64,000 nt of DNA from Mesorhizobium sp. (GTDB lineage: Bacteria > Pseudomonadota > Alphaproteobacteria > Rhizobiales > Rhizobiaceae), in the NCBI GenBank assembly GCA_004020645.1, contig SAQL01000023.1, positions 1-64,000 of the forward strand, in the 5' to 3' direction. Each line of letters starts with the position of its first letter. Position 1 is the first letter of the stretch. The translations under genes and the position numbers were made by a program. The notes beneath the pieces are model-generated. The model did not search any database. It was not told where the DNA came from and worked only from the letters and a program-made list of their open reading frames with translations. This document shows, piece by piece, positions 1-64,000 of the stretch.

Positions 1-54
1 GGACCCAAGCCATGGGAGTTCACCGGCGAGGACGAGGACGAGTTCTTTACTTGA
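1..54 (+). CDS. C-terminal end of an unidentified protein (partial)
   Basis: An open frame enters from the left edge and stops with TGA at 52-54. The visible 17 residues are acidic and aromatic (PWEFTGEDEDEFFT at the end). Too little remains to name a family. The following 160 bases up to the next gene hold no feature I can support. Confidence 0.4.
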   Translation, partial: GPKPWEFTGEDEDEFFT

Positions 55-214
55 GCGAGCGCGAGGTCGGGATCGCGCCATTAACGGACTAAAGAGTAGA
101 CTCTTAGCCCGCACTTGGGCCGTACAGAAATTATCGAATCGATTAGGTTCATAAGGCCGCCGCAATTGGCCGAATCCCGTCAAGGAACTGAAGCAGTTAT
201 TGCCATACGGGCCC

Positions 215-1162
215 TTAGTAGCCCCGTTCAAGGTTTACGAGATTGGTGATGTCATTGCCCAACTTGATCTGCTCGCACAGACCTGCCACCTGCGCTATGC
301 CCGAATCGAGCCAATAGCTTGCCACATGTGGTGTGATGGTCACCTTCGGATGGGCCCATAGCGGACTCGCCTGGTCGAGTGGTTCCGAGGTAAAAACATC
401 GAGGCAGGCGCCTGACAGTTGCCCAGCGTCAATGGCGTGCAGAAGTGCAGCCTCGTCGACGTGTGCTCCGCGTCCGACATTAACGAGGTAGGCGCCGCGC
501 TTCATCAGACGGAAAGTTTCGGAATTAAGTATTCCTCGAGTTTCGGTGGTCAGCGGCAGCGCGCAGACGACGAAGTCTCGTTCAGCCAAGGCCTCTTTAA
601 GCGCTGGGGCACCAGCGTAACAGGCCACATCGGCGATTTGCTTAGGGTTGCGGGACCATGCCGCCGAGCGATATCCCAGCTCCGCGAAGAGTCGCGCGGC
701 CCATCCACCGATACGACCAGCCCCAAGGATAACGATGCCGGTCTCGCTGATCTTCCGTGGCGCGATGGGGCGCCATCTCTTCTGGGTCTGTTGGACAGCA
801 TATTCAAATACATGGCGTTGCTGGCACAGTACTCTGAGAACAATGTACTGCACAACCTCCGAGGCAAGTTCGCGGGTCGCCAAACGTACGACGCCAACGC
901 CCGCAGGCAGCTCACCCAGTTGCAAGCCGTCTATGCCCGCGCCGAGATAGGCAACTGCACGCAATCGCGTCATACCTTCAAAAAACCCGCGCGGCGTACC
1001 CTTATCGATCAGCACCAACTCAATGTCGCCGGGATCGCCGCTATGGGGCCATAACCGGAAGTCGAGGCCCGAAACGCGCGCCTTGAGAGATCGCGCCCAC
1101 TCCCCCGCGTCGATATAGTCGGGATAATCATTCACCATCAGTAAAGTGAGCGCTTTGACCAT
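215..1162 (-). CDS. D-2-hydroxyacid dehydrogenase (glyoxylate/hydroxypyruvate reductase type)
   Basis: Cytosolic NAD(P)-dependent oxidoreductase of about 315 residues, expected to reduce 2-oxoacids such as glyoxylate or hydroxypyruvate. Seen: the Rossmann motif GAGRIGGWAARL, the NVGRGAHVDE segment carrying the catalytic Arg region, the DVFTSEPL segment and the catalytic His in TPHVAS. The frame is open upstream into the neighbouring gene. I chose the ATG at 1162, which has GGGAGGT very close upstream; ATGs at 1192 and 1138 are alternatives. It lies 52 bases downstream of the cyclase-TPR gene on the same strand and may be co-transcribed with it. The exact substrate cannot be read from sequence. 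Confidence 0.85.
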   Translation of the reverse strand: MVKALTLLMVNDYPDYIDAGEWARSLKARVSGLDFRLWPHSGDPGDIELVLIDKGTPRGFFEGMTRLRAVAYLGAGIDGLQLGELPAGVGVVRLATRELASEVVQYIVLRVLCQQRHVFEYAVQQTQKRWRPIAPRKISETGIVILGAGRIGGWAARLFAELGYRSAAWSRNPKQIADVACYAGAPALKEALAERDFVVCALPLTTETRGILNSETFRLMKRGAYLVNVGRGAHVDEAALLHAIDAGQLSGACLDVFTSEPLDQASPLWAHPKVTITPHVASYWLDSGIAQVAGLCEQIKLGNDITNLVNLERGY

Positions 1163-1214
1163 TACCTCCCAAACACTCTGTTCGACGTACATCAGCCGGA
1201 ATGGATCGAAGCGG

Positions 1215-2972
1215 TTATCCGGGCACGCCAGCCATGTGCATCGCCTCTGCGAAGTGATCACGATCTTCTTGACGGCGGAATGGGTTGTTGTCGAGCAGAA
1301 GCTGGATGCATCCTTTGGCTGCTTGCTCAACGCCCCCCGGCCTTGCTTTCAGCCTCGCTACTGCTTTTTCCGCCCATAGCTTTGCCTCGGCAAGCCTATC
1401 AAGCTTGGCAAGTATAGCTGCGCCGAAAAAGGTCGAATCGATGAAGTAGTCGGGGACTCTGATCCGCGCGGCTAGGGCCTCGGGATACCGCCTTGCGGTA
1501 AATAGGGCAGTCGCCTGAAAGGCGATATACCAATCGGGGTATCGTGGATTGAGACGCATTGCCGCTTCGCCGCAGGCAACCGCCTTTTCCCCGTCTCCAT
1601 ACATTGCGAGCATGTAGCTGGCATTGGCGAGGCTGTCGGCGTCGTTAGGGTTGAGCATGATGGCGCGATCCACATGTTTCTTCATGCGCTCATAGTCGCC
1701 GCGATAGAGGCAAGGCCATGCCAGCGCGATGTGGGCTTGATAATCGGCTTCATCGAGCGCGAGGGCCCGTTTGGCGCAATCAAAGGCCATGTCATAAGCG
1801 CCTCTACCTTCTGCCGCAATTAGCAAATCAAGCGCTTCCATCTGGTAGGTCACCGCTAAACCGGAATAGGCGCGCGAAAAGCTTGGGTCTGTGGCAGCAG
1901 CCTTTTCGAAGTGTTGGCGCGCTTCAAGATTGTTCTGACCCACCGTCCACAAGAGACGTTTGCCGCGCAACCAATGATCATAGGCGATGAGGTTTTCAGG
2001 CTGCTTACGCTTAGCCCGCTCCAAGGAATCGTCTTCGAGGCCCACCGCCAGCATGCCCACGATCCTCTGGGTTATCTCGTCCTGAACCGCAAACATATCG
2101 GCAATTTCTCGATCATAGCGCTCCGCCCAGATGTGGCTGCCGGTCTCAGCGTCGATGAGCTGCGCGGTGATGCGCAGACGATTCCCGGCGCGACGAACGC
2201 TTCCCTCGAGTACATAGGTCACGCCCAAGTCGCGTGCCACGTCGGGGATCTTCATCGTCCGTGCCTTGTAGGTGAAAGAGGAATTCCGGGCGATGACGGA
2301 CAACGACCGAAAGCGCGAAAGTTCGGTAATGATGTCCTCTGTGATGCCGTCGGAGAAGTATTCCTGCTCTGGATCGCCGCTCATATTGACAAACGGCAAG
2401 ACGGCGATCCACGACTTATCGGGTAGCGACGGTGCGCGACGCACCAAGGCAGAGGTATCGGCTAGTCGCACTCGGCAAACGCGCACCAGCTGCTCGATGT
2501 TCTTCAGCGCCTGTTCGCCCATATCCTCGAACTGCAGATCGAGCCGGTTGCCGAGGTGGTCACGCACTGTGCCCGACACCGCTATGCCACCGGCCGGGGC
2601 GACGCTCTCAAGCCTAGCCGCAATATTCACTCCGTCTCCGAAGATGTCCTCGCCTTCGACGATGACATCGCCCAGGTTGACCCCGATCCGCAGTCGGATC
2701 GCGCGGTCCTCTGGCATGTCGGCGTTGCGCGCCTCCAGCCGCCGCTGGATGTCGACCGCACAGGCAACGGCGTTAACAACGCTGGGGAACTCAGCCAGGA
2801 CCCCATCGCCGGTCGCCTTGAAAATCCTACCCATGTGTTCGGCGATCTTTGGATCGACCAGCTCGGCCCGCAGCGCCCTCAGCGTAGTCAGCGTGCCCAT
2901 CTCGTCATGGCCCATGAGCCGGCTGTAACCGACCACATCGGCAGCGAGTATGGCCGCCAAACGGCGCTTCAC
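1215..2972 (-). CDS. Class III adenylate/guanylate cyclase with TPR C-terminus
   Basis: About 585 residues. The N-terminus (RLAAILAADVVGYSRLM) is the class III cyclase catalytic domain with metal-binding Asp residues and a later NIAARLE motif. A middle segment (IAVLPFVNMSGDPEQEYFSDG) is the FlgO/CadC-like domain usual in this rhizobial architecture. The C-terminal half is alpha-helical TPR sequence. The GTG at 2972 is preferred over the ATG at 3020 because GGGAGGAG sits seven bases upstream and the family normally begins VKRRLAAI. The product should make cAMP or cGMP, with the TPRs probably sensing a partner. No membrane segment is obvious. Confidence 0.85.
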   Translation of the reverse strand: MKRRLAAILAADVVGYSRLMGHDEMGTLTTLRALRAELVDPKIAEHMGRIFKATGDGVLAEFPSVVNAVACAVDIQRRLEARNADMPEDRAIRLRIGVNLGDVIVEGEDIFGDGVNIAARLESVAPAGGIAVSGTVRDHLGNRLDLQFEDMGEQALKNIEQLVRVCRVRLADTSALVRRAPSLPDKSWIAVLPFVNMSGDPEQEYFSDGITEDIITELSRFRSLSVIARNSSFTYKARTMKIPDVARDLGVTYVLEGSVRRAGNRLRITAQLIDAETGSHIWAERYDREIADMFAVQDEITQRIVGMLAVGLEDDSLERAKRKQPENLIAYDHWLRGKRLLWTVGQNNLEARQHFEKAAATDPSFSRAYSGLAVTYQMEALDLLIAAEGRGAYDMAFDCAKRALALDEADYQAHIALAWPCLYRGDYERMKKHVDRAIMLNPNDADSLANASYMLAMYGDGEKAVACGEAAMRLNPRYPDWYIAFQATALFTARRYPEALAARIRVPDYFIDSTFFGAAILAKLDRLAEAKLWAEKAVARLKARPGGVEQAAKGCIQLLLDNNPFRRQEDRDHFAEAMHMAGVPG

Positions 2973-3299
2973 GCTCGGACTCCTCCCACGTGTGACGGCT
3001 CCGCTTTGGAGCCCAGTCAACTACACAATACCAGCGCCTTGTGTCAGGGCAATCGGGCGCTCGGATATGATCCCTCCCATCGGCAGAGCCATTAGAAGCT
3101 ACGATACGTACGGGCGAAATGACAGCTTTGGGTCAATTTACGTCGTAGAACGCTTGTGATGGCTTCTCATCCCGGTCGCCTAGTCGGGAGTGCCTCTGAT
3201 GGAGGAAAGCGGCTGGTGCGCCAGGCTACGCTCGCCGGTGACCGGGAGATTTGCATAATCAACCACTTAGAAGTTGCTTCTCATTCGCGTGTGAGCACA

Positions 3300-3319
3300 C
3301 TGCAAACGGTGGTTTGCAG
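3300..3319. promoter_or_regulatory. Perfect inverted repeat upstream of the recombinase remnant
   Basis: CTGCAAAC-GGTG-GTTTGCAG is a perfect 8-bp inverted repeat ending 23 bases before the recombinase ATG at 3343. It could be an operator or part of a recombination (res-like) site. The rest of 3021-3342 shows nothing else I can support. Confidence 0.4.
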
Positions 3320-3342
3320 TTTGAACACCCGGAAACAGCAGC

Positions 3343-4025
3343 ATGACGCGCGCGGTCGCCTACTATCGTGTCTCCACACAGCGGCAAGGACGTTCAGGCT
3401 TAGGCACCAGCGTGCCGCGGTTGCCCGCTTTGCCGAGGCAGAGGGGATGATCATCCTCCAGGAGTTCACCGAGATCGAAACCGGAAAGGGAGCCGACGGC
3501 CCTCGATCGACGCCCACAACTGACAGCCGCCCTCGCCCTTGCCCGGCAGCTCAAATGCCCGGTCGTGGTGGCCAAGCTCGACCGCCTGTCGCGCGATGTC
3601 GCCTTCATTGCCGGACTGATGGTGCAACGGGTGCCGTTCATCGTTGCCGAGCTCGGTGCTGATGCCGATCCGTTCATGCTGCACCTCTACGCCGCGTTGG
3701 CAGAAAAAGAACGGCGGCTGATCTCGGAACGGACCAAGGCCGCCCTCGCCTCTCGCAAACCACCGGCATAAAACTCGGTAATCCGACTAACACAGCCGAA
3801 GCTGCAGCCAGAGGTCGGAAAATCTCGATCCGGGAGGCTGACAGGTTTGCCAAAACTGTGCTGCCGATCATCACCTCCATCCAGCAGTCCGGCATCACCA
3901 GCCTGCGTGGCCTGGCAATTGCCTTGAATAACCGCGGTGTTCGCACAGCGCGCAATGGACAATGGCAGGTATCGAACGTGCGCAACATATTGGCGCGGCA
4001 AGCTTCTGCGAACCTGCTTTTATAG
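3343..4025 (+). pseudogene. Serine recombinase/resolvase, multiply frameshifted
   Basis: The N-terminus MTRAVAYYRVSTQRQGRSG is that of a serine recombinase, with the catalytic Ser in YRVST. Coding continues in a second frame (RAAVARFAEAEGM), in a third ([19 protein letters not shown] to [11 protein letters not shown]), and again after about 3762 (IKLGNPTN to the TAG at 4023-4025). Read together these give a compact resolvase of about 225 residues with the family's AKLDRLSRD and [11 protein letters not shown] motifs. At least three indels are needed, so no functional protein is expected. It marks an old mobile element. Confidence 0.8.
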
Positions 4026-4040
4026 GCGGGATTTTGCTGA
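3930..4040 (+). repeat. Left copy of a ~110-bp repeat (recombinase 3' end)
   Basis: This stretch, the last codons of the recombinase plus about 15 bases after its stop, is repeated with roughly 85-90% identity by eye at 4943-5052. Both copies have the same orientation, and the cyclase-YHS gene lies between them. Confidence 0.8.
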
Positions 4041-4073
4041 GGTGGCGCCAGGACACCTGCTAGGGGAGCCCTA

Positions 4074-4748
4074 TCATCGAGCCAATGGATAGGTCTGCGG
4101 CGACTTCCGATATGCCTCTTCGCAACGCGGCGAACAAAACCATCGCCCTTCCGGGGCAGCCCGTCGATAGGATGCATAAGGAGCATGCATCTTGCATACC
4201 GGATCGATCCAGGCCGGGTCAGGCGAGGGGGCAAGTTCGATCTCATAAATGGGAACTTCGCCAGCTACCGATCGAAGGGCTACCTTTCCGAGATCTCGCA
4301 CCAGGATGCCTTTGTCGGCAGCGGCATCGGCAATGGATTGAGTCGCAAGCAATTGACCGGGGGACGCAAGCGAAGCGATGCGTGCCGCTATGTTGACGGT
4401 CGATCCAAACAGATCACCCGCCCGGCGGATAACCGGCCCATGGTTCAGCGCGGCCCGCGTCAGCGGCAGGCGCGGTTCTTTTCGGCATGCCTGCAACAGC
4501 GCTCCAAGCGCCTGGATCGCGACTTCCGGCTCAGGAAATGAGAGCATTGCCTCGTCACCGATCCATTTGATCGGAGGTTCATAGCCGCTAAGGGCTTCGC
4601 GGACCATGCTCTCGAAAATCTCGAGCACATCGATTGCCGCTGCATCTCCGTAAACGTCCGCGATGGCGCTAAAGCCTGCAAGATCGATGAATGCAATCGT
4701 AGCCGAAGCGCCGGCGGAACTCTGCGTCTGGCTCAAATCCCTTTCCAT
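4074..4748 (-). CDS. Adenylate/guanylate cyclase domain fused to a YHS metal-binding domain
   Basis: 224 residues. Residues 17-170 are a minimal class III cyclase domain: Asp22 (FIDLAGFS) and Asp65 (KWIGDEAM) are the metal ligands, and NIAAR at 119-123 supplies the catalytic Asn and Arg. Residues 181-216 form a YHS domain (IDPVCKM, then FCSPRCEEAY) with Cys185, Cys205 and Cys209, a small fold usually tied to heavy-metal handling. The expected role is a soluble cyclase whose output could respond to metal. The gene is flanked on both sides by copies of a recombinase 3' end, which suggests it was carried in as cargo. Confidence 0.8.
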   Translation of the reverse strand: MERDLSQTQSSAGASATIAFIDLAGFSAIADVYGDAAAIDVLEIFESMVREALSGYEPPIKWIGDEAMLSFPEPEVAIQALGALLQACRKEPRLPLTRAALNHGPVIRRAGDLFGSTVNIAARIASLASPGQLLATQSIADAAADKGILVRDLGKVALRSVAGEVPIYEIELAPSPDPAWIDPVCKMHAPYASYRRAAPEGRWFCSPRCEEAYRKSPQTYPLAR

Positions 4749-4942
4749 GCGAAGTTATTTAACGCCGGTCGCACGGTTTCGCGAATCTCAGACGCCCAGC
4801 GAGCGAAGAGGCGTCCATCCCGGCCTCAGCGTGCGCAAAGCTTGTAGCATCGCTCCAACAACCTCCGGCAACGTGCTGGCCATATCGCGGCAGAACGTAG
4901 CGTTCATTTTTGCAGAAAACCCGTTGACCTTCCAGTAACTGG

Positions 4943-5052
4943 AACCGCGGCGTTCGCACGGCGCGCAATGGCCAATGGCAGGTCTCTAACGTGCGCAACA
5001 TTTTGGGGCCGCAAGCTTCTGCGAATTTTCTTTATAGGCGGGAATCTGCTGA
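4943..5052 (+). pseudogene. Right copy of recombinase 3' end (fragment)
   Basis: In frame this begins with a stretch like NRGVRTARNGQWQVSNVRNI, the C-terminus of a serine recombinase, and it matches 3930-4040. No upstream part of the gene is present: 4749-4942 is unrelated and has no supported feature. It is either a duplicated target end or the remains of a second related element. Confidence 0.7.
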
Positions 5053-5235
5053 CCAGCATGTCCCCGTCGAAGCAGCAGGCCTCCGGGCATAGCAAGCGGT
5101 GATCAGCAGGCCCCATCGGGATGCGGCTACAGGAACATTCTTCACAGAATGTGAGGCGACCGGGACAAACGTGACGCCACGGAATGGAGGTTTCGACTGT
5201 AAGATCACGCGGGGGTTTCGGAAGGAGACCTGTTT

Positions 5236-5484
5236 ATGACCAGCGAACGAGACGTCGGCACGTTTCAAAAGCCCGTGACCGTATGGCTGGCCTCGAACAA
5301 AGTCAGTGTGTCGAGCACCCGCGAAGCCGCCGAAATGCTGCTCTACGAGTGGCCCATTGGAGAAACCGCTCGCCGCATCCAGGCACGTATGGCGTGCATG
5401 AAGGTGCTCGGCGGCGGCAGCGCCCCTGAGGTAGCCCGAATGGCATTTCTCAGCGCCGCCAAGGAAGCGAAGATCCTGAACTGA
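5236..5484 (+). CDS. DUF982 domain protein
   Basis: 82 residues beginning at an ATG with AAGGAGACC upstream. The pattern of DUF982 is clear: VTVWLASNKVSVSSTREAAE, a WP pair, a Cys in ARMACMKVLGG and the ending ARMAFLSAAKEAKIL. The family is small, cytosolic and rhizobia-specific, and its function is not known. A second protein with a DUF982-like C-terminus lies at 10909-11364. Confidence 0.8.
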   Translation: MTSERDVGTFQKPVTVWLASNKVSVSSTREAAEMLLYEWPIGETARRIQARMACMKVLGGGSAPEVARMAFLSAAKEAKILN

Positions 5485-5490
5485 CATCTG

Positions 5491-5616
5491 CTACTCCGCC
5501 GCGATCTTGGCGGGATTGGCGGCATCGAAGGGATTCTCGCCGTTGCCGGCGACCTTCACGAGTTCATCGCCGGCGCTTCGAATTGCGCGGCGAGGTCTTT
5601 TGTTGATGAACTCTTT
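5491..5616 (-). pseudogene. C-terminal remnant of an unrecognised protein
   Basis: A short open frame ends GNGENPFDAANPAKIAAE before the TAG at 5491. It has protein-like composition but is closed upstream by an in-frame TAG at 5617-5619 and has no plausible start. It is probably the tail of a deleted gene. I do not recognise the family. Confidence 0.3.
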
Positions 5617-5643
5617 CTACTCGCCGGCGATGGCGGTTGCGGG

Positions 5644-5820
5644 TCAGACGATTCCCACGGCCAGGTGAGCCCAGATCATCAGCACGACTAGCACCACGCC
5701 GACTAACAATGTGGGGCGAAGTACCCTCCCATGGACATTGCGTCGAACCAGTGCAATCCCGATCCATGCAGCGGCAAGTAGCGCGGCCGCAGCCGTGAAA
5801 TCCTCTATACCCCAGTTCAT
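5644..5820 (-). CDS. Small two-helix membrane protein (58 aa)
   Basis: ATG at 5820, TGA at 5644-5646. The product starts MNWGIEDFTAAAALLAAAW and has two hydrophobic stretches, about residues 10-25 and 38-57, joined by a basic loop with RRN and GRVLR. The amphipathic start and positive loop are typical of small inner-membrane proteins. No strong Shine-Dalgarno is visible. It has no recognisable family and is convergent with the DUF982 gene. Confidence 0.6.
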   Translation of the reverse strand: MNWGIEDFTAAAALLAAAWIGIALVRRNVHGRVLRPTLLVGVVLVVLMIWAHLAVGIV

Positions 5821-5979
5821 AGCGATCAGTCGTGGTTCCGATCGAGGGACTATGCAGCAGAACGTTCTGCCGCGCCAGAAGCATCACTCTGCTGCGGCCT
5901 GCCGCCGAGCATTGTGGCCAGCGCCTTGCCCATGATGGCCTTCGGTGGTTTGGTGGCAAATCAAATGGCCGTCCGTTGA

Positions 5980-6225
5980 GGTGGGCAATATCGAGGTAAC
6001 GGGGCTACAGTTTACTCAATTCGCACCATCACCAAGGGCAAAGTCGAACTCATAAAGGAACACTGCAACACCTTGGACAAAGCTAAAGGCGTAGCTCAGA
6101 AGGAAGCTGGACGCGCATCCGCATCGCCAAACATCGACGCGCCGGAGATCCGTGACGTTCAAAGTGGCGCTTGGCGCGTTTTCCTGGGAACTACTTCACC
6201 CACGCATGCACTGAAGCCGTGGTAA
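5980..6225 (+). pseudogene. Open frame without a start codon, probably a gene remnant
   Basis: The frame from 5980 to the TAA at 6223-6225 reads as believable protein: ATVYSIRTITKGKVELIKEH, a Cys, then PEIRDVQSGAWRVFLG. It begins directly after an in-frame TGA and has no early ATG, GTG or TTG, so it looks like a 5'-truncated small cytosolic protein. I recognise no family. Confidence 0.3.
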
Positions 6226-6290
6226 TTCGCGTGGGCTTTTTGTGCGAGGGCCCGCATTACCCATTTTCGAGGGGATGCCCGTCTCATCAT

Positions 6291-6661
6291 CTAGCGCCAA
6301 TCTGCCCTAACGAGATAACGGGTGTAGGAGCGCTCGACCTCGAACACAGCCTGGCCCTTGCTCGCGACAGATCCCCTCGCACCGCCTTCAAAGCACGTCC
6401 AGAACCAGGTGCCGGCGCCTGGGCCGTTCACCGCTTTCAGGATCCGGGCAACGGCATCCTGCTGAAAGTTTGCAGTGAAGTCGAAAGGCGGAGTCTGGCC
6501 GCCAATGACGGTTCTGTCCCATTCAAGCCATACCCCGGCACCTTTGCCGTGCACGAATCTGAAGCGTCATCTCTCTTCGCAAATGTGTCCTGCACTGTGC
6601 TGCCGTCGACGACCTGAAATCCACGCTGATAAGCGAAGCGGACCTTGAGGCGCTCGCTTAT
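6291..6661 (-). pseudogene. Frameshifted paralogue of the gene at 18300-18701
   Basis: The first part reads SERLKVRFAYQRGFQVVDGS and the rest, in another frame, reads GAGVWLEWDRTVIGGQTPPF to the stop at 6291. Both halves align with the intact protein at 18300-18701 (SERLKVRFAYQRGFQIVEGS, GARVWLDWGRTVIAGE). The start codon position is ATA instead of ATG, and a frameshift lies near 6560. Bases just upstream (to about 6700) still resemble the end of the partner gene at 18698-18991, so the two-gene unit was duplicated and this copy decayed. Confidence 0.75.
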
Positions 6662-6697
6662 CCCCGGAAGCGCTCGGGATCTTGCCGTTGGGGAATA

Positions 6698-6814
6698 ATG
6701 CGCTCGCTTCGGCTTCTGATCGCCGCCGACAACATGACGCAAAAGGAAAATGCCAAGGTCGAGGCGCAGCTCGCGATTGCGCGCGCCATGATGCGCGCCG
6801 GCCGTCCGCTCTAG
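6698..6814 (+). CDS. Possible small ORF (38 aa)
   Basis: ATG at 6698 after GGGGAATA; an internal ATG at 6734 would give 26 residues. The C-terminal part (ENAKVEAQLAIARAMMRAGR) is helical and coding-like. It partly overlaps, on the opposite strand, the remains of the duplicated gene unit. Weak support, no known family. Confidence 0.25.
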   Translation: MRSLRLLIAADNMTQKENAKVEAQLAIARAMMRAGRPL

Positions 6815-6948
6815 CTCTTGACCAAGCGGAACATTAGTAGCTGCTAACGGTTGGATGGGAGCAGTGGGCCTATGTCCCCCGCTTAACTCCCGCTGCAGAT
6901 CGGGAGCCGCAACCCGGTCGGCCCGTGCTCCCTCCTCTGAGCGCGGGC

Positions 6949-7839
6949 TTACTCATCCTCCCAAAAGTCCTGCAACGAGGCGTGCCGAAGGTCTTCCTCC
7001 CCACGTAGGTGCTTGATGCGGGCCTTGATGCCCGGCTTGACCCACTGCGTTGCCGGCCGCTTTGGCATGTCCTTGGGCGGTGGCCCGGCGTGTTCCTGCA
7101 CTCGTTTCCAAAGCCGCTCCCGCATCTCGCGATTTACGCTGACAAAGGCGCTGCCGACATATTTCCGAGTGCCCGGCTCACCCATGAGCGCAAATGCGGG
7201 CTTGCCTCTCTCGCGCTCGACGCCAAGAAGCTCTAACTCGCTTTCGGTGAAGGATTTTGTTTTCAGCCAATTGGTGGTCGGGCCGCTGCGGTATTTGCTG
7301 TCTCGACGCTTCGATACCATCCCTTCCAGGCCGGCCGCGTCGATCAGATGATAGATCGCGTTGGCTGCGCCCGGCATCGTCTCGCTGAACTGGATGCGGC
7401 TGTCTGACCCTATAAGGCCGGCCAGGATTTCCCGCCGATCCTCAAGCGCCATGTCGCGCAAGTCGTGGCCATTGAGATGCAGCAGATCGAACGCGACGAA
7501 ATAGAGGTCGTGCTGGCGCCTGGTGATTGCCTTGCGCAGCGCGGCAAAATCCGAAAGGCCAGCCTCATTCAGAACGACGACTTCGCCGTCAATGATGGCG
7601 TTCTGTACGCTGAGACCTTTGGCTGCTTCGACCAAATCGCGGTACTTCGATGTCCAATCTAGGCCGCGGCGGGTGAAGATCCGCACACCGTCGGCGTCGA
7701 TGATGATCTGGGATCGGTAGCCGTCGAATTTGGCTTCATGCATCCAGTCATCGCCTTGGGGCGGCTTTGCTACCAAGGTAGGCATCATCGGCGGAATGAA
7801 CTCGAGCCGGCGGGCACCGGTACTTACAATTTTACGCAC
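6949..7839 (-). CDS. ATP-dependent DNA ligase, LigD ligase-domain type
   Basis: 296 residues, the size of a stand-alone LigD ligase module of the bacterial non-homologous end-joining type. The nucleotidyl-transfer Lys is Lys37 in HEAKFDGYRSQ. Other ligase motifs seen are FTRRGLDWTSKY, IDGEVVVLNE, DLLHLNGHDL, GLEGMVSKRRDS and WLKTKS. An OB-fold region follows and the protein ends in an acidic tail (DFWEDE). No polymerase or nuclease domain is attached. No ku gene is visible in the window. A degraded N-terminal copy lies at 22113-22457. Confidence 0.9.
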   Translation of the reverse strand: MRKIVSTGARRLEFIPPMMPTLVAKPPQGDDWMHEAKFDGYRSQIIIDADGVRIFTRRGLDWTSKYRDLVEAAKGLSVQNAIIDGEVVVLNEAGLSDFAALRKAITRRQHDLYFVAFDLLHLNGHDLRDMALEDRREILAGLIGSDSRIQFSETMPGAANAIYHLIDAAGLEGMVSKRRDSKYRSGPTTNWLKTKSFTESELELLGVERERGKPAFALMGEPGTRKYVGSAFVSVNREMRERLWKRVQEHAGPPPKDMPKRPATQWVKPGIKARIKHLRGEEDLRHASLQDFWEDE

Positions 7840-8235
7840 TTATTCGATTCTAGGCGGCAGGCTTATATTAGCCAGGGTGAACGGAACGTGATTCCGACTA
7901 GAAAAAAATATCGGGAAACAATCGGTTGAGTTGTGAGTTAAGGAAATGCTGCGGTTTTTCTTCGGCTTTGCCGAGCCGGCGCGACGTAGCCAGACACTGA
8001 GGGTACCGATCTGCAAGTCGCGAGATTTGAGATCGCTATTGTGCCGGCTATGACATTCGTTCATCCGTCAGACCGGACCTTTGCGCCATGAGTGATTGCT
8101 ACCACACCGGCCGCCCGACTCTATTGGACAATGCGCCAACCCGAGCCTATTTTCACGCCATACCGCCGGTCGTGGCACACCCGCGCGAGCGGCCGGTCTC
8201 GAATAACGAGGCACGAGAGAGGCGAGGAGCAACCG

Positions 8236-9038
8236 TTGGGCGTTCTATGGCGAAATAGCGTTAAAACGCTAGGCTCCGGCGAGAGGGCGATGATCTTCGC
8301 CCATGGCTTCGGCTGCGACCAAACATGTGGCGCTTCATATGGCCGGCATTCGCCCAGGAATACCGGATCATCCTTTTCGATCACGTCGGATGCGGCGGTT
8401 CCGATCTCAAGGCCTACGACGCCGATAAATACTCCTCTCTTGAAGGCTACGCCGACGATGTCATCGAGATCTGCCGCGAACTGAGCATCGAGGGTGGAGT
8501 CTTCGTTGGCCATTCAGTGAGCGCCATGATCGGTTCCATTGCATCGGTCAAGGCGCCGGAGATCTTCGACGACCTTGTGATGATCGGTCCTTCGCCTCGC
8601 TACATCGATGACGCAGACTACATTGGCGGGTTCACCGACGCGCAAATTATCGAGCTTCTCGATTTCCTCGACGCTAACCAGATGGGCTGGTCGCAGGCAA
8701 TGGGCCCCCTCATCATGGGCAACCCCGACCGGCCCGAACTGGGCGAGGAACTCACCAATTCCTTCTGCATGACGGACCCCGAGATCGCCAAGCGCTTTGC
8801 CCGTGTCACCTTCCTCTCCGACAACCGAGCCGACCTGCCGCGCGTCACCGCCCGCTCGCTTGTGCTGCAGTGCTCGGAGGACGTGATAGCGCCCCAGGCG
8901 GTGGGCGAATATGTCCACCATCATCTGCCGAACAGCGCCTATGTTCTCCTGCAGGCCACCGGCCACTGCCCAAACCTCAGCGCGCCGGATGAGACAGTTG
9001 CTGCGATGAAGGCTTTTCTCGGAGGCAAGGAGGATTGA
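8236..9038 (+). pseudogene. RsbQ-like alpha/beta hydrolase with a single frameshift
   Basis: Homology begins near a TTG at 8236 (GAGGAG upstream) with GSGERAMIFAHGFGCDQ, then jumps frame at about 8318-8326 into WRFIWPAFAQEYRIILFDH. One missing A in CAAAACATG would explain it. After the shift, the nucleophile Ser (VGHSVSAM), the Asp (SEDVIAP) and the His (ATGHCPNL) are all present. The family is the RsbQ class, which in Bacillus partners the PAS-domain phosphatase RsbP; here the gene overlaps a PAS histidine kinase. Either a real lesion or a sequencing error. The frame after the shift is open from 8325. Confidence 0.8.
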
Positions 9039-10684
9039 ACACTCCGAAGGCCATGATCCACGAGGTCGACGACGTTGAGGACCTGTTCGAGAACGCGCCC
9101 TGTGGTTATGTCTCCGCGGGGAGCGACGGCCGCATTACCAGGGCGAACGCTACCTTCTCGGCGTGGCTCGGCCGCGACCGCTCCGAATTGGTGGGGCACC
9201 GCTTCCAGGATCTCCTGAACATCGCGGGTAAGATCTATTACGAAACCCATTTCGCGCCATTGATGCGCATGCAAGGGTTCTTCAACGAGGTTGCGCTCGA
9301 CCTCCTGCGCGCTGACGGCACTACACTTCCCGTGCTCGTCAATGCTGTTGAGCGGCGCGATGAGCAAGGCGCGCTCCGATTCATCCGCATAACCATCTTT
9401 AACGCCTCGGACCGCCGCCGCTACGAGCGCGAGCTTCTGGAGGCGCGCCGCACCGCCGAAAAGACCAATGCCGAACTGCTCGAGCTCAACCGCACACTCG
9501 AGGAACGCATTGGCGAGGCCGTCGAGGCTCGGATGAAGTCGGAAGCTGCGCTTCACCAAGCCCAGAAGATGGAGGCCGTCGGACAGCTCACTGGCGGTAT
9601 CGCCCACGATTTCAACAATATGCTTGCCGTCATTGTCTCCGCGCTCAATCTGATCGAGCGACGCCTCAACAGGGGCGAAGATGTCTCGCAATTCATTGCC
9701 GCAGCCAAGGATGGCGCGACCAGGGCTGCCTCGCTTATTCAGCGCCTGCTCACCTTCTCGCGCCAGCAGACGCTCTCGCCGGAGCCGCTTGACGCCAATC
9801 AGATGGTGGCGGAGATGTCGGAACTGCTCCAGCGCACGCTCGGCGAGATTGTGCGGCTCGAAACCGTGCTTGCCGGCGGCTTGTGGCGGGTCCAAGCTGA
9901 CAAGAACCTACTCGAAAACGCCATCCTCAACCTCGCCATCAATGCGCGCGACGCCATGCCCGAGGGTGGCCGGCTCACCATCGAGACCACCAACTGTCAC
10001 CTCGACGAAGCCTATGCCGCCGAGCACGCGACCGAGCCCGGCCAGTATGTGATGGTCGCCGTGACCGACACGGGCACCGGCATGACGCCGGATGTCATGG
10101 CCAAAGCCTTTGATCCCTTCTTCACCACCAAAGGGCCAGGCAAGGGCACGGGGCTGGGTCTAAGCCAGGTTTTCGGTTTCGTGAAGCAATCGGGCGGTCA
10201 CATAAAGATCTATTCCGAGCCCGGCCACGGCACGTCAATCAAGATTTATCTGCCCCGGCTTTCCGGTGCAGTCGAGGCGCCGAAGCCCTCGAGAGCGAAG
10301 AAACTCGCCAGCGGCTCGGGCTCCGAAGTGGTGCTGCTCGTGGAGGATGACGAGCAGTTGCTGGCGCTCACTGCGCAGATGCTGCGCGATCTGGGCTACG
10401 GCGTCATCGAGGCGCGCGGCGGCGCCGAAGCGCTCGCCGCCCTTTCAAAGCACCCCGAAATCCGCCTTCTCTTCACGAACGTTGTGACGCCCGATATGAA
10501 CGGCCGCCGCCTTGCCGAGGAGGCACAAAAGCGCCGGCCGGACCTGAAATTGCTTTTTACCACCGGCTACACGCGCGATGCCGTAGTTCACAACGGGGTG
10601 CTCGATCCGGGAGCCAACCTGTTGCAGAAGCCTGCCTCCGTAGAGCAGCTCGCTGCCAAGGTGAGGGCGGTGCTGGATGGCTAA
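9035..10684 (+). CDS. PAS-sensor hybrid histidine kinase
   Basis: Cytosolic, about 549 residues, no membrane segment. Residues 12-125 form a PAS domain ([20 protein letters not shown]), 130-175 a coiled coil, and 176-245 a HisKA domain with phospho-acceptor His191 ([11 protein letters not shown]). The ATPase domain has NAINARD-type N box, DTGTGM and [12 protein letters not shown]. Residues 432-549 are a receiver whose phospho-acceptor position is Asn482 ([13 protein letters not shown]) rather than Asp, although Asp438, Asp439 and Lys532 remain. The TTG at 9035 overlaps the hydrolase stop codon; ATG 9053 is an alternative. The overlap with an RsbQ-like gene suggests a hydrolase-PAS ligand system. 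Confidence 0.85.
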
Positions 10685-10775
10685 CTCAGCGGCGAAGCGT
10701 TGACACTATGAACGTCGCCCGGCCGGGCCTGAACCCCTTCATCGCAGCATCGATGCTCATCCTCACCGATTTTTC

Positions 10776-10916
10776 GTGGCAGGACGCAAAAAGCCAGCCG
10801 CACTTTTCGGCACGGCGGGCGGTCAGTCGTTCACCAGGCACGAGGAGTGGGACGAATCCTACGCGCGCCAGCTGCGTCGCGTCTACCAAGCGGTTGGAGG
10901 ATCGAGCGCTAGCTAG
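10776..10916 (+). CDS. Possible small basic protein (46 aa)
   Basis: A GTG-started frame reads VAGRKKPAALFGTAGGQSF and ends in DESYARQLRRVYQAVGG. The composition is coding-like and the spacing of charged and aromatic residues looks natural. There is no clear Shine-Dalgarno. It converges with and slightly overlaps the DUF982-like gene. Family unknown. Confidence 0.3.
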   Translation: MAGRKKPAALFGTAGGQSFTRHEEWDESYARQLRRVYQAVGGSSAS

Positions 10917-11364
10917 AAGAGCGTAGCACCCCTTCCACCTCAGCAGCGGCTAGAAATGCCTTACGGGCCTCCTGAGCTTCCATCTTGTCGGCAATCACGG
11001 CGATGCAAACGCGCAGCGCGAGGTTCCACTTGGGGCCACGTTCGGTGCAGTTCAGGAGTTCCTCAACTGCTGCCTCGGCGGAGTCGACGTTTCGCGTCTC
11101 ACTGGGAGGTTCAGTCCTCACGCTGACCGAGGGGCTGAACAAATGCGGTTCCGTGCTGGGAACGAGGGCAGCCGCAGTCTCATCAGCCCATTGTTGCTCT
11201 CGCCGCTCAAGCTCCTCCTGAAGCTCCCGCGCCAGCGCGGCAAGCTTCGGTGGCAGAGGTTGGTCGTCCTCCAAGCTCAGTTGCTTGCGCAACTTCCGAC
11301 GATAGTCTTCCGAACCGATTAACTCTCGGATTGCACGATACCTCGGCTTACCATAACGGTCCAC
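10909..11364 (-). CDS. Hypothetical protein with a DUF982-like C-terminus
   Basis: 151 residues. The N-terminal two thirds is charged and helical (RKLRKQLSLEDDQPLPPKLA, ELQEELERREQQWADE). The last 55 residues fit DUF982: VDSAEAAVEELLN, a central Cys in RVCIAVIADKM, then ARKAFLAAAEVEGVL. This is longer than a normal DUF982 protein (80-100 residues), so it would be a fusion with an extra helical module. Function unknown. Confidence 0.6.
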   Translation of the reverse strand: MDRYGKPRYRAIRELIGSEDYRRKLRKQLSLEDDQPLPPKLAALARELQEELERREQQWADETAAALVPSTEPHLFSPSVSVRTEPPSETRNVDSAEAAVEELLNCTERGPKWNLALRVCIAVIADKMEAQEARKAFLAAAEVEGVLRSSS

Positions 11365-11471
11365 CTAGTTTCAGACGCAACTCTTCGCCTGATAAAGGGT
11401 TCCATGAGGGGTCGGAATGTTTGGTAGAAATTTCTGAGCAACGGCCCGGTCAAACCCAACCGGATTGCGCA

Positions 11472-11517
11472 GGCGGCTCCGGCAATTCAGCTCCCCCGCC
11501 TCACAGTCGGAGCCGCC
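11472..11517. repeat. 10-bp inverted repeat in an intergenic stretch
   Basis: GGCGGCTCCG (11472-11481) and CGGAGCCGCC (11508-11517) are perfect complements with a 26-base loop. There is no T-run, so it is not a convincing terminator. The surrounding 11365-11658 has no supported gene. Confidence 0.35.
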
Positions 11518-11658
11518 TTCCTCTCGAATTATCGGCAACGGTTGCATCAACTGTTACCGCACGTGCTTCCAGTGCGCTTTCCCAATCGTTAGACTTTGAT
11601 GGAACAGGGCCTCGCCTTCACGGTTTGACGCTGAGACAGTCGATCTCAGCGAGGGAGC

Positions 11659-11754
11659 ATGAACGGCCAAGAGAACATCCGGAGCGCCTGGGCCGCCCTC
11701 AAACTGGTTCGCATGGCTATTGAACAGACCTGCCCCGCCGGGCGTGCTGCCTAG
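11659..11754 (+). CDS. Possible small ORF (31 aa)
   Basis: ATG with GAGGGAGC upstream, stop TAG at 11752. The peptide (NIRSAWAALKLVRMAIEQTC) is predicted to be one amphipathic helix with a single Cys. Small size makes it uncertain; the good ribosome-binding site is the main support. Confidence 0.3.
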   Translation: MNGQENIRSAWAALKLVRMAIEQTCPAGRAA

Positions 11755-11856
11755 CGAGGAACCTGGGATTGTTATTATATTAGCCTAGGCGCATATTGTC
11801 GCCGATAACGGTTTCGATTGAGCCTAACATACCTCCTTTGGTCGGGAGGGACCAAC

Positions 11857-12006
11857 GTGGGGAAGTTCCTGGCAGGCCTGTTTCTCGCGATGCTGGTGGC
11901 GTCGGCAGGACGATGCTGGTCCGATGACAGGATTCCTTACAAGCCGATCGCCGAAGAAGCAGTGAGAACGGCAAGTGCCCGGCTGTATTCCGACATTCTG
12001 AAGTAA
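11857..12006 (+). CDS. Small secreted protein (49 aa)
   Basis: I chose the GTG at 11857 because GGGAGG lies seven bases upstream; the open frame continues upstream to 11818. The product begins with a typical signal peptide (GKFLAGLFLAMLVASAG) and has a short mature part with DDRIPYKPIAEEAVRTASA. It should be periplasmic. No family recognised. Confidence 0.5.
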   Translation: MGKFLAGLFLAMLVASAGRCWSDDRIPYKPIAEEAVRTASARLYSDILK

Positions 12007-12012
12007 CAATGC

Positions 12013-12300
12013 ATGCACGGGCGGCGGTATCCACGGAGCCAAATTAAGAGCGGCTTCAAAAGGCACTTCGAGGAATTGAAACTGACGATTGTCGAGGAAG
12101 GGTACACCATCGTTCCTAATGTGAGGGAGAACAACTCACTCCGGACTGTTTCTGAGATGGCATTTGACGCCAAACGGCGACTGGATCTCCCGCCCCAATT
12201 CGGCTGTTTTGGAGCATATTGGCTCGATGACAAATCCGGATTGGTAACCCGCGATAAGGCAGCCGGCGCGGCGGTCACGACCAGCAGCCTTGCAATTTGA
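12013..12300 (+). CDS. Hypothetical protein (95 aa), weak
   Basis: Starts seven bases after the small secreted gene. The first half (FKRHFEELKLTIVEEGYTIV) looks like real protein; the last third does not. It may be a short cytosolic protein or the 5' part of a broken gene. No family recognised and no good ribosome-binding site seen. Confidence 0.25.
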   Translation: MHGRRYPRSQIKSGFKRHFEELKLTIVEEGYTIVPNVRENNSLRTVSEMAFDAKRRLDLPPQFGCFGAYWLDDKSGLVTRDKAAGAAVTTSSLAI

Positions 12301-12441
12301 GCAGACAAAGAGCCCGACCAGGTCGTCATGCATCGAGCCGTGGTCGCGGCCGAGCCTGTCAATCAATGCCCGAAACGCGCCTCCCCACAACCGTTGGACC
12401 ACAACAATCGGCACGGCCGCTATCGGCGTGAATTAAGCGGG

Positions 12442-12552
12442 CTAATGGTTTCCAGCAAAGGACGCGCGGCGTGGTATACCATCACTATCCGGGGAAACAT
12501 TGGATACGCAGCCGCTCAGCGCCATCAAAATCAACACCAAAAATAGTCGCAT
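12442..12552 (-). CDS. Small lipoprotein (36 aa)
   Basis: ATG at 12552 with an excellent GGAGG five bases upstream. The N-terminus MRLFLVLILMALSGCVSNVS is a lipoprotein signal with lipobox LSGC, so Cys15 should be lipidated. The mature part is only about 22 residues. Such tiny lipoproteins are commonly missed in annotation. Entericidin-like or phage lysis lipoproteins are loose comparisons only; no function is assigned. Confidence 0.55.
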   Translation of the reverse strand: MRLFLVLILMALSGCVSNVSPDSDGIPRRASFAGNH

Positions 12553-12801
12553 CTTTCCCTCCGAATTGGGGGCACTTAGCACGGATGTCATGCTGGTGCC
12601 TGGCCGCCGACCGAAAGCGAGGCCCGTTCAGAACTTATGGAGACCGACATTCCCCGGATGAACCCGGTTTCTGGCGACACAGTAGCCGTCATGGCCGCCC
12701 CAGGCAATGTTGAGCGCGGTGCGGGAGGGTATTCGCCTTGCTGTGCTGCCAAATCCGCCTGAGCCAAGCCTTCCCAGGCCGTTGATGGCCGATTCTCGTC
12801 C

Positions 12802-13215
12802 TCAATTCTCGTCCTCAAGGCGCACCTCTCCCGTTGTCTGTCTGCGGCATCGACCTTGCTCCTCAAGCTGGAGCCGGTGGCGCCCGGAGTTGCACACCTT
12901 CGCCGTGCGTAATGGAAACTGAAATGCGCTATAGAAAATACCTGCCAGCGAGGGCGTACCATGCCAAGCCCAACATTGAGAGCACATAGAGAACCAGGAA
13001 CGGACCCACGGACGGCTGTTGAGGACGGCGTCAGCTTCTTCCCATTCCTCGACCAAATTGCGATCCCGCCACGCCTCCGTGACCACCAAACCGTCCAGCC
13101 CTTTACCGTCAGTCTCTCTCGAAATTCTTTTTGCGATCTCGGCTCGGATCACTAGACCCTCGGGCAGGTTGCCCGGAAACCGCTCAGGAGGATAGTCGCC
13201 ATCGTTCTTGTCCAT
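12802..13215 (-). CDS. Hypothetical protein (137 aa), uncertain
   Basis: The frame is open from 13749, but only the stretch after the ATG at 13215 looks coding: MDKNDGDYPPERFPGNLPEG, then IRAEIAKRISRETDGKGLDG and RNLVEEWEEADAVLNSR. The last 60 residues look less natural, so this may be a gene with a displaced 3' end. No family recognised. The flanking 12553-12801 and 13216-13662 show no other supported feature. Confidence 0.3.
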   Translation of the reverse strand: MDKNDGDYPPERFPGNLPEGLVIRAEIAKRISRETDGKGLDGLVVTEAWRDRNLVEEWEEADAVLNSRPWVRSWFSMCSQCWAWHGTPSLAGIFYSAFQFPLRTAKVCNSGRHRLQLEEQGRCRRQTTGEVRLEDEN

Positions 13216-13662
13216 CGCGCCAACAATGTTCTCTGCCTCACTTATGTTCAAAGCTTCTAATGTGAAATTTTGGCCAAGACCCGGCCACCTCAACGGCGTG
13301 GTAAGGAAAGGCGGCTGTCGGGGAACGGCACAATCAACCGTCAACCAGCGACCCAAAAGCCTGGATCTGCCAAAGCGGCCGTTTCGCTGAGAAGTTGCTT
13401 CATGCCGGCGAACACGCACCCGCGCCTCGTGTTCCGTGCGAGCAATAATGCCCGCGCCCCATGAGGAAAGGACGCGGGCTGATCGGTGCATCTCCGATCT
13501 GCAGCCCATCGTTGGGAGGGAACAAGATTGCTGCACTGCCCGAACTTTCATCTCAAGCATGTGTTCCAGAGAAAGCGAAAAATGCCTGGAAAGTGGAGCC
13601 ATTGATCGCAACAAAACCCTCCCGCCGGCGTTCCGGTTCAATCCAAGTGCAAAAGGCTCACC

Positions 13663-13845
13663 ATGGGCGAAGAAAAGTCCGACCGCGACCGAATGACGGA
13701 TTTCCAGGCGCAGTTCCTCGCCAAGGAAGCCGGAATAACTGAAGCTCAAGCGCGCGAGCTGATCGAGTTGATCGGCACCGATCGTGCATCACTACTTCGG
13801 GAAGCTCGGCTACTGAAGGCCCGGCTGAAGCCGCCTGACGCTTAG
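13663..13845 (+). CDS. DUF3606-like small protein, copy 1
   Basis: 60 residues: MGEEKSDRDRMTDFQAQFLA, then EAGITEAQARELIELIGTDR, then LREARLLK. The helix with ITEAQARELIE and GTDRASL matches the DUF3606 type of stress-associated small proteins. A paralogue at 22966-23151 is about 65% identical by eye. Function unknown, cytosolic. Confidence 0.65.
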   Translation: MGEEKSDRDRMTDFQAQFLAKEAGITEAQARELIELIGTDRASLLREARLLKARLKPPDA

Positions 13846-13855
13846 GAACATTCCC

Positions 13856-14104
13856 ATGCAATCCACATGGGACAATTTTGATTTAGAAGCCGCTCGATTG
13901 AATGAGAGTCGCGCGCAAGCAGATATCGATGATCTTTGCCAGACGATAAACGATACCCGCCGGCTAATACTGGCATCCCGTAAGCTGTTGGATTGTATTG
14001 CCGCAGACGATACGCTGAGCAGTAATCAAGCGCCTAAAATCCCGCACCCCAAATCGCACAGCATTCCACGCTCGACCTTTGCACATCGGCCTCAATTCGA
14101 TTGA
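13856..14104 (+). CDS. Hypothetical small protein (82 aa)
   Basis: Starts ten bases after the DUF3606-like gene and is probably co-transcribed with it. The N-terminal 55 residues form a helical, charged domain (LNESRAQADIDDLCQTINDT); the tail is polar and basic and likely disordered. No family recognised. Confidence 0.45.
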   Translation: MQSTWDNFDLEAARLNESRAQADIDDLCQTINDTRRLILASRKLLDCIAADDTLSSNQAPKIPHPKSHSIPRSTFAHRPQFD

Positions 14105-14196
14105 ACCACGCGGCCTGCGGAGAGACGCGTTCCCTTGCCTGGTCGGAGCCGCTTGACCTTCGGCGAGACAGTCGGCGAGCGATTTGCGCCGCCCGC

Positions 14197-15441
14197 CTAG
14201 CGCATCAGGCCCGCTGCCCGCAGGGTATCCTCGATGATCTTCTTCACGCCGGGCTGGCCCGATTCCGGGTGACGCGGGAACTGATGGATGGCAGTCGACT
14301 GTGGGGGCTTCGTCCTCGCATTTTCTATACCTGGCGCCGGTGACTGGGGTAGTGGCGGTTGGTTGACGGGCACTTGCGGCCTCGATTTCCGGGAGGCGCT
14401 TTCCTCCGTTGCCGCGATCCCCCAGAACTGCGCGATCTCGCGTGTGGACGCGATGCCGACATCAATCATATAAGGCCCCGGAGCGCCGAGGCCGTTGCCG
14501 AGCGGCGTGCCGTGGCCCATCCCGGCGATCATGTTGATTTCGATCAAGGCTTCTCCCGCGCCGTTACGCCAGACCTGCTTTGCGTGCGGTCCGGCAGCTT
14601 CCCGACGCGTCGGCGCTTTCTCAAGCCGGTGGACTCCCCGCCATTGGCCTGCGATCGCTTCCGCGTTGGAAGGCGAAACCGTGTGGTCAGCGGCACCGTG
14701 CCAGATCGAAATCCTCGGCCACGGTCCCTGATGATCCGATGCGCTGCGGAGGGCCCGTTGCAGATCCTGTTCGGAAGGACCGCCGTGGCCGCGCATGCGA
14801 TCGAAGGCCTGCGGGATTGTCGTTGCACTGCCGTAGGGCAGGCCGGCAATTAATGCACCGCCGGCAAACACTTCCGGATAGGTCGCCAGCATGGCCGCCG
14901 CCATTGCGCCTCCGGCCGAGAGGCCGGTGATGAAGATTCGCCTTCGGTCGAGACCGTGGGTGACGACCATCGTCTCGATCATCTGGCGAATCGAAAGCGC
15001 CTCGCCCGAACCACGCTTGGTGTCGCCAGGCTGGAACCAGTTGAAACAGAGGTTCGGATTGTTAACGCGTTGCTGTTCGGGAAAGAGGAGCGCGAAACCA
15101 GCCTCGTCGGCGAGTTGGGACCAGCCGGAATGATGGTTATAGCCGGCCGCATTCTGTGTGCAGCCATGCAGCACGACGACGAGCGTGGCGCCCTTGGATA
15201 GGTCATTGGGAATGTAGAACTTCGCTCCCAACCCGCCGGGATTGGTACCGAAGTCGGCCAGCGTCTCGAGAGGGTCCGACGCACCGAGGTCGGCGATATG
15301 CGTGGCATGTCGCGCTTGCAGCGCAGCGAGGCGGGCGATGGTGTCGGAGATTTTTCGCAATGGCGCCGTCCCTGTTCTGACGCCCGGAATGGACGGCAAT
15401 CTGTGTAACGCAGGTGCAGCAATATCGTTGCTGCAATGCAC
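14197..15441 (-). CDS. PHB depolymerase-family esterase
   Basis: 414 residues, alpha/beta hydrolase of the extracellular PHB depolymerase/feruloyl-esterase type. Seen: the oxyanion region VVVLHGCTQNAAGYNHHSGW, the nucleophile Ser in TGLSAGGAMAA, an Asp in HGAADHTVSP and a His in GMGHGTPLG. The N-terminal 60 residues are basic and lack a clear signal peptide, so export is not obvious. The C-terminus is Pro-rich and ends KKIIEDTLRAAGLMR. It should hydrolyse ester bonds of short polyesters or acylated compounds; the true substrate is not readable. The start at 15441 is the longest choice. Confidence 0.8.
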   Translation of the reverse strand: MHCSNDIAAPALHRLPSIPGVRTGTAPLRKISDTIARLAALQARHATHIADLGASDPLETLADFGTNPGGLGAKFYIPNDLSKGATLVVVLHGCTQNAAGYNHHSGWSQLADEAGFALLFPEQQRVNNPNLCFNWFQPGDTKRGSGEALSIRQMIETMVVTHGLDRRRIFITGLSAGGAMAAAMLATYPEVFAGGALIAGLPYGSATTIPQAFDRMRGHGGPSEQDLQRALRSASDHQGPWPRISIWHGAADHTVSPSNAEAIAGQWRGVHRLEKAPTRREAAGPHAKQVWRNGAGEALIEINMIAGMGHGTPLGNGLGAPGPYMIDVGIASTREIAQFWGIAATEESASRKSRPQVPVNQPPLPQSPAPGIENARTKPPQSTAIHQFPRHPESGQPGVKKIIEDTLRAAGLMR

Positions 15442-15508
15442 AATAACAAGAGAGTGCGGCGGGAGATGGAGTCCGGCCGATCCTCTCGTCGGCCGGGAGT
15501 AGACGTCT

Positions 15509-16435
15509 TCAGCTTCGACTGGCTGTGAGATAGAGCGCGTCTTCTTCGTCGTCGCGCTGCTTGCCGCCTAACGCTGCTGCTGCGCTGGCGATGAACGCAC
15601 CGATGATGAGAGAAAGCGCGCCAGCCAGCGCGAAGGTGGCGCCGGCTTTTCTAGCTGTGTCGGCTGCTTCCTGTGCTTGGACTTTGGCCGCCTCGACCTG
15701 AGCAAGCACCGTATCAACCCGGGCAGTAGCATCCGCTTGCGACAGGCCAGTGCGAGCGGCCACGAGTTGGCCCAGATAAGTCTTGTCGCCGGCCGAGACT
15801 TCGCCGGCCGCCGCACTCGTAATGAGGATGCGGGAGGCTTGTGCGGCTGCTGTCGCATCGCCCTCCGCGCCCGGCGCCGCCAGCATGGAAGGATCGGTCG
15901 GGCGGAACAGCGCATCGACGAAATACGAAGTCGCGTCGCTGCCTCCGTCGTTCCCGGCGTTTGCGGTCGCCCCTGCCGAGGTACCCATTGCTGCTCCCGA
16001 GGCCACTGTCGAGGCCGCCTTGACGCCGGTGCCGATTGCCGCGGACAGCGCCGAACCGAGCACGAATACCACCAGAAGTGTCGCCAGCGCCCACGCCATG
16101 AATCCGTGCGCGGTATCCCTGAAGAACGTCTCGTCCGTATGAATGCCGACCCATTCGGTGCGAAGGCGCCCGGTCAGGTAACCCCCGAGCCCGGATGACA
16201 ACCATTGCACGATGGCCAGCCAGATTGCAGTGGACACAGCGAAGGTGGTGACGCTGGCGCTTTCGTTGGACCATGGAGACACCATCGTGAGCCCGAGGCC
16301 GGACCCGAGAAGCATCAGGATGAACGTCAGGGTCGAGGCAGCGAAGGCGCCGGCGATGATCGGTCCCCAGTTGACTGCGGATGACGAGGACTCGACCGGC
16401 GCGGCGACGTCGGTCGCCAGGATGGTTGATGCCAT
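15509..16435 (-). CDS. Integral membrane protein of unknown function
   Basis: 308 residues. Four hydrophobic segments are visible: around 22-48 (GPIIAGAFAASTLTFILMLL), 65-90, 108-138 and near the C-terminus (FALAGALSLIIGAFIASAAA). The Ala/Gly-rich central region between the third and fourth segments is probably extracytoplasmic. This type is found in rhizobial stress loci next to DUF892 genes, as here. No catalytic motif is visible. Confidence 0.7.
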   Translation of the reverse strand: MASTILATDVAAPVESSSSAVNWGPIIAGAFAASTLTFILMLLGSGLGLTMVSPWSNESASVTTFAVSTAIWLAIVQWLSSGLGGYLTGRLRTEWVGIHTDETFFRDTAHGFMAWALATLLVVFVLGSALSAAIGTGVKAASTVASGAAMGTSAGATANAGNDGGSDATSYFVDALFRPTDPSMLAAPGAEGDATAAAQASRILITSAAAGEVSAGDKTYLGQLVAARTGLSQADATARVDTVLAQVEAAKVQAQEAADTARKAGATFALAGALSLIIGAFIASAAAALGGKQRDDEEDALYLTASRS

Positions 16436-16444
16436 GGATTCCTC

Positions 16445-16522
16445 CTACCGCATGAACAGCACGAGAAGGATGATGATCGGAATAGGAACTCCGAGCAGCC
16501 AGAGTAGGATGCCACGACCCAT
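16445..16522 (-). CDS. 25-residue single-pass membrane peptide
   Basis: ATG at 16522 with GGAG six bases upstream; TAG at 16445. The whole product is one hydrophobic helix that starts MGRGILLWLLGVPIPIIIL and ends in Met-Arg. I recall near-identical short peptides recurring in Rhizobiales, which I cannot check here. It lies between the DUF892 gene and the membrane-protein gene on the same strand, ten bases before the latter, suggesting one transcript. Confidence 0.65.
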   Translation of the reverse strand: MGRGILLWLLGVPIPIIILLVLFMR

Positions 16523-16560
16523 GATTGTCTCCTATCGAAAGACGGATGTTGGAAGTAAAA

Positions 16561-16589
16561 CAGCCACCCCAACACAGTTGGGGTGGCTG
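16561..16589 (-). terminator. Rho-independent terminator after the DUF892 gene
   Basis: Perfect 13-bp stem: CAGCCACCCCAAC and GTTGGGGTGGCTG around a 3-base loop, followed on the minus strand by TTTT. It lies eight bases beyond the DUF892 stop codon, so downstream genes to 15509 would need read-through or their own promoter. Confidence 0.9.
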
Positions 16590-16597
16590 GTGTGTGA

Positions 16598-17095
16598 TCA
16601 GGCGGCCTTGGCCATTTCGTTGGCCGAGGCGTCCGCCAATCCGGTGAGCGCCTCGTCTGTCATAGACTCTTCGCCGAGCGTCTGTTCGAGCAGCTTGGCG
16701 GCGTCGCTCATGCCCAAGACCTCGGCCCAGCGCTTCAGCGTGCCATAGCGGGTGATCTCGTAGTGCTCGACAGCCTGGGCAGCGGAGATCAGACCGGCGT
16801 CCAGTGCGGGAGTTCCCTTGAACTCCTCCATAATCTCCTCGCCCTCCTCGATGATGCCGTCGATCGCGGCACACGTCTTGCCCTGTGCTCGCTTGCCAAG
16901 GAGCTCGAAAACCTGCTGCAGGCGCTCGACATGACCGTCGGTTTCGTCCTTGTGCTTCTCGAAGGCTGCCTTCAGATCGGCCGATGAGGCGGCGCGCGCC
17001 ATCTTGGGAAGCGCCTTCAGGATCTTCTTTTCCGCGTAATAGATATCTTTGAGCGTATCGAGGAAGAGATCGTCCAATGTCTTTTCTTTCGCCAT
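16598..17095 (-). CDS. DUF892 ferritin-like protein (YciE/YciF family)
   Basis: 165 residues, the family's usual length. The start MAKEKTLDDLFLDTLKDIYY and the segments AEKKILKALPKMA and AAQAVEHYEITRYGTLK are typical of DUF892. The Glu/His residues in these helices match the ferritin-like di-iron arrangement. Members are induced by osmotic or oxidative stress in enterobacteria; the biochemical role is unproven. Cytosolic. Confidence 0.9.
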   Translation of the reverse strand: MAKEKTLDDLFLDTLKDIYYAEKKILKALPKMARAASSADLKAAFEKHKDETDGHVERLQQVFELLGKRAQGKTCAAIDGIIEEGEEIMEEFKGTPALDAGLISAAQAVEHYEITRYGTLKRWAEVLGMSDAAKLLEQTLGEESMTDEALTGLADASANEMAKAA

Positions 17096-17258
17096 GGCGG
17101 ATTTCCTTTGGTTTTAGCGTTTTTTGTTGTCGTTCACGGGGTGTGAAACGCATGCTCAACAAGCGCACACCGCCGGAAAGGTTCCCTTGAGACGTCTCGC
17201 TGCACGTCACTCTGACTTCGTGGGGTCACTGCAGATCATCCTGCGACGGGCTGCATTG

Positions 17259-17447
17259 ATGCTCAGAAACGTCTCCGGCGTGCCGCTGGAGCCCGCAACG
17301 GAGGGTGCGCTCAACTCCATAGCGGCGGAAATGAATATTGGCCGGTCGGACCTCATTCAGATCGTGCTGCGCGAATGGCTGGAAACTAACGCCTACCTGC
17401 CAGTGCGCGAGATCGATGAGGAAAGCGAGACGGACGGCAGCGCGTAG
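17259..17447 (+). CDS. Small ribbon-helix-helix-like protein
   Basis: 62 residues from the ATG at 17259; the frame is open further upstream to 17124 but that part looks non-coding. The core ALNSIAAEMNIGRSDLIQIV followed by LREWLE has the helix-turn-helix spacing of MetJ/Arc or CopG-type proteins. The C-terminus is acidic. It could be a small DNA-binding regulator or an antitoxin without a visible toxin. Confidence 0.5.
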   Translation: MLRNVSGVPLEPATEGALNSIAAEMNIGRSDLIQIVLREWLETNAYLPVREIDEESETDGSA

Positions 17448-17680
17448 GCCTTCCGCAATCAGGGAATTACCCGAATGGCCGAGATCAGTACTATCCAACG
17501 GCGGTGGACCCAATCCGCCTGGCCGGCGCCCAATAGGCAAATTTACCCACCCCCCAGCAGCGCCCGGCTACCTCCAGCTCGTTAAGAAAGGACAGTTGTC
17601 GCATTGGCCATGCCCCGGTCTTCCGAGGCAACCATGTGCAACGACAGGCGTTGAGTAGCTCAGCAGGTTGAGATGTCCCT

Positions 17681-18223
17681 ATGAAGCTCTTCATGGCCTC
17701 CCCACAGTCCCCCGACATGCATTCGGTCCTCCACCAGAACATTCAAGCGCTAGTTGACCATCGACGAGAGCAAGAGCAGGACCAGTCGATTCAAGATCGG
17801 ATTGCCGGCTTCATATCCCGTTTCGCGGGGAGCATGGCGTTTGTGTATTTGCACCTTGCAATCCTAATCGTCTGGATCGCGCTGAACCTCGGGGCGATCC
17901 GGGCTATTCCACCTTGGGACCCGAGTTTCGTAGTGTTGGCAATGGTAGCCTCGGTTGAGGCGATCTTCCTGTCCACCTTCGTGCTGATCAATCAGAACAA
18001 AATGGCTGAGCAAAGTGAGCGCCGCGCAGAGCTGGATCTGCAAATCAGCCTGCTCAACGAGCATGAAACCACGCGATTGATCGAAATGATGGCCGCTCTG
18101 ACGGAGCGTTTGAATGTATCGACGCCGGCAGATGATGAACTGCCCCAGCTAGCTAAGAACGTCGATCCTCAAATGGTCATGAGCCAAATCCAACGAGCCT
18201 CTGACGATCAGACCAACCGCTAG
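17681..18223 (+). CDS. DUF1003 membrane protein
   Basis: 180 residues. Two transmembrane helices, about 45-68 (MAFVYLHLAILIVWIALNL) and 82-103 (FVVLAMVASVEAIFLSTFVL), are separated by the PPWDPSF turn. QNKMAEQSERRAELDLQISL follows, the hallmark of DUF1003. A cytosolic coiled coil completes the protein. Function unknown. Confidence 0.85.
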   Translation: MKLFMASPQSPDMHSVLHQNIQALVDHRREQEQDQSIQDRIAGFISRFAGSMAFVYLHLAILIVWIALNLGAIRAIPPWDPSFVVLAMVASVEAIFLSTFVLINQNKMAEQSERRAELDLQISLLNEHETTRLIEMMAALTERLNVSTPADDELPQLAKNVDPQMVMSQIQRASDDQTNR

Positions 18224-18299
18224 ACCTTATAGGATGTGAAGGTCGAGCCAAGCCACTCATTCAGCGCGGCTGAGATGGGTCGGCACGCGAAAGTCTAAT

Positions 18300-18701
18300 T
18301 TAACGCCGGTATTTTTCTGTCTCGGCAATGAAGCGCGTGAACTCGCGCTCGAGCTCGAACACTGCCTCGTCTTTTGTGGCGGCGTTACCGCGTTGCCCGC
18401 CATGACGACGGAAGCGCGGATCGGAGGTCGAGATCGACCAGAGCCAAGTTCCTGAGAGCGAACCCCATTGGTTCTTCAAAATGCGGCCGACTGAAGATTG
18501 CAGGAAACTTGCGGCAAAATCGTACTGTCCAGTTTCGCCAGCGATTACGGTTCTGCCCCAGTCCAGCCAGACACGAGCGCCGCGGTCCCGGACGAACTTG
18601 AACGCCTCGACAGGATCTTCGAAGGCAGCAAGTATGGTGCTGCCTTCAACGATCTGGAAGCCGCGTTGATAGGCGAAACGGACCTTCAGTCGCTCGCTCA
18701 T
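18300..18701 (-). CDS. Hypothetical protein (133 aa), intact copy of a duplicated gene
   Basis: Starts MSERLKVRFAYQRGFQIVEG. Later segments are GARVWLDWGRTVIAGE and the ending EAVFELEREFTRFIAETEKY. No domain is recognised. Its ATG overlaps the stop codon of the gene at 18698-18991 (ATGA), so the two are translationally coupled. A frameshifted paralogue lies at 6291-6661, which shows the unit is mobile or ancient in this genome. Confidence 0.7.
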   Translation of the reverse strand: MSERLKVRFAYQRGFQIVEGSTILAAFEDPVEAFKFVRDRGARVWLDWGRTVIAGETGQYDFAASFLQSSVGRILKNQWGSLSGTWLWSISTSDPRFRRHGGQRGNAATKDEAVFELEREFTRFIAETEKYRR

Positions 18702-18991
18702 CCCCGGAAGCGCTCGGTGGTCCAGTGGATCTTGCCATCGATCTTCATCGGCTTGTGGATCATCAAGCGCTTCGGCAGGTGCTCGGGATGAACCTCGAGC
18801 AGAGTGATTTTCACCGTCGGCTTGCACCGGCTGCAGTCGAACTTGAGCTTCAGGGGATCGGCGCCGCCGCCGTAGACCATCATCAGATCGGCGGAACGGC
18901 AGTAGCGAACATTGCCGCAGCTGCATTCCGCCTTGACGAGCATATTGTGCCGGGTTGCCTTGCCCAGCGTGTCGATAGGATCGTGCGCCAT
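18698..18991 (-). CDS. Hypothetical protein with paired cysteines
   Basis: About 97 residues from the ATG at 18991; an ATG at 19009 is an alternative. Cys residues in AECSCGNVRYC and DCSRC suggest a zinc-ribbon-like metal site. The rest (KRLMIHKPMKIDGKIHWTTE) is unrecognised. It is the upstream partner of the 18300 gene. A degraded trace of its 3' end appears near 6665-6700 beside the other copy. Confidence 0.65.
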   Translation of the reverse strand: MAHDPIDTLGKATRHNMLVKAECSCGNVRYCRSADLMMVYGGGADPLKLKFDCSRCKPTVKITLLEVHPEHLPKRLMIHKPMKIDGKIHWTTERFRG

Positions 18992-19056
18992 GAGAACGAA
19001 TAGGAACATTTTCCTTGATCGTCAAGATCGGCTGTGGAGTGTTTCCAACAATTCGA

Positions 19057-19849
19057 CTAGGTGGAGGCGTGCGCGTTGAGCGATGAAATTCGGCTCGTTC
19101 TTGCTGCTCGAGCCACATAAATCTGGTTGGGACTGCAGCCGGTGAAGTGGCCGCCGCTGAAGTCACCGTATCGGGCGGCAAGTTCCAGGCCTACCAAGGC
19201 AAGGCGCAACGGCATCTCTTGCGGAAAAAAGGCGCGCAGGCGCATCAACGCGACGGGCGGTATCTTTCTCCCCAACTCTTCGAAACGCCACTTTAAAATC
19301 TGGACCTGCTGGACCGGATCATAGGCGATCAGTTCCTTACTTCCTGACACAAATGAGCGATCGGGCTTGGTGTTGCTCCGTTCAGCTGTATTGCCGCATT
19401 GCGCAAGGTCGCGCATATTTGGGTTCACGACATCGAAGGCCAACAATCCCCCCGGGACGAGATGCCTGGCGATCCTGCTTAGGCATTCAACGATGTCTTC
19501 GTTGGCTGTGAGGTGCGCGAGGGAATTGCAGGAGACGATCACCATCGAGAAGCTCCTGCCAAGGTCGAACCTGCGCATATCGCCCACCACAAATTCGACT
19601 TTGGCGCGGCTTTTATCAGCCTTGGCGCGAGCCGCGCGTATCATGGGATACGAAGCATCAAGCCCTACGACCTCGTGGCCATCCAGCGCCAATGGTATCG
19701 TTAGTCGGCCGGTACCGCAGGCAAGCTCCAGGATCGGGCCGCCAACATGCAAGCCTGCGGTAGAATGGCTCGCAGGGGCCAGGCGTAACCACCGCATCGT
19801 ATAATGATGGCAGGTCGTAGAGCGTCGGCATTGTTCTTGGGTCATTCAA
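19057..19849 (-). pseudogene. SAM-dependent methyltransferase with an N-terminal frameshift
   Basis: The class I methyltransferase core is clear: GGPILELACGTGRLTIPLAL (motif I), then GLDASYPMIRAARAKA and VEFVVGDMRRF, then SCNSLAHL and LVPGGLLAFDVVNP. The natural N-terminus (MPTLYDLPSLYDAVVTPGP, ATG at 19831) is in a different frame and joins the core near 19740-19765. An alternative ATG at 19845 in the core frame gives an unnatural leader. Substrate unknown. Either a small deletion in the gene or a sequencing error. Confidence 0.75.
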
Positions 19850-20182
19850 ACTTCGTTGACGATTTTTGGGTCGGAAGGGGAAGAAAAACAGATCCAGAGC
19901 TCACTCAAGCGCTTTCGGGAGCTGCACCTGGAATTCCGCAAATGCACGTGACCGCCCGCCAATGTGGGAAGGCGACTTCATCGGGCAAGTCGCAGGAACT
20001 GTCATCACGACGCAGCTTTTCTCCCCTTGTAAGTCACTGGATTGGTCGATTCTGACGCACCGTGAATATCCTAACGGTTCTTCGGACGGTTGGGTCGAAA
20101 GGCCTAGGAGAATCGCACGAAATCATCTCACATTCCCTTATGTGGGGTTGAGGCAGTCCGCTAACCGTGGAAAAGAGCATGG

Positions 20183-21364
20183 ATGCTAAATAAGCCCCGT
20201 CTTCGTCCCCCCTCAATTGCCCGGTCCTTCTTTAGCAATGAAGCCGCGGGCGGCCTGACGCTTATGTTCGTCGCCGCTTTGGCCTTGCTGATCGCGAACT
20301 CCTCACTCGCTCCCGTCTATTTCGATGTGCTGCACCGATATGTTTTTGGCCTGTCGGTTCTGCACTGGATCAACGACGCACTGATGGCCGTCTTCTTCCT
20401 TCTCGTCGGCCTCGAAATCAAACGCGAACTTCTGGACGGGCAACTGGCGACATGGTCGCGGCGCGCGCTGCCGGGAATCGCAGCACTTGGTGGCATGATC
20501 GTGCCCGCGGCGATTTTCGTCGCGCTCAACTGGAATGAGCCGCTGAACCTCAGGGGCTGGGCCATTCCCTCTGCAACGGACATCGCCTTCGCCTTAGGTG
20601 TTCTCGCGCTCCTCGGTCCGCGTGTTCCAATTTCGCTGAAGATATTCCTGACAGCACTCGCGATTCTGGATGACTTGGGAGCAGTCGCGATAATTGCACT
20701 GTTCTATGCGTCTGACCTTTCTGCTTGGATGCTGATGCTGGCCGCCGTCACCTGTGTTGTTCTCCTCGCCCTCAACAGATTCGGCGTGAAGCACCTCGCG
20801 CCGTACCTGATCCTTGGCACTACCCTCTGGTTCTTCATGCTGCAGTCGGGCGTCCATGCTACGATTGCGGGGGTCGCGCTGGCGTTAACCATCCCGTTGA
20901 AAGTCTCGTCCGGAGACAGCCCGGAATCGCCACTTCACCGACTTGAACATGCCCTCAGCCCCTGGGTGGCATTTCTCATTGTTCCGATCTTTGGGTTTGC
21001 CAATGCAGGGGTTTCCTTCGCCATGGTCACTCCCGCCGCGTTGCTCGCTCCGGTGCCACTTGGCATCGCGCTCGGCCTCTTCTTTGGCAAACAGGTCGGC
21101 GTCTTCGGCTTCGCCTGGTTGGCCATTCGGCTGAATCTGGCGGACATGCCACGCCGTGCTTCTTGGGCGCAGCTCTATGGAGTGGCGGTGCTGTGCGGAA
21201 TAGGGTTCACGATGAGCCTCTTTGTGGGGATTCTCGCCTATCCCGGATCCTCACTCCTCCAGGACCAGACGAAAATTGGCGTATTGTTGGGATCAACGCT
21301 TGCGGGCGTCGTCGGATGGGTGGTTCTGCGCTTGACAAGCTCGAAGTTTCCAGAGGAAATTTAA
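20183..21364 (+). CDS. nhaA: Na+/H+ antiporter NhaA
   Basis: 393 residues, full length, about twelve membrane helices. It exchanges external H+ for internal Na+ in the inner membrane. Seen: [16 protein letters not shown], the functional di-Asp motif [15 protein letters not shown], and NAGVSF near the C-terminus. ATG at 20183 follows AAAGAGC. The 333 bases upstream (19850-20182) show no gene and no regulatory site I can name. Confidence 0.95.
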
Positions 21365-21374
21365 CACCTACCCA

Positions 21375-21560
21375 CCTCAGGAGCATTCGACGTCGCGTGA
21401 CCCAGGTCGACGACATTGAAGAATCGCCCGCGCGCAGCATTGCTGATCAACGATCGGGCAATGGCGATGGCTAGATGCGACTTGCCCGTGCCGGTGCCAC
21501 CGACCAGGACAACATTGCGCTGATCGGCAACCAAGGCGCAGCCGCGCTTGGGATATGCCG
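21375..21560 (-). mobile_element. istB: IS21-family istB relic
   Basis: Minus-strand reading gives NVVLVGGTGTGKSHLAIAIA followed by RSLISNAARGRFFNVVDLGH. This is the Walker A region of the IS21 helper ATPase IstB. Only about 60 codons are preserved; no istA and no IS ends are visible. It lies directly behind nhaA. Confidence 0.8.
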
Positions 21561-21572
21561 GCAGTCCGGCGA

Positions 21573-22022
21573 TCAGTTCGCCGGCTTTGTCGCCGCATAG
21601 ATCACGACATCGCGGTCGACGAATTCCAGTGCCAGAATGTCGCGAACCGGGATTCGCCGGGAGTCGATAGCACGGTAGAGCATCGCGTTGGCCTCAAGCT
21701 CCTGTCGAAGCTGGACGATCTCTTCCTTGTGTTCCTCGAGCTTGGCGGAGATCGCCGCAGGCGGTCCACCTTCGCTCGCCGCGGCATTGGTGAGGAACAC
21801 GATGTCGATCTTGTCGAGCGCCGTCGCCTTGCGCACGGTGCTGATGTTGTCGGCAGTCATTTCGATCGCCTTGATGACGCGATCCATGTCGGCGGCTTTC
21901 ACCTGTTCTTCCTGCACCTCGGAGCCGATAATCCTGTCGATCGTTTCGGGATTCTGCAGCCCTTGCGCATGCAGGCCAGGGTCCGCCGACATCGCAATCA
22001 AGACCAGCATTGCGACGGCCAT
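21573..22022 (-). CDS. Secreted hypothetical protein
   Basis: From the ATG at 22022 the product has a signal peptide (MAVAMLVLIAMSADPGLHAQ) with likely cleavage after Ala-Gln. The mature part of about 130 residues is charged and helical (KAADMDRVIKAIEMTADNIS, AKLEEHKEEIVQLRQELEAN) and probably forms a coiled coil. No family recognised. Expected in the periplasm. Confidence 0.5.
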   Translation of the reverse strand: MAVAMLVLIAMSADPGLHAQGLQNPETIDRIIGSEVQEEQVKAADMDRVIKAIEMTADNISTVRKATALDKIDIVFLTNAAASEGGPPAAISAKLEEHKEEIVQLRQELEANAMLYRAIDSRRIPVRDILALEFVDRDVVIYAATKPAN

Positions 22023-22112
22023 GGTCAGCCCGCGCGGGTCTGGCGAGTCTATGAGATCGGATTCACACAACTTGCCTCTCCACTTCCCTTTCCTGCCTCA
22101 GCCTCAAGCGGA

Positions 22113-22457
22113 CACAAAATAGAGTTCGTGCTAGCGCCTGGTGATTGCCTTGCGAAGCGCGGCAAAATCTGAAAGGCCAGCCTCATTCAAGACGACGACC
22201 TCGCCGTCGATTATGGCGTTCTGTACGTTGAGACCTTTGGCTGCCTCGGCAAGATCGCGGTACTTGGCAGTCCAATCAAGACCTCTTCGCGTGAAAATGC
22301 GAACGCCAGCGGCCTCGATGATGATTTGCGAGCGATAGCCGTCGAATTTCGCTTCATGCATCCAGTCATCGCCTTGGGGCGGCTTTGCTACCAAGGTAGG
22401 CATCATCGGCGGAATGAACTCGAGGCGGCCGGCGCCGGTACTTACAATTATACGCAC
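22113..22457 (-). pseudogene. N-terminal fragment of a LigD-type DNA ligase
   Basis: The first 108 residues match the intact ligase at 6949-7839 almost residue for residue, including HEAKFDGYRSQIII with the catalytic Lys. A CAG codon has become TAG after AITRR, and homology ends about five codons later (HELYFV). The similarity extends about 60 bases upstream of the start codon, so a DNA segment was duplicated rather than the gene alone. Confidence 0.85.
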
Positions 22458-22485
22458 CTATAAGATTCTAGGCGCCCGACATACA

Positions 22486-22866
22486 TTAGCCAGAACGAAC
22501 AGAACGTGATTCCGCGTCGGGGTTAATCAATGACCTGACTATATCGACGATGGTCTCGGGGTCGGCCGGTTTCGAAATGAACTTTCCACGCTCGAAAGCC
22601 TTATCAAGATCTTCTTCGAGAGAGCCGGTGTGCACTACGAAGGGGACGCCTAGGGCGATCAGGATTTCCACAAGGGGGATGCATTCCCCGTCCTTTAATC
22701 TCACATCAAGGACAGCCACATCCGGGCGATTGTCGTCCAACCACCTTTGAGCCTCCTCACTGGAGAATGCTAAAGCGACTGTAAAGCCTGCCTCGGACAA
22801 GGTCATTTCAACATCGAACCCGATCATCGGCTCATCGTCAGCAACGAGGACCAGTGGCTTTTTCAT
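22486..22866 (-). CDS. Single-domain response regulator
   Basis: 126 residues from MKKPLVLVADDEPMIGFDVE; an ATG at 22896 is possible but adds a non-family leader. It is a lone receiver: Asp pair in ADDEP, phospho-acceptor Asp in VAVLDVRLKDG, Thr/Ser in VVHTGS and Lys in KFISKPA. No output domain. Such proteins in rhizobia act as phosphate relays or sinks for hybrid kinases. No kinase is adjacent. Confidence 0.85.
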   Translation of the reverse strand: MKKPLVLVADDEPMIGFDVEMTLSEAGFTVALAFSSEEAQRWLDDNRPDVAVLDVRLKDGECIPLVEILIALGVPFVVHTGSLEEDLDKAFERGKFISKPADPETIVDIVRSLINPDAESRSVRSG

Positions 22867-22965
22867 GATTAGCAGCAATGCATGTTGAACGAGCAATTGC
22901 GAGTCGATTCCGTAGTCGGAACAACTCTCCTCTCGATGAGTTGACCTACCGCAAGGAAATTCAAC

Positions 22966-23151
22966 ATGGGCGATAGCAAGACCGACCGCGAGCGAATGAA
23001 GGAGGCAGGGGCGAAGATCCTCGCGAAGGAAACCGGCATTACGGAGGCGCAGGCGAGCGATCTCATTGAGATGATTGGGACCGATCGCGCATCATTGCTG
23101 CGCGAGGCGCGAATACTGAAAAATCGCCAGAAGCCGGCTGGAAAGCCATGA
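22966..23151 (+). CDS. DUF3606-like small protein, copy 2
   Basis: 61 residues, MGDSKTDRERMKEAGAKILA, then ETGITEAQASDLIEMIGTDR, then LREARILKN. Paralogue of 13663-13845. The start has CAAGGAAATTCAAC upstream, a fair ribosome-binding site. Cytosolic, function unknown. Confidence 0.65.
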   Translation: MGDSKTDRERMKEAGAKILAKETGITEAQASDLIEMIGTDRASLLREARILKNRQKPAGKP

Positions 23152-23161
23152 AAATATTAGG

Positions 23162-23190
23162 AGCCCGCGTCCGGGGGCGGGACGCGGGCT
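23162..23190. terminator. Strong GC hairpin after the DUF3606-like gene
   Basis: AGCCCGCGTCC and GGACGCGGGCT form an 11-bp stem with a short G-rich loop, ten bases past the stop codon. There is no T-run, so factor-dependent termination or RNA stabilisation is also possible. The following 23191-23670 holds no supported gene. Confidence 0.5.
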
Positions 23191-23670
23191 GGAGAAGCTG
23201 CAGGCGCCTAACTTTCTTCTCCGGGTTGTGTTCCACCCAGAAAAAAGCCCGCCGGGCCGGACGGCAGCGGGCAAATTGGGGTCAAAGTCGTGGACCCGCC
23301 TGCTTTCAATATAAAAGCCTTCTATGACTTGCACATCGGCCGATCGAATGAAATGCGCAGCGCCCGCTAGGTTTTCTGCCTTTCCGGCTTGTGCGTTTTG
23401 ATGCCCATGCCGCATGAAGGGCCCTTCAGTCGCTGCTCCCGGAGCCAAGCTGTCTTTGCATCTCGTGCCGAGCGCTCGACCTCGTGGCGGCTCACAAGCC
23501 GCCCCCGGCTTCGACCGCAGCCGCCAATTCGCTTTCGTCAACATGTAACGGGCATTGTTCGCTCGCCCTTCCGGCCAGCCCTGAAACCCCGTGTTAACGT
23601 CGTTCGCGGGTGAGAGGATGCGGCCGCAGCTTGAGTAGGATACAGCTGGCTGCCAAGCACGGAGGCTAAT

Positions 23671-23911
23671 ATGAAATTGCTTGGGATTGCGCTCTTGTGT
23701 ATGGGCATGATCAGCGTAGCAATGCCGGCCGTTCGCGCTGAGGATCAGCTGCGTTCCGCCTAACCACGTAGAAGCGCCATCGCCGGCAGTTCATTGCGAG
23801 GGCCAAAACTGCCTTCCACCAGCCGATAACCCTGTCGAGGAATGCAAAGGGCAAGATTGCACGCCGGCTCCGCCGGTCGACCCAGGTCCGCAGATTGAAC
23901 AGGTCGACTGA
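23671..23911 (+). pseudogene. Secreted Cys-paired small protein, frameshifted
   Basis: ATG with GGAGG seven bases upstream. The signal peptide MKLLGIALLCMGMISVAMP ends at VRAEDQ, and the frame stops at 23761. A second frame continues with VPPNHVEAPSPAVHCEGQNC, then PPADNPVEECKGQDCTPAPP and a stop at 23909-23911. The two CxGQxC motifs show this is genuine coding sequence. One indel near 23745-23755 separates export signal from mature part. Expected to be a periplasmic proline-rich protein with two disulfides or metal sites. No family name known to me. Confidence 0.65.
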
Positions 23912-24597
23912 GCATCAGCCGAATACCCAACTACGAAGATCGCAGATTCCGTGGAGAAGGTTGGATTTCAGGTCCTCTCCCTCCGCCAACAGTCCCTGCC
24001 CCAACATTCTCTGACTCGGCTCGATGGCGCACGAACCGCGGGGCTTTTCAATTTAAGCTGCCAACCGCGCTGCCGGCCCCCCGGGCTGAATGGGCGTGCT
24101 CTGGCTCAACATTCTCCGAAGCTCTCAACTTCGCACTTTTGGTTCTCAGCTTTCAATCTGAACAATTTCAATTATTTGCAAGGCGCCAGCAGCCAGCAGA
24201 TTGGGTGAACTCTCACTAGGCGAATGCAGCTGAATTCCAACATATGATAAAAACTTGTTCGCGACCGCAGCTGAATGATCGTTTCGCGCAAAGAGCGGTC
24301 ATCGCCGAACTACGACCCAGACGTCGCTTTTGGGCCGTGAGCAGACCGGCAGCTTCGGGCTGCGAGTCTTGAAGAGCGGACATTCAGCCGATCGATATCA
24401 TCGCTACCGGACCTTTGCCTCCAACTGGGCCGACGGCCTGCCCTGAGCTGCCGTCAACCGTGGCATGGAAGGTGATTGCGTTTTCCGCCCAGAGGTCCGG
24501 GATTCCTGTTCCGGCTTAGACTGCTCGGTGGATAACTGGTAAGTTCGAGCGCCACCGGCGAGGGATTTCACTCCGCCGCGGCGCCGAGGTTGGAGCC
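23912..24597. other. Gene-free stretch
   Basis: About 690 bases with no open frame of protein-like composition, no tRNA and no strong hairpin that I can support. It separates the decayed accessory region from the TRAP-binding-protein gene. Confidence 0.4.
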
Positions 24598-25641
24598 ATG
24601 CCGGTTGTCTCCCAGGTTCTTCGTCCTCTTGGTGGGTTGACACTCGCCCTCTGGCTGGCGACAAACCCTGCCGCCAGCCAGGAAGGGGTCGTGCACTGGC
24701 GCATGAACAGTCTGCTCCACCCCAAGCTTTTCGGCGAAGCTGGCGAGCGTTTCGCCGAAACGGTGCGGCGGCTGTCGGACGGCGGCTTCATCATCGAGGT
24801 GCATGACCGGCTGGTGCTTGACCAGGACACCTTCGGCGCCCTGAACTCAGGCCTTGTCGACGCGGTTTGGGGCTCGGCAGGCCATCACCACCGCGAGGAC
24901 CCTGCGCTGACCATCTTTACCGGCTTTCCCTTTGGTCCTGACCCGGCCGGCTTTACCGCCTGGATGAGAGGGGGCGGTGGGGCCGAGGCACTGGAGGCGA
25001 TATACGCGCGCCACGAAATGAAGGGCCTCTATTGCGGTATTCTTCCCGCAGAAGGCGGAGGCTGGTTCCTTGCGCCAGTCGAGCGTTCCGCCGATCTGGA
25101 GGGGCTGGCTATGCGCAGCTTCGGTTACGGCGCTCGGGTGCTGCAGAAGCTTGGGGTTGTCCCCTACGAACTTCCAGCCGAGGAGATCCGGCCGGCGCTG
25201 GAAGCTGGGCTGATCGATGCGGCCGAATTTTCGCTGCCGTCGATCGATGCCGAGCTCGGCATCGCCGACGTAGCTAAATACCTCTACTTCCCGGGCTGGC
25301 AGCAGCCGGTAACCTCCCTAGAAATTCTGATGCCGGAGAAGACCTGGGCCGCTCTCTCAGATCACCACAAGGCAGTTCTGGAGACTGCCTGCGGCGATAC
25401 CCTGTCCTGGACCGCGGCCGAGGCAGCGGTTGAACAGGTCGCGGCCATCGCGGCTTTTCGCACCATGGGAGTCGAGCTGCATGCCTGGCCTGACGAAGTG
25501 CTTTCTGATCTGAGAAAGGCGTGGAACGAGGTCATCGCGGAGGAGACCGCCCGGGACCCGCTGCTCGCCGAAGCCTGGAAGAGTTATCTGCAATTTCGTG
25601 ACGGGTATGGCGATTGGCAGGCGCGCGCCTACGCCAAGTAG
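24598..25641 (+). CDS. Orphan TRAP-type periplasmic solute-binding protein (DctP family)
   Basis: 347 residues. The signal peptide (LGGLTLALWLATNPAASQ) is followed by a DctP-type fold: LNSGLVDAVWGSAGHHH, then LEGLAMRSFGYGARVLQKLG and EIRPALEAGLIDAAEFSLPS. The latter contains the position where the family binds the carboxylate of its ligand. No DctQ or DctM permease gene is adjacent. Instead it converges, with a six-base gap, on a membrane-anchored winged-helix/TPR regulator. It may serve a distant permease or act as a ligand sensor. Confidence 0.85.
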   Translation: MPVVSQVLRPLGGLTLALWLATNPAASQEGVVHWRMNSLLHPKLFGEAGERFAETVRRLSDGGFIIEVHDRLVLDQDTFGALNSGLVDAVWGSAGHHHREDPALTIFTGFPFGPDPAGFTAWMRGGGGAEALEAIYARHEMKGLYCGILPAEGGGWFLAPVERSADLEGLAMRSFGYGARVLQKLGVVPYELPAEEIRPALEAGLIDAAEFSLPSIDAELGIADVAKYLYFPGWQQPVTSLEILMPEKTWAALSDHHKAVLETACGDTLSWTAAEAAVEQVAAIAAFRTMGVELHAWPDEVLSDLRKAWNEVIAEETARDPLLAEAWKSYLQFRDGYGDWQARAYAK

Positions 25642-25647
25642 CCGGGA

Positions 25648-26877
25648 TCAGCCCGGCATACCAGCCAACCTGAGCCCCTCCAGCAGAATGGCGAGGCCGC
25701 TTTCGTCGGCTAGGCCATCGAAAGATTGCGCCACCCCCGCAACGGTCTGCTCGGGCCGGTGCCCAAGCGCGGCCGTGACGACCCTGGCCGCTTCTTCCAG
25801 CCGGCCGGCATGAGCAAGGCTCGCGGCGAAGAGCCATCCTGGCCACCACCGCGCGTGTGCGAAAGTTCCGGCGCCATAGAGCGGGCCAAGTTCCTCTGCA
25901 GCTCGCGCCGGCTCTCCCGCGAGCAGGTAGCTCAGGCCAGCGACTTGACGGTGCCATTCGGGTGGTTTCGGACTTAGGCGCAGGGCCTGCTGGATTGTCA
26001 GGACCGCCTCGTCCGAACGCCCTGTCAGGGCCAGCGCTTGGGCAAGAACAGCGAGGTTGTCGGCATCCTCAGGATCGATCGTCACCGCTGCTCGGGCATT
26101 CGCAAGTGCGTCGACTGGCGAGCGCATCTCCGGAAAGGGGGAGAGGAGCCGCATTTCGGCGAGAAGCCGGTGCGGCCGCGCACCGCCGCCAAGCGCGACT
26201 GCGCGCTCCACCATCTCGAGCGCCCGCCCCATTTCGCGGCGACCGCCTCCCCACGCAAGGTGCTGAACTTCCAGCCAGTAGGTCAATCCGAGGCTTGACC
26301 AAGCCCCTGCATGCCCGGCATCCTCGGCCACCACGGCCTCGAGAAGTTCCCGTGCCTGTTCGTTATCTCCGCGCCGCCGCCAGTCCCGCGCCTCCAGCAG
26401 CGCGTCCGCTTTCACGACGGCTTGATCTGCCAAATCGGGGGCGACTAGGCCGTCCCGCGGTTGTGTCCACCAGAGAATGGTCATCGCAACTATGAGAGCT
26501 GCACTGAGCCCGCTCGCCCACACCATCCAGTGCTTCCGGCCCGCCGGGGCCGACCCCTCTGCATCTGAATCCTGGCCCACGAGCAGATATCCTCGCCTGG
26601 GCACCGTTCGCAGCAGGTTCGTCCCTTCCGGACCAAGTGCTCTGCGAATATCGCTGACGCACTGTGCAAGGGAGTCATCGGAGACGAACACGTCCGGCCA
26701 AGTCGCCTGAACAAGATCGTCCTTGCTGACCAGCTGTCCGCGCCGCTCCGCGAGCACCTCAAGGACCCGGTATGACTTCGGCCGCAGCAATCGGTCCATG
26801 CCGGCACCATCCTGAAGGCAGCCGCGCCTACGGTTCAGGACGAAATCGCCGAAGTGAATGCTGCGTGGGTAATCCAT
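25648..26877 (-). CDS. CadC-like winged-helix membrane regulator with TPR domain
   Basis: 409 residues. Residues 5-100 are an OmpR/CadC-type winged helix (LRPKSYRVLEVLAERRGQLV, RRALGPEG, RTVPRRGYLL). Residues 117-137 are one transmembrane helix (WMVWASGLSAALIVAMTILW). Residues 150-409 are helical TPR repeats that should lie in the periplasm. The layout implies direct membrane-to-promoter signalling without phosphorylation. The adjacent orphan periplasmic binding protein is a plausible partner for the TPR domain. Confidence 0.8.
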   Translation of the reverse strand: MDYPRSIHFGDFVLNRRRGCLQDGAGMDRLLRPKSYRVLEVLAERRGQLVSKDDLVQATWPDVFVSDDSLAQCVSDIRRALGPEGTNLLRTVPRRGYLLVGQDSDAEGSAPAGRKHWMVWASGLSAALIVAMTILWWTQPRDGLVAPDLADQAVVKADALLEARDWRRRGDNEQARELLEAVVAEDAGHAGAWSSLGLTYWLEVQHLAWGGGRREMGRALEMVERAVALGGGARPHRLLAEMRLLSPFPEMRSPVDALANARAAVTIDPEDADNLAVLAQALALTGRSDEAVLTIQQALRLSPKPPEWHRQVAGLSYLLAGEPARAAEELGPLYGAGTFAHARWWPGWLFAASLAHAGRLEEAARVVTAALGHRPEQTVAGVAQSFDGLADESGLAILLEGLRLAGMPG

Positions 26878-27000
26878 ACCGGATCCCGGGGGTGCTACGG
26901 CCAGATTATAGCAGGATTTCGGGAATCTTTCAGGGAGCTTTCATGACCTTCTGCGCCGGCCGGCCCAGCCTCGGCTTGCTCACCACCCGAGGAGGCTCCC

Positions 27001-27495
27001 ATGCGCAGATCAGTTTTAGTGCTCGCTGTCCTATGGCTTGCCGCGATGAATGCGGCCACCGCGGCCGAGCGGGTGGACACGCCGCCTGTCCTCCAGACAA
27101 TAGGTATGTGGCTGGCAGCGAACTACGACCTGCCGTTGGCGGAACCTCCCGCCCTTGTCACGGCGCCCGCGATCGAACTCGTCACGATGCGTTATGGCGC
27201 CGGGGCAACGATCTCGTCGCCGGAGGTCGTTGCCGTCTATGATGAAGACGTCAATACCATCTTTCTTGCCGCAGGCTGGACGGGCCGCACCCCGGCCGAA
27301 TTGTCGGTTCTGGTGCACGAGATGGTTCACCACCTCCAGGCCGCCGCCGAGATGCGCTTCGCCTGTCCGGGGGAGCGCGAGGCGCTCGCCTATCGTGCCC
27401 AGGAGGCTTGGCTTCGGCTGTTTGGTACGGACCTGAAAAGCACTTTTAACATCGACCCTGCGACACTGCTTGTCGCCACGGTATGCACTCATTAG
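27001..27495 (+). CDS. Secreted HExxH protein (DUF6647-like)
   Basis: 164 residues: signal peptide (RRSVLVLAVLWLAAMNAATA, cleaved near AERVDT), then a compact domain with VLVHEMVHHLQAAAEMRFAC. HEMVH is a zinc-metallopeptidase HExxH motif; a downstream Glu in CPGEREALAYRAQEAWL is suitably placed as third ligand. Likely periplasmic; peptidase activity is inferred only from the motif. It is divergent from the winged-helix regulator gene. Confidence 0.7.
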   Translation: MRRSVLVLAVLWLAAMNAATAAERVDTPPVLQTIGMWLAANYDLPLAEPPALVTAPAIELVTMRYGAGATISSPEVVAVYDEDVNTIFLAAGWTGRTPAELSVLVHEMVHHLQAAAEMRFACPGEREALAYRAQEAWLRLFGTDLKSTFNIDPATLLVATVCTH

Positions 27496-27759
27496 GCCGA
27501 CGAAAACGAAGAGCGAAAGCTCCTTCCTTGGACGCAAGTGGCCGGGCCGCCTGCGGCAAAAAAAGAGGAAGCGGATGTTAGCCTGCAAGGCCCCGCGCCA
27601 CATGAGGCGCATACCGGTCCAGCAGCTTGGGGGCCGACAGCGGACTGGCAGCTTTGGCCCTCGGATCTTCAATAGCTGACCTTCAAGTCGGTGCGAGTAA
27701 CGTCGTGACGTGACCTATTACTGCCGTTGAAAGGGTTGTGACGTATGGCAACTCGCGTA

Positions 27760-27779
27760 GCGTAATGCAGACATTACGC
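27760..27779. promoter_or_regulatory. Perfect inverted repeat GCGTAATG-N4-CATTACGC
   Basis: An 8-bp perfect dyad with a four-base centre in the 348-base gap between the HExxH gene and the truncated reductase. It could be an operator or a weak bidirectional hairpin. Nothing else in 27496-27843 is supported. Confidence 0.4.
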
Positions 27780-27843
27780 ATCGTGGAACACGTTGGCAGC
27801 GATTTCGATCAAAATAGCACCAGAAAAACGGGTTTGGCGCGAG

Positions 27844-28221
27844 CTATCCCTGGATACGGCGATATACCCGGTCGAGCGCATCCGTTAGTGCCTTGGTTCC
27901 GCCTTTACGGTCGAAGTCCTCAAAGACCTGCTCGTTCAGCCCACCTTTGATGACAATGGCCTGGCCCTGGCGGAAGCGAAGAGCCTTGATGACATCTTCA
28001 GGAATTTGTGGCCGAACGGCGAGGAAGAGTACGTCCGAGGCGTCGACGACGGCCTGGTTGTCATTTGCGATCTGAACTAACGGGAAACGGGCAGCGAGAC
28101 GGGCGGCGGTTTCGGCGCTTCTTGGCGAAACGATAACCTGGGATAGTTCCAACTTCGAGCCGAGGAATCCCGTCACCATCGCTTCGGTGATCGCACCGGT
28201 TCCCACGAAACCAAATTTCAT
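27844..28221 (-). pseudogene. Pyrroline-5-carboxylate reductase-like gene with an internal deletion
   Basis: 125 residues against about 260 for the family. Residues 1-90 are the N-terminal Rossmann half (MKFGFVGTGAITEAMVTGFL, then VLFLAVRPQIPEDVIKALRF). Residues 92-125 match the extreme C-terminus of a full-length ProC-type protein (GGLNEQVFEDFDRKGGTKAL). The middle, including the dimerisation and catalytic part, is missing in frame, with the junction near 27948. The gene follows the GntR regulator by 13 bases. An active enzyme is not expected. Confidence 0.8.
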
Positions 28222-28234
28222 ATGCGATTCCGGA

Positions 28235-28951
28235 TCACTGCGCCGCCTGAAGCGACCCTAGCGTGACGTCCGTCGTATAGTTTTCCCGCATGAAGTTGAT
28301 GAAGTTGTCCTGGAACTGACGCGTGTGGGCGTGGGCCAGTTCATCCGCCAGCTCTACGTCCTTCGCCCTGATGGCATCGAGCATCAGCTGATGCTCGTCG
28401 GTTAGCAGGTAGCCTTCATGCGTCCGCTCCAGATACTCGAAATGCAGGTGCAGCATGCGCTGCCCCTGGTTCAGCAGCCGCTCGTAAAATGACGCCAGGA
28501 ATGGGTTCTTGCCTGCATACGCGACTGCCATATGAAATTGCTTGTTGGCCTCCGACATCCGGAGATGGTTGCCGGTCCGAACGGCGGCTTCGAACTCCTT
28601 CTGACGCCGCGCGATGATCTTGAGATCGGCATCGGTACGCAATGCGGCTGCCAGGCGCGTGTTCACGCGTTGCGCGAGGTCCAAGGCTTCCACATATTTC
28701 GGGAAGGTGGCGACCTCAATTGGCGCAACGATCGTGCTTCGGTTTGAGAGCGTGACGACGAGGTCTTCGCCAGACAGGCGGATCAACGCCTCCCTGACAG
28801 GAGAGCGGGACATGTCGAACCGCTCTGCAAGTGTCGTCTCATCAAGAAGCTGTCCCGGCTGCAGAGTCAGGGAAAGGATTTCGTTCCGGAGCGTCTCGTA
28901 GACGCTCTTCCAGCCAGTTCCCCTGGCTCGCTTCACTTCCAAATCAGACAC
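28235..28951 (-). CDS. GntR/FCD-family regulator of the hydroxyproline cluster
   Basis: About 238 residues. Residues 10-75 are a GntR winged helix (LAERFDMSRSPVREALIRLS). Residues 85-225 are an FCD ligand-binding domain with metal-binding Asp/His positions (ANKQFHMAVAYAGKNPFLAS, DEHQLMLDAIRAKD). I prefer the GTG at 28951 (SDLEVKRARG) over the ATG at 28999. It is divergent from the transporter and catabolic genes. The twin palindromes at 29031-29078 are its probable binding sites. Confidence 0.85.
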   Translation of the reverse strand: MSDLEVKRARGTGWKSVYETLRNEILSLTLQPGQLLDETTLAERFDMSRSPVREALIRLSGEDLVVTLSNRSTIVAPIEVATFPKYVEALDLAQRVNTRLAAALRTDADLKIIARRQKEFEAAVRTGNHLRMSEANKQFHMAVAYAGKNPFLASFYERLLNQGQRMLHLHFEYLERTHEGYLLTDEHQLMLDAIRAKDVELADELAHAHTRQFQDNFINFMRENYTTDVTLGSLQAAQ

Positions 28952-29023
28952 CTTAGGTCCCTTTCGCCGCCTGAGGGAACACATGGGGCCACAAGCCACC
29001 TACCTGCAATGTAATTTTTCCGC

Positions 29024-29078
29024 TTGACTTTGTCGACACGTAGACGACATAAATTATTCTGTCGACACGTAGACGACA
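29024..29078 (+). promoter_or_regulatory. Promoter with two 19-bp palindromic operators
   Basis: TGTCGACACGTAGACGACA occurs twice, at 29031-29049 and 29060-29078, as identical direct copies 29 bases apart; each has the dyad TGTCG-N9-CGACA. The first lies exactly between a TTGACT (29024-29029) and a CATAAA (29048-29053), an acceptable -35/-10 pair with an 18-base spacer. Repressor binding there would block the promoter. The GntR protein encoded just to the left is the obvious candidate. Confidence 0.8.
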
Positions 29079-29145
29079 AGACAATGAACAAGAGCGGCTC
29101 CAAGCCGACGAGCGGAACCACGCGCCTTGCGCTTAAAAAAAGGGA

Positions 29146-29979
29146 ATGACGATGCTTTCGAAAATGCTTTCGCCCGTCATGCGGGCGCTGCCTGCGCTTG
29201 CCTGAGGTATCGCAACGACTTCAGCTTTCGCCCAGGCCGGCGGCAGTTACTGGCAAGGCGTCCAGAATGCTGGTGTAGTGCGCTGTGGCGCGGCCGTCGC
29301 GCCGCCATACGTGATGCGCGATCCAGCCACCGGAGAATATTCGGGGTTCTTCGCCGACCTCTGCCGCGGATTTGCCGATGCCCTGAAGGTGAAGCCGGAA
29401 TTCGTCGACACGACCTGGGACAACATCGTTGCTGGCCTTCAGGCCGGGAAATGGGACCTTTCGCTGGCGCTTAACCGGACGCCTGCTCGCGCCATGGCCG
29501 TGCAGTTCTCCATCCCGGCCATGGAGTACCAGATCTCGCTCGCCTACAACAAAGAAAACCCGAAGATACCGGCGGGCGCTGCTTCCGTCGCCGACATCGA
29601 CAAGGAAGGAGTGACGCTTGCCGTGATGTCCGGGACTGCACAGGACAAGGCAATCTCGGCCGCGGTGAAGAATGCAACGATCCTGCGCCTGCCAGGCAAC
29701 GACGAGACCCGTCTGGCCATCGTTTCCAGGCGTGCCGATATCCTGGTGGATGCATCGGACACCAATCAGCTGTTCACCCAATCCAATCCTGACTGGGCGG
29801 TTGCGATGAACCCGACGCCGGCGCTGGCAAAGCAAGGCGTAGCCTTCGGCTTGCCTCATCAGCTGACTGCAGCGGACGTTGAGGTCGTCAACATCTTCCT
29901 CGAGGAGAAGGTCGCCACAGGCGAAGTCGACGCGCTGATCCGCAAGGCCGTCGATGAAGTGCTCAAGGGAGCGCAGTAA
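29146..29979 (+). pseudogene. Amino-acid ABC binding protein with an in-frame TGA in the signal peptide
   Basis: From ATG 29146 the frame reads MTMLSKMLSPVMRALPALA, then TGA at 29203-29205, then in the same frame GIATTSAFAQAGGSYWQGVQ and a full family-3 binding protein (PYVMRDPATGEYSGFFADLC, then VASRAD-type lobes, to VDEVLKGAQ). Without the stop it would be 277 residues with a normal signal peptide cut after AFAQA. It heads the ABC importer expected to bring in hydroxyproline. Starts after the stop would give a protein without export signal. Nonsense mutation or base-call error. Confidence 0.8.
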
Positions 29980-29987
29980 ACCAGGTT

Positions 29988-30014
29988 GGGCCGGGCGTTG
30001 ATCCGGCCCGGCCC
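29988..30014 (+). terminator. Hairpin after the binding-protein gene
   Basis: GGGCCGGG and CCCGGCCC (extended by one C-G pair) form an 8-9 bp stem nine bases after the stop codon. Such hairpins commonly give higher expression of the binding protein than of the permease genes behind it. It is followed by TTT only. Confidence 0.5.
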
Positions 30015-30049
30015 TTTCCGCTTCTGACTTCGCTCTCAGGACTGGTTCA

Positions 30050-30829
30050 ATGACAGCTCCCATCACTCCGCCGCTTGTGAGAATGCAGAGCCTCCACAAA
30101 AGCTACGGGCCTGCGATCCAGGTCCTCAAAGGACTCGACATCGAGATGCAGCCCGGCGAGCGGTTGGTCGTAATCGGGCCGAGCGGCGGCGGCAAGAGCA
30201 CGCTGCTCCGCGTCATGATGGGCCTGGAGAAAATCGACCGCGGATCGATCATGTTCGGCGGCAAACCTTACATTTCGTCGGATGGCCTGGACAAGAAGAC
30301 CAAGATCGACACCGAAGTGCGTCGGTCCATCGGCATGGTGTTCCAGCACTACACGCTATTTCCGCATCTGAACGTCGTGGAGAACCTGATCCTGGCGCCC
30401 TGCAAGGTTCGCAAAGAGCGGAAGTCGGACGCTACGGAGCGGGCCGTGGGCTTACTCACCCGGTTTGGACTGGCCGGCAAGGCAAAGGCTTATCCGTCGC
30501 AGCTTTCCGGCGGCCAGAAGCAGCGCGTGGCGATCGCCCGCGCGCTGATGCTCGATCCGAAGTTGATGCTCTTCGATGAAGTGACTTCGGCTCTCGATCC
30601 GGAACTCGTTGCCGAGGTGGAGCAAGTCATCCTTCAGCTTGCAGCGCAGAAAATGCCGATGATGATCGTCACGCACGATATGTGGTTCGCGAAGAACATC
30701 GCCTCGCGTGTGATTTTCTGTGCCGGTGGCGTCGTTGTCGAAGACGGCCCGCCCGAGCAGGTTCTCGGCTCTCCAAAGGAAGAGAGAACCAGGGATTTCA
30801 TCGACCGCGTCTTCCACATCCGGCAGTAG
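30050..30829 (+). CDS. Polar amino acid ABC transporter ATPase
   Basis: 259 residues, GlnQ/HisP class. Walker A GPSGGGKST, signature LSGGQKQR and Walker B LMLFDEVTSALD are intact, as is the switch His in VTHDMWF. It sits on the inner face of the membrane and powers the two permeases that follow 10 and 693 bases later. By context the substrate is hydroxyproline or proline, equivalent to the Sinorhizobium hydroxyproline importer. Confidence 0.9.
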   Translation: MTAPITPPLVRMQSLHKSYGPAIQVLKGLDIEMQPGERLVVIGPSGGGKSTLLRVMMGLEKIDRGSIMFGGKPYISSDGLDKKTKIDTEVRRSIGMVFQHYTLFPHLNVVENLILAPCKVRKERKSDATERAVGLLTRFGLAGKAKAYPSQLSGGQKQRVAIARALMLDPKLMLFDEVTSALDPELVAEVEQVILQLAAQKMPMMIVTHDMWFAKNIASRVIFCAGGVVVEDGPPEQVLGSPKEERTRDFIDRVFHIRQ

Positions 30830-30838
30830 GGGACGGAG

Positions 30839-31501
30839 ATGAATTATTCGTTCGATTTCCAGTCCATTTCCTTCGCTCCTCTGTGGGAGGGGCTGATGGT
30901 CACCCTCGAACTCACCGCTGCGGCAAACATCATAGGCATCGTCGGCGGCTTCCTGCTGGCTTTGCTGATCATGAGTCCCATTGCCGTGATCCGGCTACCG
31001 GCGATGCTGTTCGTTGAGTTCTTCCGATGCACCCCTGCCATCGTGCAGATCGTCTGGTTCTTCTACTGCGTGCCGATGCTGTTCAACGTCTTCCTCGGGT
31101 CGATGACGATGGGCATCCTGGCGCTTGGATTCAACCTCATGGCCTTTAACGCCGAGGCCTACCGCGCCTCTATTCAGGCCGTGCCTCGGGAGCAGATCGA
31201 CGCCGGAATCGCTCTTGGTCTCAATCCGTTACAGCGAATTCTCTACATCGTGCTGCCGACGGCCTTTCGCGCGTCGATACCGGTGCTGCTGACGAATGGG
31301 ATCGGCATTTTTCAGCAGAGCGCTTTGGTCGCTATCGTAGCCGTCCAGGACCTGATGTATCAGGGCAAGACGCTTGCCACCGAGACATACCGGCCTATCG
31401 AAACCTTCACGGTGGTCGCACTCATCTATTTCGCCGTCTCTTTCCCGGTGACGCAGGTCGTTGGCTATTTCGAGCGCCGACGCCACCTTCTGATGAGCTG
31501 A
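30839..31501 (+). CDS. Polar amino acid ABC permease 1
   Basis: 220 residues with about five membrane helices. The His/Glu/Gln-type permease signature is present: VEFFRCTPAIVQIVWFFY, and the EAA loop YRASIQAVPREQIDAGIALG. ATG follows GGGGACGGAG. It forms the channel with the next permease. Confidence 0.9.
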   Translation: MNYSFDFQSISFAPLWEGLMVTLELTAAANIIGIVGGFLLALLIMSPIAVIRLPAMLFVEFFRCTPAIVQIVWFFYCVPMLFNVFLGSMTMGILALGFNLMAFNAEAYRASIQAVPREQIDAGIALGLNPLQRILYIVLPTAFRASIPVLLTNGIGIFQQSALVAIVAVQDLMYQGKTLATETYRPIETFTVVALIYFAVSFPVTQVVGYFERRRHLLMS

Positions 31502-31511
31502 GGAAGGTATC

Positions 31512-32177
31512 ATGGCCTTGGATTTTTCGATCATTCTTCGGTTTCAGGATGCGCTGCTTCTTGGTCTTTGGATGACGCTCAAGCTTACGCTGATTTGCGT
31601 GATCCTGGGCTGCACATTCGGCTTTCTAGTGGGCCTTGCCCGCACATCGCGAAGCTTGGCGCTGCGGGCTATCTCCAGCGTCTACGTCGAGTTCTTCCGG
31701 GGCACACCCGTCCTGATCCAGCTCTTCTGGATATTTTTCTGCCTGCCGATGATCCTTGGGATAGAGCTGTCCAACCTGGCGTCTGGCGTGATCGCCCTGA
31801 CGCTTTACATGGGTGCGATCACCAGCGAGACTTTCAGGGCCTCGTTGAAGTCCGTGGGCCCCGAGCAGCTGGACGCCTGTATCGCGCTCGGCCTGCCGCG
31901 CCGCAATCAGGTCACCAACGTGATACTTCCTCAGGCTGTTCTGCGCGCCATCCCGACGCTTCTGTCGAACTGCGTCAGCCTCTTTAAGGAAAGCGCTCTG
32001 GTGTCCGCTGTCGGCATGGCCGACCTGATGTTTGTCGGCCAGAACATCTCCAACAACACCGCACGGCCCGTCGAAGTCCTCACCATCGTCGCGCTGATCT
32101 ACTTCGTCATCGCATTCCCGCTTACGCGCGCGGTCTCGCTGATCGAACGCCGCATCCTCGCGAAACTCGCGATCTGA
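31512..32177 (+). CDS. Polar amino acid ABC permease 2
   Basis: 221 residues, paralogous to the preceding permease, ten bases downstream of it. EFFRGTPVLIQLFWIFFCLP and the EAA loop FRASLKSVGPEQLDACIALG are intact. Five membrane helices are apparent. Confidence 0.9.
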   Translation: MALDFSIILRFQDALLLGLWMTLKLTLICVILGCTFGFLVGLARTSRSLALRAISSVYVEFFRGTPVLIQLFWIFFCLPMILGIELSNLASGVIALTLYMGAITSETFRASLKSVGPEQLDACIALGLPRRNQVTNVILPQAVLRAIPTLLSNCVSLFKESALVSAVGMADLMFVGQNISNNTARPVEVLTIVALIYFVIAFPLTRAVSLIERRILAKLAI

Positions 32178-32209
32178 CGCCAACCGAATTCTGCAAATGG
32201 AGACTTCCC

Positions 32210-33088
32210 ATGAAACTTAAAGGCGTGATGCCTGCTCTTGTCACCCCGTTCGATGCGGACGCCAAGGTCGATTTCCCGGCGCTCGAGAAGCACATGCTGA
32301 GCCTGCGAGCGGCAGGCGTGACCGGCTGGGTGCCTTGCGGTTCGACCGGAGAATATTTCTCGATGTCCAACAAGGAGCGGGAAGACGTGCTGAGGTTCGT
32401 CAAGGATTTCGCCAGTGAGGATGAAGTGCTCATTGCGGGCACCAACGCGCCGGCGACCCGCGAAGTGATCGAAAACACGGCGCGCGCCAAGGGAATCGGG
32501 TACGACATCGTGCTGCTGGCGACGCCGTTCTATACCCGCCCGACGCAGGATGAATTGCTGAAGCACTATCGCGCTGTGCTCGATGCCGTGGACGTCAGCC
32601 TCGTTCTCTACAACTATCCTCCCAAGGACGGAGTCGAGATTTCCTTCGAGCTGATGGACGCACTGGCCGACCATCCGCGCGTGATCGGCATCAAGGAAAG
32701 CTCGGGCGTTCTGCAGCGCGCCGTCGACATTTACTCCCGCTACAAGGGACGCATCGACCTTATTTCCGGATCGGACGATATTGCGCTCGACTTAATGTTC
32801 TGGGGCGCCGACTGCTGGATATGCGGCCCGGCGAATTGCATGGCCAAGGCCTGTTGCGAACTGGACCGCACGTTCCGGTCCGGCGAACTCGACAGAGCGC
32901 GTGAGCAGATGGCTGTTCTCTACCGGGCGATGAACATCCTGGAGAGCGGCAAGTTCGTGCAGAAGATCAAATATGGCTGCGAACTCCAGGGCACGCCGGT
33001 CGGCGAGTGCCGCGCGCCACTTGGGCCTCTAACAACCGAGGAAAAGGCCGAGTTCAAGGCGGCTATGGCGCCGGTCCTGAGCCGGTAA
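32210..33088 (+). CDS. DapA-family deaminase (predicted 1-pyrroline-4-hydroxy-2-carboxylate deaminase)
   Basis: 292 residues, N-acetylneuraminate lyase/DHDPS superfamily. The Schiff-base Lys is Lys162 (VIGIKESSG), the catalytic Tyr is Tyr134 (VLYNYPP), and the substrate loop is PCGSTGEYF. In hydroxyproline clusters this family converts 1-pyrroline-4-hydroxy-2-carboxylate to 2-oxoglutarate semialdehyde plus ammonia. The flanking dehydrogenase, aldehyde dehydrogenase and epimerase make that role likely here, although the sequence alone would also allow an aldolase. Confidence 0.85.
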   Translation: MKLKGVMPALVTPFDADAKVDFPALEKHMLSLRAAGVTGWVPCGSTGEYFSMSNKEREDVLRFVKDFASEDEVLIAGTNAPATREVIENTARAKGIGYDIVLLATPFYTRPTQDELLKHYRAVLDAVDVSLVLYNYPPKDGVEISFELMDALADHPRVIGIKESSGVLQRAVDIYSRYKGRIDLISGSDDIALDLMFWGADCWICGPANCMAKACCELDRTFRSGELDRAREQMAVLYRAMNILESGKFVQKIKYGCELQGTPVGECRAPLGPLTTEEKAEFKAAMAPVLSR

Positions 33089-33139
33089 CCGGAAGCGTTC
33101 CCGGAATATCCCGCTGTACACCCGCTGCGAGGACATATC

Positions 33140-34378
33140 GTGTCTCATATCGCCGTGATCGGGGCCGGTATTGTCGGCGTTGCCATAGCTTTCGAACTGC
33201 AGCGGCGCGGATTCGCCGTCGTCCTGATCGACAGGGACGAGCCGGGCAAGGGCGCGTCCTATGGCAACATGGCCAGCATTGCGATCACTGAGTTCATGCC
33301 CGCCTCCCGGCCGTCGGTCTGGGCGCAAATGCCGAAATGGCTGCTCGATCCCGAGGGTCCGGTGAGGATCCGGCCCTCCTACCTGCCAAAGCTCACCCCC
33401 TGGTTCCTTCGTTTCCTCGAAGCGAGCCGACCGTCTCGCGTAAAAGCGCTCGAGGCCGCAGGTGCGGTTCTCTGCCGGCGAGTATACGAAGATCTCGACG
33501 CCCTGCTGAAGGCCGCTGGGCTCTCCGGCCTGCTCAGCACGGAGGGATGCCTCAGCCTCTATGCCAACGAATCCGAGTTCAAGGCGGACCGAGAGCATAT
33601 AGAGGTTCTCGAGCGGTTCGGGTTCCGGCACGACATCCTTGTCGGCGAGGCCATCCGCGATCTGGAGCCGGCGCTCACGACGAAGATTGGTCGTGCCGTT
33701 CTTTTTCCGGACAACCGTTCGGTCGCCGACCCCTACCGCTTAGTCGTAGCGCTGGCCGAGAAATTCCAGGCGCTTGGAGGAAAGGTCGAAACGGGTGAGG
33801 TCGTCGGCTTCGAGGAAGGCAATGGCAGCGACACCGCAGTCCGGCTGAAGGACGGCCGGCGCATGGCCGCAGCCACGACCGTGCTTTGCGCCGGGGCCTA
33901 TACAGGAAGGCTCTCACGCCTCCTCGGCGAACCGATTCCGCTGGAAACCGAGCGCGGCTACCACACCCAGATCATGTCTCCGGGTGTGTCGATGCGCCAC
34001 TCCATCATTTGGCCGGCGCGGGCTTTCATGGTCACACCGACCGCGGGAGGCATTCGGGTCGGCGGAACCGTGGAGATGGCAGGTCTCGATGCGCCCCCGG
34101 ATTTTCGGCGGGCAAAGGTGCTGGTGAAGCGCGCGAAGGAAGCGCTCCCCGACCTTCGCGCGGATGATGCCTCCGAATGGATGGGACACCGCCCGGCAAT
34201 GCCGGATACCGTTCCCATTATCGGACCGTCGGCGAAGCGCCGGGGTGTCCTTTACGCCACCGGTCACGGCCATCTCGGACTGACCTATGCGGCGACCACC
34301 GCGCGCCTGATCGGGGATCTCGTCGCAGGCGTAGAGCCACCCATCGATCTCAAGCCGTACCGCGTGAACCGCTTCTGA
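33140..34378 (+). CDS. FAD-dependent D-amino acid (predicted D-hydroxyproline) dehydrogenase
   Basis: 412 residues, DadA/DAO fold. The FAD-binding dinucleotide fold is at the N-terminus (HIAVIGAGIVGVAIAFELQR), and the C-terminal FAD motif reads YATGHGHLGLTYAATTARLI. Expected to oxidise cis-4-hydroxy-D-proline to 1-pyrroline-4-hydroxy-2-carboxylate at the membrane, passing electrons to the respiratory chain. The start is a GTG. Frame and length match the single-subunit class. Confidence 0.85.
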   Translation: MSHIAVIGAGIVGVAIAFELQRRGFAVVLIDRDEPGKGASYGNMASIAITEFMPASRPSVWAQMPKWLLDPEGPVRIRPSYLPKLTPWFLRFLEASRPSRVKALEAAGAVLCRRVYEDLDALLKAAGLSGLLSTEGCLSLYANESEFKADREHIEVLERFGFRHDILVGEAIRDLEPALTTKIGRAVLFPDNRSVADPYRLVVALAEKFQALGGKVETGEVVGFEEGNGSDTAVRLKDGRRMAAATTVLCAGAYTGRLSRLLGEPIPLETERGYHTQIMSPGVSMRHSIIWPARAFMVTPTAGGIRVGGTVEMAGLDAPPDFRRAKVLVKRAKEALPDLRADDASEWMGHRPAMPDTVPIIGPSAKRRGVLYATGHGHLGLTYAATTARLIGDLVAGVEPPIDLKPYRVNRF

Positions 34379-34413
34379 CAAACGATGCGGTGAAACGAAG
34401 AACAGGAGCCGAA

Positions 34414-35907
34414 ATGCGCAGCGAACTCTATATCGACGGCAGGTGGGTTCGGCCGATCAAAGGGGGAACCTTCGACGTCGTCAACCCAGCCACTGAGGAC
34501 GTCATCCACCAGCTGCCCGCGGCCACCGCCGAAGACGTCGACGCAGCCGTTGCGGCGGCACGCCGGGCTTTTGACAAGGACGGCTGGCCGAAGCTCTCCG
34601 GGGCGCAGCGTGCCGCCTTTCTTCGGGCGATCGCTGACGGAATCCGGGGTCGGCGACAGGAAATCACCCGTCTGGAGGTCATCGACAACGGTAAGCCTTT
34701 ACCGGAGGCCGAATGGGATATCGCCGATGCGGCCGGCTGCTTCGACTACTATGCGGGGCTCGCCGAGCAGCGAGACAACGATCCGGGAGAGGCGATCGAG
34801 CTGCCGGATGCGCGCTTCACATCCAGGGCCGTCAAGGAACCGATTGGCGTCGCCGGCGCGATCATCCCCTGGAACTATCCACTGCTGATGGCGGCATGGA
34901 AGGTCGCGCCGGCGCTGGCCGCCGGTTGCACCGTCGTGCTGAAGCCGGCCGAGCTGACCTCGCTGACAGCATTGGAACTTGCGGCCATTGCAGACGAAGC
35001 AAAGTTGCCGCCGGGCGTGCTGAACGTCGTTACAGGTTCCGGCTCGGTGGCGGGACAGGCGATCGTCGATCACAAGGGCGTCGACAAACTCGCCTTTACG
35101 GGATCCGGTCCTGTCGGCTCGAAGATCATGGCGGCCGCTGCCCGCGACATTAAACGCGTCAGCCTCGAGCTGGGCGGCAAGTCGCCCTTCGTGGTTTTCG
35201 ACGATGCGGACATAGACGAGGCAGTCGAATGGATCATGTTCGGCATTTTCTGGAATCAGGGACAAGTCTGCTCGGCGACATCGCGCGTTCTCGTGCAGCA
35301 CGGCATCTATGGGGAGCTCTTGCGGCGGCTTGTCGAGGAGACGCGGAAGATCACCATCGGCAATGGCCTTGAGGATGGAATCCTTCTTGGGCCTCTCGTT
35401 TCAAAGCGCCAACACGAACAGGTCCTCGGGACAATTGAGGCGGCCAGAGCGGCCGGCGCGACGGTCGCCTGCGGCGGACGCCGTCCTGATGGTTTCGAGA
35501 GGGGTTACTTTCTCGAGCCGACCGTCCTGACTGACGTGCCCCTGGGCAGCGATGCCTGGCGCGAGGAGATTTTTGGCCCGGTCCTGTGCATCAGGCCTTT
35601 CTCTGACGAGAACGAAGCCATCGAGCTTGCAAATGAGTCCCGCTTCGGGCTTGCCGCCGCCGTCATGTCGAAGGACGACGTGAGGGCCGAGCGGGTAGCC
35701 GCCGCCTTCCGCGCCGGGATCGTCTGGATCAATTGCTCGCAGCCGACATTCACCGAAGCTCCATGGGGCGGCTACAAGGAGTCAGGCATTGGCCGCGAGC
35801 TGGGTTACTGGGGCCTGGAAAACTATCTCGAGACGAAACAGATCACCAAATTCGTGACCGAGGAGCCGTGGGGCTGGTATATGAAACCTTCGGAGGCGGC
35901 TCAATGA
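34414..35907 (+). CDS. Aldehyde dehydrogenase (predicted 2-oxoglutarate semialdehyde dehydrogenase)
   Basis: 497 residues. I chose ATG 34414 (MRSELYIDGRWV) with AGGAG upstream; the frame is open further left inside the previous gene. NAD(P)-binding FTGSGPVGSKIM, catalytic Glu in LELGGKSP and catalytic Cys in NQGQVCSATSR are present. Sequence resembles betaine-aldehyde dehydrogenases, but the cluster needs an enzyme oxidising 2-oxoglutarate semialdehyde to 2-oxoglutarate. The stop codon overlaps the next start (ATGA). Confidence 0.85.
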   Translation: MRSELYIDGRWVRPIKGGTFDVVNPATEDVIHQLPAATAEDVDAAVAAARRAFDKDGWPKLSGAQRAAFLRAIADGIRGRRQEITRLEVIDNGKPLPEAEWDIADAAGCFDYYAGLAEQRDNDPGEAIELPDARFTSRAVKEPIGVAGAIIPWNYPLLMAAWKVAPALAAGCTVVLKPAELTSLTALELAAIADEAKLPPGVLNVVTGSGSVAGQAIVDHKGVDKLAFTGSGPVGSKIMAAAARDIKRVSLELGGKSPFVVFDDADIDEAVEWIMFGIFWNQGQVCSATSRVLVQHGIYGELLRRLVEETRKITIGNGLEDGILLGPLVSKRQHEQVLGTIEAARAAGATVACGGRRPDGFERGYFLEPTVLTDVPLGSDAWREEIFGPVLCIRPFSDENEAIELANESRFGLAAAVMSKDDVRAERVAAAFRAGIVWINCSQPTFTEAPWGGYKESGIGRELGYWGLENYLETKQITKFVTEEPWGWYMKPSEAAQ

Positions 35908-36938
35908 ACTGGGCGCGCTCGATCGATCTGATTCAGGTTCATTGCCAGGGCGAGATCGGCAAGGTGATCGTCGGCGGCGCGCCCGAAATCCCCGGCGCGA
36001 CCATGCTCGACAAGATGAACCACATCAACACCATCGATGACAGCCTTCGCCGCTTCGTCACCTTCGAACCGCGCGCTCATGTCGCGATGTCCGTCAACCT
36101 GCTGATTGCACCTACGCGAGCAGACGCCGACGCGGGGTTCATTGTGCTGCAGGCTGACCGGGCGCATCCGATGTCGGGCAGCAACTGCATCTGCGTGGTC
36201 ACCGCCCTGCTGGAGAGTGGAAAAATTACGATGCGGGAGCCGGAAACGGTGGTGAGGCTCGATACTCCGGCCGGCCTCGTCATCGCGCGCGCAGCATGCC
36301 GCGGCGGCCGCTGCCTCTCGGTCAGTCTCGATAATGTTCCCAGCTTTGTGGAGTTCCTGGACAAGATGGTCGACACGCCGCGGTGGGGCCGCATCAAGGT
36401 CGATGTGGCATTTGGCGGCGTCTATTATGCGATTGTCGACGTCGAGCAGATCGAACTCGACATTGCGGCCGGGCATGCACGCGAGCTGGCGGAGGCGGGG
36501 ATCGAACTGAAGTCGCTGCTCGCAGAACAGATCCAGGTGAAGCATCCGACGCTCTCAGGCATCGACGAGATCGCCTACGTCATGTTCAGGAAGAGGGAGC
36601 CGGACGGCGCAATCCGGACATGCACAACTTTGCGGCCGGGCAGGGTCGACCGCTCGCCCTGCGGTACAGGAAGCTCCGCCAACCTCGCAACGCTTCTCGC
36701 CCGTGGGGAGATATCGGTGGGGGACCGACGCATGTCGCGCTCCATCATCGGCGGTGAATTTCTCGCGGAGGCTATTGGCGAAACCGAAGTGGGAGGACGA
36801 AGGGCGGTCCTGCCGAGAATCACGGGGAGCGGCTGGGTCTACGGAACGGAGCGGCTCAGGATCTCGGATGACGATCCGTTCGCACGCGGCTTCGCCCTGT
36901 CGGACAGTTGGGGCCCGCAGGTGAATCTGTTGGGCTAA
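35904..36938 (+). CDS. Proline racemase-family 4-hydroxyproline 2-epimerase
   Basis: 344 residues. It should convert trans-4-hydroxy-L-proline to cis-4-hydroxy-D-proline, the first step after uptake. The two active-site positions are Ser91 (HPMSGSN, where T. cruzi proline racemase has MCGHN) and Cys253 (DRSPCGTGSSA). Ser/Cys pairs are known in this superfamily, and some such members also dehydrate trans-3-hydroxyproline, so that activity is possible too. Start ATG 35904 overlaps the previous stop. Confidence 0.85.
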   Translation: MNWARSIDLIQVHCQGEIGKVIVGGAPEIPGATMLDKMNHINTIDDSLRRFVTFEPRAHVAMSVNLLIAPTRADADAGFIVLQADRAHPMSGSNCICVVTALLESGKITMREPETVVRLDTPAGLVIARAACRGGRCLSVSLDNVPSFVEFLDKMVDTPRWGRIKVDVAFGGVYYAIVDVEQIELDIAAGHARELAEAGIELKSLLAEQIQVKHPTLSGIDEIAYVMFRKREPDGAIRTCTTLRPGRVDRSPCGTGSSANLATLLARGEISVGDRRMSRSIIGGEFLAEAIGETEVGGRRAVLPRITGSGWVYGTERLRISDDDPFARGFALSDSWGPQVNLLG

Positions 36939-36999
36939 AGGAGGGAGCAGGTCGACGGGTCGGACGATTGCCGATCTCGAGAAGCTGGTGTCGTTCGAG

Positions 37000-37070
37000 G
37001 GCATCGGCAGCCCGAGGAAGCTGCCATCCTGATTGCTTTCCGCGCATCGGATGAGGCGGCTTTCATCTAG
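37000..37070 (+). pseudogene. Possible C-terminal trace of a short-chain dehydrogenase
   Basis: One frame reads GHRQPEEAAILIAFRASDEA before TAG, resembling the PEE-A-x-FLASDEA segment near the end of SDR enzymes. The rest of the gene is absent. It lies in the 406-base gap 36939-37344, which otherwise shows nothing I can support. Confidence 0.35.
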
Positions 37071-37344
37071 GGATCGCTCGTCGATAATACCGGCGCGCAG
37101 GCAATCGCATTGATCAGTCAGCGGCTGCTTTCTGTTGCCAAGTTGTCGTCCGTTTTGAAGACTGTACGTCTGCTACTGGCGCAACCGTGACCTCCGGTGC
37201 CGTCGCCGGCGATGTCTGCTTCCAGGCAGAGACAAAGTTCATCTCTACGGCTGACATCGGCGCGAAGCGGCCATCCAAGGTTCGGCCTAGGGAAGTCGTC
37301 TTTGGTAGCAGGGGCATCAACTCATGCCACGCGACAGCAGGCAA

Positions 37345-40300
37345 CTATGCGAGCTCGTGGATCGTTGCGCCCGGCACGACAGCCTTGGCAATCTCGCATA
37401 GGTGCTGGTGATGCGTGAGGTAGATCACCTGACCCGCATTTGCCATCTCGCCAAACAACCTGAAAACCTCCTCGGACCGGAAATGGTCAAAAGTCTCCAT
37501 TATGTCATCGGCAATGAATGGCACTGAGGGTCGAAACTGGGCAAACTCGTAATAACCGGCAAGCCTCAGGGCCAGATAGAGCTGGAAACGCGCGCCCTTT
37601 GACAGCGCGTCGGCGACCTTGGACTGCCCGTCGCGCTGCAATGCGATGAGAACTTCGCCGCCTTTCACAGGTTGGGTCGTCAGCCCGGAGTACTGACCGC
37701 GCGTGATGAGCGCGAAAGCGTCAGACGCCCGCGCCATCATTCCGGAGCGATGACGCTCGCGGTATACGCGCAGAGCGTTCCCGGCGGACATAACTCCCAG
37801 TTTCAGCTCGATGTAACGGACGGCCTTTTCCTCGATTTCGAGAAGGACGGTGCGACGTTCGGCATCTATTCGGGCAACAGCACTATCGCCGCCAATGGCG
37901 TCCAGTTTGTCGGCCGCTCGCGTCTGCCGGATAAGCTGTTGTTGTATCGTTTCGTCAAGATCCCGGAGCCGTTGCTCGCTTTCAGCCTTCTCGATTGCGA
38001 GGCTATCGAAATCGACAGCATCCAATAGCGAACGCGCCTGCACGACGCCCTCCACCGCGAGCTCGGCCGACAACTGCTCCTCAAGTTCGGCCACGGCAGC
38101 GCGCAGACGATCTCTGTCCCGCAACAGCTCGTCGCGTTCCACGACCTCGGATAGAGTGGTTACGCCAAAGACGCCCAAGACTTCGTTCTTGCGGCGCTCA
38201 TGCGCCGCGATTTCGACATCGAGGGTTCCACGAGCATCTTGCAGGCGCTGCAGGTCTTCGACGAGGTTTGCCTTCGCCTCGCGGGTGCGATCGGCGCGCT
38301 CCAGGCGCTCAGCAAGCCGGATCGCCAACTGTTCCGGTTCGTCGTCGTTCGCCGGTTCACCCGCTTCGGCTGCAGCAGCGGTAACCTCGACAATGAAATT
38401 ATCTCTGTCTGCCTCCATCTTCCCGATGCGGAGCTGCATGGCATCCCGATCTTGAAGGGTTTTGGACAATTCAGCCAATTGATCGAGTACGCTCCCGACT
38501 GCGGGCGCCGAAAGCCCGCTTTCGAGCCAGGTGCCCTTAAGCGCTTCGGCAATGCCGGCGAGCCATTCTTCCTCACGCCTTTCTGCCACGTCCACAGCCC
38601 GTCGTCTGGCACCCAGATCCTCCTCTTTCGCGCTGACGGTTCTAAGCGCCTCGGCACGTTCAGCGTCCACTTTGAGCTGCCTATCGAGGAACAGCTCTGT
38701 GACGGCCATGATCGTCTCCAAACTCTCTTCGGAGTCAGACTGTATTCCGACACTCTCCAGCGCCCCGCTCAACTTCAGGCGGATCTGGTCTCCCTCGTCG
38801 GCCGCCCGACCAGCCTTCTTACGTGCGATCTCGATCCCCTCCCAAGCCGCAAGCGCATCGGTCCGGGCGGAAGTACGATCCTCGATCAGTTCGATCAGTC
38901 GCTCAGTCGAAGATTCCAAGCTATCTCCGAGCAGATCTCTTGCCGATACGCGGATTTCCGACAGTGCTGCTTCCACGTCCAAGTCGAACTGTGCAAGTTC
39001 GGCGCTAGCACGCGAGATGACGGCCGCGGTTTCGGCAAGGCTGCGGGTCGTTGTTCGGATCTCGGCGAGCTCCCGCGCGTTGGCCAGTCGAACTGCTCCA
39101 ACAGTGTCGTCACGGGCCAACGCTACCGCAAAATCATCCGCTGTTTCGCCAAGGAGGTCATCTCGATGCCTTGTCCAAGCCTCGTCCCGGGCATGCCGGA
39201 TGGCGGCGGCGGCTTCATCGTCAGTTACATCGACCGAGGCGCGAAGGGCGTCCAGCCGCGCCGAGAGCAACTCGTGATTTCCCTGGTATTCGGCAAGACG
39301 TTCGGAAAGGACCGCCCTGCTCGTCCTAAGCTCTGCTGAGCGAGTTTTCCATGCACCAACCTGCCGGGCGCTCGGAATTGAGATCTTGGCCAGCGCCTGA
39401 GCATCTCCGGACCAGGGATGCAGGCGCCGGACCGCCGCCTTCCATCGAATTCCGCTCCCGTCCTCAGCCTCACGTGCCGTCTTGATTTCCCGCAGGTGTC
39501 CACTCTCCCGCGCTTTCGACAAAGCCGAGGTCAGCCTTGCCCTGGCAGGCTCGGGCACGCCCCTTTCTTTGCCAACTCGCTCGCGTGCCGTCTGAAGCGC
39601 ATCAAGCGCTGCCGCGGCCTCGTCGCGAGCGACGCGCACACTGGTGGCGATTCCGGATCGCTGCTCGACCATACTGCGAACAGCGCCAACCGTGGCAGCA
39701 GGCAAAAGCAGCGCGGCAGGCTCTGGCTCAGAGGATCTTCCCAGAGCGGCAAGGCAAGTCGCCACAGCGTTATCAAGTATTTGCAGTTCCGTCTTGCGAC
39801 TGGGCAGGTCCAGGCCTGCCGAGACATGGCGCACCTTGCGATCCGCCAGTCCGCGAACCCGCTCGGAGATCGCAAGGATCATCTCGTCCACGTCAACCGA
39901 TGCGATTTTCGTCGTCCCTCGCTCGACCTCGTCGATGTTTGCTAACAGCCGAGTTCTCAGGCTGGCGTCGTCGTCGATCATTTCGGCGACACTACCTGTC
40001 CAGGTCCGTGGCGGTGACGCGATGTCAGGCAACTCAGCCAGCCGGGCTGCCTTTCGTTGGATATCCGCGAGGATCGGGACTGCGCGCAGATACTTCGCAA
40101 TGGTATCGAGCCTGGCCGACAGCACCGACCGTTCGATGATGCTGCGATCGTATTTTTCCGTCGCGTCAAGACGTTCGGCCTCGAAGCTCTCGAACGTCGA
40201 AGCCAATGTGTCGATCGCATCCTTCCGGGACTTCAGTTCCGCAAGTCGCTTCTTGAGCAGCGCAAGTTCGGTTCCGTGCGCCTGCTTGCGATAGAGCCCG

Positions 40301-40815
40301 TCCGCTTCTGCCTCGAGCGCGCTCAAAGTGTCACTTGCATGTCCAAGGCCGGCGCTGGCCGTGAACAGGAGCTTGCCCAGGTCGCCGCGCGACTCCAGTA
40401 TTGATTTTCCGCCGGCTTCCAGTGTCTCGTCGTCCAACGAGAACATCGTGCCGTATGCATCCCGGGACAGACCTGCGAGATGTGCCGTGATTGCCACTTC
40501 GCTGACCGGTTGGCCCATTGCGTTCAACAACGAATTGTTGCGCTGTTTCGTGCGCGAGAACGTATGCCCCTCTCCCCCGAATTCGAGCACGCCGCCGATG
40601 CGCATCGCGCTATACTCATGAAGGAAATTGTAGCGGCTGCGTTCTTCAATCCCGAACAGCAAGTCCAGATAGCCGGAAAGCGCAGTCGACTTGCCGGCCT
40701 CGTTCAGCCCGAACACGATATGCAAGTCGGGCCCGGACTCCGGTTTTGGTCCGAACTCGATCGTCCTGTCGGTGAACTTTCCATAACGAATGAGATCAAG
40801 GCGCCGGAGCCTCAT
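37345..40815 (-). CDS. YhaN-type AAA/SMC-like ATPase (SbcC/RecN class)
   Basis: 1156 residues. N-terminal ATPase half with Walker A GLNEAGKST (36-44), a very long charged coiled-coil region, and C-terminal Walker B region (VPFIADDIMETFDHFRSEEV) with a following switch His (YLTHHQHL). This is the architecture of SMC-like DNA repair ATPases that work with a nuclease. Its ATG overlaps the stop of the upstream metallophosphoesterase (ATGA), so the two subunits are translationally coupled. Confidence 0.9.
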   Translation of the reverse strand: MRLRRLDLIRYGKFTDRTIEFGPKPESGPDLHIVFGLNEAGKSTALSGYLDLLFGIEERSRYNFLHEYSAMRIGGVLEFGGEGHTFSRTKQRNNSLLNAMGQPVSEVAITAHLAGLSRDAYGTMFSLDDETLEAGGKSILESRGDLGKLLFTASAGLGHASDTLSALEAEADGLYRKQAHGTELALLKKRLAELKSRKDAIDTLASTFESFEAERLDATEKYDRSIIERSVLSARLDTIAKYLRAVPILADIQRKAARLAELPDIASPPRTWTGSVAEMIDDDASLRTRLLANIDEVERGTTKIASVDVDEMILAISERVRGLADRKVRHVSAGLDLPSRKTELQILDNAVATCLAALGRSSEPEPAALLLPAATVGAVRSMVEQRSGIATSVRVARDEAAAALDALQTARERVGKERGVPEPARARLTSALSKARESGHLREIKTAREAEDGSGIRWKAAVRRLHPWSGDAQALAKISIPSARQVGAWKTRSAELRTSRAVLSERLAEYQGNHELLSARLDALRASVDVTDDEAAAAIRHARDEAWTRHRDDLLGETADDFAVALARDDTVGAVRLANARELAEIRTTTRSLAETAAVISRASAELAQFDLDVEAALSEIRVSARDLLGDSLESSTERLIELIEDRTSARTDALAAWEGIEIARKKAGRAADEGDQIRLKLSGALESVGIQSDSEESLETIMAVTELFLDRQLKVDAERAEALRTVSAKEEDLGARRRAVDVAERREEEWLAGIAEALKGTWLESGLSAPAVGSVLDQLAELSKTLQDRDAMQLRIGKMEADRDNFIVEVTAAAAEAGEPANDDEPEQLAIRLAERLERADRTREAKANLVEDLQRLQDARGTLDVEIAAHERRKNEVLGVFGVTTLSEVVERDELLRDRDRLRAAVAELEEQLSAELAVEGVVQARSLLDAVDFDSLAIEKAESEQRLRDLDETIQQQLIRQTRAADKLDAIGGDSAVARIDAERRTVLLEIEEKAVRYIELKLGVMSAGNALRVYRERHRSGMMARASDAFALITRGQYSGLTTQPVKGGEVLIALQRDGQSKVADALSKGARFQLYLALRLAGYYEFAQFRPSVPFIADDIMETFDHFRSEEVFRLFGEMANAGQVIYLTHHQHLCEIAKAVVPGATIHELA

Positions 40816-42071
40816 TGCGATCCACCTGCCTTGAGGCGGGCCGTGACCAGGTCAGCGCCGCTAGCGAGAACCCTGTCGAGGAATAACTCCAGCGCGGCCT
40901 CGTCCTTTCCGGCGAAGTCACGCCCGTCGGGCGGAAGATCCGCAATCATCTTCAGGACCAGTTCCCTCGCTTCGGCACGGAAGGCTTCCGAGCTCGCATC
41001 GGCACGCATGGATTCGGCGAGTTCGAAAATCGGATCCGCGACGCCCTCGGATGTTTCCGTCCTGGGTGGAGAGAGGCCCAGCTCGAGCTTTTCCACCCAT
41101 GTATCGCCTGCCTGTTCGGCTGCCTGCTCGGCTTCGGCCAGCAGCAGATCCCTGTCGCGGATCAGTGCCCACGACAAAGGCGAAGCACCGGTCAGACCGA
41201 GACGGACCACAACATGCCGGGATCTGACGGAAGCCCGGACAACTTCGAGCGCGGATCGGATTCGTCCGACGACTTCAGACCATTCCATCGTTGCAGTTAA
41301 GTCGACGTTCACCCGCTCGAATTGCGCGACACTCGTCGGCCTTTCCTCGATCTCGACGGAACGGTCGTCTCGTATCGTGACCAGAGTGACGGATTTCTCT
41401 CCAGCCTCGTTAATGTCCCTGCCTTGCGGCATTCCTGGCATCACCACCGTTCTCGCTCCAGGATGGACTTTGCGGACATGGATGTGCCCGAGCGCCCAGT
41501 AGTCAAAACCATGGCCGTGCAAGTCAGCGACGGCGCAGGGGGCGTAGACGTCGTGACCGGGCGATCCAACAAGACTCGTGTGCATGATACCCACATTGAC
41601 CGCTCCTTCATGGGCGGCTGTATACTTGGGCAGCAGACTTTCCGGTGTCTTGGGGCTCGCGAAGCTCAGTCCATGGAACATGACGTCAAGACCGCCGGCC
41701 GTTTGAAGCACAGACTGGGGACGACCACCGAAGATCGTTACCGTGTCCGGAAACACGAGCTGTTTCGATATCCGCGACAGGGCGTCATGATTTCCGCGGA
41801 TCTTGAAAACCCGGATACCGGCCTGGTGGAGGCGTGTCATCTGCGATGCCAAAAACCGCGCGGTTTTCATCGAAGTCTGATCGCCATCATAAAGATCGCC
41901 GGCAATGACAAGCGCGTCGACACGCTCAGCAAGGCAGAGATCCACAATGGAGACAAACGCCTGGCGACTGGCGTCTCCGACGAGTTCGGCCAGATCGGGG
42001 TTCCGCAGCGCGAGCGAACGGAGTGGCGAGTCGAGATGAATATCGGCCGTATGTAGGAATCGAAATGCCAT
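40812..42071 (-). CDS. YhaO/SbcD-type metallophosphoesterase (DNA repair nuclease subunit)
   Basis: 419 residues from ATG 42071 (MAFRFLHTADIHLDSPLRSL), with GGAG nine bases upstream. Phosphoesterase metal motifs: HTADIHLDS, VIAGDLYDGD, KIRGNHDALS and WALGHIHVRKVH. With the YhaN-like ATPase it should form an SbcCD/Mre11-Rad50-like complex acting on DNA ends or hairpins. Cytosolic. Confidence 0.9.
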   Translation of the reverse strand: MAFRFLHTADIHLDSPLRSLALRNPDLAELVGDASRQAFVSIVDLCLAERVDALVIAGDLYDGDQTSMKTARFLASQMTRLHQAGIRVFKIRGNHDALSRISKQLVFPDTVTIFGGRPQSVLQTAGGLDVMFHGLSFASPKTPESLLPKYTAAHEGAVNVGIMHTSLVGSPGHDVYAPCAVADLHGHGFDYWALGHIHVRKVHPGARTVVMPGMPQGRDINEAGEKSVTLVTIRDDRSVEIEERPTSVAQFERVNVDLTATMEWSEVVGRIRSALEVVRASVRSRHVVVRLGLTGASPLSWALIRDRDLLLAEAEQAAEQAGDTWVEKLELGLSPPRTETSEGVADPIFELAESMRADASSEAFRAEARELVLKMIADLPPDGRDFAGKDEAALELFLDRVLASGADLVTARLKAGGSQ

Positions 42072-42222
42072 TCGGCGGTCTCCGGCCACGGAACATAAGG
42101 GTGTTCGACTGCGGCTCGATAGAAAATTACAGGATACGCGGTGTTGGCTGTCCAGAAAGTGCGCAATCACTTACGCTTCTTTTTGCCCCTATCTGCGTCG
42201 CGTCTATACGTGCGGCGCACGA

Positions 42223-42489
42223 TCAGTAGTCGTCTGATCGTTTGTCCTCGGCATTGTTCGGTTTCTTGGAGATGGTGCGCCGCAAAGTATCGTTGATCCG
42301 ATCCTGCCAGCCGGGCCCATCTTCCTGGAAATGGTCCAGCACGGCCCTATCGATCCTGATCGAAACAAGCTCTCTGACATTTGGAGCAGCCGCCGGTTCG
42401 CGAACCGGCGCCGCCGGCCTCTTGATTGGCTTGAAGGCGGCTTCAGCGGCTGCCATTGGATTTGTGGGTCGGCGTGGAGGATTTGCCAT
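42223..42489 (-). CDS. BrnA-like antitoxin, without visible toxin
   Basis: 88 residues from the ATG at 42489. The C-terminal domain (LVSIRIDRAVLDHFQEDGPG, then WQDRINDTLRR) is the BrnA ribbon-helix-helix type; the N-terminal 45 residues are proline/alanine rich. BrnA normally follows a brnT toxin gene; no BrnT-like frame was found on either side. It may be an orphan or an independent small regulator. Confidence 0.7.
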   Translation of the reverse strand: MANPPRRPTNPMAAAEAAFKPIKRPAAPVREPAAAPNVRELVSIRIDRAVLDHFQEDGPGWQDRINDTLRRTISKKPNNAEDKRSDDY

Positions 42490-42686
42490 TTGATGATCCT
42501 GACTGGTCATAATTCTTGTCGAGCGGGACTGTGCGAATGCGCACCATAACCCATATGCCGCAGGCCACCGAACGATAGGACAGAAAAGGCCGGACTGTTG
42601 AGCCCGGCCAAGTATGAAGGCTTAAAACCTTCAGAGGGGAACGCGCCGGACGAATGGAGGAGACAGTTGGATACGCAAGCACGAAA

Positions 42687-42709
42687 AAGGCGGGGAACTT
42701 CCCCGCCTT
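42687..42709 (-). terminator. Rho-independent terminator downstream of the cold-shock gene
   Basis: AAGGCGGGGAA and TTCCCCGCCTT form an 11-bp stem, followed on the minus strand by TTTTT. It lies about 170 bases after the cold-shock gene. A possible 31-residue frame with four Cys/Trp-rich positions lies between them but is not convincing. Confidence 0.85.
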
Positions 42710-42876
42710 CCGTTGCCAGAACAGTCTGATTTCACATGATCGTCTCTGAAGACTTGCAGCAATCCGCTGCCCAGGTCTCCGCATCACACCATGCTTCGCG
42801 CGCTCTTTTCACGCGGCGCCAGTACATTCGTGACTTGCCGCGCCCTTCCGGCTTTCGCCAGGGCGCGCGAGAGAAA

Positions 42877-43089
42877 TCAGCCTGCTTTGCTGAGACTGCC
42901 AGCAGAAGACTTGCCGGTACGGCGGTCCTGCTCGATCTCGTAGTTAATCTTTTGGCCTTCAACGAGGCTCGAGAAACCAGCGCGTTCGACGGCGGAGATG
43001 TGGACAAAAACGTCCTGACCGCCATCGTCGGGCTGAATAAACCCAAACCCTTTGGTGCTGTTGAACCACTTCACGGTTCCAGTCGCCAT
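42877..43089 (-). CDS. Cold-shock protein (CspA family)
   Basis: 70 residues from [23 protein letters not shown]1 (KGFGFI) and RNP2 (VFVHIS) are intact, so it should bind single-stranded RNA and DNA as a chaperone. The frame is open to 43155, but the family always begins MATGTVKWF. The 263 bases upstream contain no gene and likely hold a long 5' leader, as is usual for csp genes. Confidence 0.95.
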
Positions 43090-43352
43090 ATGCGTATCCC
43101 TTGTAACTTCGCAGCGTGTTTGATCCGACGGTAAGGCCAGACCGGTTCGTATCAAGATTTGGAAGATAGACTCAGCAAAAGCGAGAAAATCCCGGATCGA
43201 CCGGCCAAAATATCAACTTCTCTCATATAGGCCCGCCGGTCTCTATCCACAAGGCGCTTGCAGGAATATTTTCCTTGCCGGCGCCAATTTGGCCCCCGAT
43301 CCGACCGAAATTAAAAAAGGTGTTGGGCGCGCCATCTGCGGGGGCGGCAGGC

Positions 43353-43679
43353 CTACTGACCACTCTCTATCACTTCGGTTACCTCGTACAGATTGGGATC
43401 GATCTCGTCCGTCAACTGATCGAAGTGACCCCACTCCCTGCGGAATTCCGGTGCTTGATGAGCCGATCGCAAGAGATCGCGATTTTGCCATTGGACGTAG
43501 TTGACGATGCGCCGTCCGTCGAGGCTGCGGTGAAGGCTGATTGAGATGAACCCAGGCTGACGCGCCATAAAGCGCGCTCGCTCGGCCATGACGGACAATG
43601 CCTCGGACTGCTTGTCCGGTTCAGAATCGACGATGGTGATTTGGGTGACTGGCTGATTGTCGGCTCGGATGTGTGTCAT
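43353..43679 (-). CDS. Antibiotic biosynthesis monooxygenase-domain protein
   Basis: 108 residues from ATG 43679, with GAGGT six bases upstream. The ABM fold is indicated by ITIVDSEPDKQSEALSVMAE, then QPGFISISLHRSLDGRRIVN, then YVQWQNRDLL. These dimeric ferredoxin-like proteins act as small cofactor-free oxygenases or unknown binding proteins. No substrate can be read. Confidence 0.8.
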   Translation of the reverse strand: MTHIRADNQPVTQITIVDSEPDKQSEALSVMAERARFMARQPGFISISLHRSLDGRRIVNYVQWQNRDLLRSAHQAPEFRREWGHFDQLTDEIDPNLYEVTEVIESGQ

Positions 43680-43881
43680 GGAAACCTCGCTGGATTGATG
43701 GCGAAATTGCGGACAGTAGTTTCGGCCAAATCGATCCAACGCTGCCGGTCTCTCCTTGTTCCAAGACGCGCGGAGTTGCTGGACCACCGACCTGCAGTGC
43801 AAGGTGATGGACGATCCAGCGCAACCCTCGACAACCTGCATACTGTGAGACGGGTCGCCCTACCTCAGGCGAACATGTGGT

Positions 43882-44061
43882 CTAGGACGGACGATCGATG
43901 CGCCGCTCATAAAGCTTCCCCGCAAGCTCATGGTGCCGTTGCTCCAACGCCATCCACCGGGCGAGGTCAGTCCGAAAGTCGATCGCGGATAGTTCGGCAA
44001 GGATTGCCTTGATCTCGGCTATGATACTCTGGGCTTCTTGGTCGTCGCTGGGAATGATCAT
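43882..44061 (-). CDS. Small helical protein (59 aa)
   Basis: ATG at 44061 with GGAGG five bases upstream, TAG at 43882. The product MIIPSDDQEAQSIIAEIKAI continues LAELSAIDFRTDLARWMALE and ends with a basic tail. Two helices are likely. The clean ribosome-binding site and composition support a real gene, although no family is recognised. Confidence 0.6.
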   Translation of the reverse strand: MIIPSDDQEAQSIIAEIKAILAELSAIDFRTDLARWMALEQRHHELAGKLYERRIDRPS

Positions 44062-44141
44062 GCTCGCCTCCTAGATGGGCAGCAAACCACGGAATGCCCC
44101 ATTTCAATAGTCCGTCGGGGAACCAAAGGAAATCAAATTGA

Positions 44142-44215
44142 CGCGCTCGGCAGGGTTCGAACCTGCAACCTACGGATTCGAAGTCCGGTGCTCTATCCAG
44201 TTGAGCTACGAGCGC
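44142..44215 (-). tRNA. tRNA-Arg (anticodon TCG)
   Basis: 74 bases. Acceptor arms GCGCTCG and CGAGCGC pair fully, the D-arm is GCTC-loop-GAGC, and the anticodon loop CTTCGAA gives TCG (reads CGA). The T-arm is GCAGG-TTCGAAC-CCTGC. Discriminator base G; the CCA end is not encoded. Confidence 0.97.
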
Positions 44216-44370
44216 ATGGCGGGTTGAGAATCTAGCGTTCCGGTGGGCCGACGTGAACAACCCGAGAGAGGGCGGAGGCGATGGCGCCGTTCTGATCACC
44301 CGGTCGCTATGGCAGGTCGTAGGTAGTGACGGTCGGCAGCAAACCGTATCTCGCCCTTATTCTCGCCCGC

Positions 44371-44598
44371 TCAAGTGACTGCCGCCTCGTGGAAACCGGC
44401 TGTTTTCGAGGTTACTTGTTGAAATGTTCTGGATATCTGGAAGTACCCGCAGTCAGAGCAGTCGAACTCCGGATAGTCACCGGCAGTCAGTTGTGATTGT
44501 TTCGCCGCCTTCCTGCAAATCGGGCACGGAGCCGAAAGCTTTGCAATTCCATGTCCTCCCAATACGCTTGAAAGAAACCATACGCGGCACTCACGCAC
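44371..44598 (-). CDS. Small zinc-ribbon-like protein
   Basis: Up to 75 residues. Two CxxC knuckles, APCPICRKAA and EFDCSDCGYFQIS, separated by about 20 residues, make a zinc ribbon likely. The first 15 residues look non-natural, so the true start may be a later codon. No family name. It lies between the tRNA and another small hypothetical gene. Confidence 0.5.
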   Translation of the reverse strand: MRECRVWFLSSVLGGHGIAKLSAPCPICRKAAKQSQLTAGDYPEFDCSDCGYFQISRTFQQVTSKTAGFHEAAVT

Positions 44599-44704
44599 AA
44601 GCGGCGCTATTGCGTTGACGGAGTTCTTGATCGGCGACTGCCCTTGGCTACCAAGCGCAACGGACGCCGGCGGAAGAAAGAGGCGGCTTAAGGAAGTGAC
44701 TTGG

Positions 44705-45112
44705 CTAGATCAACCGATGCCGCTCCTTAGATTCGTTTGCCCGTCGCCTCCTGCCATTGGTGTCATTGGTTTTCGCTCGCTGCGCAGCGTCGCTTTGAGC
44801 CCGATCTGAGTTCTTCTTCCTTCCGCTAGTGCCGCCTTCATTCTCCCATCGCTCGATCGCCCTCCGTTCGAGCGCCTTACGCGTCTTAAGCACGTCGAAC
44901 TCAATGCCGACGCCAGCCGATAGAGCTTCACTCGCGATGGCGTCGGCAAGATCGGCGTCGGAGATTTCCAGTTCAGGAAAGATCTGTCTTATTGCTGCTA
45001 GGGCTTCCGAGAGAGCAAATGGTTTCGGGTCTCTTTGGACCTCGTTGAGGAAGGCGCTAATTGCGGCGCGCACTTCAGGCTGAATTCGATGGGTCGGGTC
45101 CGCGCTATTCAT
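44705..45112 (-). CDS. Hypothetical protein (135 aa)
   Basis: From ATG 45112 (MNSADPTHRIQPEVRAAISA) with GGGAGA upstream. A helical, acidic N-terminal two thirds (RQIFPELEISDADLADAIAS) is followed by a strongly basic tail (RAKTNDTNGRRRRANESKER). This looks like a small soluble protein with a nucleic-acid-binding tail. No family recognised. Confidence 0.6.
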   Translation of the reverse strand: MNSADPTHRIQPEVRAAISAFLNEVQRDPKPFALSEALAAIRQIFPELEISDADLADAIASEALSAGVGIEFDVLKTRKALERRAIERWENEGGTSGRKKNSDRAQSDAAQRAKTNDTNGRRRRANESKERHRLI

Positions 45113-45356
45113 GGCGATTCTCCCTGGCAATCGTCTTAACGGTGCATACGCGTTGAGGGTTCCCCACGCGCGCGGGCACCAGTTTTCGCGGGTATGAGTG
45201 ATTGGCCGCATTCACCGTGGCATTTATTGCCTAAGTTCTCCGGCCATTCGCGCAGTCGGTGGAACAGCGCCGACCATACCAGGGCCACGGTCTTTGGGAT
45301 TTCGACCGGGCGGTCATCTCCGCGACTATCAGTGCCTCCGATACCCGGCAGTGCCG

Positions 45357-46212
45357 ATGAGCCTGCTCGACGACATCATCAAGGCCATCACAGAGACGGA
45401 CGAGAAGACATCCTCGATTCTAAGGAAGTGCTTGGTGCTGGCTTACCAGCTCAAGAACGATACTCTAAAGGCTTGGGTGTCAAAGGAGCTGAACGGATAC
45501 GATCGCGACGAACCAGACCTGCCAGACTTCCGGAGGGTTGGTGCGCCGGCGCGGGGCCTGTTCATCGGCGCCTTCCAGCAGATCAATGATCAGCCGATCC
45601 CGTCAGCGTTGCTCAAGCCAGAGCATCAGCATTTCGCCGAGACGGCGATGCTCACGCAGCCGCTCGTCGCCTACGAAGCGCAAGATCCCACAAAAAACGC
45701 CTCGATTCCTTGGCCGGCCAACCTCGTCATCCTCTACCAGTCGACGTTTTTCGATGGTGACATGGCAGGAACTCCCAGGACCTTCGCTGGCCTCGATTGT
45801 CGACGCGGTTCGTACCCGCATGCTGACTTTCGTACTTGAGCTCAAGGAGCAGGTCGAGGTCGAGGACGTCGCCGTCGAAGCGCTGCCGCCGTCCACCGTT
45901 CAGACGCTGGTGCAGATGACCGTTATCGGCGGAACCAACGTTTTCGGAAACGTCGAGCAGTTCGCCGCGCAGACCGTGCAAGTCGGCGATGCCGAGAGCC
46001 TGCGTGGCACCCCTGGCGCGCTCGGCGTCGATCACAAGGAGCTCGAGGCCCTTGAGGCCGACATCGCCGCTGACAAGGAGGATCAGCCAGAGAAGAAATC
46101 GCTCGGCAAGCGAACGCTCGAATGGGTCGGTCGGAACGCCAAGGCCGCCGGGAAAGGCGCGGTGAAGATATGCCAGACCACGGCTGAGACAGATCAACGG
46201 TTGCGATCTTGA
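45357..46212 (+). pseudogene. AbiTii-domain protein with a frameshift
   Basis: MSLLDDIIKAITETDEKTSS and LRKCLVLAYQLKNDTLKAWV are the AbiTii domain found in abortive-infection type phage defence proteins. The frame continues to PWPANLVILYQSTFFDGD, then shifts near 45765 into LPGPSLASIVDAVRTRMLTF and FVLELKEQVEVEDVAVEALP and runs to the TGA at 46210-46212. Together about 280 residues, near the family's usual length. One base would restore it. Located 1.1 kb from the tRNA-Arg, a common island site. Confidence 0.75.
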
Positions 46213-46222
46213 TTTGATGCCC

Positions 46223-46351
46223 CTGGATCATCCCGCCGGGGTGGCCCGCGAGATCATCCGAGTGGTGGACGCGCCGCCCATGTCGATCCGTCGCGGGACG
46301 GCGCCGAGACCGTCAATGGCAGATCTACTCTTCCGACGCCGCGGCGCCTAA
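46223..46351 (+). pseudogene. C-terminal trace of an SDR oxidoreductase
   Basis: One frame reads HPAGVAREIIRVVDAPPMSI, and an overlapping frame reads DGAETVNG. Both resemble the last 60 residues of a common SDR subfamily (VA-x-IVRVVDAPP, then DGAE-VN). The upstream part is missing. The following 46352-46643 holds nothing I can support. Confidence 0.4.
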
Positions 46352-46643
46352 GGCCCGCATCGGGTCAGAACAACCCGTTCCGGACGCATTCCTCTCTGCA
46401 ATCTTATGCGACTTTGCCCGATGTCGGTCGGCAACTCCGCGCCATGAGCGGACGCTGGTGATGGCGAGGCTCTTGCATTTGCTGATCAGCCAGTGGGTGA
46501 AACAATTACGCGAAGGCTGGCGTTTACCCTAAGTTCAGGGCTAAGCTCAGGGCTGAAACCCGCAACCCGGTGCCGCCGAACTCACGCATGTCCATAGGAT
46601 CCTCTTGGCCAATTGTGGAAAAAGTCCTCTAGAGGTGAGGAGC

Positions 46644-48167
46644 TTAGGCGGCCTCAGACCTGTGGATCAGATTCATGATGCCCTCGCTCATGCCAGCGTA
46701 GGATCCATCGTTGATTAGCTGGCCCTGAAGCCGGTAGTCGTTCATGACAAGGATCCTATCAGCGAGCAGGATCATTTCGGGCATATCGCTCGTGATCAGC
46801 AGAATGGCAGTGCCGTTGTCGGCGAGTTCGCGGAGTAAGTCGTGCAGATAGGCCTTGGTCTTGATGTCGATTCCGACTGAAGGCTCGTCAACCAGCAATA
46901 TCTTGACACCTGCTGCCAGCCATTTGGCGACGCTGATTTTCTGCTGATTGCCGCCCGAAAGGTTGGCCACCGTCTGCGCGAGGCTGGGTGTTTTCACCTC
47001 AAGCTTTTCGATGTATGGCGTTACCTTGTGTCGCACGAGGCGGTCAGTTAAGAATCCGAGAAGTGCCGAAAGGGGGCGCCACACTGTGATCCCAGCATTT
47101 CCCAGCACCGAATGCATCAAGACCAGACCTTCGCCTTTTCGATCTTCGCTGACGTATCCCACACGATGGATATGGAGGGCTTCCCCGACCGACCTGATCT
47201 TGGCCGGCTTTCCGTCGATCTCGACCGTACCAGCCGTCAACGGAAACTGACCCAGGATGCATTTTGCAAGCTCCGTCCTTCCGGCGCCAACGAGACCATA
47301 GAGGCCCACAATCTCGCCTTTTCGGACATGCAGATTGACGTTTGCGTGGCCTAGAGATGTTTCAACATTCTTGAGCTCGATGGCGGGAGGAACTCCAGGA
47401 GGAGTGTCCCGCTTTCGCCAGCCGCCGTCACCCTCGGCCCGGCCGATCATCAATCGGACAATGTCTTGCCGTCCCAGGCCCTCCATTGGCCGGCTTTCAC
47501 AGGCATTCGAACCATCCCTCAGCACTGTGACGCTGTCGCAAAGCTCTTGCGCTTCTTCCAGCTTGTGGCTGACAAAAAGCAGGCTGGCGCCGCTGTCCCG
47601 CAGCTTTCGTAAAAACGAGAATAAAAGATCAGTTTCACTCGGGGTAAGCGATGCGGTTGGTTCATCCAGGAGAAGCACTCGCGAACGCAGGGACAAAGCC
47701 TTGGCGATTTCGACTAGCTGCATTTTGGCGACGCTGAGGCGCGATACCGGGGTTCTTGGGTCGATGTCCAGGCCGAGGGCCTCAAGCCAACGCGCTGCCT
47801 GCTTGTTCAAGTTGGCGTAGTCGACCGGCTTCAGCAACGAAGCGCCAAGTTGCTCGAGATGGATATTTTCCGCAACAGAAAATCGCGGAATAAGGTTCCG
47901 TTCTTGATGTACGACGCCGACGCGATGAGCGATAGCCTCGCGCGGCGAGGCGAAATGAACCTCTTGGCCCTCCAGGATGAGCCGGCCGGCGTCGGGGTGA
48001 TGAACCCCGGTAATAATCTTGATAAGCGTTGACTTCCCTGCGCCGTTTTCGCCGAGCAAAGCATGTATGGAATGGGTTTTAAGTGTCAGTGAAACGCCCT
48101 TGAGTGCCTTTACGCCTGGGAAAGACTTCTCAATGCCTGTAGCCTGGAACGCAATCTCGCTCGCCAT
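46644..48167 (-). CDS. Sugar ABC transporter ATPase with two nucleotide-binding domains
   Basis: 507 residues, RbsA/MglA class. Domain 1 has Walker A GENGAGKST, a variant signature LSVAKMQLVEIAKAL and Walker B VLLLDEPTASL. Domain 2 has the degenerate GLVGAGRTEL, signature LSGGNQQKISVAKWL and ILLVDEPSVGID. Last gene of a four-gene leftward operon (binding protein, two permeases, ATPase), one base after the preceding gene. Confidence 0.95.
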   Translation of the reverse strand: MASEIAFQATGIEKSFPGVKALKGVSLTLKTHSIHALLGENGAGKSTLIKIITGVHHPDAGRLILEGQEVHFASPREAIAHRVGVVHQERNLIPRFSVAENIHLEQLGASLLKPVDYANLNKQAARWLEALGLDIDPRTPVSRLSVAKMQLVEIAKALSLRSRVLLLDEPTASLTPSETDLLFSFLRKLRDSGASLLFVSHKLEEAQELCDSVTVLRDGSNACESRPMEGLGRQDIVRLMIGRAEGDGGWRKRDTPPGVPPAIELKNVETSLGHANVNLHVRKGEIVGLYGLVGAGRTELAKCILGQFPLTAGTVEIDGKPAKIRSVGEALHIHRVGYVSEDRKGEGLVLMHSVLGNAGITVWRPLSALLGFLTDRLVRHKVTPYIEKLEVKTPSLAQTVANLSGGNQQKISVAKWLAAGVKILLVDEPSVGIDIKTKAYLHDLLRELADNGTAILLITSDMPEMILLADRILVMNDYRLQGQLINDGSYAGMSEGIMNLIHRSEAA

Positions 48168-48168
48168 T

Positions 48169-49140
48169 TCAGAGCCTCTTGAGCTTTCGTGACAAACGAC
48201 TTTCGCGGAAACGATTCGCGCCCACTGCCGCCAAGATCATTGCGCCCAGCACGACCTGCACGAGGAACGGGTCGATGTCGAAAAGAACCAGGGCTTGCGT
48301 GATTATTGCAACGATCACCACCCCAAGCAGAGTAGCGGGCACACTTACATGGCCGCCGGCCAAAATGGCGCCGCCTATTACAGGCGCGGCAAAAGACAAG
48401 ATTAGCCAGTCGTCGCCGATCGTCGGTTGACCCATTTGTAAACGGGCAACAAGGAGAAGACCTGCCAGCGCAGCGAGGAAACCCGAAAGCGCGTGCGCGG
48501 TGACAACTGTATTTTCGATTGAAATTCCCGACAGCTCCGCGGCATGTTGATTGCCACCGACCGCCAGAATAAACCGCCCTATAGGTTGGCGATTAAGCAT
48601 GAACCACAAGACTAGCCCGACAGCCATGGTCGGGAGCATCAACCAAGGAACGACCCCGAAGATCGCGCCTTGTCCGACGGATTTCACGCTTTCCGCAATA
48701 TTATAGAACGGTTGCGCATGTGTGATGCCCAAATTGATGCCCTTGTAAACGGACAGGGTTGCCAAGGTAATCACGAACGCCGAAATGCCAGTTCGGGCGA
48801 TCAGGACTCCGTTAATAATTCCGCATATGACCCCAATAGACAGCGCGCTTAAAGCGGCAAGGGGTGCCGGGACGTGCCACACGTCCATCATGCCGGCGAA
48901 AACAATAGCGCAAAGGCCGCCGATGGCCCCGACAGACAAATTCATCTGTCCGATGGCGATGATGAGCATTTGCGAAAACGCGATCAGGCCATTCACGGCA
49001 ATTGCGAGCAGAAGCACCTGAATATTCAGTGGGGATAGGAAGGACGGGTTGAAGCTCCCCACAATGACAACGGCGATGATCGTAACCAACAGAGGCCCAA
49101 ACCAGTCGCTCCGCATCGCGTTGGCCAAGGAGCCGTTCAT
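48169..49140 (-). CDS. Sugar ABC transporter permease 2
   Basis: 323 residues from ATG 49140 (MNGSLANAMRSDWFGPLLVT). RbsC-type: about eight to ten membrane helices, with the conserved GGNQHAAELSGI and GGAILAGG motifs. The start overlaps the previous gene's stop by four bases (ATGA). Confidence 0.9.
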   Translation of the reverse strand: MNGSLANAMRSDWFGPLLVTIIAVVIVGSFNPSFLSPLNIQVLLLAIAVNGLIAFSQMLIIAIGQMNLSVGAIGGLCAIVFAGMMDVWHVPAPLAALSALSIGVICGIINGVLIARTGISAFVITLATLSVYKGINLGITHAQPFYNIAESVKSVGQGAIFGVVPWLMLPTMAVGLVLWFMLNRQPIGRFILAVGGNQHAAELSGISIENTVVTAHALSGFLAALAGLLLVARLQMGQPTIGDDWLILSFAAPVIGGAILAGGHVSVPATLLGVVIVAIITQALVLFDIDPFLVQVVLGAMILAAVGANRFRESRLSRKLKRL

Positions 49141-50177
49141 GCCATATTCCTCCGGGCCAGAAAGGTTCGGCGGGTTTTGTCCATCAGCACCGCAGCCAGC
49201 AAGAGCAGCCCCAAAAAGCTCTGAATCCAGAAATCCCCCAGCTGCAGTAGAAGCAAACCACTGGTGAGCATCGTCACCAAAAACGCACCCAGACACGTCC
49301 CCAGCACCGAGGCTTTGCCGCCTGTCAAAAGTGTCCCGCCCAACACAGGACCAAGGAACGCGATTAGCAGCCAGTCTTGTCCGAGTTGTCCCGCCATTGA
49401 TGGGATCGCCGCTCCGTTGCGTGCGACCAGCATCAGAGCCGCACAGGCGGCGAGCGCACCAGACAGCATGTGGCAGTATATGAAGATGCGCCCGACATTT
49501 ATACCGGACATCTCCGCTGCCTCGGGCTTGGCGCCAGCAGCCAGCATCTCGCGCCCAACCGCAGTCAAGTTATAAAGATATCCTAAGAACAATGCAGCCA
49601 TGAGGCTAACCAGGAGGAGCGGAGAAAAAATACCCAATAGCTTCATGCGTCCAAACGCTGCAAAGACGGGTGGCAGAGCGCGATAGGATTCTGCACGCGT
49701 CAGGAAAATCATTACGCCGAAGAAAATGCTCATTGTGGCGAGCGTGATGATGAAGCTGTGCAATCCCGTGCGAACGGAAGTCCATCCGTTGATGAAGCCC
49801 AGCATGGCACCAAGGGCGACCGCCGAGAGAATTGCAATTGGCCAGGGAAGCCCGACGACTTCAATAAGGTATCCGCAAGTCATTGCAGCACAGACGCCGA
49901 TCGCCCCTACCGCAAGGTTCAATCCCCCGGTTATAACCACGACCATCATGGCCAGGCCGATCATGATATTGACGGCTGCGATACGACCGAGGCTGAACAA
50001 ATTGAAGGGCGAAAAGAAACCATCTGTGGCGAATTGGAAGGCCAGTGCGAAGAGGACAATAAGAGCGATGAGACCAAACTCATTGGTCAAATAGAATCGG
50101 GTCGCGGCCGTGTTTCTGCGTGGTTTGCCGACAATGTCGCCACTGGGACCCTTCGCCGGCAGATCTGGATAAGACAT
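49137..50177 (-). CDS. Sugar ABC transporter permease 1
   Basis: 346 residues, same family as its neighbour: GGLNLAVGAIGVCAAMTCGY, GAKPEAAEMSGIN and LGGTLLTGGK. Multiple membrane helices. A pair of distinct RbsC-type permeases suggests a heterodimeric channel. Confidence 0.9.
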   Translation of the reverse strand: MSYPDLPAKGPSGDIVGKPRRNTAATRFYLTNEFGLIALIVLFALAFQFATDGFFSPFNLFSLGRIAAVNIMIGLAMMVVVITGGLNLAVGAIGVCAAMTCGYLIEVVGLPWPIAILSAVALGAMLGFINGWTSVRTGLHSFIITLATMSIFFGVMIFLTRAESYRALPPVFAAFGRMKLLGIFSPLLLVSLMAALFLGYLYNLTAVGREMLAAGAKPEAAEMSGINVGRIFIYCHMLSGALAACAALMLVARNGAAIPSMAGQLGQDWLLIAFLGPVLGGTLLTGGKASVLGTCLGAFLVTMLTSGLLLLQLGDFWIQSFLGLLLLAAVLMDKTRRTFLARRNMA

Positions 50178-50251
50178 AGTTTCGCACCTTCAATGCCCAG
50201 GCCGCGGTCAAGCCTGGCTCTGGTCACGACAGACACCGTGCAATCTAGGTG

Positions 50252-50284
50252 GCCGCCGGGTCTGTGTGAATGGAGCCCGGCGGC
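50252..50284 (-). terminator. Intergenic hairpin after the sugar-binding-protein gene
   Basis: GCCGCCGGG and CCCGGCGGC are a perfect 9-bp stem with a 15-base loop, 18 bases beyond the binding-protein stop. No T-run. As with 29988-30014, this placement fits an RNA-stabilising or attenuating hairpin that favours expression of the binding protein. Confidence 0.6.
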
Positions 50285-50301
50285 GTTTGGGGCAGTCTCG
50301 G

Positions 50302-51327
50302 TTATTTGCAGGTCAGATAAGTCGCCTGGAATGTTTCAAAGAGCTTCTTGGTCGTGTCGCGCATGGCGTCGACATAAGTGTCCACCTTGTCGGCCGCGAC
50401 ATAAGCGGTCCCCGAGTCGATGAACTTGTCAGTTAGGGCGTTCTTCTTAAAGGGCGCGTCGGTCTTGACGGTGCAGCCAGAACGAAGCTTATCGAGAACG
50501 AAAGTCCCGATATAGCCTTGCCCGTACGGATTCTGCAGCATTGTGCCATTCACAAAGCCGTCCTTGATCGCCTTCAGCACAACTTCGTCGTGATCGATGG
50601 CTACCATCTTGATGCGCTTGTCGCCAATCTTTCGGACCGCGTTCGAGGCTACAACCGCAGGAACCCAAGCGCTCGTGATGATGCCGTCAACGTCGTTGGC
50701 GTGAGCTGCCAGGTAGGCATTGATCTTTTCCTCCGCTGGCTCGGGCGCATCGATGTCAGCGATGACTTGGACGACCGTTGCGCCTTCTTCCTCCGCCGCT
50801 TTTTTGACGGCGTCGATGCGAAGCTGGGTATTCGGATCAACAAGGAAGCCGGTGAAATGAGCAATGCGCTTCTTGGTGCCGGTCAGTGTTTTCAAAAGCT
50901 CCTTGGTTCCGATGTACGCCGAATTGCCAGTGTCGGTACCGAGGCAGAAGCTTGCTGAAGAAGGATCCTTGAAGCAACCCGCGCCGCCGACGACAGGTGC
51001 GCCATTAGAGACGAGCTCGTCGACAGTACTGACAGATCCAACGGGGTCACCTGGAAAGATCAGAAAGCCGTTGTAACCCTGTGTCAGAAGGCTCTCGAGC
51101 AGCTGATTCTGCTGGCTGAGTTCCCATTTTTGCGGCACCTTGTAGTCTGCTGCGGCCAAGCCAAAATCCTTGGCAGCATCCTTGCCGGCCTGCTCCCACG
51201 CCGCGAAGTAGGGGTGCGGACCTCCGGGAACCAGCGCGATTTTTGAATCTCCAGCGGCGGAGGCGGACCCCACGCCTACGGCGGATAGCAATCCAATCGC
51301 GAGCACGCGACGCAGATAATTCGACAT
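50302..51327 (-). CDS. Periplasmic sugar-binding protein
   Basis: 341 residues from ATG 51327, with GGAGG seven bases upstream. Signal peptide MSNYLRRVLAIGLLSAVGVG, cleaved near SASAAGDSK. RbsB-type (peripla_BP_4) fold: ALVPGGPHPYFAAWEQAG, then QNQLLESLLTQGYNGFLIFP, then MVAIDHDEVVLKAIKDG. Ligand is unknown; the linked uxuA/uxuB genes suggest a hexuronate or a related sugar acid. Confidence 0.9.
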   Translation of the reverse strand: MSNYLRRVLAIGLLSAVGVGSASAAGDSKIALVPGGPHPYFAAWEQAGKDAAKDFGLAAADYKVPQKWELSQQNQLLESLLTQGYNGFLIFPGDPVGSVSTVDELVSNGAPVVGGAGCFKDPSSASFCLGTDTGNSAYIGTKELLKTLTGTKKRIAHFTGFLVDPNTQLRIDAVKKAAEEEGATVVQVIADIDAPEPAEEKINAYLAAHANDVDGIITSAWVPAVVASNAVRKIGDKRIKMVAIDHDEVVLKAIKDGFVNGTMLQNPYGQGYIGTFVLDKLRSGCTVKTDAPFKKNALTDKFIDSGTAYVAADKVDTYVDAMRDTTKKLFETFQATYLTCK

Positions 51328-51424
51328 TAAGACTCCTCCGGTTTGGAGCGCCGCCTTTCCCCACCTAAAATTGTGGAGGCAGCCAGCGCAAATGGCTTGC
51401 ATTCACCACAAAAGTTCTAGTACA

Positions 51425-51436
51425 CTTGTATACAAG
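51425..51436. promoter_or_regulatory. GntR-type operator CTTGTATACAAG
   Basis: A perfect 12-bp palindrome containing TTGTATACAA, the kind of site bound by FCD-subfamily GntR repressors. It lies in the divergent gap between the sugar ABC operon (start 51327) and the GntR gene (start 51536), so it could control both directions. Confidence 0.75.
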
Positions 51437-51535
51437 GCGCAACCGCTTTTTTGTTGATGAGATTTTTTGGATGACGGTATGCAAGACGGTGAGCGGACTG
51501 CGATATCGCGTTTCGACCAGAATGGAGCGAAAGCT

Positions 51536-52228
51536 ATGTCTTCCGGATTGGCCGAATTAGACGTGTCTCTCAACCGGCGCAGTTCGGCTAGTGAACAGAT
51601 TTACACCGCCCTGCGTGAGGCAATCGTGCGCGCCAGGCTCTTGCCTGGCGAGTCGATCAGTGAAAACGCCGTGTGTCGCCAGTTCAATGTGTCTCGCACG
51701 CCCGTGAGGGCGGCAATTCAAAGGCTAGCCGAAGACGGACTAGTGAATGTCTTTCCGCAACTCGGCAGCTTTGTCTCGCAAATTGACATCGTCAGCATCC
51801 AGGATAGTCATTTTATCCGCCGCTCCCTGGAAACTTGCCTTCTTCGCGAAGTTGCGCCGCGTTGGACGCGCGCGATGAGCGCCGAAATGCGTTCACTGGT
51901 CGCAGCACAAGAGCGCAGTATCTCTGAGGGCGATATTGACGGCTTTCACGAGAATGACGAGAATTTTCACCAACTGTTTGCGACATTTGCGCAGCGACCG
52001 GGCGTGTGGACGACCATCCACGCTGCCAAAGCCAAGCTGACTCGCTTCATTCGTTTCTCCGGCAATGCCGAACGATTTGCGGCTGTGCTGCAAGAACATC
52101 TGGCAATTCTGGATGCGCTAGACGCCAAGGACAGCCTTGGTGCGGAAGCCGCATTGGTTGCCCATCTCGACAAAATCTTTGTCCTTTTCGACGCGCATGC
52201 GGCGGAGGCACGCCGTGCCGCCGTCTGA
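51536..52228 (+). CDS. GntR/FCD-family regulator of the hexuronate locus
   Basis: 230 residues from ATG 51536 (MSSGLAELDVSLNRRSSASE) with GGAG upstream; TTG 51467 would add 23 residues. Residues 18-85 are the winged helix (FNVSRTPVRAAIQRLAEDGL); residues 95-220 are the FCD domain (DENFHQLFATFAQRPGVW, EHLAILDALDAKD). Probably represses the divergent transporter operon and its own operon until a uronate intermediate is present. Confidence 0.85.
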   Translation: MSSGLAELDVSLNRRSSASEQIYTALREAIVRARLLPGESISENAVCRQFNVSRTPVRAAIQRLAEDGLVNVFPQLGSFVSQIDIVSIQDSHFIRRSLETCLLREVAPRWTRAMSAEMRSLVAAQERSISEGDIDGFHENDENFHQLFATFAQRPGVWTTIHAAKAKLTRFIRFSGNAERFAAVLQEHLAILDALDAKDSLGAEAALVAHLDKIFVLFDAHAAEARRAAV

Positions 52229-52235
52229 CCAAGCA

Positions 52236-52994
52236 ATGGAGAATTCTCGCTTGCAATCGCTAGAAGGAAGAACCGCTGTCGTAACCGGAGGCGCAGGCGC
52301 CATCGGCTCTGCGATTGCACTGGGACTGGCGCGCGCAGGTGTGCACGTGGCAGTTCTGGATCTGCTCCCCGAGGCCGCACAGGCGCTGGCTTCAAGGATA
52401 GGGCATGGTGCAATTGCCGTCGGCGTTGATCTGGCAGCCGAGAGTTCCACGCGCGCGGCGGCGGAGAAGGTTCTTCGGCACTTTGCTTCGGTCGACATTT
52501 TAGTCAACAATGCCGGAATTCTGTCGAACCACAAAATGGCTGATACCTCGGTCGAGGAATGGCGAAGGGTCAACACAGTCAACGTCGAAGCCGCATTCTT
52601 TCTCGCCCAGATATTTCTTCCAGGGATGCGCTCAACGCGGTGGGGTCGGGTGATCAATATCTCCTCATATGCGGCCAAAAGCGGAGGTTTGACTGCAGGG
52701 ACGGCGTATTCAGTTTCGAAGAGCGCGATGATAGGGCTGACGTTTTCAATCGCCCGCGAGACCGCTGGCCAGGGCGTAACCTCTAATGCAATTGCGCCCG
52801 CCTACGTAATGTCGCCGATGGTTTCCGAACAGCTCAACGACCAACAGCGCGCAGACCAGCTTGCACAAATCCCGGTCGGGCGATTTTGTGAACCTCAAGA
52901 AGTCGCCCACACCGTTTCATTCCTCGCTTCACCTCTAGCAGGCTTCATCACGGGCGAGGTTATCGACATGAACGGTGGTCTCCATTTCGATTGA
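52236..52994 (+). CDS. Short-chain dehydrogenase/reductase
   Basis: 252 residues from ATG 52236, seven bases after the regulator. Classical SDR: TGGAGAIG cofactor site, NNAG, catalytic Ser (NISSYAAKSGG) and YSVSK. It ends FITGEVIDMNGGLHFD, as is normal. In a uronate cluster it may oxidise or reduce an uronate or aldonate, but the substrate is not fixed by sequence. Confidence 0.9.
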   Translation: MENSRLQSLEGRTAVVTGGAGAIGSAIALGLARAGVHVAVLDLLPEAAQALASRIGHGAIAVGVDLAAESSTRAAAEKVLRHFASVDILVNNAGILSNHKMADTSVEEWRRVNTVNVEAAFFLAQIFLPGMRSTRWGRVINISSYAAKSGGLTAGTAYSVSKSAMIGLTFSIARETAGQGVTSNAIAPAYVMSPMVSEQLNDQQRADQLAQIPVGRFCEPQEVAHTVSFLASPLAGFITGEVIDMNGGLHFD

Positions 52995-54483
52995 GCTGAA
53001 TACATTGGTAAATCGTCTTTCCAACGCCAATTTGTCGCTCGCGTCGGCCGGTGTCCAAATTCCGCGGTACGACCGGAGCAGGGTGACGCCCGGAATCGTG
53101 CATCTTGGTATCGGCAACTTCCATCGGGCCCATCAAGCAATCTACGCGGACGATTGCCTCGCGGCGGGACAACTCGATTGGGGTATCATTGGAGCCTCCC
53201 TTCGGAGTTCGGAGACCCGGGACGCTCTGGCTCCCCAAGATAATTTGTACACAATTGTCGGTCATCAAGATGAACAGACTAGTCTGCGGATAGTCGGCTC
53301 TATCGGCCATATACTTGTCGCACCGGAGGGTCCCGCGCAACTGCTGAAGGCCCTGGTTGACCCTCGGATCAGGATCGTGACTTTGACAGTCACCGAGAAA
53401 GGCTACACGACGGATCTGGCGTCGCGAACTTTGCTGAAGGATCATCCGGATGTACGCCACGACTTGGAACACGTTGCTGCGCCTCGAAGCGTCGTAGGTT
53501 TCCTTGCCGAGGCGATAGCTCGAAGGCGAGAGCGCAGCGTCCGCCCGTTTACCGTGCTTTCGTGTGACAACCTTCCGGCGAATGGGGACACAGTCCGGAA
53601 AATCTTGCTGGAGTTCACCGCCGGACGTGACACTGATTTGGAACATTACATTCGCGATGAAGTGGCATTCCCTTCGTCGATGGTGGACAGAATCGTGCCC
53701 GCGACCACAGATGAGGTACGGGCAGAGGTCAGCAGAAAATCGGGCCTTCGCGACGCTTGGCCCGTGATGACCGAGCCATACACCCAATGGGTAATCGAAG
53801 AACAATTCCCGGCCGGGCGTCCCGACTGGGCACGGAGCGGCGCTCTATTCGTCGGAAATGTTGCCCCATACGAGCACATGAAGCTCCGTTTATTGAACGG
53901 CGCTCATTCCGCGATTGCTGCTATTGGCCGTGTGGCAGGCCTTGAGACCGTCGACAAAGCAATTGGCCACCCAGCGATCCGGACATTTATCGAAGGGTAT
54001 TGGACAGAGGCAGGCGCGACGGTATCCAGAGAGCTGAACCCGGGAGCTTATACGCGAAAGCTCTTGGAACGGTTCGCCAACCCCGCCCTGGGTCATCGGA
54101 CTGAGCAGATCGCCACGGACGCCTCGCAGAAGGTCCCGCAGCGCATACTAACGCCGTTGCGCGAACTGCGCGCGAAGGGTCTGCCCAATGCCCACTTGGT
54201 ATTTGCAGTTGCCGCTTGGATCAGGTCCTGCGCTGGTTACGATGACAGCGGGAAAGCCTTCAGCTTGAACGACCCCACCCTCACCACATGGCGTGGAATG
54301 CCGGATCAGGCCCTGTGCTCCGCGGAGGAGACGACGTCTGCCTTCATGAGCAATAGTTCTGTTTTTGGAGACGAGCTGCCGAGGGACATCCCTTTCGTTC
54401 ATTCGGTTGCCAGCGCGTTGCAGATCTTCCGTGAGAACGGAGCGGTGGCCGCAATTGCGGCCCTTTCCCAGAATCGCATTTAA
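52975..54483 (+). CDS. uxuB: Mannitol dehydrogenase-family oxidoreductase (predicted fructuronate reductase)
   Basis: 502 residues from GTG 52975, overlapping the SDR end by 20 bases. Polyol-specific long-chain dehydrogenase family: GIVHLGIGNFHRAHQAIYAD binds NAD, and the K-x3-L-NG-x-H signature reads MKLRLLNGAHSAI. UxuB reduces D-fructuronate to D-mannonate. The next gene, UxuA, uses D-mannonate, which supports this choice over mannitol or arabitol dehydrogenase. Confidence 0.8.
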   Translation: MVSISIELNTLVNRLSNANLSLASAGVQIPRYDRSRVTPGIVHLGIGNFHRAHQAIYADDCLAAGQLDWGIIGASLRSSETRDALAPQDNLYTIVGHQDEQTSLRIVGSIGHILVAPEGPAQLLKALVDPRIRIVTLTVTEKGYTTDLASRTLLKDHPDVRHDLEHVAAPRSVVGFLAEAIARRRERSVRPFTVLSCDNLPANGDTVRKILLEFTAGRDTDLEHYIRDEVAFPSSMVDRIVPATTDEVRAEVSRKSGLRDAWPVMTEPYTQWVIEEQFPAGRPDWARSGALFVGNVAPYEHMKLRLLNGAHSAIAAIGRVAGLETVDKAIGHPAIRTFIEGYWTEAGATVSRELNPGAYTRKLLERFANPALGHRTEQIATDASQKVPQRILTPLRELRAKGLPNAHLVFAVAAWIRSCAGYDDSGKAFSLNDPTLTTWRGMPDQALCSAEETTSAFMSNSSVFGDELPRDIPFVHSVASALQIFRENGAVAAIAALSQNRI

Positions 54484-54500
54484 GACAAGGAATTCGAAAC

Positions 54501-55685
54501 GTGGAACAAACGTGGCGCTGGTTCGGGCCCCAAGACCCCATCTCGCTTGACCATGTCAGGCAAACTGGCGCGACAGGCGTTGTAACTGCACTGCACCATA
54601 TCGACGACAACACTGTTTGGTCGGCAGACGAAATAGACCGCCGAAAAACTGTGATTGAACGTGCCGGCTTGAGCTGGAGCGTTGTTGAATCCATCCCGAT
54701 CCCCAGCATCATTAAGCAAGGAGGTGCGGCAGCGCAAAAGGCGATTGCCGTGTGGAAGGATTCGCTCGCGAATGTCGGGCGGGCCGGGATTCCGGTAGTC
54801 TGCTACAATTTCATGCCGGTGGTCGACTGGACACGGACGGATCTTTTGTTTCGCGTTCCCACCACCGGATACGCCCTGCGCTTCGACATGATCGATTTCA
54901 TTGGCTATGACGCATTCGTTCTGAGGAGAGCCAATGCCGAAGGCGATTATCCTGCCGACGCGGTGCGAAGGGCTCACAGCCGCATTGCTTCAAAAACCGA
55001 GGCAGAGATTGCCTTGCTCGAAAGAAACATTATTGCCGGATTGCCTGGAGGCGCGGCAGTCCAGACACGCAGTTCAATTGCCTCCGAAATCGCAAATTTC
55101 AAGGACATCGACGCCGATGCGATGCGTCATAACATGGTGCAGTTCGTGCAAGAAATGTCTGCAATCGCAGAAGACGTGGGTGTCCGCTTGGCCATTCACC
55201 CCGACGATCCTCCGTTTTCTCTCTTCGGGCTTCCACGTGTCGTTTCGACCGCCGAGGATGTGCGGCATTTAGTTGGCGCCGTTGAAAGTCCCGCCAATGG
55301 CATCACTTTATGTGCCGGCTCGTACGGATCCAGGTCGGACAACGACGTATTGGCGATCGCCTCAGAATTCAGTTCAAAAATCAATTTTGCTCATCTGCGC
55401 AACGTGACCATAGAGCCTGACGGCTCTTTTTTTGAGGATCAGCATTTGGAGGGCGGCACTGACATGGTTGCGCTCATCGGGATTCTGTTGGCGGAGGAAC
55501 GCTCGGCCCGTGCTGATACTCGAGCCCGCCAGATCCCAATTCGGTCGGACCACGGGCATTTACTCGGTTCGGACGGCGAGCGACCGACAAACCCCGGCTA
55601 TTCCTATATCGGGCGGTTGAAGGGGCTTGCCGAACTGCGGGGTATCATTCGCACGCTTGAATCGCAGTCCGTAGGTACGCAGTGA
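54501..55685 (+). CDS. uxuA: Mannonate dehydratase
   Basis: 394 residues. MEQTWRWFGPQDPISLDHVR is the canonical UxuA start; HPDDPPFSLFGLPRVVST and RSDHGHLLG carry metal and active-site residues. It dehydrates D-mannonate to 2-keto-3-deoxygluconate. Length matches the family. The next gene, kdgK, which should phosphorylate the product, is broken. Confidence 0.95.
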   Translation: MEQTWRWFGPQDPISLDHVRQTGATGVVTALHHIDDNTVWSADEIDRRKTVIERAGLSWSVVESIPIPSIIKQGGAAAQKAIAVWKDSLANVGRAGIPVVCYNFMPVVDWTRTDLLFRVPTTGYALRFDMIDFIGYDAFVLRRANAEGDYPADAVRRAHSRIASKTEAEIALLERNIIAGLPGGAAVQTRSSIASEIANFKDIDADAMRHNMVQFVQEMSAIAEDVGVRLAIHPDDPPFSLFGLPRVVSTAEDVRHLVGAVESPANGITLCAGSYGSRSDNDVLAIASEFSSKINFAHLRNVTIEPDGSFFEDQHLEGGTDMVALIGILLAEERSARADTRARQIPIRSDHGHLLGSDGERPTNPGYSYIGRLKGLAELRGIIRTLESQSVGTQ

Positions 55686-55705
55686 CCTAGAAGGAGAGGC
55701 AATCG

Positions 55706-55845
55706 GTGGCAGGTTCACACCTGTCGGTGAATGCATGGTTGAGATTGGCCCGCGTGGAGAGGGGCTTGGCTACGCTGAAGACACATTCAATACCGCCTGG
55801 GCTGCTCGATGCATGCTGCCCTCCTTTTTTAGGTTAGATCTGTGA
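55706..55845 (+). pseudogene. kdgK: Stump of 2-keto-3-deoxygluconate kinase
   Basis: AAGGAGAGG and a GTG at 55706 begin a gene whose next codons lack one base. In the shifted frame the sequence reads VGECMVEIGPRGEGLGYAED, then TFNTAWAARCML, the conserved N-terminus of KdgK. Similarity ends near 55815 and the frame stops at 55843-55845. About 90% of the gene is missing. Pathway order (uxuB, uxuA, kdgK) strongly supports the identity. The 306 bases after it (55846-56151) hold no supported feature. Confidence 0.75.
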
Positions 55846-56151
55846 CGTGGGGGGCCGAGACCGGCCTTCCGAGGCCATGGTGGCCTTTGCGCAGCAAAAT
55901 GGCATTGCTCTGGGGTCGTCTGCAATCAGAGGACGCCAGGTGACGAGAACCTGATTACGCCGCAAGCCGCCGGAGCGGGACGCCGGGATGTTAGAAGTCC
56001 ACAATTGGCATGCCGGTTCGGCCCATATACAGCGACATGTGGAAGTTGGACGGAAGCTTCCGCAATCATGTTCGTCCGTTTGTCCGTTTTGAGATTGAAA
56101 ATAGACATGTCCACAAACTGATCTCGCTTCGCGAGAGATATTCGAGATAGC

Positions 56152-57045
56152 ATGTCGCAAATTCCGATCCGCTCGATCTGGGTGTTTCACGCAGCTGCCC
56201 GCGCTGGTAGCATTTCGCGGGCCGCCGAAGAGCTGAACGTCACACCGTCCGCCGTCACTCAGCAGGTCCAAGCGCTGGAGACGCAACTAGGTGTCACGCT
56301 GCTTACCAAGTTCGGTCGTGGCATCCTGCTGACGGAGGCCGGCGAACGGTTTTTCGCCTCGATTAACGATGGCGCGGAGCAGATTGCAGAGGCAACCAAT
56401 GCGATCCGTGGCTATCGTTCGATCACCGCACTCACCGTGCGCGCGACGCCAACTCTGTCGAACAAATGGCTGCTGCCGCGCCTCGGCGCGTTCCTGACTG
56501 CAAATCCCGATCTCGAGGTGCGGCTGGATGGCACCAATGAACCGACCGATTTCAACCGCGAAGCCGTGGATCTGGAAATCAGACACGGCGACGGCAAGTG
56601 GCCCGGCCTGTTCGTTGAGGGACTTATCGAAGAGAGCTTTGTTCCGGTTTGCGCGCCATCAATTGCCAAGCCCGCCAGTCTGGCGGCACAAGACGTGCTG
56701 CAGTTTCGCCTGATCCACTCGGTCAAGTCTCAGGCACAATGGACTCGATGGCTGGCGCTTGCCGGCGTCGAATCCAATGAGAGGTGGCGACGCGTTCTGT
56801 TCGACCGCAGCCATATGGCGATTGATGCGGCTGCCGGCGGGCTTGGCATAGCTCTGGAGAGCACTTTGATGATGCAGCGCGAGCTATCCGAAGGCAGCCT
56901 GATCTGCCCGGTTCGCGACGCACCCGAAATCCATATCGTGACGCAGTGGATCGCGTGCCCGCGCGATCATCTTCGCCACAAGAAGGTGCGGGCGTTTCTC
57001 GACTGGCTGCGTAGCGAGGCGCGATCCGCCGCGCCCAAATTATGA
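56152..57045 (+). CDS. LysR-family regulator (GcvA-like)
   Basis: 297 residues: winged helix at 1-65 (SIRSIWVFHAAARAGSISRA begins nearby, then AAEELNVTPSAVTQQVQALE), followed by a type 2 periplasmic-binding-like effector domain (TVRATPTLSNKWLLPRLGAF). It converges tail to tail with gluconokinase, the last gene of the TRAP operon, and may regulate that operon, although LysR genes are more often divergent from their targets. Confidence 0.85.
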   Translation: MSQIPIRSIWVFHAAARAGSISRAAEELNVTPSAVTQQVQALETQLGVTLLTKFGRGILLTEAGERFFASINDGAEQIAEATNAIRGYRSITALTVRATPTLSNKWLLPRLGAFLTANPDLEVRLDGTNEPTDFNREAVDLEIRHGDGKWPGLFVEGLIEESFVPVCAPSIAKPASLAAQDVLQFRLIHSVKSQAQWTRWLALAGVESNERWRRVLFDRSHMAIDAAAGGLGIALESTLMMQRELSEGSLICPVRDAPEIHIVTQWIACPRDHLRHKKVRAFLDWLRSEARSAAPKL

Positions 57046-57543
57046 TCAGGCCAATGCGGCCGCAGCCCTCTCCACGATGCTCTGCGGGCTCCACGCAATC
57101 GACAGCGCCAAAAAGCGCTCGTCGGGCATCGGGAGTTCCAGCGTCGCGAGTTGGCTGGATAGCAATGAGGGTCCGGCGAAATGGTTCTTGCGACTGCCAA
57201 GGCGCTGCAGGATCAGTTCCTCCGATCCATCGAGGAAAGCGAAGCCGACCTGGCCGAGACGCTCCCGCAGAAAATCGCGATAGCTGCGCTTGAGGGCCGA
57301 ACATGCGACGACCGCCGGACGCGAGGGCAGCGCCAGCGCCGCTTCCGCCACCGCAGCCAGCCAGGGCCAACGCATTTCGTCCGTCAACCCATCACCGCGT
57401 CGCATGCGCTCCACATTCGCCGCGCTATGATAGGCATCAGCCTCGATCCAATCGACGCCGAGACGGTCTGCTAGGCCTCGGGCGATCTCCGTCTTGCCGG
57501 CGCCGGAGACGCCCATGACGACGATGAAATCGGGTCGCGCCAT
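57046..57543 (-). CDS. gntK: Gluconokinase
   Basis: 165 residues from ATG 57543. P-loop GVSGAGKTEIARGLA, then WIEADAYHSAANVERMRRGD (usually FHP, here YHS), then VVACSALKRSYRDFLRE and FLDGSEELILQRLGSRKNHF. It phosphorylates D-gluconate to 6-phosphogluconate, or a similar aldonate in this operon. Last gene of a seven-gene leftward operon. Confidence 0.85.
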   Translation of the reverse strand: MARPDFIVVMGVSGAGKTEIARGLADRLGVDWIEADAYHSAANVERMRRGDGLTDEMRWPWLAAVAEAALALPSRPAVVACSALKRSYRDFLRERLGQVGFAFLDGSEELILQRLGSRKNHFAGPSLLSSQLATLELPMPDERFLALSIAWSPQSIVERAAAALA

Positions 57544-57554
57544 CGTCGATCGAC

Positions 57555-58835
57555 TCAATATAGGCCGAGCAGGCGGATCGGCCCGAGGGTGAGAACCGGG
57601 AACAGCACCAGCGCAAGGATCGCCATAACCAGGATCGACATCGGTGCGAGCGATCCCTTGATCACATCCTCGATCGACATCCTGGCTACCTGCGCCGCCG
57701 CGAACAGGCAGACGCCGACCGGTGGCGTCACCAGCCCCAGCGTCAGCGTAATGACTGTCACGATGAGAAAATGCATCGGATCGACGCCCAATGACACCGC
57801 TGGCGGCAGCAGCACCGGGATCAGGATGAACATGGCAGCGATCGCGTCCATGAACATGCCGACCACGATCAGGAACAGAAAGACAAGGATGAGCACCATC
57901 GTCGGGCCTGTACTGATCGCGCCGAGTAGGGTCGCCACCTGTTGCGGTAGGCCATCATAAGTGAAGACCCAGGCCGCAAGCTTGGCGGTCGCAGCGATGA
58001 ACAATATCGTTCCAGACGTGCGCGCTGTTTCAACGATGATGCCCGGAAGTTCCGCTAGCGAAATTGTCCTGTAGAGGATCACCGCCAGGAACAGCGTATA
58101 GAGCGCGGCAATGGCGGCCGCCTCGGTGGGCGTGAAGTAGCCGTCTATGATACCGATCAGCAAGATGATGGGCGTCAGCATCGGCAGGATCGCGTTCACG
58201 CCCGTGATCGCGATCTTGCGAAAGTCCATTGGCGACGGCGGATTGTAGCCGTGCCTGACCGCATGGACATGGTTGAACACCATGAAGGCGAGAGCAATGA
58301 ACAGGCCGGGTACGAGGCCTGCGACCAGCAGTGTGCCGATCGAGACACTCGCGATCGAACCGGCAATGACGATCAGGATCGACGGCGGAATAATCGACGA
58401 CAGCGTGGAGGTGCAGAGCGTCATGCCCACCGCATAGCCGCGTGGAAACCCATGCCGCTCCATCGCCCTTATCTCGATCGCCCCGATCGAGGCGATGTCG
58501 GCGACGGAAGACCCGGACACTCCTCCGAAGATGACGGAGGATACGACGTTCACATGGCCCATGCCGCCAGGCATCCAGCCGACGCAGGCCTCGGCGAAAT
58601 CGAAAAGCTTCTCGGCCACACGCCCCCGTTCCATCAGGACGCCAACGAAAATGAAGAGCGGCACCGCCACCAGCAGGAAGGAATTTATCGCGGAGAACAT
58701 GCTCTGCGACAGGAGGTCGATCGGTGTGGACGTGAACAGGTAGATCACGGCGACCGACGCAAGGCCCAGCGCCACGGCCAGGGGAACGCCGAAAGCGCTC
58801 ATGAGCAGAAGCAGGAAAAGCAGCGCGATGCTCAT
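57555..58835 (-). CDS. TRAP transporter large permease (DctM)
   Basis: 426 residues from ATG 58835 (MSIALLFLLLLMSAFGVPLA); the frame is open upstream inside the DctQ gene. About twelve membrane helices. DctM signatures: SVADIASIGAIEIRAMERHG, CTSTLSSIIPPSILIVIAGS, and TLGLVTPPVGVCLF. Na+-driven uptake together with DctP and DctQ. Start overlaps the DctQ stop (ATGA). Confidence 0.95.
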   Translation of the reverse strand: MSIALLFLLLLMSAFGVPLAVALGLASVAVIYLFTSTPIDLLSQSMFSAINSFLLVAVPLFIFVGVLMERGRVAEKLFDFAEACVGWMPGGMGHVNVVSSVIFGGVSGSSVADIASIGAIEIRAMERHGFPRGYAVGMTLCTSTLSSIIPPSILIVIAGSIASVSIGTLLVAGLVPGLFIALAFMVFNHVHAVRHGYNPPSPMDFRKIAITGVNAILPMLTPIILLIGIIDGYFTPTEAAAIAALYTLFLAVILYRTISLAELPGIIVETARTSGTILFIAATAKLAAWVFTYDGLPQQVATLLGAISTGPTMVLILVFLFLIVVGMFMDAIAAMFILIPVLLPPAVSLGVDPMHFLIVTVITLTLGLVTPPVGVCLFAAAQVARMSIEDVIKGSLAPMSILVMAILALVLFPVLTLGPIRLLGLY

Positions 58836-59389
58836 GGCTGCTGCTCCGAATCTGGGACTGCGACGTCGGCTTCCACCTTCTGGCCGGGTGAGAGGCCAAG
58901 ATCGGAAAGCTCGATTTGGGGACGGCGCGTTCGCAACGATTCGAAGACGGCCAAGGTGGCGAAAACAGCGGCGATCGGCATGATCGCTCCGATGAGCCAC
59001 ATCGGCATTGCGAGGGTCGCGGACGTTTCGTTCATCATGTACTGCTGCCTGGCCAGCTTCCAGCCGGTCCAGGCGGTCAGGCCAAAGAAGAGCACAGACG
59101 ACGCAACGTAGATATGCACGGATAGCCTGCGCATCAGGTCCGGCATCATGTCGATGAAGACAGTCACGCGCGCCGTTTCGACCGTGCGAAAGCCCGCGGC
59201 TACCCCGAGAAAGATCATCCAGACAAACAGATAACGCGTCGCTTCCTCGGTCCAGGATACGGGTGTTCCGAGCAGTCGGCTTACTACCTGCAGCAACACC
59301 ACGACAATGATGCCGGTCATTGCGATGCCTGCTATGCCGTCCAGCAGGATTCGCAGGATGGCGTCGAAGCGGGTCTGTGCTTTGCCCAT
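58832..59389 (-). CDS. TRAP transporter small permease (DctQ)
   Basis: 185 residues, four membrane helices. The central VSRLLGTPVSWTEEATRYLF and VWMIFLGVAAGFRTVETARV is the DctQ hallmark. It precedes DctM with a four-base overlap and follows DctP by 56 bases. Confidence 0.95.
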   Translation of the reverse strand: MGKAQTRFDAILRILLDGIAGIAMTGIIVVVLLQVVSRLLGTPVSWTEEATRYLFVWMIFLGVAAGFRTVETARVTVFIDMMPDLMRRLSVHIYVASSVLFFGLTAWTGWKLARQQYMMNETSATLAMPMWLIGAIMPIAAVFATLAVFESLRTRRPQIELSDLGLSPGQKVEADVAVPDSEQQP

Positions 59390-59445
59390 GGTCTCCTCCC
59401 ATACGGGCGGCGAGGGATCGCCTCGCCGCCAGGCCTGTTTCAGGC

Positions 59446-60444
59446 TTATTTCTTTCCGACAAAGGCAAGGCTCTTGTCGAAGAAGGTCTGGTCCTTCACC
59501 AGACCGGCAAAGACCGGGAACAGCTGCTTCGAAACCGCTACGAAAGCCGCCTGCTGCTCCGGCGTCAGACGGTTGACCTTCATGCCGTGGCCTTCCAGGT
59601 CCTTGAGGATCGTCTCGGCCTGCGCCGCATCGTTCTCGGCCTTCCAGGCCTCGGCTTCCTCGGCTGCCTCGGTGACCGCCGCCTTCTCGGCCTCGGACAG
59701 GGCGTCGAACTTGGCCGGATTAATGCCGAGCACCCAGCCGTCCGCCATGTGGTTGGTGATCGAGACGAAGCTCTGTACCTCGTAGAACTTGGCAGCGAGC
59801 GGCACGCTGATCGGGTTCTCTTGCCCGTCGACGACCTTCAACTGCAGTGCGTTGTACACTTCGGCGAAAGCCATCGGGGTCGGCGCCGCGCCCATTTTTT
59901 TGAAGAACTCGACCCAAAGCGGGTTGTTTGGGACGCGGAACTTCAGTCCGGCCAGATCCGCCGGCTTCTCGATCGGCAGCTTGGAGTTGGTCATCTGGCG
60001 GAACGGACGGGTCCACAGGCTCAGGCCCTTGATGCCGATGGCGTTCAGATCGGCAATCAGCTCCTGACCATGCTCGCCGGCGAGATAGGCGCGCAGCTGC
60101 TTCTCGTCGTCAAAGAGATAAGGGATCGAAATGGCCGAGAATTTCGGATTGAAGTTGGCGTAGAGCGAGGTGGCCAACACCAGTATGTCCAGCGATCCGC
60201 CAGCAAGCTGCTTGACCGCGCCCGATGGGTCGCCGCCGTAGAGCGTGCCATTCGGGAAAACCTTGATGGTCACTTCGCCGTTGGTCTTGGCGGCCACCAG
60301 TTCAGCAAACTTGTTGGCAGCGACAGTGATTTCCGCGCCATCCGGATCGGGTGTGGACAGGGTCAGGGTCGTGGCGGCCTGCGCGGCGGTTGCGACAAGC
60401 ATTGCCGCGCCGGCAAGCAGGCTGCGGATCGAGAAAGCGTTCAT
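59446..60444 (-). CDS. TRAP solute-binding protein (DctP)
   Basis: 332 residues from ATG 60444, with GGAGG six bases upstream. Signal peptide MNAFSIRSLLAGAAMLVATA, cut after AQA. DctP fold: LKFRVPNNPLWVEFFKKMGA contains the ligand-binding Arg, then PTPMAFAEVYNALQLKVVDG and QENPISVPLAAKFYEVQ. The Arg/Asn pattern is that of carboxylate-binding TRAP receptors. Confidence 0.95.
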   Translation of the reverse strand: MNAFSIRSLLAGAAMLVATAAQAATTLTLSTPDPDGAEITVAANKFAELVAAKTNGEVTIKVFPNGTLYGGDPSGAVKQLAGGSLDILVLATSLYANFNPKFSAISIPYLFDDEKQLRAYLAGEHGQELIADLNAIGIKGLSLWTRPFRQMTNSKLPIEKPADLAGLKFRVPNNPLWVEFFKKMGAAPTPMAFAEVYNALQLKVVDGQENPISVPLAAKFYEVQSFVSITNHMADGWVLGINPAKFDALSEAEKAAVTEAAEEAEAWKAENDAAQAETILKDLEGHGMKVNRLTPEQQAAFVAVSKQLFPVFAGLVKDQTFFDKSLAFVGKK

Positions 60445-60458
60445 GGTATCCTCCACTC

Positions 60459-61364
60459 TCAGTTGTTGGGCGAGCTTGCGCCCGGTTGGTTCATCTTCTT
60501 AAGCGTCAGAAAGACCGCGCTGTGATCGAGATCGCCGCCGCCTTCATCAACAAGGCGGCGAAACAGGCTGTCCACCTGTTCGGCGATCGGCAGTCGCAGC
60601 TCTTGCGCACGCGCCAAGGCCAGCGCGGTGCCTGTATCCTTGACCTGGTATTTTGCAGGACCGCCCGGCACGAAATTGCCTTCGACCATCCTCAGGCCAT
60701 GCTGACGGAACACCGTCGAATCCGCGAAGCCGCCGAGCAGCGCCTCGCGAACCCGGGCCGGATCGGCGCCGCCACTCTCGGCCAGCAAAAGCGCTTCAGC
60801 CACAGCGCAGATGTTCGATGCCACAATCAGCTGATTGGCGAGCTTGGCCAACTGGCCCGAACCGGCCGGCCCGACATGCGTGACGCGGCCCATCGGCGCG
60901 AAGACCGCACGAAGGCCTTCGACCTGCGCCGCCTCGCCGCCCGCCATGATGGCAAGCGTGCCTTCCCGCGCACCCTTCTCGCCGCCTGAGACCGGAGCAT
61001 CGATATAGTTGAGGCCGACGGCGGTCGCCCGTTCCGCCTGCCCCCTGGCCGTTTCGACCGGGATCGAACTCATCACGACAAGCGTTGAGCCTCGTCGCAT
61101 CGCACCGAGAACGCCACCCTCGGAGAGCAACACCTCATCGCAGACAGGGCCTGAGCTCAGCATGCAGATGACGGCATCGGCGTCGATGGCGGCATCAGCG
61201 GCGCTCGCGGCAATCTCGACGCCGTCAGCTGCCAGTGCCGAGGCCTTATCGGGCGTGCGATTCCAGGCCTTCACCCGGAACCCGGCCTCTGCCAGGCGGC
61301 GGGCCATATGCCCGCCCATAATTCCAGTTCCTACAAAGCCGATACTTGTCAGAGCTTTGCCCAT
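60459..61364 (-). CDS. 3-hydroxyisobutyrate dehydrogenase-family NAD(P) oxidoreductase
   Basis: 301 residues from an ATG at 61364 (MGKALTSIGFVGTGIMGGHM). Motifs: GFVGTGIMGGHMARRL cofactor site, DAPVSGGEKGAREGTLAIMA substrate site, and the catalytic Lys in GSGQLAKLANQLIVA. Members act on tartronate semialdehyde, 3-hydroxyisobutyrate or L-threonate/D-erythronate. The sugar-acid context favours one of the last kinds. Fourteen bases before DctP. Confidence 0.85.
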   Translation of the reverse strand: MGKALTSIGFVGTGIMGGHMARRLAEAGFRVKAWNRTPDKASALAADGVEIAASAADAAIDADAVICMLSSGPVCDEVLLSEGGVLGAMRRGSTLVVMSSIPVETARGQAERATAVGLNYIDAPVSGGEKGAREGTLAIMAGGEAAQVEGLRAVFAPMGRVTHVGPAGSGQLAKLANQLIVASNICAVAEALLLAESGGADPARVREALLGGFADSTVFRQHGLRMVEGNFVPGGPAKYQVKDTGTALALARAQELRLPIAEQVDSLFRRLVDEGGGDLDHSAVFLTLKKMNQPGASSPNN

Positions 61365-61391
61365 CCCTGTGCCTCCCAACACTCTGGCGTC

Positions 61392-61712
61392 CTACTCGCT
61401 CACGAGGCCCAGAAAGCGGACGATGGTCTCATCGACGTCTAGCGTCTTCATGGACGCCTGAAAGCGCTTCAAATGCGGCGTGGTAAGATGCGTCTCGAAG
61501 GCGGTGCGATCGTCATACACCTCGTAGAACACGACCGTATCGTCGGTGCCTTCCGGGCGGACGATATCGAACTGGTGACACCCGGCCTCGTCCGCAACCG
61601 AATGGCGCGCGTCGTCCAAAGCAGCGTCGAGGAATGCCACCATCAGCTCGGGCTTCACGCGAAACTCCGGGATCACCACGAAGCGAGGCTTTTGAGTAGT
61701 ACGGTCCATCAC
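61392..61712 (-). CDS. Putative quinol monooxygenase (ABM domain)
   Basis: 106 residues. VIPEFRVKPELMVAFLDAAL, then ARHSVADEAGCHQFDIVRPE, then FYEVYDDRTAFETHLTTPHL is the YgiN/LsrG-like ABM fold. In this operon it may act on a reactive dicarbonyl or as an isomerase, as LsrG does. No metal or cofactor motif. Confidence 0.8.
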   Translation of the reverse strand: MMDRTTQKPRFVVIPEFRVKPELMVAFLDAALDDARHSVADEAGCHQFDIVRPEGTDDTVVFYEVYDDRTAFETHLTTPHLKRFQASMKTLDVDETIVRFLGLVSE

Positions 61713-61729
61713 GCATCCTCCCTCGACGA

Positions 61730-63088
61730 TCAGGCCGCTACGCTGGGGTTTGGACGGAATGTGTCTTCCATCTCACGACGCACCTTCAGGACATCCAGGT
61801 CGGTGACCAATTCGACATCGTCGAAGCTGACGATCTGATCCTTCTTGATCGCGCGCTTGAGCTTGACGTTATGGGCCAGGCCAATCGGCAAAGCTCGGTG
61901 CTTCAGGCTGCGCGTCGCTGGAATGGCGTTGGCCCAGACGGCGAAGCCCCCCTCGCCATCGAGCAGTTCGCCCGACTGCATGTCCTTCTTCGCGGTAGCC
62001 ACAGCGTCGCCGCGAAACTCTTTCGAACAGCCGGTCGCCTCGCCGCGCAACACGGCCGAAAGCACACTGACCGAAGTTTCCAAGCCGATGATGTGGAACG
62101 GACGCCACATGGACGCGTACCATCCCGACGGATCGGTCAGCAGGCCGTACTGATTGAAGCATGCCTTCGAGTACTCGTTGTGGGCCTTGAAGGTGACGAA
62201 CACGCCATAGCGGATATTGTTGACCACCTCGCGGCCATCGGGCTCCTGGCTGGCTGCGATGTCGACAAGGCCGCTGCGATCCATCCGGCCGCCATCGGCT
62301 GCCGGACGGAACACCTTCGCGAGGTCATGCAGCCCGGCAGGCGGGAAGGCAAGACCGTTGTCTGGGCAATCGAGGCCGGTGCCGTTGGCCACCGCCGCCA
62401 TCTCGATCGCAGCCTTGGTACCGTCCGTGAAGGAATTGTACATTTTCGGGTTGAAGTCGCCCTTTGCGACATACTCCTCCGACCACCCGAAGAAACCCCA
62501 GACCGTGTCCGGCGTCGAATAGCGGTAGCGTGGCTCGAAATTCATCCCCTTGCCAGCCGCCGTAACCTCAAAGCCGGTGGCGCGCGCCCAATCCACGAGC
62601 TCACAGATCAGTGCCGGCTGGTCGCCATAGGCCATCGAATAGATCACGCCCTTTGCCGCGGCCCTCTTGGCCAGGATCGGACCGACCATGACGTCGGTCT
62701 CGACATTGACCATGACGATATGCTTGCCGGCGTCGATCGCGGCGAGCGCGTGGCGTGTGCCGGCGATCGGATGGCCGGTCGCCTCAATGACGCATTCGAT
62801 ATCGTCGCAGGCCAGCAGCGCCGCGACATCATCCGTGACGAAGGTCGTGCCATTCTTGACGGCATCAGCGGCGCTCGTAGCGGAATACTTCTCCTTCGGC
62901 CAGCCGACGCGGTCCAGCGACTCGCGCGCCTTTCCGACATTCAGGTCCGCCACCGCGACCATGTGATAGCCGGCAATGCGCTGCGCTTGGGCGAGCACCA
63001 TCGAACCGAACTTGCCGGCGCCGATTAGGCCGACGCGAACGGGCTTGCCCTTGGCGGCGCGGGCAGCGAGGAGAGAAGAGAGGTTCAT
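61730..63088 (-). CDS. NAD(P)-dependent oxidoreductase with a C-terminal SAF-like domain
   Basis: 452 residues from ATG 63088 (MNLSSLLAARAAKGKPVRVG). Residues 20-160 are a Rossmann domain (LIGAGKFGSMVLAQAQRIAG, CVIEATGHPIAGTRHALAAI) like homoserine dehydrogenase. The middle has AYGDQPALICELVDWARATG. The last 80 residues are SAF-like (HRALPIGLAHNVKLKRAIKK, DQIVSFDDVELV). First gene of the TRAP operon. Substrate unknown, probably a C4-C6 sugar acid or its ketone. Confidence 0.8.
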   Translation of the reverse strand: MNLSSLLAARAAKGKPVRVGLIGAGKFGSMVLAQAQRIAGYHMVAVADLNVGKARESLDRVGWPKEKYSATSAADAVKNGTTFVTDDVAALLACDDIECVIEATGHPIAGTRHALAAIDAGKHIVMVNVETDVMVGPILAKRAAAKGVIYSMAYGDQPALICELVDWARATGFEVTAAGKGMNFEPRYRYSTPDTVWGFFGWSEEYVAKGDFNPKMYNSFTDGTKAAIEMAAVANGTGLDCPDNGLAFPPAGLHDLAKVFRPAADGGRMDRSGLVDIAASQEPDGREVVNNIRYGVFVTFKAHNEYSKACFNQYGLLTDPSGWYASMWRPFHIIGLETSVSVLSAVLRGEATGCSKEFRGDAVATAKKDMQSGELLDGEGGFAVWANAIPATRSLKHRALPIGLAHNVKLKRAIKKDQIVSFDDVELVTDLDVLKVRREMEDTFRPNPSVAA

Positions 63089-63339
63089 TGTCTCGGGTTC
63101 CCTGCATGAGGACGATAAGTTTTGTGGGCTGTGTCCAAGTCCCCCGTCGATCCCGCGTGGACCAGCGACGAACCAATGCTTCGCAACCGTCCGGAAGGTG
63201 CTCCCGGACCGCTGAACGTCTGTTGGCGTGAAGGTTCCTCCCTCCGGCCGAGGCCTCGCTGCGCAAGGCACTGCGACGAAACGGACTTTATTCTGCCAGG
63301 TTGTTTAGCTCAATTTAGAAAGATGCACATTTCGTTTAG

Positions 63340-63366
63340 ATGGCCTAACAATACCGCATAGGCCAT
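63340..63366. promoter_or_regulatory. Inverted repeat ATGGCCTA-N11-TAGGCCAT
   Basis: A perfect 8-bp dyad 250 bases upstream of the TRAP operon. It could be an operator for the LysR or another regulator. The rest of 63089-63801 (about 710 bases) shows no gene I can support; a 61-codon frame at 63389 does not look like protein. Confidence 0.4.
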
Positions 63367-63801
63367 CGCTCTTCCGATAGTCCGAATAATGCCCAGATCG
63401 CCGGATTGTCGGGAAATCAGAGAAAGGATGCGAACCTCTGTCGCTGAGCAGGTGTTTGGCGAGATTCTGAGTACCGTTGGCGGCACGGTCGCAGAAACGG
63501 CGCTTGTCATCGCCCCGTGCTTTGAGGTGGAAAAAGCGTGCGAATTGAGGACGCGAGGATTCGGTCTTGAATGATCCCTGGCGGGAAGTGCGATTCGCGA
63601 TGCGCGGGCGATCGGAAGCCATCGTAGGCGACCACTAGGGCGAAGGATTGCCGAAATTGCCGGAAATTGTCCGGTTCATCGCACGCTCGAAGCCGTTGCA
63701 AGACGGTCGTGAAACCCAAGGGAAAATACGATATCTTCACTCAGTGAGCGTGATCGCCAAGTCCCATATCGAGACTGGAATGCCGCGATCCAGGAGAGCG
63801 G

Positions 63802-64000
63802 ATGAGTCAGAGTCAGGAAACGTTGGACAAACTCCAACGGGACACGATCGAATATTTCCTAAAAGAGAGCAATCGCGCCAATGGAATGGTCCCCGACAAC
63901 ACGCGCACGGGGTCGCATGCGAGCATTGCCGCGATAGGGTTTGCATTAACGGCCTACACCATCGGCGTCGAGCGCGGCTTTATCACACGCGCCGAAGCTA
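63802..64000 (+). CDS. Glucoamylase-like protein, N-terminus (partial)
   Basis: ATG 63802 with AGGAGAG upstream; the frame runs off the right edge. The visible 66 residues (LDKLQRDTIEYFLKESNRAN, then GMVPDNTRTGSHASIAAIGF and ALTAYTIGVERGFITRAEA) match the start of the COG5368/glycoamylase-like family, predicted glycoside hydrolases with an alpha/alpha-toroid fold. No signal peptide is visible. Confidence 0.8.
   Translation, partial: MSQSQETLDKLQRDTIEYFLKESNRANGMVPDNTRTGSHASIAAIGFALTAYTIGVERGFITRAEA

Follow-up and report, generated by a model that had tools for sequence, protein, structure and literature searches.

In E. coli, L-idonate is oxidised, reduced at another carbon and phosphorylated, and this Idn pathway employs two dehydrogenases and an IdnK/GntK-type kinase. 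Enzymes of the DRL/DLO family are widespread, with a function assigned only to the isoprenoid branch, DXR-II, and none to the DLO families (PMC3847144). In DXR-II, fosmidomycin is anchored by Lys191, Lys193 and Thr229, and the same work places Cupriavidus necator N-1 under DLO2 (PMC3847144). Pathways for D-apiose and D-apionate involve ApnO, OiaK, OiaX and AptAB (Carter et al. 2018, as far as its content is cited in PMC6302742 and PMC13001218). Among TRAP solute-binding proteins, the 4p47 type holds its carboxylate ligand with D76, R152, R173, an aromatic residue at 196 and N213 (4p47 numbering), and several structures of this group contained erythronate or pantoate (PMC11668362).

Here we analyse a stretch of 64,000 nucleotides (the window; positions 1-64,000, forward strand, contig SAQL01000023.1, assembly GCA_004020645.1) from Mesorhizobium sp. 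It contains an operon that is familiar in kind but uncharacterised, and whose lead enzyme is unusual. Similarly to the L-idonate pathway, the operon combines two dehydrogenases with an IdnK/GntK-type kinase, but it differs in dehydrogenase and transporter families: its dehydrogenases belong to the DRL and HIBADH families and not to the IdnD/IdnO types. The initial annotation could not match the substrate with certainty to a named pathway, and among the matches listed in the literature searched, with most subscription journals outside its coverage, no operon of the same kind is described.

Gene content and TRAP transporter

Seven open reading frames run head to tail on the minus strand from 63088 down to 57046, forming an intact unit in which the genes for DctM and DctQ overlap by 4 bases. 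Family searches give the order DRL_cat/SAF oxidoreductase, ABM protein, HIBADH-family dehydrogenase, DctP, DctQ, DctM and GntK/IdnK-type kinase, so that the seven-gene TRAP operon described initially, including its gene order, holds in full. A LysR gene abuts the kinase gene tail to tail; counting this convergent gene, the unit comprises eight genes instead of seven.

63305..63319, minus strand: conserved element TCTAAATTGAGCTAA, probable LysR operator, ending 216 bases before the oxidoreductase start
61730..63088, minus strand: DRL-family oxidoreductase with C-terminal SAF domain, 452 aa, P0001 (PF21135 192 bits; SAF 22 bits, cut-off 21)
61392..61712, minus strand: ABM-domain protein, 106 aa, dimeric ferredoxin-like fold (PF03992 69.7 bits)
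60459..61364, minus strand: beta-hydroxyacid dehydrogenase of the HIBADH / tartronate semialdehyde reductase family, WNRT motif (PF03446 and PF14833)
59446..60444, minus strand: TRAP solute-binding protein DctP (PF03480 283 bits; TIGR00787 247 bits, above cut-off)
58832..59389, minus strand: TRAP small permease DctQ (PF04290 102 bits)
57555..58835, minus strand: TRAP large permease DctM (PF06808 358 bits; TIGR00786 371 bits, above cut-off)
57046..57543, minus strand: GntK/IdnK-type small carbohydrate kinase (TIGR01313 157 bits, cut-off 114)
56152..57045, plus strand: convergent LysR-type regulator (PF00126 and PF03466; best NCBIfam match GcvA NF008352, 266 bits, cut-off 288)

Comparison with a sister copy of the operon (L127) points to likely starts at 61364 for the dehydrogenase, 60444 or 60456 for DctP, and 57543 for the kinase.

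The transporter is a complete DctPQM system, with PF03480, PF04290 and PF06808 all above cut-off. DctP is nearest to 4p47, 7bbr, 4pdh and 4p9k in the PDB and aligns over 259 residues with 7bbr, the sugar-acid-binding TRAP protein CxaP. It shares the carboxylate-binding residues of CxaP and the 4p47 type, all five being kept as D71, R148, R169, F192 and N209 (331-residue numbering). It further carries R145, where 4p47 has Leu and 7bbr has Asn. These six residues are common to 17 of 26 aligned DctP proteins, namely the window protein and 16 relatives; the remaining 9 belong to a different TRAP transporter beside the same SAF gene and depart from this set at one or two positions. Pocket and gene content thus support the sugar-acid (hydroxy-carboxylate) substrate proposed initially.

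The lead enzyme and its downstream partners

The lead enzyme belongs to the DRL family (catalytic domain PF21135, 192.3 bits, cut-off 27). The initial annotation correctly recognised a SAF-domain oxidoreductase but missed this relationship to DXR-II. The closest structures are 3upy and 3upl, Brucella DXR-II (E 1.3e-61), at 34% identity to 3upy, and the AlphaFold model (pLDDT 93.3) matches them over its full length with a TM of 0.89-0.93; DXR-II, DLO1 and DLO2 have the same Pfam domain and full-length fold. Identity to a protein of plasmid pBB1 of C. necator N-1, the strain placed under DLO2, is 49%.

Of the three DXR-II anchors, the window enzyme keeps one (K180), while M182 and A226 replace Lys193 and Thr229, and two of the three are altered in all ten group I sequences (close orthologues, window included). 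The altered DXR-II residues are K193M, T229A, H250A, Y322F and V351R. The host genome encodes two other DRL proteins, 68% and 55% identical to 3upy, and both retain K191, K193, T229, H250, R320, Y322 and V351. Given the two anchors changed across the orthologues and their retention in both other DRL proteins of the genome, the window enzyme is probably not DXR-II.

Residue D48 at the cofactor site is invariant in 27 of 27 aligned sequences; 3upy has Ala-Arg-Arg at this position and a further relative (L001) Thr-Arg-Arg. We take an Asp here to denote the NAD type, and the WNR of the HIBADH-family enzyme, present in nine of nine core proteins shown in the alignment, to denote the NADP type. We note that L102, 75% identical to 3upy, likewise has the Asp, which therefore marks cofactor type and not function.

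The model of the ABM protein (pLDDT 93.5) is nearest in fold to PA0709 (Z 17.1) and LsrG (Z 15.9), followed among others by SnoaB (Z 14.2), an oxygenase that needs no cofactor, and by YgiN (Z 13.1). Rhamnose mutarotase does not appear among the 50 fold neighbours listed, which excludes nothing. Calling the protein LsrG-like is apt for the fold, but identity to LsrG and PA0709 is about 25% and the curated LsrG model (PRK10486) gives 31.4 bits against a cut-off of 135.

The dehydrogenase, nearest to 4dll and also 1yb4 in the PDB, has 2-hydroxy-3-oxopropionate (tartronate semialdehyde) reductase as its best NCBIfam match (TIGR01505), at 256.8 bits under an equivalog cut-off of 340.75. The kinase falls within the GntK/IdnK gluconokinase subfamily (TIGR01313 cut-off 113.75) and below the GntK equivalog (PRK11545, 117.7 bits, cut-off 265). 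Six of eight aligned operon kinases, including that of the window, carry EADxxH, where L041, L042 and a second GntK of the host genome have EGDxxH; this substitution suggests that the operon kinase may act on something other than D-gluconate.

Regulation and occurrence in relatives

We compared the best 80 of at least 575 genome-contig relatives together with 13 plasmid loci chosen from 111 matching records, divided into 51 close-relative and 42 more distant loci. Presence was counted by tblastn unless noted, since the gene caller overlooked genes that tblastn finds (e.g., the ABM gene of L026 and the GntK gene of L012). At the thresholds used, all eight genes occur in 7 of the 51 close-relative loci. 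Relatives of the ABM, HIBADH, DctP, DctQ, DctM and GntK genes each occur in 0/42 distant loci, and a LysR relative in one (L009), whose annotation adds a TRAP set and an ABM-type gene, below thresholds. The complete loci among close relatives, set against the absence of six families from the distant ones, show that the eight-gene grouping is more than chance. The kinase is found in 8/51 and the dehydrogenase in 23/51 close-relative loci, so neither is essential to the SAF enzyme everywhere.

A LysR relative of at least 50% identity lies within 9 kb in 32 of the 51 close-relative loci, and the LysR gene is likely the regulator of the operon. Scanning 220 upstream bases for T-N11-A gave no site in the window because the element lies farther upstream; a 450-base scan found it at 63305-63319. 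Exact copies of its 14-base core occur in 16 of 52 upstream regions, at distances of 132-223 bases from the start, and the 15-base form was confirmed. Taken by itself, the window would not single out a match of up to two mismatches, since 17 of 100 shuffles contain one; the weight of the element rests on exactness, position and recurrence. On these grounds it is probably a LysR operator. The exact 15-base copy occurs only once in the host genome, a regulon search finding no second exact site, and weaker sites (up to three mismatches) do not outnumber those of the reversed control (32 vs 40). This single copy, together with a 97% identical cassette that lies between different neighbours in a second Mesorhizobium genome (G087), backs the earlier description of the route as self-contained.

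The surroundings of the oxidoreductase vary. Its neighbours in some relatives are genes for a sugar ABC importer together with isomerase-like and PfkB genes, and in others those for a split transketolase; for the latter an AptAB-type apulose route was rejected, identities to the E. coli SE15 proteins AptA and AptB being 34-37% and 30-34%. The kinase linkage recurs in Rubrivivax (L041) in another gene arrangement. A hexuronate link through uxuA and fructuronate-reductase-like genes at the left was also set aside: such genes are not annotated neighbours in the three relatives inspected, nor, as judged from translations, do they lie beside the sister copy. DUF1537-type kinase genes occur in 8 of 98 relative loci, whereas the three strong matches of the genome would predict about 0.8; this post-hoc count covers about five lineages, so that its loci are not independent, counts one stretch twice (L022 and L128) and uses seeds chosen after viewing loci of unequal length, so the odds are rough. 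The association fits oxo-sugar-acid chemistry around the SAF enzyme family.

Candidate routes and substrates

Tentatively, and at somewhat short of even confidence, we read the locus as an operon under LysR control that takes up an aldonate-type sugar acid and breaks it down. DctPQM would import the acid by ion symport, and the DRL-family enzyme would oxidise it with NAD+ to an oxo-acid, possibly with a carbon-skeleton rearrangement as in its DXR-II cousins. Acting much as LsrG does, the ABM protein may then shift the carbonyl or epimerise the oxo-acid. Reduction of the product with NADPH would fall to the HIBADH-family enzyme, and GntK would phosphorylate the resulting aldonate so that it can enter the Entner-Doudoroff or pentose phosphate route. 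In its overall logic such a scheme would match the E. coli L-idonate pathway, carried out by unrelated enzymes.

This aldonate reading draws support from gene order and families, the DctP pocket, the cofactor residues, the L041 kinase linkage, the G087 cassette and the DUF1537 association. It is weakened by the patchy occurrence of kinase and dehydrogenase, by EADxxH and by the second GntK, and a simple aldonate route leaves the ABC importer/PfkB and split-transketolase neighbourhoods unexplained. This catabolic branch of the DRL/DLO family is directly testable through a screenable binding protein, a private operator-like element and the 97% identical copy. Testing would name the TRAP substrate and a sugar-acid route that occurs in Mesorhizobium, Rhizobium, Agrobacterium, Ensifer/Sinorhizobium and others.

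Rather unlikely, in our judgement, is that the DRL enzyme acts as an oxidoisomerase on a branched-chain sugar acid such as apionate or hamamelonate/2-carboxyarabinitol. It would oxidise the acid and migrate a carbon group, a reaction opposite in kind to that of DXR-II, and the product would then be reduced and phosphorylated. Homology and fold tie the enzyme to a reductoisomerase and its NAD-type residue suits the oxidative direction, but DXR-II K193 and T229 are Met and Ala here, so that any rearrangement chemistry would be hypothetical. Methylobacterium platani (L033) has the run LysR-SAF-ABM-OiaX-like-OiaK-like-SDR, in which the OiaX-like and OiaK-like labels rest on clustering with L052 proteins (447 and 494 bits vs cut-offs of 700). 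L052 itself has OiaX-like and OiaK-like genes and a PGDH_C-domain gene, which we take to be of the ApnO type, near SAF. However, OiaX-like genes lie near SAF in 3 of 98 loci, and ApnO, OiaK and OiaX genes are missing from the window operon. Apionate, a candidate of the initial annotation, is disfavoured because the host genome holds an OiaX gene above cut-off with OiaK-like and PGDH_C (ApnO-type) genes at another site (C208, ~193.8-208.8 kb).

We consider it improbable that the enzyme is an NAD+-dependent oxidoisomerase which reverses DXR-II-type rearrangement chemistry and whose substrate is a branched sugar acid from plants, not apionate but e.g. hamamelonate. Hamamelonate is 2-carboxyarabinitol, a leaf by-product of the nocturnal Rubisco inhibitor CA1P, and no title among the literature matches listed describes a bacterial catabolic route for hamamelose or carboxyarabinitol. 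If true, the oxidoisomerase reading would provide a bacterial outlet for hamamelonate and, to our knowledge, give the DRL/DLO family its first assigned catabolic reaction.

We also regard as unlikely a small C3-C5 hydroxy-acid substrate, for which the HIBADH enzyme would serve as a reductase of the tartronate-semialdehyde type and the GntK-like one as a kinase of the glycerate or tetronate type. The best NCBIfam match and nearest structures of the dehydrogenase, the alignment of DctP with 4pdh and 4p9k, and the erythronate or pantoate of the 4p47 group agree with it. However, the dehydrogenase scores below the equivalog cut-off, the operon lacks a carboligase or aldolase, and C6 aldonates are the typical substrates of the GntK family.

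A poorer prospect is genuine cofactor-free oxygenase activity of the ABM protein on an enediol or reductone from the dehydrogenase, in an O2-dependent pathway that cleaves the carbon chain: SnoaB and YgiN are among its fold neighbours, but PA0709 and LsrG are nearer, though fold alone shows no function, and a kinase for an intact aldonate would be less needed. By far the least credible role, and one we reject, is that of DXR-II in isoprenoid synthesis: family membership and a DXR-I model whose only match in the host genome is a weak one to the window gene (this model also rang in 9 of 14 control genomes) speak for it, but the altered residues, the low identity to 3upy, the two better paralogues and the position in a catabolic operon speak against it.

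The operon and its DRL-family lead enzyme

The initial annotation had proposed seven open reading frames in a set order, and this is borne out: all seven run on the minus strand from 63088 to 57046 and, by Pfam and NCBIfam, encode a DRL_cat/SAF oxidoreductase (61730-63088), an ABM protein, a HIBADH-family dehydrogenase, DctP, DctQ, DctM and a GntK/IdnK-type kinase. Two further features complete the unit:

56152-57045, plus strand, LysR gene, directly abutting the kinase gene tail to tail
63305-63319, minus strand, conserved element TCTAAATTGAGCTAA, upstream of the oxidoreductase gene

The window lies in contig C122 of a 7.66-Mb genome. A hexuronate operon adjoins on the plus strand (51467-55685). 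It comprises the mannonate dehydratase gene uxuA, which scores above its cut-off, a fructuronate-reductase-like gene (399 bits against a cut-off of 603), and two genes read as GntR-like and SDR-like.

The lead enzyme, previously described as a SAF-domain oxidoreductase, is, judged by its sequence, a DRL-family member like Brucella DXR-II. It scores 192 bits against PF21135 and matches the Brucella DXR-II structures 3upy/3upl with an E-value of 1.3e-61. Its AlphaFold model (mean pLDDT 93.3) matches both over the full length at TM 0.89-0.93; the remaining matches among the 50 listed, to homoserine dehydrogenases, Gfo/Idh/MocA-type and similar enzymes, fall at TM 0.28-0.50. PMC3847144 distinguishes, next to DXR-II, the families DLO1 and DLO2, both of them uncharacterised. 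Our literature search, which went without most subscription journals, found no publication describing the operon and none giving a function for DLO enzymes.

The host genome carries three DRL genes, that of the window and paralogues on contigs C230 and C208, whose products are 34%, 68% and 55% identical to 3upy, respectively. Both paralogues retain K191, K193, T229, H250, R320, Y322 and V351; at these DXR-II positions, the window protein reads K, M, A, A, R, F and R. K191, Met (193), Ala (229), R320 and Phe (322) are common to all ten aligned sequences of group I (oxidoreductase identity of at least 63%), the window included, and L060 departs from the window protein at 250 (Ser) and 351 (Asn). 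In the host genome, the DXR-I model, matched in 9 of 14 control genomes, hit nothing beyond a weak match to the window gene (21.5 bits).

The second Rossmann strand of the window enzyme ends in Asp, invariant in 27 of 27 aligned sequences; this position reads Ala-Arg-Arg in 3upy and Thr-Arg-Arg in the C230 paralogue. We take Asp versus Arg-type residues here to mark NAD(H) versus NADP(H), and from the Asp we infer an oxidative, catabolic role for the lead enzyme. The acidic residue is not an exclusive mark of the window clade, since the C208 paralogue (Glu) and the DRL protein of locus L102 (Asp) share it; the surroundings of both genes look catabolic. The L102 gene, 75% identical to 3upy, comes from a Rhizobium sp. 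B230/85 plasmid, and genes for TPP-dependent E1 alpha/beta and E2 come after it (L102 2974-7215 for the whole stretch). The C208 gene, the second DXR-II-like gene of the host (L021 9491-10813; ~124.5-125.8 kb of the contig), neighbors an enolase-like gene, an FGGY-type kinase, a SorC-type regulator and ABC sugar importer genes, all named by reading translations. This puts a DXR-II paralogue within an apparent sugar-catabolic operon, perhaps one for 2-C-methylerythritol or deoxyxylulose.

Spread of the unit and its upstream element

We studied 93 loci: the best 80 of at least 575 genome-contig relatives, together with 13 plasmid loci that were selected among 111 records with a match (8 of the 11 plasmid records with at least 72% identity are in the set). 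Group I comprises 51 of them, including the partial copy L087. Within 9 kb of the oxidoreductase gene, tblastn finds group I relatives of LysR in 32 loci and HIBADH in 23 (identity at least 50%), ABM in 30, DctQ in 14 and GntK in 8 (at least 40%), and DctP and DctM in 14 each (at least 60%). All eight genes occur in 7 of the 51 (L011, L012, L014, L015, L027, L028 and L042); the L042 TRAP proteins are 34-45% identical. Among the other 42 loci, none passes for ABM, HIBADH, DctP, DctQ, DctM or GntK and one passes for LysR, Chelatococcus L009 (53%), where annotation adds an ABM-type gene and a TRAP set. In Rubrivivax L041, the same genes are arranged with GntK-DctM-DctQ-DctP pointing away from LysR-SAF-ABM-HIBADH; its ABM, of 30% identity, was detected by the gene caller only.

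Oxidoreductase matches occur in 9 of 146 sampled genomes of the genus (E≤1e-100; own included, one at 56%) and in 10 of 397 sampled from the order (E≤1e-200; own included): the trait is sparse and probably mobile. Genome G087 holds a complete cassette with a 97% identical oxidoreductase, flanked by different genes; in this sister operon (L127), the HIBADH gene lies in two frames (11722-12644), which may be a real break or an assembly error. A second, partial SAF gene copy (L133 9352-10014, G090:C28) covers query residues 229-452 with one internal TGA.

We compared 52 upstream regions, those of the window, L127 and 50 group I loci. The 14-base core of the element is present without mismatch in 16 of them, at a distance of 132-223 bases from the start. 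Four others have two mismatches, two have three, and the rest have 4-7, the chance level: among 40 single-base shuffles per region, none had fewer than two, with means of ~4-6. L029, with two mismatches, does no better than its own best shuffle. In a 59-locus scan allowing up to two mismatches, all exact copies lie 5' of the SAF oxidoreductase gene and four two-mismatch matches on SAR116 contigs are intragenic; the host genome has a single exact copy. Because the element is retained with TRAP and ABC neighbors alike, it probably marks a predicted LysR operator.

Transport and the remaining enzymes

In all nine core HIBADH proteins compared, strand two is followed by WNR, which we take as an NADP-type sign. 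The proposed LsrG likeness of the ABM protein holds for fold proximity (closest folds PA0709, Z 17.1, and LsrG, Z 15.9) and fails for LsrG membership by curated score. The kinase passes at the GntK/IdnK subfamily score and falls short at the GntK equivalog score. EADxxH replaces EGDxxH in 6 of 8 aligned operon kinases (window, L011, L014, L015, L027 and L028); EGD is kept in L041, L042 and the host's second GntK, on contig C196.

The solved structures nearest to the window DctP are 4p47, 7bbr, 4pdh and 4p9k. PMC11668362 gives D76, R152, R173, an aromatic 196 and N213 as ligand contacts (4p47 numbering). The window protein matches all five with D71, R148, R169, F192 and N209 (331-residue reading; +1 for the ATG at 60444), which supports a hydroxy-carboxylate as the predicted ligand. 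An additional Arg, R145, common to 17 of 26 aligned DctP proteins and missing in the other 9, makes aldarates worth considering.

Gene contexts of relatives and the candidate pathway

Sugar ABC importer, XylA-like TIM-barrel and PfkB kinase genes, mostly with RpiR, adjoin the oxidoreductase gene in several loci of Mesorhizobium and in Sinorhizobium L014, Limimaricola L006 and Methylocapsa L024. Five loci of the genus have an amidohydrolase gene, presumably a lactonase. In M. platani L033, ABM, OiaX-like, OiaK-like and SDR genes follow the oxidoreductase gene, and in Rhodovulum L052, OiaK-like, OiaX-like and what we take to be ApnO-type genes lie nearby; the OiaK and OiaX models score below cut-off. 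A split transketolase occurs near the SAF gene in nine loci, mostly with an SDR gene (L044, L046, L048, L052, L054-L056, L058 and L059; Rhodobacterales and others), and is not close to AptAB. DUF1537-type kinases appear in 8 of 98 loci against ~0.8 expected; the count was made post hoc, and the loci fall into about five lineages. By their gene content, these contexts appear to share oxo-sugar-acid chemistry and not a single pathway. On a Phaeobacter inhibens plasmid (L010 9402-14375), a 49% relative lies between dihydroxy-acid-dehydratase and SMP-30 lactonase genes, with a HIBADH-type NAD(P)-dependent oxidoreductase gene.

The best-supported reading, which we put forward tentatively, is that an imported aldonate-type acid would be (I) oxidised with NAD+, (II) isomerised, (III) reduced with NADPH and (IV) phosphorylated. 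The L-idonate pathway has similar logic, whereas the operon uses different enzyme families. Given the DXR-II kinship of the lead enzyme, we retain the rather unlikely reading that it performs a real carbon-skeleton rearrangement.

As for the substrate, a bold candidate is hamamelonate, which we assume to be 2-carboxyarabinitol. PMC9833046 describes leaf pools of 2-carboxyarabinitol, derived from hamamelose, and dark inhibition strongest in legumes. Apionate is disfavored because the host genome encodes OiaX, OiaK-like and PGDH_C proteins elsewhere, on contig C208, though redundancy may exist. The apionate route was reportedly described by Carter et al. (2018), whom we follow through PMC6302742 and PMC13001218. 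At ~193.8-208.8 kb of C208, OiaX scores 776 bits and the OiaK-like protein 468 bits (cut-off 700 for each), alongside the PGDH_C gene. This separate region (L134, G000:C208:190000-209999) also contains ABC sugar importer genes, and its PGDH_C gene is presumably of ApnO type.
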